64,000 nucleotides of DNA from contig JAJEKB010000591.1 in the NCBI GenBank assembly GCA_022393335.1, positions 79,135 through 143,134 on the forward strand, read 5' to 3'. The DNA is from Macrotrachela quadricornifera (Eukaryota > Rotifera > Eurotatoria > Philodinida > Philodinidae). Under the pieces are notes generated by a model, which did not search any database, was not told where the DNA came from, and saw only the letters and a program-made list of their open reading frames with translations. Every line of letters begins with the position of its first letter. Position 1 is the first letter of the stretch. Of this stretch, positions 1-64,000 are shown one piece after another. Both the position numbers and the translations under genes were made by a program.

Positions 1-240
1 TTTTTTTTGCATCATCATATCTTGTTTGTTCTTTTTATTATATATTCAATGTCAAGTGTGAGAATGTATCACGACTATATAAAGAGTAATAAATTGAAAA
101 AGAAAACAGATTTTACACAAGTAGAAAAAAATTAACAGTAGTGAATTAGGTAAAAAAAAAAAGAGTTGAAAAAAAAAACACTAATGGTAAAGTTATTGTG
201 ATTTCAGGATAAAAGATTAATAATATCAAATAAATGATTA

Positions 241-2388
241 TTAATCAACAGTTTTTGCAATACGACCTAATTCACTGTCTAAAATATTAAGAAGAAATAA
301 TAATGAATTATTTGTAATAGAATACAAACCATAAAGATTGGGTGAATCAGATACTAAAGGAGATCCATCAGTATTAGTTATTGTTGATGATACTGATTCA
401 GTTGTTGATATATCATGTACACTCATTGCTGTTTCAGAAGATGTTGGAACATCAGAAGTTGATGATGCTAAATAAATTTTATTTTAGAATTAAATTTATT
501 AATTAGATGAATATAAACCTGTCACAGAAATAGATGGATCATCTTCAACTGGTGTAGTTGAAGAACTAATTGTTGTTGTTATTGGTGGTGGTAGTGGTGA
601 CGATACAAAAGATGATGCCGAAGGTGTTGTTGTAGATTTTGATAAATTCTTAATTGTTCCTTGTAAATCAGAACGTTCTTGTTGTAAAGCTCGACATAAT
701 TTATCAAGTTTATCAAGTTTTATTTCTAATTGTCGTCTTTCTTTTTCTAAAAGTTTATACTAAAATAAAACTATTTAATAAAATAAAATAAAAAAATAAA
801 TATTTTTATACATCTTCACTTGATTTTCTTTGATTTTGTTCAGCAATTTCCCATCGATGTCGAAAATCATTTCTTTCTTTTTCTAATTTTTTTATTTTTT
901 TTCCCATTTTTTCAATTTCACTATGACATGATGTTACCATTTGACTACTTTGTTGAATAGCATTTTGAAATTCTTGATAACGTTCAGAATACATTTGTAC
1001 TTGAGAACGAAGACTTAATTCAGATGCAGCTAATTCTTCACATTTTTTATACAATACTAAACGTTCAGCTTCACTCTTTTATTTATTTTAAAAAAAAGAA
1101 AAATTTAATTTAATTCTAATTTATTTTTTTAACTTACAACTTGTCGTTCTTGTTTAATTAATTCAGTACGTTCATTAAGTAATGTATGACTTTGTTCTAA
1201 ACTAGCTTCAGTTAAACGTAATTCAAGTTCTTTTTTCTTTAATGCTGTTTCAATTTCCTAAAAATTATTTTTATTTTAAATCATAATAAATTTCATTATT
1301 ACTTTTTCACGTATATCATAATCTTTAACAACAGATGCTAATTGTTGAGATAATTGAGCATTTTGATCACGTAATGAAGTTGATTTTTCACTATAATTAG
1401 ATAATTGTGAAGCTATTTCATCAATAGTTGTCTAAAAATAAAAATTTAAATCATAAAAATAAAATAAAAAAATGAAAAAACCTGAAATTTTGTTGCTAAT
1501 TCTCGACGTTTTGTTTCATCATCACGTTGTCGTTGTGTACTTTCATCCTAAAATAAATAATTAAAGAAAATAAAAAAGATTTTTTTTCGTAAATAATTTT
1601 TACACGTATTTGTTGATTATGTCGATGAAGTTCACGGCAAAGACTTTCTAATTTAGCTTTAGCTGCTATTGTACGACCATTTTCAAGTAAAACTTGATCA
1701 CGTTCACGCATGAATGTTGTTGATCGTTTTTCTAAATCATTTGTTTTAACTTGTATTACACGATTTTGTTCTTGTAATTCAGCTATTTTAGTTGCTAATG
1801 TTAATAAATTTTTTTGTGGATCAGAATCATTTAAAGTTTTTACAATATTTTCTAAGTATATGAAAAAAAAAATGTTTAAATAAAAAAAGAAAAAAAATTT
1901 AATAAATTTAAATATACTAGCAGCTTTATTAATATTTCGACGTGATTCAGATTCATTATTTGTTGTTGTTGTTGTTATTACTGAAGATGATGAATTAGTA
2001 GTATTAGTAGCAGCAGCAACATCATTATTTGCTGTTGTTGCTTTACTATTTGTTTGTTTGTTCTCTTTTGAATTAGCAGCTTAAAAAATGAAAAATTTCA
2101 TTTAAGATATATTTAAATGATTAAAATACCTAATGTTTCGAGTTTTTTAACAAGTTTAGCACCAATTGCTGTTTGTCCAGGTGTACGAGTTGTTGTTGTT
2201 GTTGATGATTTTGTTTGAGAATCATCTGTATTATTTGTATCATCTACTGATGTTGAAAGATTAATTGAATCAATTATTTGTGAAAGTTGTTCATCGGATG
2301 ATATTTGATTTGAATCATATGAAAGATTTTCATTATTAATAGCACCATTTGTTGTTTCAGATTCGATATTGATTGTTGAAGTAGTCAT
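241..2388 (-). CDS. TXLN: Taxilin family coiled-coil protein
   Basis: Taxilins bind syntaxins and act in vesicle traffic and exocytosis in the cytosol. Nine exons join in frame (571 aa): 2130-2388, 1918-2079, 1604-1851, 1482-1547, 1303-1431, 1138-1257, 812-1075, 519-759 and 241-467. Residues ~1-140 are Ser/Thr/Asn-rich and probably disordered. The middle ~350 residues are charged heptad-type coiled coil. Exon 3 holds the family hallmark KLESLCRELHRHNQQIR (1604-1711). The C-terminal ~110 residues are again Ser/Thr/Pro-rich and end in LGRIAKTVD. The start at 2388 is the first in-frame ATG. A TTTTAG acceptor-like site lies at 2432-2433, 44 nt upstream. It is divergent from the membrane-protein gene at 3377. 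Which vertebrate paralogue (alpha, beta or gamma) it matches cannot be told by eye. Confidence 0.9.
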
Positions 2389-3376
2389 TCGAAATTATTT
2401 TGTTCAATGAATAATTGAAAAGAAAAGAAATCTAAAATAAAATGAAGAAAAAAGAACACAAAAAAAATGAAAGTATGAATGAATGAATGGTTAAAACAGA
2501 TATGCAATACACAATTCTTCTTGTTCTTTTTTTCTTCTTATATCTTCAATAAGTTGGGAATATGGAAGCTTCCCAAAATAGAACGGAAGAAAAAGTCATG
2601 GTTACATTTTCTCCTTTTTTCTGTTCTCTCTTCTTCTTCTTCTTCTCATAGATTGTCCAATGTCCAGTAATTTGTAAAAAATTTAATTTATTGATTTTTT
2701 AAGAAAATAAAATAAGCCTCTCTAAACTTTTTCATTGAAAATTATTATAATTTTTATATGAACATAGAATGTAAATGAGACTGTATAAAGTAAAAATAAC
2801 TATCTTGTAATTCAGCGACCTCTATTGTTTGATAAACATAAAAAGTAAAAATGTAACTATATACATGGAATGGATTGAATGTATAATTTAATCTTGAAAA
2901 AAATGAATTGATACTTTTTAAAGATGTAATCACATTTGTCATGTATACTATAGAAAATATTTTTATTTTCTTTATAGCAAATTGATCATTGTATTTGATT
3001 CAAATGCTTTTGTCTACTTAATGAAAAGTTTCATTTTTTTGTGCTTGATATTATAGTTTTGAAAAAATAAAATAAATTAGATCAAATTTGAATTTATTAA
3101 TTTTCTTCGATCATTATTATTCATCAGTTTTATTGTTTTGTTTAATTATGTTTTACAATATTGATTTACATTTTCTATTTTCCGATGAATCTTATCAATC
3201 AATTATTATATTAATTGTTCATTGCCTATCAAAAATCAATAAAAAGAAAAAAAGAATTCTCTCAATTGACGCGCTCATTGTTATTTGCTTATCTTATCGA
3301 ATGAAAAAAAAAAGTATTCATTGATATATTTCTTTTTCATCTATTTCTTTGAATTTATCGATGTGCTTCTGCATGT
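2389..3376. other. Divergent intergenic region, taxilin / membrane protein
   Basis: This region lies between two genes transcribed away from each other and so should hold both promoters. It contains a pyrimidine tract of CTT repeats at about 2620-2650. The short open frames here (2479-2670, 3088-3324) are low-complexity and lack splice or family signals; I see no gene. Confidence 0.4.
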
Positions 3377-4491
3377 GTGAACTGTTCGATGCACGTTGGC
3401 TTTAGTCTTTTTCTATTTGTTATATATATTTTTTTATCAATACAAATTAAACAAGATTTTTATTATCATTCTTCTCCAATTTTTCGAAAACATCGTTCTA
3501 TTTCTTTATATGATGATAATCTTATTGATTCATCATCAGAATTATCAACACAAATAGAACCTAATATTTTCTTTCAAAATGAACCTGTTCCACTTGCATC
3601 ATCAGTTGTTGATGATCTTACTACTCTTGCATCAGCTGTTTATATAATATCTCTTATTATTATTATTTTTATTCTTCTTGCTTGGATTACACATTATAAT
3701 GCTCCATGTTCATCTGTTATTACATCTATTTTAAGTACTATTACTGGTCTACCTGAACCTATTATTCATTCAGTTGCTTTTTGTGGTTCATGTTGTATAT
3801 GGTGTGAAAAAACATGGCTCTTTCGTCGTATTCATCAATTTAATATATTGATATCAAATAAAACCAAACAATTCGTATCAGGTACTTGTAAAGTTTTATA
3901 TGATACAATCTGTCCTTGTTGTCGACCACCTGATACACCATCAAATCGCTCTATTATTGGTAAATTCTAAATTTATATTATATTAAATTTATTTCATCTT
4001 TATTCTTTTAAGGTTCATTACCAGCGAGTATTATTGCAATGTTTAATACATCTGATACTCCTAATCCATTATTACCTAAATCTACTGTGACGAGTAAATA
4101 TTAGTTCAAGTTTCTGTGATCTATCTATTATTTTTTCTCGCTTTTAGCTGTAGAACCTACTTCTATGTCACCAAAACCTTTAAATGTCAATATTGATTTC
4201 CATTCTCATTCAACAACAGAATCATTGATCAAAAATCAAAGTTATTTAACGTCCAATGTAGCATCAATTGAGACAAAGATAAATAGAAATCAACTAGATA
4301 AAAATAGATCAATATATGAGAAACGTCGTAAACGACCACGAAAACGAGCTCAATTAAAACAACGATCAGTCATTAATGACTCAACTCATACTGAAGAACA
4401 GATTGATGATATTAATAAAGATGAAAATGCAGATGAAGAAGAAGAAGAAGATGATGATGATAATGATGATGAAAATACTAAAATTTATTGA
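3377..4491 (+). CDS. Unknown membrane protein with acidic tail
   Basis: I do not recognise this gene. Three exons (3377-3959, 4013-4093, 4148-4491) join in frame to 335 aa. Residues 8-24 are hydrophobic and could be a signal peptide or anchor. A second strong membrane segment lies at about 85-104. It is followed by a Cys-rich stretch (CGSCCIWC near 135, CPCC near 185). The C-terminus has a basic patch (KRRKRPRKRAQLKQR) followed by a run of Glu/Asp/Asn to the stop. ATG 3389 is an alternative start. Open frame, consistent splice sites and codon use like its neighbours make it a real gene. It ends tail to tail with CCS, sharing 7 bp of coding sequence (4485-4491). Function unknown; the topology suggests a small transmembrane protein with a charged cytosolic tail. 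Confidence 0.75.
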
Positions 4492-5546
4492 AAACGCTCT
4501 TTAGCTTCTTGACGTTCTTGCCAAACAGTAGCACCAGAACAAGTACAAAGGCGTTTTGTATTTTCAAAAAGTCCAGCTGAACGAGCAATAATACCACAGG
4601 CAACGAGTCTAAATTTTACAAGAGAATTATATATTTTTATTTCAGATGAAGAAAAATAAATAAAAAGAACTTACTGAGAATTAGAATTTTGTACGGCAAA
4701 TGATCGTCCAATAATATCAGGTACTCGAATATGTCGATTGAGTAGACGAAAATTAGCAGTACCCTGTTCATCAGTCATTACTCGACCGAGATTACCACTT
4801 GGTTCACTGGATAATTTTTCATTTATTGACAACTTTGAATCATAATAATCACCACAACTAAACAATAATAATACTTATTTATTCTTTTATATTATTATGT
4901 ATATAATCAATACCTATCACATCCATTAGAAAGATCACCATATTGACGTATATTGATGTGAGCTGGAGAATTAGGTAAAAGACCATCAACAGTTCCTTCA
5001 ATAATACATTGTTCATCATTGGCTTGAATAAATCGAACTAAACCATGAATACGACGTTCCAATGGTCGATTCATATTACTATAAAGTGCTGAAACTGCAG
5101 CACCTAAAGGTTTTCCTATATATATATATATATGAAACAAAAATTATATTCTATTGAAAAATAAAAATAAAAAATAAAAAATTCTTACCAGCACCTAAAA
5201 GTACAGCATCAGTATTAAGTGATCGTTCAATTAATTGTTGAACTTTCAATGATTGTAATGTTGTATCCAAAACTACTCGTTTTGAAGATAGATCAATATT
5301 GATATTATTAATGTCTAAAATATATTTATTTAAAAATTTCTTCTTATTCAATAACTAATTTTTTATTTAACCTTTTTGATCAGTTAATGTTTTTCGTAAT
5401 TGATCAACTTGTTCTTGTTTATTTAAATCAACAAGAAATTCGAGCTTAATAATTAAAAATAAAACAACAAACAATATTTTCATTTAAATGAATTTTTAAT
5501 TCTAATATTTTACCTTCGTATTAACTGATGATTCTGATTCAGTCAT
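4485..5546 (-). CDS. CCS: Copper chaperone for superoxide dismutase (divergent)
   Basis: CCS delivers copper to cytosolic Cu/Zn-SOD1 and forms its disulfide. Six exons join in frame: 5514-5546, 5372-5444, 5189-5314, 4914-5115, 4675-4857 and 4485-4608 (246 aa; the human protein is 274). Domain I (~12-78) aligns without gaps to the ATX1-like domain, but the copper-binding MxCxxC has become LNKQEQ (Lys20/Gln23 in place of the cysteines). Domain II (~80-205) is SOD-like, with QYGDLSNGC, GNLGRV, IGRSFAV and VACGIIARSAGLF. Its HVH copper site reads NIR, and the downstream His residues are gone. Domain III keeps the essential CxC (CTC, Cys227/229) and the WQER tail. A TTTTAG site ends 8 nt before the ATG. 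The order of domains makes the identity firm. Yeast CCS also lacks metal ligands in domain II. Confidence 0.92.
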
Positions 5547-6106
5547 TAGTTGTCTAAAATAGCACAAGATATATGTAGAAATTGGGAAAGCAAAAAGCAG
5601 TCGAATGAAAAATGGTCGAAAATTTGTAATAAAAGAACAAAAAACCTTTTTCATAAGCAGAAGCTCAAATTCGATATTGCATCTGGAAACTGAGAATCAG
5701 GACGACAACAAAATTTTTAGATGTGTTCTGAAGAAAAGCAACATTAGTCGAATAAGTAGAATTTTATATTTATCTAACTCACTTTTCTGAAACACTGCCT
5801 GTATCTAGTATTAGCAGATTAGTAAAATTAGTTTTTATTTCACCTTTATACATAAAAATTCGAGCTTCAGTTTTAGAAGAATCTTTTGTTTTTCTATTAC
5901 AAATTTTCTTTCGATCATTTTTCACAAACCCGTAGAAATTTTTATTAGAAATAACGCATTCTATATTGAATATTGATAGATAAGAACAATAAGATTATAT
6001 GACAGATTAATGATATCTAAAGTGAAATAACTATTATCAACTATGACAATGATTATAAAGAATATATACAAAAAAGAAAAAGAATATCTGAATTAATTCT
6101 GTTAAT
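5547..6106. other. Intergenic, CCS to LIN7
   Basis: This AT-rich stretch lies upstream of CCS and downstream of LIN7, both on the minus strand. It should carry the CCS promoter and the LIN7 3' UTR. The frame at 5605-5790 on + has no support from motifs or splice context. Confidence 0.3.
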
Positions 6107-6793
6107 TTATTTATTAATTGGTGGTGTTGATGTTGTTGGTGGTGGTTTACGTGCTGTACGTTGTTTTTCAAAACGATTTTCCATTTCAATTAAAACTTGT
6201 GGTGAATAACGTACAACTAATTTTACGCTGCCTTGTGCTTGTTTAAGTAATTCAACTGCTTTTTCATGATATTCATTTTCAACTGATACACCATTAACTG
6301 ATAATAATTGATCACCTTTTTTTAATCCACCATGTTTCCAAGCAACACCATTCGGAATAATACGTGAAATATATATAGGTGAATTTTGTTCACGTCCACC
6401 CATGACATTAAAGCCAAGACCTTCTTGAGTTTTAGGTAATTCAATTACACGTGGATGTGAATGACCTTCACTAGCAGCAAATGCAGCGACCTAAATTAAT
6501 ATTTTGATATAAAATAAAAATTTTTTTTTTTTGTCTTTTTTTTTCTAACTAACCGTTGCTTTAGCAGTTGCATTAGCTCGAACTTCTGGTGAACCAGTTA
6601 TTTGAACAGTTTCATAAATTTTTTCATAAACTTCCAAGACAGCATGAAAAAAATCACTCTGTAATATACGTTGCAATTCAAGTAATTTTGCTTCTGGTAT
6701 TTCACTTGTTGAACGTAAACGATCGAGGAGAAAAATTGCTCGTTCAATATCTTTTTCTAAATTAAGTGAGGATTCACCTGTTACTGCAGACAT
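6107..6793 (-). CDS. LIN7: LIN-7 homologue (L27 + PDZ scaffold)
   Basis: LIN7 (Veli/MALS) is a small scaffold of the LIN-2/LIN-7/LIN-10 complex. It sorts receptors and channels at synapses and basolateral membranes. Two exons (6554-6793 and 6107-6490) give 207 aa, the usual family length. The L27 domain (~10-66) has the typical [12 protein letters not shown] start. The PDZ domain (~95-178) has the carboxylate loop GLGFNVMGG, then [19 protein letters not shown] and [10 protein letters not shown]. The tail is short and rich in Pro and Thr. The start at 6793 is preceded by TTTTAG at 6797-6798, only 3 nt before the ATG, which looks like a trans-splice acceptor. This is one of the most conserved proteins in the window and its identity is firm. 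Confidence 0.96.
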
Positions 6794-7525
6794 TATCTAA
6801 AATTTAAATATCAAACTAAAATAACTGAAGAAGTCATATAATATTAAAATCTATCAGTAAAATAAAAAAATTAATTTTAACAGGTGATCCTAGGTAAAGA
6901 GTACCCTCAATATTTTTAAAATATTTCGCTCAAATTGTGATGTAGATATTTAAATTCTTTTGTCAAAATATAAGTCTTTACAAAACTGTTTGAAAAAATT
7001 AAATATAAAGTGGAAGAAATGCAATATTTATTTTTCTAAAAATACATATTTGAAAGTATATCCTTTCAGAGCATTTTAGTGTTGATAGGAGATAATTCTA
7101 TAGTTATTGGTTGGAATAGCTGCTTTCAAACAATTATGAAGAGCATTGTATAGATTAGTTTTTGAAAAAAAATTCAAATATCTACGTTACAATTCAAACG
7201 AGATACTCCAAAAATACTTAGGATACCATCTATCCTGAGCCATCCGTTACTTTTCATTATTGTTCGAATTAAATTAAATATATTAGAATATATAATGTAT
7301 ATTCCTATATATTTTAATCTAAAAAGAAAGAACAAAAATGTAAAAATGTAATATTGATTAATTAAAAAAAATTATTTTTGTGAATGAAATTAATATAAAT
7401 ACAATAATAAATTAATATAGTTTGCGTGTTTTTTTTACTCTAACTTATATGGAATCTAAGTAATAGAAATAAAAATTATCATTCAATAACAAAAAAAGAA
7501 AAGAGAGAAAGAAAAAGAAAAGAAT
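6794..7525. other. Intergenic, LIN7 to EXOC4
   Basis: No gene is visible. Most of the stretch is taken up by an inverted-repeat element (6883-7227, listed separately). The rest is AT-rich and should contain the LIN7 promoter and the EXOC4 3' UTR. Confidence 0.3.
6883..7227. repeat. MITE-like inverted-repeat element
   Basis: The two ends are imperfect inverted repeats of about 70-90 bp. The left arm (6883-6977) starts GGTGATCCTA and runs into TGTAGATATTTAAATTC. The right arm, read in reverse from 7227, gives GGTATCCTAAGTATTTTTGG and then CGTAGATATTTGAATT. A ~20-bp indel separates the arms near the outer end. No coding sequence lies between them. This is the structure of a small non-autonomous DNA transposon or foldback; the family is not known. 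Confidence 0.55.
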
Positions 7526-10500
7526 TTAATGTTTTGTATTTGTTTGTCCATTAGTTATTTTATTTTGTATTGTTGAATTTGGATGTAAAGCTTTTTTAAT
7601 CATTTGTTCATATTTATTTAAATCAAAATTTCCACTTTCACTTGCTGGAAAACTTCGATGTTTTAATTGCAATAAATGTATATAATCTTGTTCAGTATAT
7701 TCAGGTCCATGTTCTTCAATAACAGTAAGAATATCATCTGGTTTTGTTGCATATAATAATTCATAATAACGATGTGCACGCATTAATTCTGCATCTCCAA
7801 CTGTTCGAATTTGTGTTAATGTTTGTTCAATAGCAAATATATTTCGACACATTTTAGTAACACCTGTTTCACTTATACGTACAAAACGTGGTGCTGAACG
7901 AATTAATATTGTTGCTAAAACAAATCCAAGACCTTGAAATAAAAATGAAAATTTTTTTTCATTTAATGATGAATGTAATGTTTCTTGTAAACGTGTTAAA
8001 TCACGATTTAATGTCATTATATTTTCATCTGGATCTGTATCAATAACAGATGCATAATGTGATGCATTACGAAATAATAATGATAAATGATAAAAACAAT
8101 GAAGACGTATTTCAAGAAATAAAACAAGTAATATATCATATGATAATGTTAATGTTGTTTTCATTGCATTAGAAAATATTTCTAAATTAACACGAGATAA
8201 TTTTAATTGATCATATTGATGATGATTTTGTTTTAATGATCGAGATGTATAACCTGTTGTTACTAAAAATAAAGAATTTTTATTTTAAAATTTCAATATT
8301 AATAAAAGAAAAAATAAATAGAGTAAAATATTTTCCATCACCATATGGATTCTAATACAAATGAATATTTGAAAAATCAGATTTTCGGACTGAATCTAAG
8401 TTGATTTCATTAAACTTCATTTATCAGCAGTACATTTAAATTAAGACAGATTTTAGCGTTTTTTTTTCTCAATATCAAAAGTATATATATTCTCCTACAT
8501 GCGTCAATGTATCTTCGATGAAACAAAAACATAGATTCATTATATGATTTCTCTGTTTGATTATTCTTCTTTCTTCATTATCTTTTTGAGTTTTTGCTTG
8601 CAATTGACTTGTAAATGTCATGAAAAGTAATGAACATAACTTGATATCTATCATACTTTTACTTTTGAAATGATTTTTAAAGAACTAAACAGTTTCATAG
8701 AGAAGTTAATGACAAGAGTTTAAATCCAATCCGAAAGTCTATTTTATTTTCAAAAAAATTATTTGATAAAATTCGATTTTATCAAATACTTAAGCTATGC
8801 ACAATATTCTTCAATAATAAACCTATTGTTAGATATTTTCGTTTTTATGTACATGCTTTGTTTTTCATTAGAAGAATTAATGTAAAAAAGAAAAAGAATT
8901 ACTTTTATATGTATTATGAGATTTTTGAAATCTCAATAAAATAAAATACTAAAATATAAAATTTTATGATATTGAATATTTAATTCATTTTTTTAATTTT
9001 AATTAAAATCTAATATTTTTTTACCTGTTGTTTGTGTTAATGCATCAAGATATTTTGTATCATTTAAACATTTATCTAATATATCAAAATAATATGATAA
9101 TTTACAATATAACCAATCAAGACTTTCATGAATATTAGCTAATAATTTAACATGTTTATAATTAGTACAAATATCATCTAAATTCATTTCATTTTGACTA
9201 AAATTAATTAATAATGTTTCAGTTTCTTTTGTTTGACGAAAACGTACATTATCAGCATTATCATCTTGATTATCATTATTTGTTAAATGTTGTTGTTTAG
9301 CCATACGTATAAATGCATCAAATGCTGGTAATGTACGTAAATGACGATTTATATCAGGATCTTTAACCCATTCATTTGAATAAATTGATGTACCTGGTGA
9401 ATCATTACGTTCAACAATTGATAAAAATAATTTATTACATGATTCACGATGTTTAAATAAAAGATCAATAATAGCTTGACAAAAATCATCAGCATATGGT
9501 GGAAGACATTTAACTAATGCACATAATTCTTCACATGATTTAAATATTAAATATGTTGATTGAAGTATTGGAATAGATAATTGAAGTTGTTTTTGTAAAA
9601 CAGTTGGAACTAATTCTGCAAGACGATTTTGATCAGCAATTATTGTTGTTGATGATGATAATTGTGCAGATTCACATATATCTTTTATTACACGACCAAT
9701 AAAACGATCACGAATAAATTCAGTTAATTTTCTAAATAAATTACAGATAAAAAAAAAATAAAATTTTTCTTTATTAATACCTATCAAGAATACGTTTAGT
9801 TTGATGTAATTTAACATTTCCATCAATATCTTCAATAATTCGTTGTAATATATCATGTACAGCTGTTATATTACGATAATTTGGTTTACATACATATTGT
9901 TTATAAGTTGTTGATGGAATTGTTGTTGTTTCTTGTTTCATAACAAATCGATTTTGTTCTTGTAAATAAGATGTCATTGAATTAAATTGTGCTGATTGAG
10001 AAAATTCAAAAACACGTGGAATTTGTTGTGAACGTGGTGGTGCTTTTTTTGTTAAATATTGAGAAAAATCAACAACTGAATGATAATCTGTTGAATTTAA
10101 TGCTGATGAAGAATTTAATGATGTTGTATCAAGTGTATTATTATAATCAATATATTCATTTAATACTTCACTAAGAACTTGTTGAAGTGTTTCCCAAACA
10201 AGTTCAATTGAAAATAAATATGGAATTTCAAATTGTATTGGAATTAGAAGAATTTGTTTTTGATCTGATTTTATATCTTAATAATAAAAATAAATAGATT
10301 TTTTAAATTTCAATTTTATTTAAAATAATCTAAAAATTTTCTCTTGAAATCGATTGATAGTAAGACAATTTTTTTTTTGTTATTCTGAAAGTAGAATAAA
10401 ATTAATATTATATATACCTCGTTGATTTTCTGCTGTTTGTATTCCAATATATTCTTGTTGTTGAATTTGTATAGGTGCTTGATGTTCTTGTATTAATTTT

Positions 10501-11622
10501 AAAATATTTAATAAATATTCAATATTTTTAACAACAAGTTTAAATTGTTCATAACATGTTTCTAATAAATCTCTTAAACAATCTGGATTATTTCCTAAAT
10601 GATTTTGATGAGAATTATTTGAATGTAATACAAAATTATTATCAACAATATGTTGTGTTGTACGTAAAACAATTCGATGAAATTGTTCATGTAATTGTTT
10701 TTGTGCATAATCAAGTGTTTCATTTAAACGTGATAATATTGATAATGATTGTAATAATACATCAAGATATAAATCTGGTGCTTGATGACGTATATCAACT
10801 AACATATATTTATCAGGTATAATAGATAATGAATGGGATTCAAATCCTAATTTTCCTGATTCAAATTCTTGATCAAGTTGTTTTCTTAAAAGACGATTTT
10901 CACGTATACGAGATAAATAATTATGATCATTTTTATTTGTTGTTATTGTTGTATTTGTTGATGATGATACATTTTTATTTCCAAGTATATCACGGCATGG
11001 TTTTTCAAATAATTGATTTATTAATTCTACACGTAATTGATGTTCTAATGATAAACGTTCATCTTTTAATTGTATATCAATATCAGATAATGCATTTATT
11101 AAACGTAATTCTTGATGTTCTTTTGCTTTTATTAATAATAATGATGCATGTATATATAAATATTTATTTAAATAAAATTGTAAACGTATTGGTACATGTT
11201 TTAATTCATCAATATTTTGATAAATTTTAACTAAAGCATTTTGTTCAGATGTTAATAACCATAATTTACGTATATCTTGTCGTTTAAGTAATAATAAATT
11301 TTTACATTCACGTAAACGTTCACGTACATTTTGAACACGAGATTTTGATTGTTCAATTGATGTATATATATCAGAAAAATTTGTTATTAATTCTGTTAAA
11401 TCAGTTGCAGAAGATTTTATAGAACGATCAATATTTGTATTTGAACGTTGAAAACGTTCATTGACAAAACGACGTTGTTGTTCACGAGCCTATTTTTTCA
11501 AACAAAAGAAAGAAAAGATTAAATAAAAGAAAGATAAAAGAAAATAATACTTCGCTATTTGTATTCAAATTTAAATCACGAATTATTTTCATTAAAATAA
11601 ATGTTGTTGATTGACGTTCCAT
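7526..11622 (-). CDS. EXOC4: Exocyst complex component 4 (Sec8)
   Basis: Sec8 is a subunit of the octameric exocyst, which tethers secretory vesicles to the plasma membrane. Five exons join in frame: 11551-11622, 10418-11489, 9781-10276, 9025-9731 and 7526-8262 (1027 aa; human 974). The N-terminal ~150 residues are a coiled-coil region of the family. The middle (9774-9977) has the SYLQEQ and YVCKPNYRNIT motifs. The region near 9100 reads LLANIHESLDWL. The C-terminal exon carries LEIRLHCFYHL, FLFQGLGFVLATILI, RISETGVTKMCRNIF and YTEQDYIHLLQLKHRS, all matching the Sec8 C-terminal domain. The ATG at 11622 opens a 24-residue first exon. Intron 4 (8263-9024) is 762 nt, far longer than its neighbours, and holds an inverted-repeat element. 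Confidence 0.95.
8363..8760. repeat. Inverted-repeat element in EXOC4 intron 4
   Basis: The left arm (8363-8420, with TTTTCGGACTGAATCTAAG) matches the reverse of the right arm (8700-8760, which reads CTTTCGGATTGGATTTAAA on the other strand) over about 55 bp with mismatches. The space between is AT-rich and non-coding. It explains why this intron is about ten times longer than the others in the gene. It is probably an old MITE or foldback insertion. Confidence 0.45.
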
Positions 11623-11904
11623 TTTGTTCGATTGCTTTTATTAATAGAATTAGACTAATGATATTTTAAGAGAAAATAAACATACCTATACCTATAACCT
11701 AATTCAAATATATAACGATGATGAATAATTTGATTATTTGTTTTCATTGGTTTCTTTTTTCATCCAATGATATTTTATATTAAATCCTTCGCGAAACAAA
11801 GAAGACATAGAAATCATAAATTTGGCAAATCATGTATTAGCAGTAGTTTAATGATATAATTCAAGAGCAGCGTTTCGAATGGAATTTCGCCATAAAATGT
11901 TTTC

Positions 11905-11934
11905 GTACACTCTGCTCAATTGAGCAAAGTGTAC
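11905..11934. repeat. 30-bp near-perfect palindrome
   Basis: The sequence starting GTACACT and centred on TGCTCAATTGAGCA reads the same on both strands, except for one mismatched pair (position 8 from each end). It lies about 280 bp upstream of the EXOC4 start. It could be a protein-binding site for a dimer, a cruciform-forming site or the tip of an old foldback. Confidence 0.6.
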
Positions 11935-14733
11935 AAATTGAGGTTTGTCATAATACTAGAAAGACTTATATTGATTAAACAACAAGAAAATTAACCTTTA
12001 TTGGCTATATATTATAGATTTTGATAATATTTACTTATTTTGCGCAAAATGCTTTCTTATGAATAACACGACAGCGCAATAATATAAAAAGACGTGTGCA
12101 AAAACTTACTTTCTATCGATAAATGCCACTTCGTTTTCCCATTTGTTTTTCGTTTATTTATAGTCATGCTTCATCAATCAAGCAATTTCTTTCAATTAAT
12201 TTTTATAAAAAAAATCATATTCATGTACATTTATGATACAAAATAGCACAAGAATATTCTGAGTCACTTTTTTCCTATCGACAGCGATGCACACCAATGC
12301 ATGGATTAATAGACGATACTGTAGATTAGTTCAACTGTAAATATTCCTTTCGTTCGACTATCATTAACAAAAAGAAGGAGAGAAAAAGGAAGCGAGTTTT
12401 TTTTATCATGAATCGAATATGTTTACTTTGTTATGTGCCAAAGGTTATTGATTCATAATATTTAATATTTATGTAAAATGGACAGTTATAAATTACTTAG
12501 ATCTAACCAAAAGTTCTGAAAACATTAAATAAAAATATGAAAATAAAAAGATACTTTTTATTTTATTTTATCAAATATTGTGGATAGTTATCATTATTAT
12601 TTATATCAAGTTTGATCCGTTCGACACAATTTGTTAAAAGTTTTTTTCGAAAAATTTTTTGAGTACCTTGGCTCTCGCATGAGAAAATCACATTTCATTT
12701 GTTTTAAAAATTCGGCAAAATTTTATTCCATCATATCCAAAGGTGCAGAATTTGCCATAAAAACGAAAAATTTTCCCAACTGAAAAAAGATAAAAAGTAA
12801 GGCTTTCGTATATGGAGTATGTGTTTATAAAGAAAGAACATTGAAACAGAGCTAATTAAGACAAATAGCGTGATTAAAAATATAATCCGTTCTATGAACC
12901 ATCGATTAATTCCGGTAATCTTGGCACTTGTCTTTTTCTCAAACGATTTAATACAATTGAGCCAGGTGATATAAGTTTCCATATTTGATATTGTTCACTT
13001 TTTTTATTTCTTAGACTGAAGAGATAGGGTCTAGAAAACGAAATTCACCTGTATCTGTCTATCCGTCTGTCGGTATCGCAGACAAAATGACCATTCGAAG
13101 CTATAGTTCGAATATAGTTCAAATAACCATGGAGAAGATTATAGTAGTCATCTAATCACTATAATTTAAACTAATCAATCATTATTGATTAAAAATGACC
13201 ATCACTGTTTAATTATTTATTTTGATTGGATTCTTGTTCAACGCTGCATCAACAATTAGGTGCTTTATCAATAAATTAGAATTTTATAAGTGAATGTAAA
13301 CATAAAATTATAATAAATAAAAACCACATTCTTTGAATAATGTGATCAAATTTTTTTCGAATAGAAACAGCGCTTAAATAATATAATCATCAAAATTCGA
13401 ATTGTTGTTTACAATATCATTGTAGTAGTTCACGATAAAATATAAAAACGTTTTAAATAAAAGAGTAGTAGCCAAACGGTTATATACATAACAGTTCACG
13501 ACACCGGATGTAAAGGATTTTCGTATTTGAGTGGTATTTTTCTCACGATTGGGCATCGATTTTGATACACATGCAAAAAATGCTTGTAGAGAGAGGCAGT
13601 TTAAACTCAAACAAAAAGTCATATGAAATTATTTAAAGGATATGACTTCAGCGTATCATAATGTTATGTCCAAAATCACTGGTAAAATTCTAATTAATTG
13701 ACAAAGCACCTAGTTATTGATACAACATTGAATAATAAGTTAATAAAAATGAATAACTAAACAATGATCATCATTTGTAACCAATACTGGTTGACTAATT
13801 TAAATCATAATGACGTGACGATCTTTATGATCTTCTCCGCAACTGTTGCAGCTATAATTACCAGACGAACACTATGATCATGTTATTATGTTACACGCAA
13901 CCACACATATTGAATTCCCGTTCACATCTATGGGCAATTATACGACCTTGTAATTAACAAATTTCCAAAAATTTCCCCAAGCGCGCGCTTGCGCACACGG
14001 GTAGATTCAGCACCTCTGTATCTAACCATATAAAAATATTGGCTCTGACATTTGTAAAAAAAAATCTGTGCTAGATTTGCAACATTAAATTTCGACTTTT
14101 GATCATAGTTCTTAGTAAATTATTTTGTGACTCAATGCTTTGTTCTAAATATGATTTAAAACCAGTTGCTTATTCAGTTTTCTATGACCTATCAGAAAGA
14201 CTAAGTTAGAAGGTTCTATCGCGTAATATATTTTTAAAAATGAGGAATCTATAAAAAGTTGCGAAATTATTTGTTTTCAACATGAAAAAAGGTCTAAAAA
14301 AACGCAAGGCGTATATGTTCTTGACTGCCTTGAAATTCTCTATCGAATAGTATCTGATTTGAAAAAAAAATTTTTTTTACTGTATTTTTGCTTCCGAGGC
14401 ATGTTAGAATAAACATAATTACATAGTAAATCAAAATTAAATAGCTATTAATAGAAAAAGTTTATATGCATCAGTGAGAAAAATAAAAAAAATCATTACC
14501 TGATTAAAGTGTCTCTTTTTGAACAAACTTAAACTACTTTCAAATATGTATCTATTTCATTTGTAAAACATCGATATTTTCTATACCTTGAATTGATGTA
14601 ATCTTATTGATTGATGATTCTGTCAAATACTTTTGACATAACAAATAAATTCAGAAAGTAAGCAGTTCAACTAATATGTATTGACTCTCGTAATCAATTG
14701 AGCATTCATTATAATCATAATTTGTTTTATTGA

Positions 14734-14878
14734 CAGGTCTCTATATACAGATTTTTTATTTATACAAACAAATATATGGGAAAAAATGCTACATTTTTGT
14801 TTTTCAATTAAAATTGATAGCTTTGGAATGTTTTCGAAATTTGTACGTATAAATAGAATCTTTTTATATAGAGACCTA
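14734..14878. repeat. Short MITE with 32-bp terminal inverted repeats
   Basis: The left end CAGGTCTCTATATACAGA continues to TTTATAC. The right end, read in reverse from 14878, gives TAGGTCTCTATATAAAAAGA and again ends TTTATAC. The arms are about 32 bp with few mismatches around a ~80-bp non-coding core. Its size, sharp ends and lack of genes fit a miniature inverted-repeat element or a long hairpin. The target-site duplication is not clear. Confidence 0.6.
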
Positions 14879-15474
14879 TTAATTTAGACAAAATAATTTA
14901 TAGAACCGAATCGAATAGTAAAGGCATACGAAAGTCTTTTAGGATACACTATGTAATATAATTGATTTTATCATTAGAATCACATGAATCATGTTGAAAT
15001 AATCAATATTCTTGTTGATATATAAGATGATTTTTGGAGAAGCAGATAGTATTTATTAAAAATAAAATAACACTTAATAAGAATAATAACACAATGTAAT
15101 AGAGAAAGACAAAAAAAAAATAATATTCTGTTACACAGGTAGATTTTTGTCATTGAATTGAGATTTACAATAAATAATCTTCTTCTCTCTTATTTCTTTC
15201 TCTTTATATTGTCTGCTATAAATTGTATGAATGATATAGACGTATTGGTAATTTTTATATTTTTTATAGGCAACACAAAATATTCTACTGCCTTTTGATT
15301 ATTTCTTTTTCGAAATATAGAAACAGTGTTTTCGTTGAAGAGTAAAGAGTAATGTACAAAGTTTATCGTACATTTACATCCATATCTACAATATAAGAAT
15401 AATAGATAATTTATTTGAAACGGATAAATGTTTATATAAAACTATGTTTTCTTCCAGGTTGAAATATATAATCA

Positions 15475-16526
15475 TCATTCAATATCAGTGCCTATGACAT
15501 TTGATACTGGACCTAAAGGATGAATTTCATTTTGATCACTATTACACAAAATTCTTAATAGTCTCCAACATTTTTTCTCAAAAAAATGTTTCACTTGACG
15601 ACGATATCGTGGTGATGATGCTAAAAATATATAAAAACTTATCTAAAACAAAAATTTTATGAAAATTTTGTAGAAAATAGAAATAAATATCTCACAGTAT
15701 AATTTAAATTTGTTAATGATGCTATTATTGAAAATATCAATTGTTCAATAGCATATTGATAAAGATTTTCTATAGTAGTCGTAACATTAAGCATATAAAT
15801 ACGATAAATAGTATACGGTAATAAAATTGATACAAAACAAATGACACGCACAAAAACCATTGCTGTTAATTGTCGATCTAAACGACGACGCGTAGTAGAT
15901 ACTTGACGCCGAACTAATAGACGAACGTTTCGATAAGCAAAAACACTGAATAATGATGAAGAAAAAATTGGTAATAAACCATGTAAAATAGGATAATAAA
16001 AGAAAGAATAGTAATATTTTAATTCAACACTTATCATCATACAGACATTTGATGAAATAATTCGATAAAAAATACCATATGGTATACTATGAATTATCCA
16101 AATACAAATAGCTACAAATGTTAGACGATGAGCAAATTTTAATGTACTGATTTTTCGTATAAAAAAATGAGGATTTGTCGAAAGAAATTGATCTAATGCA
16201 ACGAAACATACCATTGATGTTGATAAAAGTCGAAATATTTGAGTTAGCATAGGTTTTAATTTGCACCAAGCAATAGAAACATTTTCCAACTTTGATTCAT
16301 ATATAACTGGTAAAAGATCAATAGTAAAAATAATTGATAATTGAAATGTATTAACAATAGATTCCACAATTAGATAAAAAGCACATTGATTGGATCGAAA
16401 GACTTTTAAAGTAGTAAGAACACAAAGATTTATACAATTACCAATACTTCCAATAATGAATATACTTATTGTAAAATACAACGAAAATTGTCCTGCAAAG
16501 GCAAGAATTTCAACAGCTGTTGGCAT
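15475..16526 (-). CDS. Rhodopsin-like GPCR (bdelloid expanded family)
   Basis: Two exons (15696-16526 and 15475-15642) give 332 aa with seven hydrophobic segments. TM1 carries GSIGNCINL, with the conserved Asn. TM3 begins with the disulfide Cys in AWCKLKPML. The partner Cys is in the second outer loop (SSNVCMM). The DRY motif at the end of TM3 reads DQF. The third inner loop holds a long Arg-rich stretch (RRQVSTTRRRLDRQ) leading into TM6. The intron (53 nt, phase 0) falls inside TM7 after NLNYT. Exon 2 starts ISFYIFL and gives the tail RYRRQVKHFF. NPxxY is not recognisable. It belongs with the five other receptors in this window and is their most divergent complete member. The ligand is unknown; a neuropeptide-type receptor is only a guess from general class A appearance. 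Confidence 0.88.
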
Positions 16527-19500
16527 GATGTATACAAAATAATATCGTTAATTACAAAAGTTGCTATCTTTTTACAATGTGTTTTTTTCTTGTTTTTGTA
16601 TTTTTTTTCTCCTTTTTTTTACATTTTTACGCATTTCACTTGTTTGGTGAAGCATAATGAACACTAACAAATGTCTCATCATTTTCTATTGGATGTTATA
16701 AAATTAACTTAATGAATACAGATTGTATTCATCTGTATAGCTTATCTTTGCAAATAGTTTAATTTATATTTAAAAAATAGGATATATAGTCTTCTTGATG
16801 TGAGATGAATAGTTATAGAAATTCGAAGTTTCGTTTATATATAAATTGATGAAATTAAACATTTTCTTTACATAATTATTTCTATTATATATATCAAAAG
16901 ATATTTTTTTTGTGCCTTTCAAAGTACATTTCCAAACTTAGAAAATAATTTATCTATAAAATTGTCAAACGATTCATGTTCTAACATCACAAGTCACATA
17001 GAAGGTAATCAAACACTACTTTTGAATATTGTCTCTACTTATTATGATAAATATCATGCTTTGAATATTAAATTTTGATGCAACGTGGCTCTTAGAGACA
17101 ATACTATAGTTTAAAGAAAGAATCTGGTTGACTTTTTTTAATTTCATTGAGATTTATCTCTTATGGATTGGAAAAAAGTCTCTTTTTTCAAAGTTGAACT
17201 ATAAAACAATTTATCTATATTATAGCATATATAAAGTGCCAATTAGTCAGTGTCATCTTTTTGAAAATTTAGTTGAATCTATCGTAATTTATACTGATTG
17301 TTTTTTATGAAAATCTATTGCAAATAGAAACATGTCTTTGAAAGGAATCACTTATAATTCAATTGGATCTAAGCCTTACTATATTATTTCGAATATCTAA
17401 CGTAATATTTGAATATATAAGTCCTTGATAGTTTCTTCTTATAAAAATTGAGAAAAAGATATATTAAACTTAGTATTTAGTACAGCCAGTTATTGACATT
17501 AGGTATTGGCCATAAAATACAGCTCTATATGACATATATTGTGCTAGCTTACTACTGATTTACGTTATTATAAGAAAAACTGAAAATGTATTTTTATAAT
17601 TCAAATTTATAAAAAAAATAAATCTCCGAATACAATATAAAAGTGACAATTATTCTGTTAAATATACAAATGATATGTATCGTCTTTGCCAAAAGCACTT
17701 TTTAGTCATGTAAAGCGCCCAAAGGCGAGAGTGAAGATAAGAATAAATTGTCTTCTTCATGCTTAACACGCCTGTACAAGAATTAAAGAGTCTATACACT
17801 CCCAAATGTCTTGTGAAGCTTTCGATGAAATACTTTTAAACAAAGAGCGTTACAACCGTAAAAACTTCTTCACAATTGAAAATTAATAGATCGTGAAATT
17901 CAGCTATTATAATAAATACATTTTGACATTAATCTATTCTTTTCTATTTTATTGATGAAAAAAAAATTGTGGTATAATACAAAAACTATGTAAAAGTTTG
18001 ATGAACTTATTTTTCTACTTGTTTCCAAATTCAACAATACTAAAAATAATATATTTCATATTTAGATTCGTGTTTTTGAAAAAACCACGTAGCAAATTGA
18101 TTTCTGTAAAACATAAAGAAAAAAACTTTTTTCTTTGTTGAAATTTTTATTTAATTCAGATGTCTATTAAAAGTATCAGATGAACAACATCAGTGATAAT
18201 TTTTGTTTTTATATTACTGTTTGTTAATATTTATTTGTTCTTATGACAGTAAAAAAAAAACCTCATCACACTCATCTAAATTTTTCTGCATGAATGCAGC
18301 TTATAAAAACAAAAGAAATGTAATAAAGTGACAAGCACAAAAATAGAAAAACGATGTAGAGTCATTAATTATGCCATACTGCTCTTCAAACTGAACCAGC
18401 TCTTACAATTATAAGATCTTTTTTCTCCTGTCATATATGATTATTTTTCACTAATGAATATAATAATGAATTTTCTATACTGAAGCCTTGAAGAAGTTGA
18501 CAGATTTTAATTTCATTTACAATTTACTTAGAAAAACACGCATTTGTATGTCTACCTTACGGAATAATAAAAATATATAGTCCATAGACATAGGTCTTGA
18601 AGTTATATATAATTTCAATTTTACTCAATATCAAGATAAGTTTGCAACCTAATAAAATATTTTAAAAGTTTCTCTAATTCAAAAATTTCTATTTTTTTTG
18701 TACAATAGCATAATTAATATCACAGCTTTCTTCTTTACTGAACTATGATTACAATAGAAGAAACAAATTTTTTTTTCTTTTCATTCAAAACATATTTAAT
18801 GAACTTCAAAACAGAATCACAAAGCATTGCCTATTCAAAGCAAAAGCTATGTTTGTTTTTTTTAAGAATAAGTATTAGACTAAAGCAACGTGAAAGGCAT
18901 GGATTTTAGATGCTTTCCATCTGAATTGCAAATAAAAACGTAGATACGATCTTATACTCTCTCATTTCTAAATATTTTTCGAAGATACATAGGTAATACA
19001 AATGCCTATGTCAACAATATAATTAATCGAGGACTAGATTTATCACTTGGTAATTTCTTCAGCAAATTTGTAGTCAATGAATTCTTTATAATTTATGATA
19101 GTAAGATTATTTTGTTTCAATAAATAAATACTTAAGGCAAGATCTTTATGACTTTTTTTTAAGTTTCAAACGTTGAATACATATGAGACTGATGTCTAAT
19201 TAGTATAATATTCTGTCATATTGGCAAAATTTGATCTACTATTCAATAGTGCTGAAAGTCTTAAAAGTTGTCAGTAATAGATTGATGACGAATTATACGT
19301 TTTTTGAACTAGATTCTTGAGACATTTAAATCTTTCTTATCGATTGCACTTGTCAAAATTAGATTGGACTTGTGAAATATTTTACACATTTGTGTAATCT
19401 GTTTTTAAATTTAGCGAACTGAAATTGAACTCATCTATTTCCAAAAAAATTTATCTGTTAGTAAACTTTATAAGAAAACACAACTAGCTGACTTGAACAA

Positions 19501-19711
19501 CAAAAGTCTGTTTCATTAATCCTAATGGCAACAATAAAAACACATAATCTTTGTTATTTTTACGCAAGTGACCTCAATAACTTTTCAATACACACTATAT
19601 TGGTATTTTCCTCAGTTAAGTTAAGAACTCGATTACAATAAAATAAATAAAAGAACAAATCGAATAAATAGTTCGAAAAACCGATGTCTTTATATATTTT
19701 ATAAATGTTTA
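16527..19711. other. Intergenic, receptor 1 to receptor 2
   Basis: About 3.2 kb of AT-rich DNA with no exon I can support. It separates two receptor genes that both lie on the minus strand. The frame at 17128-17310 (+) is low-complexity and unsupported. Confidence 0.35.
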
Positions 19712-20091
19712 TCATCCAAAATCAGTACCAGATTCAATCGATATTCCACCCGATGGATGAATTATATTTTGACGTCCATGATATCTCTGTTTCAAAGATT
19801 GACAACATTTTTTAACAAAATAATATTTAACTTGATGACGATATCGTGATGATGATATCATAAATGTATAAAAATTTATCTAAAATCATTCATATCTAAG
19901 ATTTGTTTAATAATTTAAAACAAAAGAATTACCGCATGAATGACGTAAGCTAATGAAGTACTGGTTGCTTGAATCCACTGATTAGTAGCATATTCAAGAG
20001 TATTAGCTCGAATGATTGTTAAATTAAGTAGTACAATTCGATGAATTGTGAATGGTAATTGTAATAAAACAAAAAAGATTACTCGAACAAA
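19712..20091 (-). CDS. Rhodopsin-like GPCR, 3' part only (cut by gap)
   Basis: Only the end of TM6, TM7 and the tail are present, in exon pieces 19933-20091 and 19712-19879. The upstream part begins FVRVIFFVLLQLPF, matching the TM6 region of the other receptors. The 53-nt phase-0 intron sits at the same place in TM7, and exon 2 begins INFYTFMISSSRYRHQVK. The tail ends GTDFG and resembles the GTDIE end of the receptor at 15475. The 5' four-fifths is lost at the run of ten N (20092-20101). This is therefore an assembly break, not proof of a pseudogene. Confidence 0.85.
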
Positions 20092-20101
20092 NNNNNNNNN
20101 N
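20092..20101. other. Assembly gap (10 N)
   Basis: Ten undetermined bases interrupt a receptor gene on the left. The order and orientation of the two flanks rest on scaffolding. Confidence 0.99.
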
Positions 20102-20230
20102 AAAAAAAAGGAATAGAAAGCAGTTGTGACTATTTATTTTAGTGAGACTAGAACTCGTAAAAAACTGTAAAACAAACGTCAGAAAAAAAGAATTTTTCTT
20201 TTTTAATATTTAAAAAATATAAATTTAGAT

Positions 20231-20270
20231 GTAAGTTTTTTTTTTGAATACTAACTTTAAATTGTTTCAG
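20231..20270 (+). promoter_or_regulatory. Candidate 5' UTR intron or outron end
   Basis: A GTAAGT donor at 20231, a TACTAAC branch-like site near 20250 and a TTTCAG acceptor at 20270 would make a 40-nt intron upstream of the hydrolase-like gene start at 20301. Alternatively, only the acceptor is used, for a spliced leader. Confidence 0.45.
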
Positions 20271-20300
20271 GCTTGAACAGATCATCTATTCATTATCAAC

Positions 20301-21503
20301 ATGTATTTCTTCATTACCATTGGTGTTTTAATGCTACAATTCATGGTATTAATCAAAGGTGACCTTGATCCATGTCCTGTGTCCTGGCGATTACCATGTC
20401 CACTTCCTCCTTGGCCACCAACGTATAATATGCAATTATCAACACAACATTATTTTTATTCTAGTGTAGGATATTATGATAATGAAACACTTACTTTTGC
20501 AGCATTACATGGTGTAGTTGGTGTTGATTGGGCCAATCATTATGATCTTCCAATGCATCGAGAAGAAACATTAGCTCAACAAGCAACTTATATTAAATCT
20601 GTTAATCCAAAAACTCGTGTATTTGTTTATCGTCAATCTGAACTTGCAATTAATATTTTTGATAATGGTGCAAAAGTAATGTATGATCCTTCGAAAAAAG
20701 ATGATTGGTTTGTTGTATTTCCAAATGGTACTATTTATAATGATTCTACTATGGTAGGTAAATATCGTATGGATCAATTTTGTTGGGATCATAGAAATCC
20801 AGATGTACGAGATTATTTTGTAAATTATTATGTTGGTAGTGCATTTAATCAATCAATTGTTGATGGTATTTTTTATGATGATGATGGAGGTATTTGGGAT
20901 GAACGATATAACTATCCAAATTATACTGAAGAATATCGACAAGCTGTTGATGCAGCTCAACAAGTATCATTAAAACGAGCATGGGAACTTGGTCTTAAAT
21001 ACAATAAACATGCATGGCAAGCTTGGCTAACTCCAACAATACCTACTAGTCAAGATATACCAACTGTATGTGCAGAGAAGATGAAAACTGCAATATCAAT
21101 GAAAAATGTTCCCGTAACTTTTCCTGCTATGTATAATGGAGCATGTGATCATCCATGGGAAGAATGTAAAGATCTTAAACAACAATTAGCTGCATTTCTA
21201 ATTGCTCGTGGAGATTATTGGCTATTTTTTACACCAAATTCATGGTGGAAAGAAGGATTTGAAACTGATTATGGTGTACCTTTAGCTGATGCTTATGAAC
21301 CTTTTCCAAATTTTTTTGTACGAAAATGGAGTAATTGTACGGTTTATCTTGATTGTAATAATTTTGTTTCGGATATTATTTTTCCTCCTTCTAAAAAATC
21401 AGTTGTTCATGAAAAACCATCACATGATTTGCCTATTTTTCTTAAATATTTCTATTATTTTTATCATACTGCATGTCGATTTTGTCGTATGTTTTTTTCC
21501 TAA
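20301..21503 (+). CDS. Secreted TIM-barrel hydrolase-like protein
   Basis: 400 aa in one exon. Residues 1-20 are a clear signal peptide (MYFFITIGVLMLQFMVLIKG), so the product enters the secretory path. The body is rich in Trp, Tyr and Asp. Features typical of glycoside-hydrolase-like barrels are present: FYSSVGYYDN and VDWANHY early on, KTRVFVYRQ in the middle, and VDGIFYDDDGGIWDE, which looks like a strand end with catalytic-type acids. I cannot name the family; a carbohydrate-active enzyme is an inference from this pattern. A strong donor (GTATGT at 21487) and an acceptor (ends 21550) would replace the last residues with another hydrophobic tail (REYRTFWYYFFLSYLF). Either form suggests a C-terminal membrane anchor. 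Lack of introns within 1.2 kb is unusual here and would fit acquisition from a microbe. It is convergent with the unknown gene at 21675. Confidence 0.7.
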   Translation: MYFFITIGVLMLQFMVLIKGDLDPCPVSWRLPCPLPPWPPTYNMQLSTQHYFYSSVGYYDNETLTFAALHGVVGVDWANHYDLPMHREETLAQQATYIKSVNPKTRVFVYRQSELAINIFDNGAKVMYDPSKKDDWFVVFPNGTIYNDSTMVGKYRMDQFCWDHRNPDVRDYFVNYYVGSAFNQSIVDGIFYDDDGGIWDERYNYPNYTEEYRQAVDAAQQVSLKRAWELGLKYNKHAWQAWLTPTIPTSQDIPTVCAEKMKTAISMKNVPVTFPAMYNGACDHPWEECKDLKQQLAAFLIARGDYWLFFTPNSWWKEGFETDYGVPLADAYEPFPNFFVRKWSNCTVYLDCNNFVSDIIFPPSKKSVVHEKPSHDLPIFLKYFYYFYHTACRFCRMFFS

Positions 21504-21674
21504 ATTTTTTTTTTGAATAGAATGATAATGAATAAATTTTTTACTTGTAGGCGAATATAGAACATTCTGGTATTATTTTTTTTTATCCTATTTATTTCAT
21601 TTAATAAAATATTTGTTTTTTTTTTTATAATATTGATAATAATTCAAAAAAATCTAGTCTCGATTCGACTAGAA

Positions 21675-24600
21675 TCACTTTTTGATGTTCCTTCTTTTCC
21701 GATCAAGACAAATACGTGTATCAAATTCAATAAGAAATTGACGAATATACATATGCAATAAATCAATCTTTGTTGTTGATGAATTATTATTATTATTGAT
21801 GGAATCAAGTGTTGCAAGTAGACTTTCAGCAAGTGCAATATTTGAATCTAATTTATTTGTAATTTCTGATAAATCAGACGAGTTTTTTGTCGACAAAGAT
21901 ATAGTTTTGACATGATTATCATAATTTTGATGTATACTTGGTAGAGAAGAATGTAAACTGAGTTCATCTGAAATGTAAAATACATATGTAAAACTTGCTG
22001 AAATATATATCATATTTGTTTTAAAATAATGAAAAAGATAAACACACATACCCACCCGATTCGGAATAATTCATTAATAATTGAATATTTTTTGGTAATA
22101 TTTTACATTGATCTGTAGTATTTTTATTTAATGTATTATTATTTAAAGAACACAAACTATCAATACTAGTTAAGGATAATCTAGTATCAATAATTGATGT
22201 TGATGACTCAAAAGATTGTATTGAGTGAATATGCTCATTATAATAATTATTATTATAATCTTAAATTTAGAAATAAAAATAAATTTATGTTAAATAGATA
22301 TATACTTAAATATGATTGAATTGTTGGTGTTGATGTTCGTGATGATGTATTAGATTTAATTCGAACTCGTTTTCCAATAATATTTATTCCATTATTTGAA
22401 TTTGATCGTATTTTTAAATATTTAAAATTAATTTTTGCACGATATTTTTCATAGATCATATCAGCACTATTTATTTTTCTAGGTACAATAGGTACTTGCC
22501 ATTGATATGTATTTAAAAGAGGTTTATATAATTGACAAAAATAATTTTTATTATTCAATGGATTAATAATAGGAGAAATGAGATCATTATCATATGATAC
22601 AGATGTAGTATTATTTAAATAGAGACTATTAATTTCAGTTATTGAACTCTTTGGTATATCATCTATATCTATATTTGATTCATTAAAAGATTGATGAATA
22701 TCAATAGGTGTAAATAATGAATGTTCTTCATTATCTAAAATAGATTTTAGAATAATAATATCAAATAAGTTGTATTAACCTTGTTCAATATCAACTTCTA
22801 GACTATCATAATTTTCTTTTTCAATTGAATTAAATGTAAGTGTATCGATTTTTTCATATTTTTCATTAATAATTAAAGATGTAATATCAGTTTGATAATC
22901 TTGTTTTTCAGTATCAATACCAAATTGTTCTGTTTGATCATCATTAAATTTTGAATTATTAATTGTTGTTAAAAGAAAATCTGGTGTAAATTCTGTACTA
23001 CCTTCTAAACATGTATTTGAAGATTCTAATTCAATAAAATATTGAAAATTTTGTTGAATACGTTTTAATAAATATTTTTTTTGTTGTTCTTTTGTTGAAT
23101 ATTGATGATGAATATGATGTATTAATGAATGAAGTGTTGTTTCAGAAAATGATATTAATTTATGATAAGAAGATGAATATTTTTGTTGATGATAAATATG
23201 ATAAATAAATGTATCTGAAAGTGCATGATGAAGTCGATGACCAGGTAAATGAAAAGTAACTATAGAAAAGATAAAATTGTAAATAAAAATTTTATTAATT
23301 ATTCGCACCACTTGTTGATATTAATTCTGTTTGACTTATTGTTTTTTGTGATGATGATGATGGTAATATATCAATAATTTTTTCTTGATTAGTTTCAAAT
23401 GATGATGATTTATGAACTACAATTTCAACTAAATCATGAATTGGTTGAATATTATTGGATGAGTCAAACATTGTTTTAGATATTTTATCATTTAAATGAA
23501 TAATATATGTGATATCAGTTTGTGTTTCAACAGTTGAAACTAGAGATTGATATGAAGAAAAATCATATTCATTAGTTGATGTCATTTTTTCTAAAGTATC
23601 TTTTATTATTAATTCAGAATTGATTTTTTCATTATTAGGCATTGCTAGATAAGTTAATAAGATTGCAAGTTGATTAGCAATAGTTATTTGTAAAGGTGTT
23701 ATCTTCTGTTCGGTTAATTCATATTGGAGAAGTTTTCGAATTAAAAGACATAATTCTTCTATAGATTCAACTAATGAATGAACTTTTTTTTGTTGAGAAT
23801 TTTCAGAAATAAAATTCGATTCAATAAATGATGATGGTAATGATTGATCAATAATTAAAAGTTCACTTATATTATCAGGATTATCTAATAACATATATGG
23901 TACTTTTTCAATATTATTATTTAATAATGATGTTGAAGTAACTGGTGTTGATATAGTTGGAAAAAAAGAGGATAAAATATCATTAAGAAAAATTGATGGA
24001 ACTTGTGATGGAGATAATACCTCAATAATAGGTTGAAATTCTTCGATATTTTCATTTTCTTCTAATAATGGTATGTTAGATGAATTTTGTACTATTACAT
24101 TAATAGACGAATTATCTTTGAGTATATTATTATTAGATGTTAATAACGAATTTGATACGGTATAATTGAGAAGTTTTACTATTTATAATCAATATGAAAC
24201 GATCGAATAATAATATGATTTTATTACATATTAAATTACCCTCATTTTCTGTAGAATATATTTTTGGTTGATGTACTGCCTTAAGTGAATTTGTTACTGA
24301 AATTGTCATATTTGAATTATCATCATCATCATCTAATATGTGTTGATCGATATTAATCGATTGAATAATTCTATGGTCAATACTAGATTTAGTGGATAAA
24401 TTTGTTGGAGAATCAATTGATAATGAAGTAGATGATCTGTAAGAGTTAGTCATATTTGACATAATTTTTGATCTTTCAGAATTATGAATTTCATCAAATT
24501 TATTTAATGGTGATAGCATAATTGGATGAGAAATCTTTAATGAAGGTTGTTGACGTTCTCGTTGAAATTGTTGAATATGATTATAATGAGATGGTGTTAT

Positions 24601-25282
24601 ATTTGCTTGAAGTTTACGCCATGTAGAAGTACGATTTAATGTTAATATTGGTTGATAAATTTGAGAAGATGATAAATGTGAAATTGAATTTTTATGTGTT
24701 TTTATATACTAAATAAATTATTTTGATACGAATAAAAAATTCTTTTTTCTTTTTAATTATATTTACAGATGATTGTTTTAATTGATTGTTAGAATTTGGT
24801 TTATATGGTACTGGTCGTACTATATCTTTATGCATTATATTAATAATATGTTTTTGATTGTTAGTAAATCTTTGTTGTTGAAATTCATCAAAAATATTTT
24901 CAGTTTTTTTATCACCATCAGCCATTTGTGATAGATGATGATGTTTAATATTCATTGATGAATCTTTTATCATATAAAATTTGACTTCATCATCTGGAGA
25001 TTCTATAGACATTATTTTATTTATCATTCCTTTTTCTTCATAGGTATGAGTATTATTATATCTATGATGTTCTTTTGATATTTTGTAAGGATGAAGTAAA
25101 TTTTTTGGTTTATATTTTGATAATCGTATTGATGATGTTGATTGTAATGCATTTGAATTTTTATATATTTTTCTCTTTTTTTCTTGATAATATAATGATG
25201 ATGATGGTGGTTGAGGATAATCAATAAGATATTCATTAGATAAACAACAATATAAATCAAGATATTGATGACGATAAGACAT
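21675..25282 (-). CDS. Large disordered protein of unknown function
   Basis: Seven exons join in frame to 1086 aa: 24767-25282, 24240-24708, 23309-24178, 22780-23259, 22306-22734, 22056-22259 and 21675-21967. The donor at 23308 (GTGCGA) is weak, and another GT three bases upstream in the transcript would also keep frame. The product is very rich in Ser, Asn, Ile, Asp and Gln, with short ordered-looking patches: TWRKLQANITPSHYNHI, LPGHRLHHALSDTFIYHIYH, and YQWQVPIVPRKI followed by IYEKYRAKINFKYLKI. No signal peptide or membrane segment is seen. The last ~40 residues (KIDLLHMYIRQFLIEFDTR) could be a helix. I recognise no family. Consistent frame through seven exons shows a real gene, probably lineage-restricted. 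It shares a 435-bp divergent promoter region with TMED. Confidence 0.75.
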
Positions 25283-25717
25283 TTTAATAGAATAAGAGTA
25301 TAAGTAAAATAATTCTTATAAATATACTCACTAAGAAAAAAGAAAGCAAGCGCTAAGTATCTATATAGTAACTGGATGACACAAAAGAGATTAAAAAAGA
25401 AGAATAAGCTTACACAAATATGATATTTTTTCAATGTTTTAACTTGAACTATATATATGTATATATAACACAATTCTCTCTCTTGCTATTTTGGACTTTT
25501 TATACCGTTTGTACATTGGTATCACGATTGGTGAATATAGACACAAACGACGTGCACAATTCACAATCCTTAAGTAAATAGATGATCAATTATACTCTTC
25601 TCTTCTTTCTTTTTCATTCTTTTTTTTTTCGACACATGATATATACATACATACTCATTATTCTTGAGAAGTCGATTTTACTTTGACTATATTAAACCTA
25701 CGGCGACAACAAGAATA
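25283..25717. other. Divergent promoter region, unknown gene / TMED
   Basis: Two genes start here in opposite directions 435 bp apart. The region is AT-rich, with a (TA)n-type stretch near 25450-25470. The minus-strand frame at 25024-25473 is a shadow overlapping exon 1 of the unknown gene. Confidence 0.4.
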
Positions 25718-26597
25718 ATGCTATTGATCTACTCATGGTTTTTACTCTTTAGTAATATTTTAATTATTATGATAACAGCAGATTCAGAAAATTTGAAAGG
25801 TAAATATACGATTGAATTATAGCAAAAAAAGAAATATAAAGGATATAATTAATTTTTATTATATTTAGAAATGCGTTTTAAATTTTGGCTTCAACCTGCT
25901 GTTGAAGAATGTTATCATGAAATATTAGATAATGGTACAAGTATATATTTTATGTATGAAATTTTAAATACTCATGCACATGATAGCAGTATTATTGCTT
26001 ATTTTCGTAATGCAATTAATGGAAGTCTTATTGCCATTTCAACAACACCACAACGAGGTCATCTTGAAATAATTGCTAATGAAACAAGTAAGATTTATTT
26101 TTTAAATTATACAAATTATCTAATTATTTTTTTTTTATATATTTTAGCTTTAATTGATATTTGTATGACTCATGCAAAAACAGATAATTATGCGAAATAT
26201 ATATCTGTATTTTTTCATGTATATCATATTGAAAAAATCTTAGCTAGTATGAAAGAAATTGAACATTTTGATAATTCATCTATAAATGCTCATGTAAACT
26301 ACTTTTTTTTTTGTTTAATTTGATACTTAAATTTAAAAAATATGTTTATTTTCTTTTGTAAATTTTTAGAATGCAATTGATTCTATTAGTCATCATATTA
26401 TTATTACACGTGAAAGACAAATTGAATTGGAAATGCTTAATCAAAAAGATCTTTATTTAATTGAACGAAATTTAGCATGGGTTGATCGTTGGGCAATTAT
26501 ACATATTATTTTAATTATTAGTTGTACTCTATTTCAAACATTTTTTATTAGACGTTTATTTCAAACACCGACAACAATTAAACGAATAAAAAAATAA
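25718..26597 (+). CDS. TMED: p24/TMED family cargo receptor
   Basis: p24 proteins cycle between ER and Golgi and help load cargo into COPI and COPII vesicles. Four exons (25718-25799, 25869-26087, 26148-26293, 26370-26597) give 224 aa, the family's usual size. Residues 1-21 form a signal peptide. The GOLD domain (~28-115) starts KFWLQPAVEECYHEIL, with the first conserved Cys, and includes YFRNAINGSLIA. The second Cys follows in DICMTHAK. A helical stretch (~130-180) holds ITRERQIELEMLNQKD. The membrane helix is near 184-205 (WAIIHIILIISCTLFQTFF). The cytosolic tail is RRLFQTPTTIKRIKK, with terminal lysines as expected for COPI binding. It looks closest to the gamma (TMED1/5-like) subfamily, judged only by the tail and the GOLD start. 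It is convergent with MNX. Confidence 0.9.
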
Positions 26598-27364
26598 ATT
26601 TTTAATAAATTTATCATATAAAACATTTTGTAAGAATTTTTTTTGAAAAATTGTATATAGATGACAAAAAAGTCGAATTTTTCATTACTGAAAATTTCAG
26701 CATTTAATGGGCTTCTCGCTTTTATTAGAACCATTTTCAATCTATGATAGATCTCGACGCAGAATGTTATGCACAATATGACTTGTGTGCTTTTATACGT
26801 GTGAACAGAATGATAGAAAACGTATACAGAATATACACGTCCAATGATGCTCTTCTATGATACTGGCAGAAGGAAAGAATGAAAAAAGAGTATACACGTA
26901 TAAGCTCTACAGAAGTTAGAAATCTTTCTTGTTTTGAGATTTTTTAGTCATACAGTGGAGGATCGTTGGAAGTTGTGCATTGAAATGATGGTTTTGCTAC
27001 AAAATTTCCATTACCCTTACCCTCACCCTCGAACACTGTCCTAAAATGCGTATGTTCGTTTTAGTCGATCAAACTTTGTAAAAACTATCTGATTTCGTTA
27101 GAACATATAGCTACCTGAAACAGTGTCGAGTATATGTGAAAAAATCTCAGCTCAATCAAATATGTTGTCTAAAATTTTAGTTTTGAGAAAAGAACTTAAC
27201 AGAACGGAACAGATTTGCTTTGATTATATAAGAAACATTACTGTGTTTTTAATTTTAAAAGAACAATATTAAACAAGCACACCATTCATTTACATTTTAT
27301 TTTGCAACAAGAAAAAAAAGAAGGACATTTATAGAAAAAGAAAAAAAAAAGTAAAAATAAAGTT
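26598..27364. other. Convergent intergenic, TMED / MNX
   Basis: No gene is seen. Both flanking genes end here, so it carries two 3' UTRs. A short C-rich tract with CCCT repeats lies near 27010-27030. Confidence 0.35.
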
Positions 27365-28539
27365 TTAATTTGGACTCATAGTAGCTAATGATGATGTTGA
27401 ATCGACTGTATCTGATGGATCTCCTTTGATAAGTATTGGTGTTGATGATTCCTCTGAAGTATCTAATGGCATCTTTTTATTACGTTTCCATTTCATTCGA
27501 CGATTTTGAAACCTAAATTTTATTTTATTTTTTTATATATATATAATAAACAAAATAAATTTTAATATAGAAAGAATTTTGTCTTTACCATATTTTAATT
27601 TGTGTTTCACTCAACATTAAAGATGTAGCGACTTCAAAACGCTAGAACAAAAAAAACGTTAATTTTCTAAAAAAAAGCTAATTATAAAAAATTCTTTTTT
27701 TACTTTTGGTTTTGATAAATATTTATTTTCTCGAAATTGTTTTTCAAGTTCAAGTAATTGTTGAGATGTAAATGCTGTACGTGGACGACGAGATTTTCCA
27801 TAATAAGATATAGTCGGACCTAATACAAAACAAAATTTCTTTCATTTTTCTTCTTTATTTTTCGGTGTTATTTCCTGCTATAATCATCATCTAAGATGCA
27901 TATGATCATCAAATCAATTTCTCGATCATAGTAATAAGTTGAACAAATATATCTTGGGCGCTCAATTGACTTTTGATCATGTGTGTCAACAATTATAGAC
28001 TTCCTCTTCTCTCTCTCTCTGTCTCTAAGTCTGATCATCAACAACATCAACAAATGAGAAAAGAGGAATGTGTGAAAAATCGCGTCTTGCCATAATCAAT
28101 AAGCAATTAATGAACTCAACATTTAAGAGAGTAAGAGACAATAAGAATAATCAATAATCATTACTTTCTTTCACAAAAAAAACACTTGTATTTCATAAAT
28201 CGATTTCTAAATTCTCTCAATATATTTAAATATAAATATTATTAAATATTAATTACCTTGATAAGATGTTGTAGTAAGTTTATGTAATGAATAGAAATCA
28301 TTTGAAGATGATGGAGTTGTTCCAAGTGGAAATGATCTTATTAAATTTGTTTTATTATGATGTTGTTCATTTAAATGAGCAGCAACTGCAGCATTTTTAC
28401 AGAATACATTATATAAATGTTGTACACTATTATTTAAAATAAATTGATGTTGATCATCAATTGAATTTGTTTCTTCTTCATGTTTATTATTTTGATCACC
28501 GAGAATTGAAGCTATTGAAAATGTTGTCATGATTTTCAC
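27365..28539 (-). CDS. MNX: MNX/HB9-class homeobox transcription factor
   Basis: MNX proteins specify motor neurons and, in vertebrates, pancreas. Four exons (28257-28539, 27704-27819, 27589-27641, 27365-27512) give 199 aa, short for the class. The homeodomain is residues 104-163: [19 protein letters not shown], then [17 protein letters not shown], then [18 protein letters not shown], with Trp151, Phe152 and Asn154 in the recognition helix. This is almost the MNX consensus. The N-terminus has TFSIASIL (residues 6-13), an eh1-like repressor motif in the place where MNX proteins carry one. Introns split the homeodomain twice, after KPK and inside the Trp codon. ATG 28530 is an alternative start. 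Intron 1 (437 nt) contains a CT-dinucleotide tract (about 28004-28026). A GA-rich upstream region may be regulatory. Confidence 0.93.
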
Positions 28540-31500
28540 TTATTCACTCCAAAGCATAAATGATTCTACTATAACTTGTTGAGAAACATAGAGAGAAAGA
28601 GAGAGAGAGAGAAGAAAAAAAGACTCATGATCGATCAATCAAAATTATCATCATCATCGTCTAATTTTTTTGCAGTTGTTCTCTGCGTTCTTTAGTCAAC
28701 AATTGACGTAAGCAAGAAAAAGACAGAGTAAGCAATATGAGAGGGAGATAACACCTCGTTCTCTCTTTCTCTCTATTGCTCCAATAAAATCCAATTGAAC
28801 ACGATTATCTGTCGTTGAATGAAACGAGAACTGTGTTTGTGTATATATTTGCTCTCCCATCATCGCTTATTAATTGACGGATATTAAAATATGTCAAATG
28901 CAAGCTGTCCACCACAACTAACACTAACACGACAATTCATGATCAAAAGACAGTTAAAAAAAAGAGAGAGAGAGAGAAAAAAAAAGAACTCTCAACTTAG
29001 TGATAAAGAATAATGATGAATTTAATTGAAGGACAAAAGCAGTTTTGTTTTTCTTGTTTTTAGTTGTCAGATATATTAATTTCTATATAGGTGATGATTA
29101 TACTTTGTTCAAGTGTGTATTTGCGTATCGAAAGAGGATAGTGTAAAGTTGGACACGGCTGATAAATGTTGTATTCATATATAGTTATCAAGTGTTAAAG
29201 CATGACAAGTTCATGATGAAGAGCAATGTTATCTTTATTATTGAAATTAATCAGAAAACTACTGTTTTATTTTTTGAAAATAAAAAACATTTTAAAATGA
29301 ATAACTGTTTCAAAAACTTAATTATTATAGATTAAATTAGACATAAAATAAAATAAAGGAAAAAAGAAATGTCATGCACATATAATCTTGAATTGAATAT
29401 GGGTAGATCATTCATTTCTGTGAATATTTACTCATGTCCATTTTTTTTCTCTTATGACACTATCAAACACATCAGGTATATTTGTCTAGAATATTTGCTT
29501 TGAATGTATAGTTTATTTTTATCAATATCATTGATATTCATAAGATAATAATTAGTTATCAGTTTAATCAATATATATGTATAAATAAATAATGAATTGT
29601 TTTAGACAATTTAGTGTTTTTTCAATCGTTTATCTTTTGACAATATATAAAAAGTTAATTCGTATTATTTTTTTTCTTTATTAAATTTTATCTACAAATA
29701 GGAGAATTATAGATTAGAAATGTTCTGAAAGATATGGATGTATGTTACAATTTAGGTGGAATATTAACTTATATGAAACTCTGAAATTTTATATATAATC
29801 TAATTTAAATGAATTTTTTATATAAATAAAGTTTTAAATCAGAATTTTGAAAGGTTCATTTTTTTGAACCAATGATAACTGGCTTGGATATTCTTTCGAA
29901 AGTTTTTAATCTATAAGATCTATATTTGTAAATATATGATATAAAATGAAAAGACTATCACTTGAAAATCTGTGTTTACTAGATCGATCTTGATACATCG
30001 TGATTGTTATATTTTTTTTATCACTTATCTTTTTATATGTTATTTCTCAGACAGATTTAAGAAAAAATTCATCTGTATGATATATATTAAAAATATGAAT
30101 AGGATAAACGTTATTAGATTTTTTCACTTTGTTTAGTATATTTCTTTATTTGAGATAAATGATTACACTTGAATTAGCTCTCGATGTATAATGATTATAA
30201 CTATATGTTTTTCTTGTAATTATTCTATTTCATAAGGATCTAATGTTTTCAAAGCTAGATTATCCATTGATACATCAATCAATTCTAGTATTGATCGTGA
30301 ATAAGCAGCAAATTACTGGATAGAAAATGATTATTGTTTTTTTAATCTAGTTTGAATCTTAACATTATTTATGAGAAACATATATCATTTAATATTTGAT
30401 ATGATAAAATTTTATAGAAATACGATACATAATTAATTATTTAGATAATATTGATGTCGAAAATGAAATAAATTTTGTTGAATATCATTCATTGCATTTT
30501 TGTATAGTATTTTTGTCACTATATCAAAAAACTAATTATACATTATGGAAAAAATATTAACTAATTTTTTTCTAAAATAAATATATATATTTTTTTTTCA
30601 TATGAAAAAATTATAATTAGTAATGATCTATTTGATGAAAGAACAAATAAAAGTTTCTTTGATGGTTTAGAAAAAATAGGTTAGATTCTATTTTAATTAT
30701 AACAATGATATCGTGTTTTATAACTATGTAACATTTTAATTTAGTAATGATCTTTTCAATATTGTTGTCTTTATCAGTCTACAAGAATTTCAAAGTCGTG
30801 AATGTGATTTTTATTTGATTATCAAAAATATTTCTATCGACTAATCATCAGGCTTCTATATGAATCACCACTACGTTTCCATCCAATTCCTCAATCAATT
30901 TATCTACTATTGGGTTGAAATAATGCAAGTCGTTCAGTTCTATTATCTATTTGACACTATTATTTAAAATAAAAAAATCATTTTCTCTCTGAAAATTTCT
31001 CAATATAGTGGAATATAAAAGCGGCCCAGGAAGACAGGCATATACAATCCTATAAATATGAAAAAAAAAGACATTGCAAATGAAGTCTTTTACTGAGTAT
31101 TTGAAAAGTTGTATGTTTGATAAATGTTTCTTTGATATTAGGGGTTAAATTGCCACTTTGTTGTCTTTTTTATGAACATTGAGATTGGAAATGTTATCAG
31201 AGCTTTACAGATCAGAAAAAAACTGGTTGATTTATTGGTTTTGAAATATTGTTCAATGGCTTTTTATCCGTTCATATACGAAATATGTCGATTACTCGTC
31301 ATATCATACAGATCTTTTAGAAGACAAAAGTTCGGAATGTTTGGCACCGTCTTTTATTAGATTTTATAACGAATCTAAATCATAATAATAAAATATTTTT
31401 CATTTTTCAGATTATACTCTATTACTCTTTAAACTCAGTCATTAATTCATTCTAAGAACAGACATATCTCATTATTTCACTCTATGAATTTATTCAAGCA

Positions 31501-32395
31501 ATAAATTTTTCATTTTTTCCATAAAAATTAATTATACATAAGCATTCCGATTAATTGCTTGTATAGATTTAATATAATAAAAAGTGTATGGAACGATTTC
31601 TTCAAACAATATTTTTACAAATCATATAACTTTCAAAAAGGTATTATGTCTAATATTATCTAATTACGTATATACTTTTGTAAGAAAAAGACTATATTTT
31701 CTAAGATCAATTATTTATTAATCTATGAAAAATTAAATTTCTCGTTTTTTTTTTGCTTTTATTCTCATTTGATATTAGTAAGAATAAATAATTCTTTATT
31801 TCTTTCAACATTATAATAAAATTTTATCCTTCATTACATTATATTCTTTTACAAAAAAATAAAATACTTTTCTATTTCAATTATGTCATATTCATTATTC
31901 TTTAACATACCCATATTTGAAGATTATCATGCATAAATATAAAGAAAAATATTATTTAAGAGAATTTTCTTCTTCAGGTGTTAATATTATTATAGTTTGT
32001 TTCACTAAAAATGTAAGTAATTTCTACAACAAAATAAGATTTTTCATATTAAGACATTTATATATTGAATACGAACTATAAACATTGAGAAGTGTTATCT
32101 TTTTCAATAAGCAGAAACTTACAGAAAATTTTGTGTATTCTTCTACATCATTAAAACTTCAGTTATAAATAAGTTATCTATCATAGAAATGTGAATATCA
32201 AACTTTTATTAAAGATTATATCATTAATCTTATTTATAAATATTTTCTTTTTTTTAAGTTCGATAATATTGTAAAATCTCAACATATGTACATTACTATC
32301 ATCTGAAAATATACAATTTGTTTTATTTTAATCTTCATAAAAACAAAATTGCTATAACGAATTACTTTATCAACATTCAATTGTATTTGATAAAA
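28540..32395. other. Long intergenic region upstream of MNX
   Basis: About 3.9 kb between the divergent MNX and receptor 3. The first 450 bp hold two GA-dinucleotide tracts (about 28590-28615 and 28962-28978) and could be MNX control DNA. The rest is AT-rich with no exon I can support. Confidence 0.4.
28588..28617. repeat. GA-dinucleotide tract upstream of MNX
   Basis: A (GA)n run about 50-80 bp upstream of the MNX start, with a second one near 28962. Such tracts can bind GAGA-type factors; here this is only a possibility. Confidence 0.6.
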
Positions 32396-33462
32396 ATGTC
32401 ATTATTATTAGCAACTCAAATTTATCAAATAGTATATCAGTATACATTTTATTCTAATATATTTCTTTTTACCTCTGGATTAATTAGCAATCTTTTTCTT
32501 ATTTTAATATTTGTTACAATACAAGCCTTCCGAAATAATCAATGCGCTTTTCTTTTTATCGTAGAATCTATTGTAAATATTGGCTTGTTTCTTTCGATTT
32601 TTCCAGAATATTTTGTCAGCTATATAATTGGACAGAATACAACATCCATTTCACTTATTTGGTGTAAATTACAGAGTTCAATATCACAAATATTTGGTCT
32701 TAGTTCACTTTTTACAATATGTTTTCTTACTTTTGATCAATTTATGTCAACAAATCCACGACACAATTGGCAACAAATTAGTTCATTAAAATTAGCTCAT
32801 CGTCTTGCTTTTTTCAATATTTGCTTTGTTACTTTGCATAGTATTTCTTTTCTCATTGTGACTGATATTCATCCATTGACTGGATGTACTATATATAATA
32901 CAGCTCTTGATGCTTACTTTATGTTTTTCTATTATCCAATCTTAAGTTTTGCACTTCCTCTAGTTCTCACTATTACATTTAGTTTATTGGCTTATCGTAA
33001 TGTTCGGCGAATTGTACGACTACGATTACCTGTAGTTCGTCGTCGATTGGATCGACAACTTACAGCTATGGTTCTTGCACGCGTATGCTGTATTGTTTTA
33101 CTTGGTTTACCATACATTATTTATTCTATATATCGAATGAATCTTTCTGAAACAGAAAACAATAAATTGGAAATAGCAATTGCTAGTTTAGCAAGTGCAA
33201 TCGTATACTCGTTGTTATATATGAACTTTGCAGTAAGATAAAACATTCTTTCTATTTATACTGTTTTTTTTTTACATAGATCAATTTTTATCTATTTTTA
33301 ATCATATCACCACGTTTTCGTCGACAAGTAAAACATTTTTTGGTAAAGAAATGTTGGAATCTATTAAGTGGCTTGTGTCGTAGAGAATCCAGCAATACAA
33401 GTAGAAATCAAGTTGCTCCAGAAATAAATCATGCAGTTACTTCTTGTGTTGAATCTGTATAG
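32396..33462 (+). CDS. Rhodopsin-like GPCR (bdelloid expanded family)
   Basis: Exons 32396-33232 (837 nt) and 33280-33462 give 339 aa. The start at 32396 (MSLLLATQ) is preferred over the upstream in-frame ATG at 32318, because the paralogues begin at the same distance from TM1. Seven hydrophobic segments are seen. TM3 starts with the Cys of IWCKLQSS. The TM3 end is DQFMSTNPR instead of DRY. The outer-loop Cys is in LTGCTIYN. The third inner loop is Arg-rich (RLPVVRRRLDRQ). A 47-nt intron splits TM7 after MNFA, and exon 2 begins INFYLFLIISPRFRRQVK. The cytosolic tail is about 40 residues, Ser/Asn-rich. First of three tandem copies with identical exon 1 length. Confidence 0.9.
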
Positions 33463-34672
33463 TCTGCGTGTATCGTACAATAATGATGCAAAACTCTTCG
33501 TTTTAATATTCATACTATATCTATATATTATATTAAACATTGTACAAGTTTCATTGAAATTTAATTAAATCTGTAAAATATTCATCAATAAATCCTATAT
33601 CTATATATTATAAATATGGAAGAAGTTAAGAATAGCGAAAAGAATTCAAAATATTTAGTATGTGTAGTAAAAAATATATTCGAAATGATACACTGTTATT
33701 TGAAAATGCCATATGAACTAATTAGACAAGATTCAATTGTTTTTTTCTCAGATATTTTATAGTTCATAGTAATTAGTCATGTGGAGACGAGATGCTTGAA
33801 AAAACTTCAAATTAGAGTGTAAAAGCTATGTGTATAAAGAAATATGTCAAACATGTATCTGACGATTCCAAATCATGCTTTTCATAAAATTGTGCATTCA
33901 AGCAATATTTTAGATGGATGTACCCATACAGAGTCATAGTGATAGATGCGAATCTTGATCTATTGTATGAATATTGAATAAAATGAATGATGAAAATCTA
34001 TAACTACTTGACAAAATAGTTAATTGCAAATTCGATTATTATTATTTATAATAAGAACTAAACTGAATGTGATCATAGTAATTATATAATGATATTAGCT
34101 ACAATAATTATTTCAAAATTGAAGATGACTGGATGAGTGAATTTCATCGTTGATAGAAGATGTTTTAGTGTACTTAAGACACTTCCTAAAAATGATGTTG
34201 ATTTATTGTATCATCAAGTGGAAAAAAAGATTCAGATTTATTCGAACTAATTCTCTGAATTTTTAAGTGACATCGACAAAATATTCATTATTAATAAAGA
34301 ATTATACTTGATAAATTTTTAAAAGTTTTGCTTTTTGAAAAAAGAAAAGAGAGCCTTTATTTAATAAAAAATACACGTTTTTTTTTATTTTTCTAAAATG
34401 TAATGTCACATAATAGCAAAAGTACGCTTCGTTAAATATGTAAATTGATGTTTTAAAATTTCCAGACATTATAATAATATAAAACTACAACAGTTGGTTG
34501 ATCGAATCAATTCATTTTATGCAACTACTACAATTATTCTAATTGAGGTTGATCGTGCATAAAGACTGATCCTTGGATTCGTCACAAGTTGATATTTATC
34601 ATTAGAGAAAAGCGTTGAATTATCGTTGTTTGTATTTTGAAAGATAGATCCTTGTTCTTTCTAGGATCAAGC
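33463..34672. other. Intergenic, receptor 3 to receptor 4
   Basis: No gene is seen. The last ~200 bp (34470-34560) resembles the DNA at 37300-37380 upstream of the next receptor, a trace of tandem duplication. A CTTTCTAG acceptor-like site ends at 34664, 8 nt before the ATG. Confidence 0.4.
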
Positions 34673-35749
34673 ATGCCATCATTAGAAATAGCTGAACTGA
34701 TTAATGATAAAGCCAATAGCTATATATTTTATTCCAGTATTTTTCTTTTATTTATTGGACTTATTAGTAATATTTTAATTATTCTTATTTTTAACACTCT
34801 TCGAATATTTCGAAGTAATCAATGTGCTTATTATTTAAAAGTTGAGTCTATAGCCGATATTGGTCTACTTCTTGCAATATTGCCATCCAATATTGTTGGT
34901 CATGGTGTGGGTCAGAATCCAGCACAACTCTCTACGATTTGGTGTAAAATAGAACTCATGTGTTCTTATGGTTGTGGTTTATATTCTCTTTCTACAATAT
35001 GTTTTCTTGCATTTGATCAATATTTATCAACAAATCATCGACGAAATTGGCGACAAATAAGTACACTTAAATTAGCTCGTCGTCTTACATATTTCGATGT
35101 AAGCCTTGTATTATTTCATGCAATAATCTTTCTTATCTTTGCCGAGATTGGAGCAGCAGGATGTAGCATTTATCATCCTATACCAAAGATATATTTTACA
35201 TACTTCTATTTTCCATTTTTAAGTGGAACTCTTCCAATTTTGATTAGCATGTTATTCAGTTTATTAGCTTATCAAAATGTTCGTCGAATTATTAGACGGC
35301 AAATACCATTAGAACGCCGACAGTTGGATCATGAAATGACAGCATTAGCTCTGGCAAGAGTGCTTTGTATGCTTATTTTGGGTGTACCATTCATAATTTT
35401 TAGCTTATGTCAAATCAATTTGAGATATAAATATGATGATCATCTTGGAACTGCCATTTTTGGACTTTTGTCAGCAATCATATATTCATTATTATACTGT
35501 AACTATTCTGTAAGTGTATTCATTTAATCGATTATTAAAGTTGTTGATATGGTTTCAACTTTCTAGATAAATTTTTATGTATTTTTAATAATATCACCAC
35601 GTTTTCGTCATCAAGTAAAACGTTTCTTTATAAAAAGAATTTGGCGTTCTTTAACAAGATTACGTAATTCAAGATCAACAATTCCAAGTAGCAATCGAAT
35701 TGTTCCAGAGATCTGTCAAGGTACTACATCTGTCGTAGAATCAATATAG
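34673..35749 (+). CDS. Rhodopsin-like GPCR (bdelloid expanded family)
   Basis: Exons 34673-35509 (837 nt) and 35567-35749 (183 nt) give 339 aa, the same lengths as the receptor at 32396. TM1 has GLISNILIILIF. The segment FRSNQCAYYLKVESI links TM1 and TM2. TM3 starts IWCKIELM and ends DQYLSTNHRR in place of DRY. The outer-loop Cys is in AAGCSIYHP. The third inner loop is RRQIPLERRQLDHE. The intron (57 nt) is in TM7 after CNYS. Exon 2 starts INFYVFLIISPRFRHQVK. The start at 34673 follows a CTTTCTAG site by 8 nt; an upstream in-frame ATG at 34637 would lie on the other side of that site and is less likely. Confidence 0.9.
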
Positions 35750-37483
35750 GGATTTTTATTGAACAAATCATCATATTATTTCATGTGAATAACCTATTTT
35801 GTATCTCTATCTGTGGCTTATTTTTATCGTATTCAAGAACATTTAATCAAGCTAATGTATTTCATATATACCTCTAAATCTGGAAAACGACCGAAACATC
35901 GTCATAATCAAAAGAATGGATACTGAACGAAGATGAAACTCAATTGTATGGGCTAATCGTTTTATTTAATGATGTTGAACATTTCAATAATCTCTGTCAT
36001 CATTTCAATATTCAACTAAATATAATCATTTGACATTATAAGGCATTCTAAGATTAACAATGAGAATAATAGATAGGAAATTTTGATCACATCAGAGATA
36101 CTGTAGATACACGATCGAATGAAAAATTACTTCGAATCGATGACGATTTATGTGTCAATTAATTAATGATTATGATGCCAAAAATTTATCAGAACCAAAT
36201 CAAATATCTTGCGTCAAAAAGTATCAAGGAATAATTGAGTGCATCGAATAACATACGTTAGTTTTGCAATAATCAAACATCCATACGTTTGATTGATAAA
36301 AATCGTTAACATTAATTTCTTTAATTGAAATTTCTCGAATATCATTTCTATATTTGTGTACACAATAAATAATAATCTCTATATATGATAATTATCTCAT
36401 TTCTAGACGCAATATTCTTCAAGTAGTAACTATATAATATTTGATACATGAAATAGTCATCAAAATTAGTTGTATAGTTCACCATCACGTCTTGAACAGA
36501 ATAAGATAATGAGTAAAAAGGAAAGAAAAATTTATAAATTGTAATGTAATATTTCATCACTGACGATATTATCATTTTCAGCAGAGTAATTAATCACTGA
36601 GTCCATTTTATAATATACTCAAGAAATCTTGGAAAATTATTACAAATAGACTCATATGTATTAAGTAAATAAATACTTCGGAAAAAAATGAAATGTAATA
36701 TTATAATGAAATAGCTATACTCATGTCTGAAAAAATCTTTTGTGGTAGAAAATTATCAGAGTGTATTATTTTATTAAAATTTAATTTTTTGTATTTTTGT
36801 AACAATATTTTATGTGTTAGTGTTTTTCCTAACAATAATTTCTAATTGAGTCTGATTGAAAATAAAGACATATTCGATTTTTAGATGAAAATTTATGATC
36901 AATTTTTGACTAGATTTCATTTAATATATATCAAAACTGTATTTATTTTTAGTTAAGATTTAATAAATAAATTATTTTTGTTGTTAAAATATATTGTAAA
37001 ACAATCTATAAAATACATGATTGTAGTAGATTTATCATATTCTATACAGTTATTCTTATTTTTCTAAATATCATTGTTTAAAGATAAATTGATTTGAACA
37101 ATTTAAGTTTAAATATATAGATTTCTTCTTTGACAACTAATGATGATCACTTGTATTCTCTGATGATTTGTCGAAACATGTATTTAATTATTTTTCGAAT
37201 GTCAAACAAAACTTTCTTCATTCATCTTAGAAATTCAATCGCATATGACAAAACAAACCTTTGATAAATAGACATTTTAAAGTCTGAAAATATTCATATG
37301 ATATAAAATTATAATGGTTGATTTATCGAATTAAGCCATTAAGTGCAATTACTTTAATTATTTCGCTTGACAACAACAAAATACAAAGAATAAACTCTAA
37401 TATATCTCTTATTCTTTCCTACTATCAAACAAATACAGAAGAATCATTTTAGCAAAAATTTTATTTCTACTAACGATAGAGTC
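35750..37483. other. Intergenic, receptor 4 to receptor 5
   Basis: AT-rich, no gene seen. The block at 37300-37380 resembles the region before receptor 4. The minus frame at 36348-36575 is unsupported. Confidence 0.35.
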
Positions 37484-38558
37484 ATGTTTTTGTCACCAGT
37501 AGCCCAACAAATTCAATATATAACTAAAAGATATGTATTTTATAGCAGTTTTGTCAATTTGGTCCTCGGAATTATTAGTAATATTTTAATCATTCTGGTT
37601 TTTACGACATTACGAACATTTCGAGGCAATCAATGTGCTTTTTATTTGGTTGTAGAATCAGTTGCTAATATTGGTTTACTTATTTCTACTCTTCCATTTA
37701 ATATTGCTGGTTATATATTGGATCAAAATTTTGCGCAATTGTCTGTTATTTGGTGTAAAATACAACTAATGTGTTCCTACAATTTTGGCTTATTCACACT
37801 TTTTACAATAGGCTTTCTTGCTTTTGATCAGTATCTATCAACAAATCATCGACCCTATTGGCGACAAATAAGTACACTTAAACTGGCTCATCGTTTGACA
37901 TATTTCAATATTTGTTTTGCAAGTTTACATAATCTTCTTTTCTTCATCTTTGCCACAATTGGCACATTAGGATGTACAATTTATCATCCTCTAGTAAAGT
38001 TTTACCTTAGATTTTTCTATTATCCAGTGTTAAGTGCTGCTCTTCCATTGATTGCCACTATTACACTTAGTTTGTTGGCTTATCGTAATGTTCGACGGCT
38101 TGTTCGACGACAAATTGCATTGGTACGTCGCCGTTTAGATCATCAAATGACAGCTATTGCTCTAACGAGAGTAATCAGTCTGATTATTTTGGGTTTACCA
38201 TTTATTTGTACTTCTTTGTATGAACTCAATCTGAACAATAGCGAAGATAATTATATGGAAGTTACAATTTATAACTTATTATCATATATAGCATTCTCAT
38301 TATTATATGCTAATTTTGCTGTAAGTTACATAACTCAATCGACTATTGACATAGTTAATGTATCTTTATTTGTTGTAGTTCAATTTTTACATATTTTTGA
38401 TTATCTCATCGCGTTTTCGTCATCAAGTTAAGCATTTCTTCATAAAAAAATGCGGACGTCCTTTCATAAAACTATGTAATGCCAGACTATCAATAGTTTC
38501 AAGAAACAATCAAATTGTTCCAGACGCTGTTGAAAGAGCTATGCCCATTGTGGAATGA
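37484..38558 (+). CDS. Rhodopsin-like GPCR (bdelloid expanded family)
   Basis: Exons 37484-38320 (837 nt) and 38379-38558 give 338 aa. It is closest by eye to the receptor at 34673: FRGNQCAFYLVVESV, IWCKIQLMCSY, DQYLSTNHRPYWRQISTLKL and GCTIYHPL are shared with small changes. DRY is again DQY. The third inner loop reads RRQIALVRRRLDHQ. The TM7 intron (58 nt) falls after ANFA, and exon 2 begins FNFYIFLIISSRFRHQVK, with Phe replacing the usual Ile. If the intron were read through, the frame would stay open to 38431 and give a wrong tail; the spliced form restores the family tail. Confidence 0.9.
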
Positions 38559-40691
38559 TTTTTATTGAAAATATGTTAACCATATGTACTATATGTTTGT
38601 CTATTATTATTTTGTCTGATGCGTATTTCGTATTATTCATATATGTTAAACATGATCGTTATACTCCTTTAATACTTTTAGATTTGAACGAAAATTAGAA
38701 TGATGTCTACTTGACCGGAAATAAGATAAAAATATTAATGAAATAGAAAACAATGTTAGTTGCAAGAAGAACAGTTATAATACGACAGGATATAAGAGGA
38801 TATGTTTAGAAAAGAACAAAAAGGAAAACGCGCTAGGATAAATATTTTGTTTGTGTTATGATAACATAACTTACCAAGAAGGACTGTCAACTAGTACAAT
38901 TCAATTCATCTATCATAATAATGTTGAGTTATATGTATTTATTACATACATTATCAATCGATTGTATTAAATCTTTCAAATGAATGAAAAGAGAATATAA
39001 ACCTTTAAGACATGGTTGAAAGTCAGTAAAATATTAACATCTTTTATAATAATAAACTAAACTAAGAAGTAGTAAAAACAACGAAAAACGCCTGATATGA
39101 TAAGAATTATAATATAATGCCTTGGTTTATAGTTACAATTTCAAACATAATTGAAAGTCAAAGATGAATCTCGATTTCCCGAAAATCCAGTTAATTTATT
39201 TGATTAATATAAGATCGAAAGATTATTACTTAAGATTCTTTAAATTGAGAATGAATCATTTCCAGTTAGCATTACTATAATATAACAGAGAGAAAAAGGT
39301 ATATAACTTTCGTCTTACATTCTGTTTGAAAATTAATCTAGTTTCTTTTTCCCGATGCTCTTGCATATGAACATGTGGATGGCGAATTTCACTACAATCG
39401 ACAGATAAATAGGAGATGAAATTAACATCGTTGAATCACTTGAACAATCTGTTGGTATTGTTTATTTGTGCCTCATGCATTGCTATTTCTGTTTTGTTTT
39501 TCTTTTTTTCGTAATGGTAAGACTATGTCTGTATTTATCATCTTCAATTTTTATTAATGTACTCTTATATTTTACAAAAACAATGAAAAAATCAAGCAAT
39601 TCAATCGTTATTTTAGCTGTTCTTTTCATATTTTGTAGTGTTTCTGTCTTCCTTTACTTTAGTTGATATCAGGACATTTTACAACAAGGGTGCTTTTATC
39701 ATTTATGAGTTTATTTGTTAAAGCATATGCAAAAGAGGTAAATATATGACAGATAACCCTATATAAACGATGAGAGATATTCTAAAATGTTTGTAATTGA
39801 TCAAATTTATTGAGTTCTTTCCGAAAGCTATTTTCATACATCCAATATATCTAAATCTAAATTTTGAAATCTATTTATTTAATATCAATCAAATCAGGAG
39901 GAGGATATATGGCTTGTCTATTTGCATTGCTCACTCAACATTAAGCTATTTTTAATGGTATACATTCATTCTTTTTGCTCCACAAAATGAAAAATAGATA
40001 TTCATGATTTAAATTAAATCTTCGTTGATATAGGAGGTCATAGTCAAGGAAATTGTTGGGTTCTAAAACTACATAAGAAAAGATTAATTTAGTCATACAT
40101 GTCATCATCCTTAGAGACTATCAGAGTAACAACTTGTTCCAATTGAATAAAAACGACTGATTTATTTGTTTTACAATTATGCAAAACTAAGAACAACACT
40201 GAAAGATAGTTTTTTCAAATGTTCAATATTTAAATCTCTTATACAAAGAAATAAAATAAACGCAATCAAATATGAGTGATTTGAACGATAGAGAATCATA
40301 TGTTATTTATTTCAAATAATAATAATTTCATTAAAGAAAATTTTTTTGTACATAATTACAAGATATTAGACCGATGGACAAAAATAATAAATACAAATAA
40401 AGATGGATCGAAGATTCTTTCGTAGTTTAGAAAACTACCTTTATGTGAATGCATCCCTGTTGAACAGATAGTTCTTCCAATGATGAAAATGATACTAACA
40501 GATAATGGACGCCACTGATTAGTCCCGCTATCAATAGCTTCATGGCATATGCCGTACAAAAAATGTAAAGATTACTGAAAAAATGAAGATTTATTTTTAT
40601 CAAAAATGTCGGAAGAATGAAGCGAAAAAAGTTGAAAAAGCAGAAGATGAAAAGATTGATCATTATCAGTTTATTGATAAAAGTGCTTTTG
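38559..40691. other. Intergenic, receptor 5 to type II membrane protein
   Basis: No supported gene. Frames at 39466-39666 (+) and 40356-40663 (-) are hydrophobic or antisense-type noise without motifs. The last ~350 bp should be the 3' UTR of the gene at 40692. Confidence 0.35.
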
Positions 40692-43600
40692 CTAGGTTAG
40701 CATGACATATGCCAAATGAGGTCCTCCACCACCCATATTCATGAAATAAAACGAGATTAAATAGTAACCTCCAGTCACAGTGGAAAAAGATTGTGTCAGA
40801 TAATCAAAATTATTGCTTTGAGAACATTTATCCACATAGCAGTATGTTCCAGAATAACAGGAACTTGTCGTTAATTGGCCATAACGATCTCCACTTCCAC
40901 CACAATTAGTATTCGTAGCACAATATTGTGTCCAACCTGTAAAGTCTCCTGTGTCAAATCCACCATTGGTAAGAACATTGATGCTTCCATTTGTATAGTT
41001 AACAGATACACTGTCTAGTAACCAATAATTGTGTGCACCCCCACTGTCTCCTGTCAAGGCAAATGTTAGAGTAGCTGAAGAATCATTTGCAGTGAAACCA
41101 TAGGTATAATGTGTATAACTGGTTGGTGCAGAACTTGAGGCAAAACTAAAAATTCTTCCTACAGAACTTACACTATTACCACATGTCGGTGCTATTGAAA
41201 GTAAAAATATATTAGACAATCAGAGTCATATCAGTGCTAGTCCAATTGAAAGCTTACTTGTTGTTGCTGTTGTTGTAGCTAAAAGAATACAAAACATAAG
41301 TTATAATCAAAGAATATATATTTAACGACAAGATTTTTCGGACTCAAGTGATATTGAATGAGAACAAAACGGTTTCGAGTCATACAGTCGGGGACTCAAT
41401 AAAGCATGTACATTTTGATGCATATGAGTAACATAAATGTACCAATATGCCAATCAGATAGATACAAAAGTATCGTAAAAAATTATATTGTTGAATATGC
41501 AAAATGATTGTAAACAATAATTGACAATAATGATGATATAATTACTACATATAACTTTTTTTGTTTATCGCTTGTATACATGTAAAAAATAAAGATCTAT
41601 ATGCTTTTTGAAGCATCAAGATTGTTTAAGTCAGAAAATTATAAAAAGAACACATGCCATACTTCTAAATGATACTAGAGCTGTACCAATTCCAATTCTA
41701 GAATTGAAATTAATCTGAAATAGATCTGAGATAGGCTCGAACTGGTCGGTATTGATACGTCCAATTACGAACTTAGCGTTCCGAAAAATCTGAATCTATT
41801 TTTTTATTTTCAAAACCAGCATCCATTTCTGATTTGTTTTCACATATTTATTGTATGCTTTATCACGACTCATTATTTTATATCTGAGATCGCTTTCAAG
41901 GATCGAAAAATATTGTTGAAGATTACGCAACGAGGACACAAGTTGAGTCTCAAGGATAACTGTAAAGCAAAAATATTTTACTAAGCCTCGAATTTCATAG
42001 TTGAAAACAATGTCATCAAAAAGAGCATGCTGAATTACATACTCTGTAAAACAAAACTCTCGCCAGTGCACTCTCATTAGCAATAACTTCGTAAGAGGAG
42101 ACAAATCACCGTTTCTAACAGTATGATCCAATCCGAATGGTATTTAGCATTTGTTGATAGAAAAAGATTTGAGTATTTCAGAAATTCTTATCGATTCTAA
42201 TACAAAAAACTCTGCATTGAATGAATCTACTTTTATCCAACATAAAACTCCAATTTTCATGAACTGGAAGATCAAAAGTTTTTTTTTAATGGCTTCGAAA
42301 AAGTGTTTTGAATACTAATTATTCTTCAAATAATTTCGCAGAAAATAATGATATCTCTAATCACTCTCAAGAATTCTATCGAACTATAAGGAGTTCTAAT
42401 AGAACAACGACAGAAATTATCTTTGATCCTTAAGGGTCATTTCATGTCAAAAAAATTGAACTTAGATTTTTTGGGGTTGTTAGATTTATAATTTGACACA
42501 TCATTCCCGACTAGTTGCATGAAACGAAATTAGTGCATCCCTAAATCATATTGGTAGTTCTCAATAAACCTCCACTATTTATCGATATCCGATAAATATT
42601 TATTAGAAAGTAGATCAGCACAATCTTATAAGGAATAATTTGCCCGGTAAGCAATTGGTTTTCTAATAGTGGATTTTTCGCACAGTTTCAAAACCATTTT
42701 TTACTTCGATCTCCAATTCACTTCATCAATTCCTAAAATGAAAGGTTATATTTCTATAACTATTTGGTACTTTTCGTAGGGCTGAGCAGTGTACTTTGAT
42801 CCATATTTGGAGTGTTGTAGTCTTAAGATATAACTATTACTTCTATGCAACGAATGTCAGAATAAAATATAGTGTTCAATAGAACTACCAAGTAATGTTT
42901 CCCTAATCTTCTTTGAATTAATTAATATTCCTTTATAAATATTATCAGTTATCGAGTAATTTGTTTATTATTCTAACGACTATTTTAATAATTCGTATCT
43001 CCAATTAAAATTCACTAGTAAACTTCAACTATAATGTGATCTAAAATTAGTTTGCTACACACTGTGCTGTCCGGCGGAAAACTGCTTCATTCCGATTAAC
43101 ATTATAAAATGTACTAATAATTCATTGAAGTTAGATTATTTTATATGAAGCGTAATGAGATGAATTTCGGTCTGGACTAGATTTCCAGAGATATTTCGAT
43201 CTGAATTAAAACACTGGAATTTTCAACTGAGCTGAAGGCTGAGAAGAAATTCTGGCCGCCCCTATTTTGAGTCGTCATCATTTCAATTTACTAATTCTTT
43301 GTACTTTTAATTTCTTTCGAAGTATAAATGGAAATTTTTATCTCGTGCGCAACTTTCCAATTTCCGCTTCAACGAATAATAGTAGTACTAGTAGCACTGC
43401 TAATTAGTTTTTCTAAAAATGTACAGACAGAGCCTAGTTTAGCATCAAATTATGACTACACTGCTATTTAACAATAAAAGTATTTTCTTCTAATGCTCGT
43501 TTCAATCAGATATTCTTTTAATTGAAGACTTCATACTTGTGGTGCTCGTCGTTGATGTTGTCTTCGATGTCGAACTTGTGCTTGTTGTAGTGCCTATTAG

Positions 43601-46600
43601 AAAGCATATATACTTATCAAGTATTTACTATAAGAGAATTGAAGTGACGTGATTTCAGTCCAAGGTTTAAAATTCATGCTTTGGTGATGTTACTTAAATC
43701 TTTTCCTTCGACCAATAAAGACAATCTTTGACGAAATTGATTGTTATAATTCTTTTAATATAAGTAGTGGCAAATTGCAATAGAAAATTTTTCAAAAGTC
43801 TATCATATAATTTTGACAAAAGGATAAGTGAGGAAATAAATTATAATAAAATTATCAAATTATGAAAAACATCGATTTTGACGAATAGGTAATCTCTTAT
43901 GCATATCCTTGAAATATGTTTCTACTCACTTGATGTCGAAGTTGAACTGGTGCTACTCGTGCTGCTTGTACTAGTTGTTGACGAGCTAGTAGCTAAATTA
44001 GTACATATTTCAGTTTTAGACATATGTTTTATAATTTTCTCTCTCACTTGTCGAAGTTGTGCTCGTGCTAGTTGAAGTACCTAACAGATAAGGTGTACAT
44101 GTATTTAATAAGAATCTACTAAAAATGAATTTAACATGACAGATTCCAGTTTGAAACTTTAAACTTATTTTTGAATGATTTTCTTTCATGAGCTAAACTA
44201 TATATTTGTTGGTAAAAATAAGAGAATCATAATTTTTCCATGCTCAAATGTAATAAAAAGTTTTCGAGAATCTTTCATATAGTTTTGGCAAAAGAATTTA
44301 CTAGAAAACAATTTAGAATAAAAACATTGAATCACATGAGGTACAAGCTTGATACACGACTAAATTTTTTATGCATATTCTCAAAATATCTTTTCACTTA
44401 CTTGATGTCGAAGTCGAACTGGTGCTGCTTGTACTGCTTGTTGATGAACTTGTAGCTAGATCGATACATATTTCAATTCTAAATATACATTTTACAATTT
44501 TCTATCTTACATGTCGAAGTTGTGCTCGTGGTTGTTGTCGAACTTGTAGCTAGATTAGTACACATTTCAATTTTAAACACACGCTTTACAATATTCTATC
44601 TCACTCGATGAAGTTGAGCTTGTGCTCGTTGTTTGTGTTGTGCTCGTGGTTGTCGTCTGTGTTGTTGTGGTTGCAGCTGTAATAATCAATCTTTAGAAAC
44701 TCATATCAATATTTTTAGGGCTAAAATGCGTCTGAAACGGTTTTTTGCTTCTAGACGAATTTCAAACAAAAAATCGCAACTCATCACTAATAGAGATAAT
44801 TCACTAAAAAGTTGTTAGCTCGGTCAAATCTCAAAAGAATAGAAATCCTTTGGAAGTTACATCAGTGTAGTGGTTCTCTAGATATGAGCAAAATATGCAA
44901 AAAATGGAGCGGATCACTTGCGAGTGTTCCCTTGTAAGAAGACAGTTTATACTGTGCTACTCGTTATTTCAATTTTAACTTCATCACTTCAGTTTATCGA
45001 TGCAGCAGCATTTAGTTTAATCTATTTACAATATCCAGGACTTCGTATTACTTTTTAAAACAAATTTACCACTCATCCACATCCTCATCCTCAAGATTGC
45101 AGATGACTTTATCTAAAATTTTAATAGATGCAAAATAAATTATGCTATCTATATGATATATGACGAACAGCTATTAATAATATAGTATAAAGTATATATA
45201 TTATTCTAAAATTTTTTTATAAGCCATTGATAAGATAAAAACAAACTTATCAACATAGTTCCTTGGATGCTAAAATACGGAAAATCCACATCTCGTATAA
45301 ACAGAGAGATATTCTGAAAGAAACGTGTATTTTATATACTAGAAAATATTTCAAACACTATATAGTACAATACATCTCATTCTATTCACATTTTAGGATA
45401 AATATCATGACTAAATCTGTAATATATGAATTTTATCATACATTGTTTAATCTTTGTCTTTAATTGAATAGATGGAGAAGGTGAGGGAGGAAGCCACAAA
45501 ATCTCATGAATTTCATAAAATATTCGTGTAGATAAATCCATCAATCTTTTAGACAAATGCCATAGAAGTCTACATACTATGTCTCTTATTTTTAGCTTAC
45601 CTATAAATAAATTATTCAGCACATTTAGACATATTGTAAAAATTTTCAATCAAGATTATTTGTCAAAAAATTTACAGAGAGAGGCACAACTAAACTATGC
45701 TTCAAATCATGTCTATTTTGTGTTTAGCGTTTATATGAACAGTATTAAGAGAGAGATCAATTTCAGATATCATAATGTAAGATTTCTGGTCTGTAATTGA
45801 GTGAGTGAGTAATGTACTAATCCGAGATGACTATGGTGACTAAAAATCTTTTGTTGTCGCAATAATTTTTAAGACATTTTTCGAAAAGTCCTATCATCAA
45901 CGTGTTAAATTAGCATTGCTAGTTCGAATTCATTAGATTCATCGAGCTTCTACGTATTGTATTTGTTGACAATCAGATTCTACGTAAATCTATACACTTT
46001 TACATTATGTTCGAAAGAAAAATGTCCGATATCGTATGGCCACTGCGATGGCCTGTTTTAAAAATATCACTGCCATCATCATCACCATAGATACCTTCGA
46101 TATAGATGATTGAAAAAAAATGGGATTTTACTGAAATTATAAAAATACACCTTAAAGTAAATACGCACATATTTATTCAATTCTGTTATTTGAGTCGAAT
46201 CAATGCTTTCACATAGTTTTTTTAATATTAAAATAATTCCACTTACTTGTTTCTGTAGTTGATGTACTAGTCGTAGTCGATGTTGTGGTGTGTGCTATTA
46301 ATCATAGTTTTATAGAATAAAGATATACAATTATAAGAGAGATTAGACAGAGGACTTACGCAATTCCAAGGCAAGCAAAAGACCAACGACTAAACCTATT
46401 AAAAGTGCACCAATAGTAGCCACACAAAAGAAACACCAGACTCGGCCGCATGAAATTTTCCTAAATTAAACGATTATGACATATGCTAAGAAAGCATATT
46501 GAATCAGATGATGAAATAATAGATTGAAAAAGTAGAATCAATCTCAACAAGCTCTATATTGACAAGATCATACTAAGTTGTGTCATAGTATGATATTTCA

Positions 46601-47091
46601 CTGACTACCAAATAGTACACATAGAATAGATATGTAAATACAAGTAAATTCTGCTTTCTATAATACATCTCACTATATATACTCAGTTAGAAAAGCACTT
46701 ATTGCTGCATTTTATATATTTTCATTTTGAGATGTCATTCAAAGCCATGATTCAATATATTAAAACGTACCTTTTAGATTTTGTCCTTGTGTTTCGTCGT
46801 TTAGCAACATTCATTAATGCCTCTTCGAATCCTCCTATTGATACGTTTCTCTGTTCATGGTTTATGAAATTATCTGTTGACTAGAGGATGTAATATAAAA
46901 ATTTAAAAAGTGATCTTCTGTTAGTAGACAAATGAACTAACCGGTTTGAATAGAACATTAATATTACTGACGCTGTTCTTATAAATTGATGGAATTTGGC
47001 TTGAATGTGTGTGCGCCATACTAGGTCTATAGGGACGTACATGCGTAACACTAGTTCTATAAGGTCCTAGAGAGATGCGCGATAGTTCCAT
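40692..47091 (-). CDS. Type II membrane protein: mucin-like stalk and C-terminal beta-sandwich domain
   Basis: Twelve exons close in frame to 415 aa: 46942-47091, 46771-46880, 46360-46460, 46247-46294, 44605-44676, 44511-44549, 44402-44455, 44048-44080, 43930-43992, 43537-43593, 41258-41278 and 40692-41191. Residues 1-~95 are a basic cytosolic part with no signal peptide. A single membrane helix (VATIGALLIGLVVGLLLALEL) follows CGRVWCFFC. Then comes ~125 residues of almost only Thr and Ser, spread over seven small exons. The last exon (~166 aa) has paired cysteines (PTCGN, QYCATNTNCG, SCYSGTYCYVDKC) and LTNGGFDTGDFTGWTQY, recalling NGxFE-type galactose-binding-like domains. This fits an outward-facing, O-glycosylated, carbohydrate-binding receptor. 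Function is inferred only. The stalk exons all have phase 1 at both ends. Two introns are long (1.6 and 2.3 kb). Confidence 0.75.
41279..43536 (-). other. Long intron of the type II membrane protein
   Basis: 2.26 kb, far above the local norm. The open frame 41796-42131 (-) has no splice signals that would keep phase. A possible decayed stalk exon lies near 43375-43405, where the minus strand has an AG followed by ACT/AGT triplets, but it lacks a good donor. The rest is unassigned, perhaps transposon-derived. Confidence 0.3.
43930..44676 (-). repeat. Tandem-duplicated Ser/Thr stalk exons
   Basis: Five exons (44605-44676, 44511-44549, 44402-44455, 44048-44080, 43930-43992) encode Thr/Ser repeats and begin and end in phase 1. 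Exons 44402-44455 and 43930-43992 are near-copies, the second with one extra 9-nt repeat. Exons 44511-44549 and 44048-44080 share the ACGAGCACAACTTCGACA end. The introns 44550-44604, 44456-44510 and 43993-44047 are each exactly 55 nt and align along their length. The pair 44511-44549/44402-44455 lies ~465 bp from its copy 44048-44080/43930-43992, and the intron DNA between is also similar. This shows nested tandem duplication of exon-intron units. Confidence 0.8.
44677..46246 (-). other. Second long intron of the type II membrane protein
   Basis: 1.57 kb between the juxtamembrane exon and the stalk array. I found no further phase-1 Thr/Ser exon in it. Small frames at 45263-45463 and 45386-45800 are unsupported. 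Confidence 0.3.
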
Positions 47092-48575
47092 CCCTGTTCT
47101 TTCTCGACTTATTTAAATAGTTAAGTCAAATAAATTTAATTATATTTTGGTTAACGCAAGCACACTCGTCGATGACTAAATAAGCGAAGTAACATTCAAT
47201 TGAAAGAATTCATTTCTTCTATTTATTTGATTAGAAAGAAAAACTGAAGAGAAATAAATAAAATCAGCATATACATTTGGTTGGATTCACTACTCGATAT
47301 GTCATATTCAGTTAAAGTACAAACAAATAAAACTCAGCATAGAGTTCGTTAAATTCAATACTCTATTTATTACATTGGTTTCCTCAAAAAGATTGTACTT
47401 TTTTATATGTAATTATTATACTAAAGATAGAAAATATTTGAGTTTTGCATTATTTATATTATTGTCATCAATCGTAAACAAGAGACTCTCACATCTATCC
47501 ATATGCATTGGATAGTAAAATCATTTATGAAAACTTTATTGTTTTTAGTGAAAAGAAATTTGTTCAAAGATTTTTTTTCAAAGAATTACAAATGAAACGG
47601 AATCATTACATTAATCTTGATTGATTGTCAACTGTGATATGCAAAATTAATAATATATGAGATATACATGTCTTTGTTATTCCGAATTTTATTTAGCTTG
47701 TCTCTATTTATTCAGAAAAAGATCTAGTTTCTTCGTGTATTCATAAAGCCAATCCTATGCCTACGTCTAAGCTCTTCTTCGCTAATGTTATAGCAATATT
47801 CAGCACGTAGTTCATTATCTCTTTACTTTTACACTTGTATTTAAATAGAAGAAGGAAATAGAAAATTAATATTTGAACTAATATTATATCATCGACTTAA
47901 AAATACCATCCTATCTCGACATAAACACAGTATGTAAAACTAACATTTTGAAAACTTATGATAGTGAAATACAGTATCTTATTGCTAATATTTTTTAATT
48001 TTCAAACATTCAAATATAAAGACATAATAGCATCTCTCCGTTCTTTAAGGTCATCTTATGAATATAGATAGGATAAGTTATTACTTTGTTTTTTCTTTCA
48101 AATATACATGAATAGTAACAAAATACTTTTTAAAAATTTATTCAAGATATAAATTATGAACGTAAACATAGATTGATTGAAATATCCCTGGAAAGTATAA
48201 ATGTTTACAATCGGCTATAAAATCTGATATTTTTTTTTGTATTGCATATACCTATTCAATTTCATATTTTCTTCATAATCTGAGATTATGGATAAATCCC
48301 TTATTTTTACACAGTCAGTATGAGTAGATATATAAATATATTAATCTTCTTTTTATAAGTATGCGTATCGAATAGATTAGTACTTTTTTTAATGATAATA
48401 CGATTTAGTTAATTTTAGTAATTGATGAATTGAAATATTCTTTTATTTGTACTCTTTTTCAGAACATCTTATAGTTCAAATATAAATAAAAATTTTATTA
48501 TATTCTGCTAACACATTAATCGTTGTTTATTATTGAAGGAATATATTTATTTATTGGGTAACAAAAAACGAAGAG
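47092..48575. other. Divergent intergenic, type II protein / receptor 6
   Basis: About 1.5 kb of AT-rich DNA upstream of both flanking genes. It should contain both promoters. No other gene is seen. Confidence 0.35.
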
Positions 48576-49668
48576 ATGTATTTTACAAAAAATATGTCAT
48601 CATCAATAATAGCCCAAAAAGTTTATACTATAGGTGAAATGTTTATGTTATATGCTGGTATTTTTAATGTAGTTATTGGAATTATTGGTAATATTTTAAT
48701 GATTTTGGTTTTTACTACTTTAAGAATTTTTAAAAAAAATCAATCTGCTTTTTATTTAACTATAGAATCTATCTCTAATATTGGTTTACTTTTAGCAGTA
48801 TATATATCAAGAATTCTTACTTATTTTCTCGGTTATGATCCTGTTCTAGTTTCACTTAGTTGGTGCAAAATACGAACAATGATTTCGCAAGCATTTGGTC
48901 TATGTTCTTTACTTAGTGTATGTTTTCTTTCTTTTGATCAGTATTTATCAACAAATCTTCAATCTAATTGCCGACAAATGAGTACACTTAAATTAGCTCA
49001 TCGTCTCACATTGTTCAATATTTGTTTTTCTATTTTACATAGTACTACATTTTTCATTTTTACAGAGAATCATACGTCAAAAGGATGTACAATATATAAT
49101 GAAATAGCTAAACGTTACTATTCATTTTTCTATTATTTATTTATCAGTAGTATTCTTCCAATAATTATTACTGTTACATCAAGTTTATTAGCTTATTATA
49201 ATGTTCGGAGAATTATTCGACGACAAGTACCAGTAATTCGTCGACGTCTTGATCATCAAATGACAGCAATAACTTTGGCACGTGTTATGGTTTTTATTAT
49301 ATGTGGTGTACCATTTATTTGTATTTCATTATATGAACTTAATTTAAATAATAATGCAGATAATAATTTAGAATTAGCAATTATTAATTTGGTATCATCA
49401 ATACTTTATTCATTATTATATATGAATTTTGTGGTAAATTGAAAAAAGTTTTATATCGTTATTGAGTTAATGAATTTTATTTTAGATCAATTTTTATGTT
49501 TTTTTGATGATATCATCACGTTTTCGTCGTCAAGCAAAAATTGTTTTAATAAAAAGATCTTGGCGTTTAATCAAATATCAACGTGATAGAAAATCAATTA
49601 ATATGCATAGAAATCAAATTTTTCCTGAAGTAGAACTACAAAGTGTTTCTCTTAATGAACTAGCATAA
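48576..49668 (+). CDS. Rhodopsin-like GPCR (bdelloid expanded family)
   Basis: Exons 48576-49433 and 49486-49668 give 346 aa, or 340 from the second ATG at 48594, which matches the paralogues better. TM1 has GIIGNILMILVF. The TM1-TM2 link is FKKNQSAFYLTIESI, where Ser replaces the usual Cys. TM3 starts SWCKIRTM and ends DQYLSTNLQSN in place of DRY. The outer-loop Cys is in SKGCTIYNE. The inner loop 3 is RRQVPVIRRRLDHQ. The TM7 intron (52 nt, phase 0) follows MNFV, and exon 2 begins INFYVFLMISSRFRRQ. Separated from the other + strand receptors by the unrelated type II gene. Confidence 0.9.
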
Positions 49669-51882
49669 TATTTATATTATATCACATGGATCAAAATCAT
49701 ATCATCAATTATTTTGAACATTGTAGTAAAATTAAAAATCTATTTTAAATAGAATTTGAAGAAAATCATATAAATAAAATATTAATTTTATAATGATTCA
49801 AATACAATTGACATAATAAGTGTTACTATCAATGAGACAGCTTCCTTCTTTTTTCTTGTTAGCTTCAACGAGCGAAAAATTGAATGCGAAGAAAATTTGA
49901 GGTATACATTCAATAGAGCTCTATTAATTGTATAAAACTGAAGTATTTCACCAACTTCTACTTCTTTCACTTCAAAAACGATCAAATTTTATGTTAAAAT
50001 GGTTAAGTTTCAAGATTTCTTGACGGAATAATATTTTTGGAAATAAGTATTTATATAATCCTATCATACATCAATGTAAACATTTTGAAAAAGACAAACT
50101 AATGAGCAGATATCGAACTTTATCCGTACATATGCATCCATTATTACAAATGTCAGAATCAAGGTTTTGTTCTTTTTCATTATACTCATATAAAAAAAAT
50201 TTTTGTGACAGAAAAATGTTCGTTGTTAAGAGCCATTTGATTTATTTTAACAGATTATACGATTAACACAAAAGAGGCAGCACATACACTTTACAACGAA
50301 TTCTTTTCTCTATTATTTTTGAGAACACAAACATCACTATTTAATCCTTTATCTCTCATAGCGATTTCACAAGAGCCATTGATAGAATAATTTCATAGAT
50401 GGAATACTAGTTCTCTAATATACTAATGATGTAGTCTGATCGATCAAATGTGCTGCACCTAATGTAGGGCTCGACTTTTTTTCTTTGTCTATATCATGAA
50501 GTGAATAGAAACAACATCTATCTCGGCGAGAAGTGAACCGATAAAAATTAATATCAAATATATGCATTTTTATTTTATTCGTGTTGTCAGATTCTAACCT
50601 ATTTTATAACCTCTGAAGAAGTTTAATTTAACATATATACAATTCCGAATTCTCATGGATTAATATTAACTTCAGTCTTGAGAAGCCGTCATCTACCCAA
50701 TAGTAACAATATGGCTAATTAGATCTCTTTGTATGTATAATTCACAAAATTTTCAATAAACTTTCGAAACACATTTAATTCATTAGAGAACTTAGTTATC
50801 AACGAATATCACACAGTAATTTCAAAAGTTCTCAATTACCTGAGAGTCCAAGATATATTGTTTCAAAAATTTTGATTTTGTTTTGTTTCATTTTTTCAAA
50901 ATTATCGATTTTATCGAGGCAATATTTTCACTAATGTATCCTTGAAAAAAACTATCATTCTTATCAATCGACAGTTTATGAAATTTACTACAAAAAAATT
51001 GCTATCTTTTTTTGAATTCGATATTTTCTTTTATTTCTACAACTATTCTACAAATAGTTTTTCGTCAATGACTAAAAGGGAGATCAAAATTAACAATTGA
51101 TTTAACCTATGTATAGTCTATCTATTTGTTGGATAAATTATCCACAATATATGTCAAATATATATCAGTGTACTACTATATACTTTTCACGTTAGATTAG
51201 TTTTAATCTTTTAATAAATAAATCTATTTAATGTAAAATAAGATCAATAACTCAATTCTTTTTTATTTCAATGCCTTTTGATATGATAGATTTTGTTGTT
51301 TATGAATTAAATTTTTTGTTTTTCAGCATCTAAAATTTAATTTATTGATCTTTAATAAACAGATCCTGGCCTCTCTCATAAATATCTACAAGTGGATATT
51401 TTGTTTTAACCAATCAAAATGAGTTGGTTTTTATGCGTGTATATAGAAACACACATCTTTTTCTTGTATTTCTAAATCTAATACAAAAATAACAATTTTT
51501 CATTGTTTATCATCATTTGTATGTTCCATTCACTATCAAACTAAATCATTTTTCTGTAAATCAATCAATTAATAAGCAAAAAGTGTTGAAAATCTTGATG
51601 ATTTCTTAATTAAATATTAAAGAAAGTGGAAACAAAATAGATCATCTTCATATTGCATATCATAGATTGAGTATTTAAAATAAAAGTACAGATAAAAATC
51701 GAACCCTAGAAAGAGAAACATAGAAAACATTTACTTTTTCATAAACTCATAACAAAAAAAAAAACCTCAACATACCTGAAATACTTTTTCCTTCTGACCT
51801 TTAACCATTGATATCATTTATTTATTTTTCTTTTTCTTGAATGATAACTTATTATTCTTTATATCTCTGTTGTCTTTTCTAG
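49669..51882. other. Intergenic upstream of SHPK
   Basis: 2.2 kb with no exon I can support. The minus frame at 49788-49985 has no motif. It ends in a CTTTTCTAG acceptor-like site that touches the SHPK start codon. Confidence 0.35.
51881..51882 (+). promoter_or_regulatory. Acceptor-like AG directly before SHPK ATG
   Basis: TTGTCTTTTCTAG ends exactly at the base before the ATG at 51883. A pyrimidine tract plus AG at the start codon, without a visible upstream coding exon, suggests spliced-leader trans-splicing with no retained 5' UTR. Confidence 0.5.
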
Positions 51883-53211
51883 ATGCATGCTCTTGGTATA
51901 GATATTGGTACAACATCCTGTAAAATTTGTGTTGTTTCATCATCTTCAAATGAAAAAAATCGTATAATTTTTACTGAACAATTTGCTCATAATGCTCATA
52001 TTATTCAAAAAGAATATTCTTCATATGATGAACAATCACCAGAAAAAATTCTTGAAACAGTTGAAATACTTTTAGAAAAATCTGGTAGTCTTAAAAATGA
52101 TTCATTAATAAAATCTATTCAAATATCTGGTCAAATGCATGGTTTTATTCTTTGGTCATCAAAATCACCACGTACAATTGTTTCATCACTTATTACATGG
52201 CAAGATCAACGATGTTCAACAGAATTTCTTTCATCACTTGGATTATCTTTAACACATTTACGAACTGGTTATGGTTTAGCTACTTTATTATGGTTAATTA
52301 ATCAAGAAAAAGAAAATAAAGAAGATGAATTATTAAAATATGATCGAGCTGGTACAATTGCTGATTATATTGTTACAATTTTATGTGAAGATTCAATAAA
52401 TAATTTTCAAATATCAACTCAAATGGCAACAAGTTGGGGAGCTTTAGATAATAAATGGCCTATTGAACATCGTTTATTACCAAAAATTGTTCAACCTGGT
52501 ACTATTATTGGTTATTGGAAAAAAAATATTCCTGTTTATGTTGCTCTTGGTGATTTACAATGTTCTGTATTTAGTTGTCAACCAGAAAAAAATCATGCTG
52601 TTATAAATATTTCAACATCAGCACAACTTGCTTTAGTTATAGATAAACAATCATCAATAAATCAAGATGATCGAGGTGATAAAATTTTATCATCAATGTA
52701 TGTCCCATATTTTGAATCAAAAGATTTATTAGTTGCTGCTTCACTTAATGGTGGAAATATTCTATCAGCATTTGTTCATTTAATTCATTCATGGGAATTA
52801 TCTTTAAATAATAATTCTTCATCATTATCTATTGATACACTTTGGTCTCGTTTAATTGAACTTGGTCTTCAATCAACAACAATTATTGAAAATTTTTCTC
52901 CTGCGCTATTTGGTGAACGACATGATCCATCTATGTCAGCATCAATAACAAATATTCGTTCAATAAATATATCACAATTGAATGATATTGGGTCAATATT
53001 TCGTACAATATGTCAATGGATAATTAAAAATTTATTTGAAATGTTAGGAGAATATTCATTAACAATTAAAGGTATTATTGGTACAGGTAGTGCGTTAATG
53101 AGAAATTCTATATTACAACAAGAACTTAAAGAAAAAGTAAAAAGTCAAGTTATTTTTAATGAACATTCCGATGCTGCTTATGGTGCTGCTTTATTTGCTT
53201 TGACGCAATAG
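51883..53211 (+). CDS. SHPK: Sedoheptulokinase (FGGY family)
   Basis: SHPK phosphorylates sedoheptulose to sedoheptulose-7-phosphate, feeding the pentose phosphate pathway in the cytosol. 442 aa in one exon (human 478). The N-terminal ATPase fold has GIDIGTTSCK (5-14). The substrate region has SGQMHGF and ITWQDQRC, typical of SHPK rather than xylulose or glycerol kinases. Further SHPK matches are AGTIADYIV, VALGDLQCSV, NISTSAQLAL, AASLNGGN, FGERHDP and GTGSALMRNSIL. The ending HSDAAYGAALFAL is the family's C-terminal signature. It lies 64 bp before MAO on the same strand. Lack of introns is unusual among the genes here, but the sequence looks animal-like and codon use matches neighbours. Confidence 0.93.
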   Translation: MHALGIDIGTTSCKICVVSSSSNEKNRIIFTEQFAHNAHIIQKEYSSYDEQSPEKILETVEILLEKSGSLKNDSLIKSIQISGQMHGFILWSSKSPRTIVSSLITWQDQRCSTEFLSSLGLSLTHLRTGYGLATLLWLINQEKENKEDELLKYDRAGTIADYIVTILCEDSINNFQISTQMATSWGALDNKWPIEHRLLPKIVQPGTIIGYWKKNIPVYVALGDLQCSVFSCQPEKNHAVINISTSAQLALVIDKQSSINQDDRGDKILSSMYVPYFESKDLLVAASLNGGNILSAFVHLIHSWELSLNNNSSSLSIDTLWSRLIELGLQSTTIIENFSPALFGERHDPSMSASITNIRSINISQLNDIGSIFRTICQWIIKNLFEMLGEYSLTIKGIIGTGSALMRNSILQQELKEKVKSQVIFNEHSDAAYGAALFALTQ

Positions 53212-53241
53212 ATTTTGTTTGTTTTTATGATTTTATTTTTT

Positions 53242-53243
53242 AG
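53242..53243 (+). promoter_or_regulatory. Acceptor-like site between SHPK and MAO
   Basis: TTTTATTTTTTAG ends 32 nt before the MAO ATG and only 32 nt after the SHPK stop. There is no room for a normal poly(A) signal plus promoter, so this is a candidate trans-splice site within a polycistronic transcript. Confidence 0.55.
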
Positions 53244-53275
53244 ATAAGAAAGAAAAAAAAAAAAGAAATTTTTAA

Positions 53276-55420
53276 ATGACAGAAGAAGATACAGTTGATG
53301 TTATTGTAGTAGGAGCTGGAATATCAGGTCTTTATGCAGCTTATCGATTGAAACAAAAAGTACCAGAATTAAAAATTCTTGTACTTGAAGCAAAAGGTAA
53401 ATAGGAAAAAAATTTTATTTTATTTTATTTCTTTTTTTTTGTATGTTAATAAAGATCGAGTTGGTGGTCGAACATTAACAGTTGATTTAAAAACATCACA
53501 TAATGAAAATGAAACAGATCAATTTGATCTTGGTGGTCAATGGGTGACTGAGTATAATATTTTTATTATTAAATTTCTTTTTTTTGTTAAAACAATATTC
53601 TATTTAATAGTACACAAGAAAATGTTACAGCATTACTTAATGAATTACAATTAGAAACTTATTTACAATATCATACAGGCAAAAGTATAGCTGAATTACA
53701 ACGTCGTATACTTCAATATTCTTTATCATTACCATTTATTTCTTTACTTTCATTTCTTGAAAGTATTTATAATGTTTTTCGAGTAAAATAAAAGAATTTA
53801 TTCTTTTATATATAAATTATTATTATTATTATTTCTTTTTTAAATAAAAGCTTGAAAATTTGGCATCAAGCGTATCAACATGGAATCCAATGATGACAAG
53901 AAATGCTGAATATCTTGATCAGCATACATTTGCAGATTTAATGAAACCATGGATACGTAATAGTAAGATTTTTCTTTTTAATTATTAAAAAAAACAAAAA
54001 TTTTATTATTTTTGTATTTATTTATTTAATTAAATAGGTGCAAATCCATTAATGACTGCTGCTGTACGAACTGTTTTTGGTTGTGAACCTGAACAATTAA
54101 ATGCTCTATTTGCTTTAACATATGCTCAAGCAGGTGGAGGATTTATGAGATTAACATTAACAGATCCTGGTTGTGCACAAGAAAAAAAAATTAAAGGTGG
54201 TTCACAACAAATATCAAAATTACTTGTTCAACGAATTGGTCATGAACATGTTCGACTTGAAACACCAGTAGAAAAAATTATACAAAATGATGATGGTTTA
54301 TATAGATTTTATTTAATATTTCATATATATATATATATAGATTTGTTTAATTAGATACTGTTTTGGTAATGACAAAACCAAATCAAACAATATTTAAATG
54401 TCGTAAAGTTATCTTAGCTATTCCACCTTCACAAATAGGTTAGTTTAATATTTTTATGTATTATTAGTAGATTGAATATTTCTTCTTTATTTGTATTTAT
54501 TAGCTCCTATTCAATTTGAACCAATGTTACCAGGTTATAAACGTGAAATGATTAAACATATGCCAATTGGTAGTTATTTGAAATTTATATTTGTTTTTGA
54601 TAAAGTATTGAAATTATTTTCTTGTAAATAATATATTATCATTAATTAATATAAATAGGCATTCTGGCGAGAAGATGGTCTTAGTGGTGAAGTAATTAGT
54701 GATGGAAGTTTTGCACCACTTGGACTTTCTATTGGTCCAATGACATGTAAATGAATAATTTTATTTTTTTTTATTTTATTTTATTTTTATTATACATAGA
54801 TTTAATTGATGGTACAAGTTCAAATGGTACACCAGCTTTATTAGGTTTTATTGGTGGACGATGTGCCGCTGTATGGACAAGTGTAACACTTGAAGAACGA
54901 CGTAAAGGTTTAACCGAATGTCTTTCACGATATTTTGGTGGTCAGAAAATTTCTACGCATTTAATTGAATATGCTGAAAAAGATTGGAATGTAGAAGCAT
55001 ATTCAGGTGGATGTCCATGTCATAATGCAACAACAGGATCCATGAACGATTTTGTTGATGGTTTAAGAAAACCATATAAAAATATACATTTTGCCGGTAC
55101 AGAAACAGCTAGTCAATGGATGGGTTATATGGATGGTGCAGTTGATGCTGGACGACGTGCAGCATCAGAAATTTTAGTATCATTTCGTAATGATGATCAA
55201 TTAAAAGATAATGATATTGATTTATATACATTTGAAAGTCAAAGTAAATTATTTTATTATTTATTTTGATAATCAATAAAAATATTCTTTTATTTTTATA
55301 TTAGATCGTAAATATCAATTTTATCGAGTCGCACGATCAACATTTTATTATGCCATTCCAATAATTATTGTGACTATTGCTGCATTATCTAAAGTTTTTT
55401 TTCCGTCAGTATTTCAGTGA
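53276..55420 (+). CDS. MAO: Monoamine oxidase (flavin amine oxidase)
   Basis: MAO oxidises biogenic amines at the outer mitochondrial membrane. Ten exons join in frame: 53276-53396, 53455-53551, 53611-53782, 53851-53962, 54038-54295, 54355-54438, 54504-54604, 54659-54746, 54800-55243 and 55305-55420 (530 aa, family length). The FAD dinucleotide fold is VIVVGAGISGL (9-19), followed by DRVGGRT and DLGGQWV. The covalent FAD site SGGC is at 413-416. FWREDG and HFAGTETASQWMGYMDGA match MAO. The residue after the FAD Cys is Pro417, where human MAO-A and MAO-B have a cage Tyr; the second cage Tyr (in MGYMDG) is kept. The C-terminal ~38 residues end in a hydrophobic helix (YYAIPIIIVTIAALS), the membrane anchor. 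Confidence 0.93.
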
Positions 55421-55527
55421 TTTTCATAGTTTTTTTTTGTATAGATAAGCGTCTATTTTATTCTTTTTTATTAAACCAAAAAAAAAACACAAATAAGCGC
55501 AATAAAATAAAAATTTTATGTTTTTCC

Positions 55528-55529
55528 AG
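55528..55529 (+). promoter_or_regulatory. Acceptor-like site upstream of MRPL1
   Basis: GTTTTTCCAG ends 12 nt before the ATG at 55542 and about 110 nt after the MAO stop. An AATAAA lies at about 55500, suitable for ending the MAO transcript. The pattern fits operon processing with a spliced leader. Confidence 0.5.
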
Positions 55530-55541
55530 ATAAAAATAAAA

Positions 55542-57002
55542 ATGACGAGTATATTTATGCGACAATTATATTCACGTATAGGATGTTCATCTTTTCTTCG
55601 TCCTATAATACAAACTCAACCATCAATACGAACAAAAATGGCTAGACGTCTTAATCGACATCGAGTCCCAACACATGCTAAACCAAGTGATAAATGGGCA
55701 CAGAAAAAGACAGCGTATGCAAAATATAATACTAAATTAATTAAATTAGAAAAAATTTTATAGAGCTCGAACAGTTGAAGCAGATGTTGTTTATGATGAT
55801 GAATTTGCTAAAAGAAAACCGATTGATAAAATATGGTTAGCAAAAGAATATCCAGTTCGATCATGGCCTCTTGAAACAGTTTTACAATGGCATAGAGAAA
55901 TGTTGCAACCAAAAATGCTTAATTCAATGGATTCATTTGTTTGGGCACGACTTAAACTTGATATGACTACACCTAAAAAGGTTTGATTTTCAAGTGAAAG
56001 AACAAAAAAATGCAATATTTTTGTGTTTTAGACAAAATTTATTGAGAGTATTAAAGGTTTAGTAACATTTCCACATTATTTTGAAGATCGACCACGTAAA
56101 AATGTTGTTCTCTTTTGTCGAGTATGAAATTTTAAATTTATTTATTTGTTTTTTATTAAGAAAAATTTTCTATTTTTAGCTTCCTGAACATATGAAAGCT
56201 GCTGGTAAAAATATTTTCATTGATTTTTTTATATTTTCTTTTTCTATAATAGAAAAATATGGTGCTTATATGTCCGGTTATACCGAAGTAATTAAACAAG
56301 TATGATTAAATAATTTTTATATTTTTCTTTTTTATTAAAATCTTGTTTTTTTTTCTTCTTATAGTTTGAACGTGGTGATGTTACTGATATGAATTATGAA
56401 TATGTATTATGTGCACCTGATGTTTATGCTGATATATTACATTTAAGAAAAAAAATTTCAAAAGATAAATTTCCAAATCCACAATATGGTATATATGATA
56501 TATATTTAAAAAAAAACCGTAAAAATATTTATTTCATTTTTATTAAAGGTAGTCTTCATCCAAATGTTGAGAAAATGTTAGAAAAATTTATACGTGGAAA
56601 AGAATATGAATCAGCAAAATATGAAGAAACTCGTGGTATAGTAGAACTTCGATTTGGCATTGTAAATAGAATTTAAAAAAAAAATTTCGTATTTAATTTA
56701 TATAAAAAATTATATTTTAGATAAATATGTCTGATCAACAATTAATAGAAAATTTTCAAGCATTTGTTGATCAAATTAGTACTCATTCACAAACAAAAGT
56801 TGGACCATTTGTACTTGGATGTTCAGTTTATTGTCCACCATCAACAGAAGAATTTCGTGTTGATGTTACACCATTTCTTCCTAGTGAAGAAGATGTACTT
56901 GAAAAAAAAGAAATAGCTAAACAAGCTGTAGATGATATGATTAAACAAACAACACCTGAAATAGGAGATGATTTACTTAGAACATTACCAACAGTTAAAT
57001 AA
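55542..57002 (+). CDS. MRPL1: Mitochondrial large-subunit ribosomal protein uL1m
   Basis: uL1m is part of the L1 stalk of the mitochondrial ribosome, near the exit-site tRNA. Eight exons close in frame to 356 aa: 55542-55714, 55764-55980, 56032-56121, 56180-56204, 56253-56299, 56365-56488, 56549-56661 and 56721-57002. The first ~45 residues are basic and Ser/Arg-rich (MRQLYSRIGCSSFLRP) like a mitochondrial import signal. The L1 fold follows, with RKNVVLFCR, KYGAYMSGYTEVIKQF, YVLCAPDVYADIL, KDKFPNPQYGSLHPNVEKML and FIRGKEYE. The last exon has NFQAFVDQI and VGPFVLGCSVYCPP, ending LRTLPTVK. ATG 55518 is in frame but lies before the acceptor-like site at 55529, so 55542 is preferred. Exon 4 is only 25 nt. 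Confidence 0.87.
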
Positions 57003-57364
57003 ATTTTTTCTTAAAAAAAGAAAAAAAAAAGATCTGTCATTTATTAAAATTTTTGTTTTTGTTTCATTGAAACTGTATTTCTAGATATTAATTCTATTAA
57101 GTTTTAATGAATACTCAACAATGATATCCAATGAAACATGAAAATAAATTTAGTAAAATTACTAAAGAATTATATGCACCTAATGATACCAAGATATATT
57201 TGAGCTTCAATAGGAAAAAAAGAACCAATCATTGATGTCAATCATTTTTTTGCACTTAATAGCCTTTTGCTATCCTGTTATTTCTTGAGTTTAACATATA
57301 TATATATATATGTCCGTTCACTTTTTCAAAGTCATAATAATATATATAATAGAATAAATTTATA
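57003..57364. other. Intergenic, MRPL1 to carbonic anhydrase
   Basis: 362 bp with a short (TA)n run at about 57296-57310. An AATAG acceptor-like site lies near 57353, just before the carbonic anhydrase ATG. No gene is seen. Confidence 0.35.
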
Positions 57365-58072
57365 ATGCACAAAGTAATTACAGCTGCAATTGATTCAAAT
57401 ATACTTTCAGCTTCGAAATCATTTATTGATCAATGTTGTATTCAAAATGCTGAATATGCTCGAACTTATGATGAAAAAATATATGATATACGAGCACCAC
57501 CTTCAAAACATTTAGCTATTGTTTGTTGTATGGATGCACGTTTAGATATATTTCGTATGTTTGGATTAAAACCAGGTGAAGCACATATTATTCGAAATGG
57601 TAAATAAATTAAATTGTTTTTTTCTTGGAAATTTATTTATTATGAATTTATTTAAGGTGGTGGTCGTATTCGTGATGCTGTTCGTTCACTTATTTGTAGT
57701 CAAACATTATTACAAACAAAAGAAGTAATGATTATTCATCATACTGATTGTGGTTTTACTTATTTTTCAAATAATGATCAAGTTATAGCTGCTCTTAAAG
57801 TATGATTTTTATTTTATTTTTTATTTTTTATTATTTTGTTAATTTTATAGTTACAACCAGGAACTGAAGCTGGTAATATACCTCTTTTTCAAACAATACC
57901 TGGACAAATATCAGCAACAAATAGACCAGATTTTATGCCAATTATTGATTTAGAACAATCTATTCGTGATGATTTAGCTGAATATAAACAATATCCAATG
58001 CTTAATCAGAATGTTGCAGTTCGAGGGTTTTTATATGATACTAAAACAGGTTTACTCAAAGAAATTAAATGA
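57365..58072 (+). CDS. Beta-class carbonic anhydrase
   Basis: Beta carbonic anhydrases hydrate CO2 with a zinc bound by two Cys and one His. Three exons (57365-57599, 57657-57799, 57851-58072) give 199 aa. The zinc and catalytic signature is complete: Cys55, Asp57 and Arg59 in CCMDAR, then His107 and Cys110 in [20 protein letters not shown] follows the first motif as in the family. The C-terminal part ends [21 protein letters not shown], the usual last strands. No import signal is evident. The short form, with CMDARLD and HHTDCG, looks like the small bacterial/fungal type rather than the longer insect or nematode beta enzymes, so a microbial origin is possible. Introns and local codon use show it is settled in this genome. 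Same strand as SHPK, MAO and MRPL1. Confidence 0.9.
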
Positions 58073-58784
58073 ATGATAATAATATAAGATTTTATTCACA
58101 AACATTTTTTTTTCTTTTTATTGTAATAATTAAATCATTCAAGCTTTACTGAAAATTTATTCTTCATTTTATCTTGCATAAAGAAAGTATATAAAAATTG
58201 AATAATTAGAATATGGATGTATTGCATTCTGGTATTTCCAATATCAAAATGCTTATATCTCAACTTCTACTCAATGTGTTTAGATCATTCTTTAAAATAT
58301 TGCTTAGATTCTATCATACTTACAGTAGAAAAAAAGTTAGTTTTTTTTTTAATATTATCTGTCAGCAAGAAACACGTTTGTTTGTTCACAATTTTTATTA
58401 AATGAATAAAATTTTTAGAGCAATTTTATAGCTTACATTTTTCTTTTTCTAACAATATAAATTGATCAAGACTTTCATTTCGATAGATCCATCAAATCTT
58501 ATAAAAACTACCTTTACATATACTTTGTCTAATTTATATTCCGACAGATTAAATTGAACATTTTAAAATCGACTTAAAAGATAAGCTAAAACTATGAAAG
58601 CATACAATACTGACGCACTCATATTTGTATAACATATATGGACACAGTATACAATATTTATAAAAATATCGTTCTATTCAGTTGATCTTAAAAATATTGA
58701 TAAACAAAATAGAAATATGTTTAGACAAATTTTTCTATATTCATTTTATAAATAAATTTATATATAACCTAATTAATACTATCG
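58073..58784. other. Intergenic after carbonic anhydrase
   Basis: AT-rich, no supported gene. The two overlapping frames at 58213-58405 are low-complexity. Confidence 0.35.
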
Positions 58785-59126
58785 TTAAAAACAAACAAAA
58801 AATCGTAAAATATATTTTTGTCCGGTAAAATATATTTTTTTCATATCTTTTATTTTCATTCGATGTTTGTCTTTGGTTGAAGTTTCATTAAAAATACTTG
58901 CTAATGAATAAAATTGTGAACAACGTTGTAATTCATGATTATGACGTTTAATAAATACATTAGCATTATCACTACCGAATAAATCTTCATTAGTTTTACT
59001 TAATTTTGCTTTTGATTTATTTGCTGGATTACCAATTGCAAATGCAATAATATCTGTTTTTGTTTCCATTGTAAATGATGCCGATGATGAAGTCGTATTT
59101 GATATAAATGTAAATCCTTGATCCAT
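58785..59126 (-). CDS. Small hypothetical protein
   Basis: 113 aa open frame, not recognised. The first ~95 residues have codon use and composition like the true exons here: FTFISNTTSSSASFTM, IIAFAIGNPANKSKAKL, then FIKRHNHELQRCSQFYSLASIF. The last ~15 are hydrophobic/aromatic and may be read-through past a lost splice site or just the natural end. No signal peptide, membrane segment or catalytic motif is seen. It may be a complete short gene or one exon of a larger one; no partner exon was found nearby. Confidence 0.45.
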   Translation of the reverse strand: MDQGFTFISNTTSSSASFTMETKTDIIAFAIGNPANKSKAKLSKTNEDLFGSDNANVFIKRHNHELQRCSQFYSLASIFNETSTKDKHRMKIKDMKKIYFTGQKYILRFFVCF

Positions 59127-60226
59127 TGATTTAAGAAAAATTTGTTAGTTATTATTATTTATATATAATCAATGTTCGATAAATTTTAAAGAATAATAGA
59201 CAAAAACAAAGATAAGAAAGAATAAAATAGTTTGCAACTTAAATAAAAATGAAAGAAGAATGTATGTAAAAAAATACGTCATGCAAGCATACCTTAACAA
59301 AAGATATATATTAACATATGAATATGATAAATGTAGGTTATGTATACATATTTTCACGAGTTTTTATCAAATAAAAAAATGGATAATATTTTTGTATCAT
59401 GTCTAGAAAAGTTCAAAGATTAAAATTTATATTTTTGATTTTTATTATTTATCTTTCGTATTAATGTTAATAGTGCTTAAGAATAATAAATTAAAAATGC
59501 TTCTTAATTGGTTTAATATTCAATAACGAGTATGCTTTATCAAATATATTAAAATATCTAAAAATAAGTTTACACTTATGTAAAATTAAATAACTATAAT
59601 CGGAAGTTAGAATTATTTTTTAAAGTAATTGAATTCAATATTTCTATCAATGAGCAAATTAATGTGTCAATGAATACAAAAGACATGATGAATAATTTGT
59701 TTATGTTGATAAAAATATTTTTGATGATTCAAAACTTAAAAAAATTAGAATCAGTAAGTAATGAAAAAAAACCATTACTTTACAAACTTCTTTATTCAAA
59801 AAAATCTGAATCTTGAATAATCGTATTCTCTTTCTCGTAGAAAAGAGTCTTGCAAACATAAATTGTCTGATTGCTTGTACGTCCGTACAAAGTCAAAAAA
59901 ACATTTTATTAATATTATTCTATAAAACTTAACCAAAGAGTGATTGGGGTCGAAGAACTCAAATCTGATGTTATTTTTTTAAAATTTTTTTTCAATCCAT
60001 TTTTTTACACAAAGGATCAGTTTTTTTACAAAAACTTTTTTTCTATGAAGTTTGGTCAAAGGCAGTTGAGGTCAGGAAACCTGAATCTGACTTTGTTCTT
60101 TTTAGTTTTATAAATAAATAGCTTGACGGTAGCTAAGAAACACTATTTCTATGAGAAAGAGCTGAGCGAGTCTTTAGATGAGCGTTACTTGTTATATATA
60201 AGGTTCGAAAAATTCAAAATTCGAGC
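59127..60226. other. Intergenic with a diverged direct repeat
   Basis: No gene. A ~60-bp block recurs at 59922-59985 and 60042-60105 (AACTTAACCAAAGAGTGATT versus AGTTTGGTCAAAGGCAGTTG, then a shared AATCTGA core). The frame at 59169-59357 (-) is unsupported. Confidence 0.4.
59922..60105 (+). repeat. Diverged tandem direct repeat, ~120-bp period
   Basis: Two copies of a ~60-bp block start ~120 bp apart, each followed by T-rich DNA. A weaker third copy may lie at about 60200. They flank the foldback element and could be part of it. Confidence 0.45.
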
Positions 60227-61204
60227 AATTTTTATATATGATTAGATACAGCTCGGCGAGCTAAATCTAAATCTAAATCTAAATACTATATTCAGAAAAA
60301 AAACTTTTTTTTTTATGTCAAAATACTAGAAAAAAATTTCAAAAACTAATTCTAAAAATTAACTTACGGATTATTGAACTTTTGCATGCATATTTAAGCG
60401 ATGGTATACATTTAAAAGCTCGGAAGCAGCACTTTGTGTCAGGAAGAAGGTATCAAGCCATTTTTAAATCAAGATAAAAGTTTTATTTTATCGTTGTTAG
60501 ATTCGCCATGTCGAGCTGATAAGAGTTAAATATTTGTTTCCTTCAACCCACCTTCTATATTAAGATATGGCCAAAATAGCATCAATGATTAGGAAAAATG
60601 ATGTCCAAATGTGATTGTTTGACCATAAAAAGTTGGTATTCTGGAACAATCGATGTCATATTCAGCATCAGCTTAAAAAATTTTGTTGAATAGCATGTAT
60701 TTCGTTAAAAATGATTTTTCAGAAAAAATTTATTCCTAGTCTTCTTCAGCTGGTTTTTGGATAAATTTCGTCCATAGTTCCTCATAGATGAGTTTCTCAT
60801 GAAAAATTATTTTTAACGAAATACATGCTACTCAACAAAGCTTTTTAAGCTGATGTCGAATATGGCATCGGTTATTCTGAAATATCAATTTTTGACAGTC
60901 AAATAGAGCCTCTATCTTTATTTTAGAATGACTTGGTGCCTTTTTTCTGACACAAAGTGTTGTTTCCGGGCTTTTAAATCTATGCCATCTCTTAAACGTG
61001 CAGACAACTCAATAATCCTCCAATACATTTTTAGAATTAGTTTTTCATGTAGATTAAGAAAAGAATTTTCAAAACAATAGGGAATTTTGTTTAAAAATGT
61101 CAGGTTTTGCAAATCTTCGATTTTTGAATTTTTTTTAAAGGTTTTTGACATCATCTATATTCGGATTCAGTTCTTTGAGCTGCATCTAACCATATATAAA
61201 AATC
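60227..61204. mobile_element. ~980-bp foldback element
   Basis: The whole block is an imperfect inverted repeat with arms of roughly 480 bp. The left end ATTTTTATATATGATTAGAT pairs with the right end (reverse of 61185-61204, ATTTTTATATATGGTTAGAT). Mid-arm, GCACTTTGTGTCAGGAAGAA at ~60430 pairs with the reverse of ~60942-60962. Near the centre, GCATGTATTTCGTTAAAAAT (60694) pairs with the reverse of ~60808-60827. A ~60-bp loop separates the arms. No transposase is visible. This fits a foldback or large MITE, or a head-to-head duplication of an older repeat. Confidence 0.75.
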
Positions 61205-62304
61205 AAAAAAAAATAATGCATACGGTTAAAGTAGGTACAATTAATACATATTTGCTAACATATATGGTACTGAATATAAATATAGAAAATATTCACTGAT
61301 ATATAATAAACGAACGATGTTTGATTATCTAAATTTAGAAGACAAGAAAAATGTCAAGACGAATTTTATTGGTACTCAAACATGATTATATGATTTATTT
61401 GCTGTGTTTCACAAATATCAGATATATTCTGTTCCATTAAGGGAAAAGAAAATACGTCTTATCATCTTTCTTTTTTGGTTTCTATGCTATCTAGTTGCTG
61501 GAAGAAAAAAAAAACATTCCATCATTTTGTACTTGAGGTAATGTGATAGAATCGATAAAAAAGATTACTAAGCTACTGGTGTTCTTTTTCATCGTCAATA
61601 TGTAAAAATCTAGTTTTGTATCTAATATGTCAATTGACTAGTAAGAAAAATCTAATCGATAATAATTTTTTGTTTTATGAACATAGACAGCTGTCAAACA
61701 AATTTTTTTCCAACAGATATAAATGTGTGATGAGGAAATAGTATATGTGTAGAAGAGACATGCAATGTGGTTATCAAATTACGTTAGATTGATTCATCCC
61801 TAGATATAAAATCATGAATTTATCTATGTATTTCTATACTGACTTTGAGATCAACAAGAATTTTAGATAGAATGTTGTTTATTCTATTGCAAATCCGCTA
61901 TATTAACATAAGACTAAATTAATGATACAATTATAATTTTCTGATCATTATTACATGTACATTATGAAAAATTATAGATATATTTGGTATTAAATACTTT
62001 TAAACTCATGGAAGGCTCTCTAAGATTATGTACTACTAAGTTATTTCATTTACATTGTATAATTTTTTTCCTATTACATGCTTACGTAGGGTTATATATA
62101 TCCAATCACTATAACAAATGAGTAATCTTATTCCTGTATCTTACACAGAGACAGAATTGATATAATAAGCTTCTCATTATTTTATTGACATCTCTATTCA
62201 ATATTATTTGTTGAGAATTATTTTCTTTTTGAAATTTTCCTCTGGCTAATCTTTATAAGAAGTTATACAGTGTATGTTATTCATAACTAATTTATATTAA
62301 TTAT
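61205..62304. other. Intergenic
   Basis: AT-rich with no supported gene or clear repeat. Confidence 0.3.
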
Positions 62305-62880
62305 ATGATGAAAAGTGAAGATCTTCGAAAACTAATTTTTTATAGATGTGAAAATGACGGTGATCTCATCAAGTTCTATCAATATTTGAAAGGCTTTTTT
62401 GGAGTCAATATCAATGAAGTATGATATAAGATGATCCGTAACACCGATTTTATCGATCTGTCACCAACATTGGAAAGATTACATCTTTCTAAGACTAGTC
62501 AAATGAAATCAAATGCGCATCAAATATTGAAGGATGATCTATAATTTCATGATTGTAAGGAGATAATTGATCTAACATATACTGATAAACACAAAAATAA
62601 AGGAAGAAAATTCATAAACTGAGTAGGTCATTTTTTCTACGAAGAAGATACGATTTGCATTTTACTTTTAAGTGAAAAAATATTCCATGTCGATGATCTG
62701 TACAATTTTTAAAACGAATGGATTTGGATCATTGGTCATGTTGAAACAAATATAAGAGGTGACTTGAAACTGAAGCAAATACCACCTCCAATCATTTTTG
62801 TTTACATAAATAAAGATCGTAGGCTATCACATAGTCCAGATTTAAACTCACTAGACTATTCTATTTGAAAAGGATTTACA
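62305..62880 (+). pseudogene. Broken mariner-like transposase
   Basis: Translated fragments on + recall mariner transposase. The start (62308 onward, EDLRKLIFYRCENDGDLIKF) looks like the N-terminal helix-turn-helix. A middle piece near 62670 reads SEKIFHVDDL, like the first catalytic Asp region. A late piece near 62830-62865 reads SHSPDLNSLDYSI, like the SPDLNPLDY motif at the last catalytic Asp. Several in-frame stops and gaps interrupt it (first at about 62420, others at 62620-62880). It is an old dead copy. Terminal repeats were not found. Confidence 0.7.
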
Positions 62881-64000
62881 CAATCTATCAGCTAGTTTTT
62901 TAATATATATGTTTTTCTTAGTATCCATACTTTCATAATATTTACCAAAGTCTATAAAGATCATTACAATAATAAGACGAAACTATCTATATACAAACGT
63001 CTTGATTGTTAAACGAAAATATTCTAACGAAAACTATTGACATCACGACCAAGTAGCGATTCGAATAGATCACTCTTAAAAGATTTTATTTGCTTCAAAG
63101 AATATGTAGCTATAAAAAAATATAGAGTAAGCAATATCTTATGAATATGATGCTGTATTATTTGTATTCCTATTTACTTTAATATACTTTTTTTGTATGT
63201 GAATCTATTGCAAGAACTTTACAAATTGTTAATCTATTTTAAATGCCTTTAAATAATAAAATATGATATTTTTTTCTTAAATTGATTTCATACACTATCG
63301 AGAGAAAGTACATTGTTTTTTTTCTATTTATTGATAATTAATTCAACATGGATTATCTGATCTCAATAAAAGATTTCTCAAATCCTTTTGATTGTATTTC
63401 ACCTTTTGTAAATATCAGTGGCTTCCTCTGGATAATATTATCTCTTATATTATCATCGTTGACATTTATAAGCTTATATCACAATAACTTTACTACGATT
63501 AAATCTTCTTTAAAATACCTCTGATTTATTTTGTCCTTGTCTTTGTAAGCGTGTATCAATAAAAATAATATAAAAAACAACACGAAAAGAACTTACAATG
63601 TTGGCTGTATTATTCATTCTCTGTCAGACATTATGGACACTGATGATTGTTGCTATGACCGAACAAAGGTAGAGTATGTTACTAGAAGATAATGAAGGAA
63701 AGAAAATGTGAAATATTCATTACTTTTTCTTTAATACAAATTTTTATCAAATCTAATTCTGACATTTTATTCTGACGAAAAATTTTTTGACGAATAGTGC
63801 AAGTACAAACTTTGTTTTAGGATAATAAAATTTATTTAAATCATCACTTCTTCTCGTTTCTGTTCAGATCAAAGTTAAATAATGAATTTTACATACTATT
63901 TATAAACAATATCGAAAATTATAGAATAGCTTCTTATGTTTTATTAACGGTAACACGAATGTTGCTCCCCAGACAATTGCTCTTCTATGACAATTGCTCT
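62881..64000. other. Intergenic to window end
   Basis: AT-rich, no supported gene. A gene might continue past the right edge, but I see no exon signal. Confidence 0.3.

Follow-up and report, generated by a model that had tools for sequence, protein, structure and literature searches.

A candidate bdelloid surface-protein gene whose symmetric Thr/Ser stalk exons were probably multiplied by unit duplication

We analysed a 64,000-nucleotide stretch of DNA from Macrotrachela quadricornifera, hereafter the window, in which a gene on the minus strand (47091-40692) holds an array of small exons coding for threonine and serine. As modelled from sequence alone, the gene has 12 exons in one frame and encodes 415 amino acids, with a membrane helix followed by a Thr/Ser stalk and then a head. 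Its parts are as follows.

46942..47091, minus strand: exon E1 of the gene model, start of the predicted cytoplasmic base, MELSRISLGPYR...
46771..46880, minus strand: exon E2 of the gene model, predicted cytoplasmic base
46360..46460, minus strand: membrane-helix exon, ending in phase 1, hydropathy 2.71
46247..46294, minus strand: stalk exon S1, 48 nt, phase 1-1
44605..44676, minus strand: stalk exon S2, 72 nt, phase 1-1
44550..44604, minus strand: intron S2-S3, 55 nt (59 nt in the second haplotype)
44511..44549, minus strand: stalk exon S3, 39 nt, phase 1-1
44456..44510, minus strand: intron S3-S4, 55 nt
44402..44455, minus strand: stalk exon S4, 54 nt, phase 1-1
44081..44549, minus strand: first copy of the copied unit (S3, 55-nt intron, S4, 321-nt intron)
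44048..44080, minus strand: stalk exon S5, 33 nt, phase 1-1
43993..44047, minus strand: intron S5-S6, 55 nt
43930..43992, minus strand: stalk exon S6, 63 nt, phase 1-1
43594..44080, minus strand: second copy of the copied unit (S5, 55-nt intron, S6, 336-nt intron)
43537..43593, minus strand: stalk exon S7, 57 nt, phase 1-1
41279..43536, minus strand: intron S7-S8, where the putative base/head exchange point is placed
41258..41278, minus strand: stalk exon S8, 21 nt, phase 1-1, shorter than the 30-nt limit of the exon scan
40692..41191, minus strand: head exon including the stop codon; beta-sandwich model for its 165-aa domain

In every stalk exon both borders fall after the first base of a codon, which makes the exon symmetric. 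The eight range from 21 to 72 nt, only S5 and S8 being 36 nt or shorter, and together make up 387 of the 1248 coding bases (31%). The predicted stalk of 128 residues, 95% of them Thr or Ser, directly follows the membrane helix and would lie on the outer side of the membrane. The N-terminus encoded by E1 is similar to those of two retrieved proteins (P0019 and P0024) and of a second gene on contig C4716, and the C4716, C4223 and C4472 genes each have an exon that equals S7 in length and resembles it in protein sequence. Four long, mutually similar hydrophobic ORFs on the plus strand (32267-33241, 34619-35527, 37394-38431 and 48537-49442) flank the stalk gene on both sides, on the strand opposite to it, and read to us like seven-helix receptors. 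An intronless ORF of 442 aa at 51883-53211 (plus strand) presumably encodes a protein resembling a sugar kinase.

An initial annotation of this DNA had described five Thr/Ser exons at 43930-44676. These correspond to S2-S6 and are indeed present on the minus strand, bounded by AG/GT, with lengths of 72, 39, 54, 33 and 63 nt and phase 1-1 throughout, but the array is not limited to them, as the model also contains S1, S7 and S8. A window-wide scan of both strands, in all three phases, sought exons of 30-240 nt that have AG/GT borders, splice-site scores of moderate strength and a Thr/Ser content of 85% or more. It returned seven candidates, namely S1-S7, all in phase 1 and all in the stalk gene, while 100 dinucleotide shuffles of the minus strand at 41200-46400 returned none in any phase. 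Across ten regions containing family genes, three of which gave no candidate, 32 of the 33 candidates obtained (nested ones counted) are in phase 1, one is in phase 2 and none is in phase 0, and the antisense strand gave no candidates. Low-complexity ACN/TCN sequence, in a gene modelled from sequence alone, might be a non-coding or decayed repeat merely resembling exons. This reading is hardly credible given the splice borders and single frame across 12 exons, the lack of shuffle matches, the unchanged stalk protein in the second haplotype (below) and the presence in Rotaria, Adineta and Didymodactylos of predicted Thr/Ser-stalk proteins with the same type of head. Avoidance of the serine codon AGT, a possible cryptic splice donor, was rejected as a general feature: AGC:AGT is 15:9 in the window gene versus 8:27 in four window ORFs (p 0.003), whereas the stalk exons of four paralog genes show no shift (6:23, p 1.0).

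All eight stalk exons are present in the second haplotype (contig C425), with the same lengths and intact borders. The stalk exons differ at 4 of 387 bases, with no amino-acid change among the complete codons compared, whereas the introns from S1 to the head differ at 223 of 4714 bases (Fisher 1.6e-4 versus the stalk). The S1-S2 intron alignment contains 64 inserted bases; omitting this intron leaves 123 of 3144 intron differences (p 0.002), and restricting the comparison to the immediately neighbouring introns leaves 28 of 822 (p 0.02). Low haplotype divergence marks the stalk exons only; the remaining coding exons have diverged to about the intron level (E1, 5/150; E2, 2/110; helix exon, 4/101; head, 10/438 covered bases).

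The array was proposed to have arisen by nested tandem duplication, with mutually similar introns and a copied two-exon unit of about 465 bp. The three 55-nt introns align without gaps at 76-82% identity, compared with 54-71% identity to the three other short introns of the gene. The two-exon unit is likewise borne out by spacings of 463 and 472 bp and by its long introns (321 and 336 nt), which match at 69% over 162 columns, and a smaller unit, consisting of one exon plus a 55-nt intron with a period of 94 bp, has also been copied. These observations support nested tandem duplication of exon-intron units within the Thr/Ser stalk adjoining the membrane helix, and the predicted frame safety of each unit holds for all eight exons. 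Their equal phase would follow if the copies descend from one symmetric exon. The intron length of 55 nt, on the other hand, is neither special nor fixed: the matching introns measure 59 nt in the other haplotype (the first) and 54 and 53 nt in the C4716 gene, and median intron lengths in four bdelloid assemblies are given as 55, 58, 67 and 61 bp, with most introns at 30-100 bp (PMC5916493), so that the short introns of the array would be of normal bdelloid size. On whether the 465-bp copying came before or after the split from the C4716 gene, informative sites are divided 6:4:2 over 115 columns.

BLASTP with the head (E<=0.01) matched 40 of 44 retrieved proteins, the exceptions being P0036, P0039, P0040 and P0041, and at least 74 matches were found in the M. 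quadricornifera genome itself. For two of these own-genome matches, an apparent open frame of 18,487 aa was rejected as an artefact of bases read as N. All named relatives are bdelloid (41 named among 42). Many of the 44 relatives, though not all, display helix, stalk and head together; several are fragments or faulty models, and P0004, P0012, P0025, P0033, P0035 and P0043 have no helix before the stalk. Pfam searches with the head, the base and eight relatives gave only matches below cut-off, the head scoring 14.1 bits against DUF642 (cut-off 27) and 15.8 against VAS1_LD (cut-off 26.9), both under the gathering score. Foldseek found nothing at E<=0.001 for the modelled head, and VIA-align, a re-ranking confined to Foldseek hits, listed legume lectins for all of its best 50 matches. 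On this structural model the head may be a lectin-like beta sandwich, possibly with the ConA-like lectin fold, and a putative sugar binder, and the stalk is predicted to be mucin-like, with putative O-glycans. No description of the family appears in the titles and opening parts of abstracts of the open-licence papers listed on bdelloids, lectins and threonine-rich membrane proteins. A survey of rotifer lectins sought secreted lectins, leaving out candidates with membrane regions, and mentions threonine-rich stretches in rotifer FReD proteins (PMC8878817).

Beginning with E1 and continuing slightly beyond S7, the DNA of the window gene can be aligned in pieces, intron parts included, with C4716:1794443-1798105 (69-84% identity; best piece E 3e-45). 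This similarity breaks off after 49 bases of the S7-S8 intron, at position 43488, and beyond that point nothing matches C4716 at E 0.1 except a 25-base stretch at S8 (E 0.017). The two heads are 36-37% identical, and in a search with the C4716 head the window head comes only 25th among 36 own-genome rows, one of which is the C4716 head itself. The mismatch between base and head is reciprocal: the window base scores 241 with C4716 versus 98 with P0003 of R. socialis, while the window head scores 193 with C4716 versus 574 with P0003. In the head tree, C4716 falls within a clade of eight (100/99) together with Adineta and Rotaria heads, and the window head groups with P0001, P0003, P0009, P0010 and P0011 (84/97, not starred); forcing the window and C4716 heads together is rejected (log-likelihood 61 lower, AU p 2.1e-5). 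The base tree (141 columns) joins the window gene and C4716 at 89/87, not starred, and keeps a grouping of the window base with P0001 and P0003 acceptable (p 0.246, or 0.374 in a tree of seven rows); by itself it does not prove head exchange. The reciprocal scores, the head tree and the intron-level DNA similarity to C4716 lead us to regard an exchange of heads within the S7-S8 intron as the likely history of this pair, one that would have been harmless because of the shared phase. As the four ORFs neighbouring the window gene have no tblastn match (E<=0.001) in the 15 kb compared for the C4716 gene, we refer to the latter as a paralog rather than an ohnolog.

Plain tandem duplication within a single gene could also account for the array if base and head were inherited together and the divergent C4716 head had simply evolved fast. 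The end branch of that head is long (0.79), as fast evolution would predict, and the base tree tolerates the required grouping; however, fast evolution would not readily place the C4716 head inside a well-supported clade of eight with Adineta and Rotaria heads, nor make the window base closer to C4716 and the window head closer to Rotaria. We consider joint inheritance unlikely compared with head exchange.

Several further observations concern the paralogs. A second, weaker mismatch is seen on C4475, whose base is nearest P0009 (51% over 37 aa) and whose head is nearest P0014 and P0024. Two copies of a head gene, L011 (C2126) and L046+L012 (C4314), agree at 96% from a point 151 bases before the head, and farther upstream they no longer resemble each other, perhaps owing to an insertion or to a different upstream part; C2126 is an 11.3-kb contig. 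The S4-S5 intron of the C4716 gene (L007, C4716:1796156-1797727) is 1572 nt long versus 321 in the window gene, and some of the added length codes for a Cys-rich segment that resembles the end of a piggyBac-type transposase.

The C4716 gene model contains seven stalk exons (48, 48, 30, 42, 54, 57 and 45 nt), one fewer than the window gene. The expectation that stalk length changes through exon number is therefore borne out between paralogs (8 versus 7) but not between alleles, where five haplotype pairs revealed no difference. These pairs were drawn from 30 head loci, comprising 14 haplotype pairs and 2 singles. Within up to about 1.5 kb of upstream sequence, stalk-exon candidates occur at 16 of the 30 loci and are lacking at 14; nine regions read further upstream contain one to five stalk exons. 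C424/C425 and C4475/C4341 were compared from membrane helix to head, C873/C874 and C41/C40 near the head only, and C4223/C4472 over four exons near the head; a fifth exon, 45 nt long and next to the helix, was seen in C4223 alone, as the C4472 pieces yielded no helix. Two of the five pairs differ in length within an exon through internal repeats: a stalk exon of 129 versus 114 nt in C4475/C4341, and a Thr/Ala-rich stalk exon of 468 versus 339 nt in C873/C874, a difference of 43 codons inside one exon. The C873 and C874 loci with this long exon are L041+L013 and L042+L029. Of the nine remaining pairs, one has a lone 15-nt candidate common to both members, four lack any candidate within 1450 bases, and the last four fall outside the comparison because of an insertion, unlike upstream DNA, a contig end or bases read as N. 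C1175 and C1538 seemed to differ in exon number (three candidates versus none), but this was rejected, as about 880 extra upstream bases in C1538 displace the region.

Since two of the five pairs differ within exons and none in exon number, while paralogs do differ in number, in-exon repeats seem to move first between haplotypes, with changes of entire exons apparently taking place on a longer time scale. One might go further and propose that the stalk changes mainly by slippage of in-exon repeats, exon duplication being incidental history. The two in-exon differences and the constant exon number among haplotypes fit this proposal, which we hold to be possible though somewhat doubtful, as the eight exon lengths of the window gene are identical between haplotypes and its paralog differs in exon number. 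Two predicted proteins of Adineta ricciae, P0015 and P0018, agree at both ends of the stalk, but one of them is 17 residues (51 nt) shorter; the gap looks as if one symmetric exon were missing.

The symmetry of all eight exons would also suit a splicing device, in which exons are skipped according to cell or stage to give many stalk lengths from one gene. The R. socialis models P0001, P0002 and P0005 look like products of one gene, as they share stretches of base and head, but on a simple score their stalks measure 4, 40 and 47 residues, as such skipping would produce. These variants, however, are predictions, made with BRAKER and RNA-seq separately for the assemblies of five individuals (PMC7943196), and some of the models are faulty, P0005 being without 20 head residues and P0006 stopping early. 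Symmetric exons also follow from duplicating one symmetric exon, with no need for a splicing function. We therefore treat the differing R. socialis stalks as a lead for alternative splicing rather than as evidence, and consider a splicing device improbable as the explanation of the array.

The explanation that we favour, and hold to be quite probable, is that this gene belongs to a surface-protein family so far seen only in bdelloids, in which a phase 1-1 stalk array has grown by unit duplication and allows bases and heads to be exchanged. The protein, presumably of type II orientation, would be anchored by a single membrane helix, with a base in the cytoplasm and, on the other side, a mucin-like Thr/Ser stalk carrying a lectin-like head. 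Copying of exon-plus-intron units of about 94 bp and about 465 bp, perhaps by unequal exchange or slippage, would lengthen the stalk, since copying a symmetric exon to any position preserves the reading frame, and DNA exchange within an intron of the array could join the base and stalk of one gene to the head of another. A broader and more tentative suggestion, which we put at somewhat less than even, is that the array acts as the recombination joint of a large bdelloid surface repertoire, with bases, stalks and heads being swapped between genes through its introns and length tuned by exon copying and in-exon repeats. If true, this would give a combinatorial surface to animals thought to lack ordinary sex. 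The window gene provides, outside parasites, an example of a family with exons laid out for frame-safe change. Trees of bases set against trees of heads would directly test whether bdelloid surface proteins diversify by exchange between genes.

In the phase 1-1 shuffling of extracellular modules, symmetric phase-1 exons are copied and exchanged in frame. The window gene would share this frame-safe copying and exchange, but its repeat is a Thr/Ser linker instead of a folded module, and heads may be exchanged with this linker as the joint. Membrane mucins and the neck of DC-SIGN also hold a binding domain off the membrane on an extended segment whose length is set by repeats, mostly within one exon. 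The predicted stalk resembles them as an extended segment below a putative binding head, variable in length by repeats; its repeat blocks, in contrast, are separate exons, although other family members have long single repeat exons. The nearest parallel appears to be the schistosome micro-exon genes (MEGs), which encode secreted or membrane-exposed proteins from arrays of tiny symmetric exons; in MEG-26 exon-length patterns are repeated by internal duplication, an exchange of terminal exons has been proposed for MEG-8/MEG-9, and protein variants are reported (PMC5825161). The window gene is like them in its tiny symmetric exons, predicted exposure, internal duplication and putative exchange of an end, and would thus work partly alike. 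It is not a member, because most of its coding sequence is not in micro-exons: about 80% of a MEG coding region lies in short symmetric exons of 6-36 bp (PMC5825161), with introns of 0.1 to 5 kb (PMC10526429), whereas stalk exons of 21-72 nt make up 31% of the window gene, three of its introns are 55 nt long, and its array is flanked by a membrane helix and a folded head.
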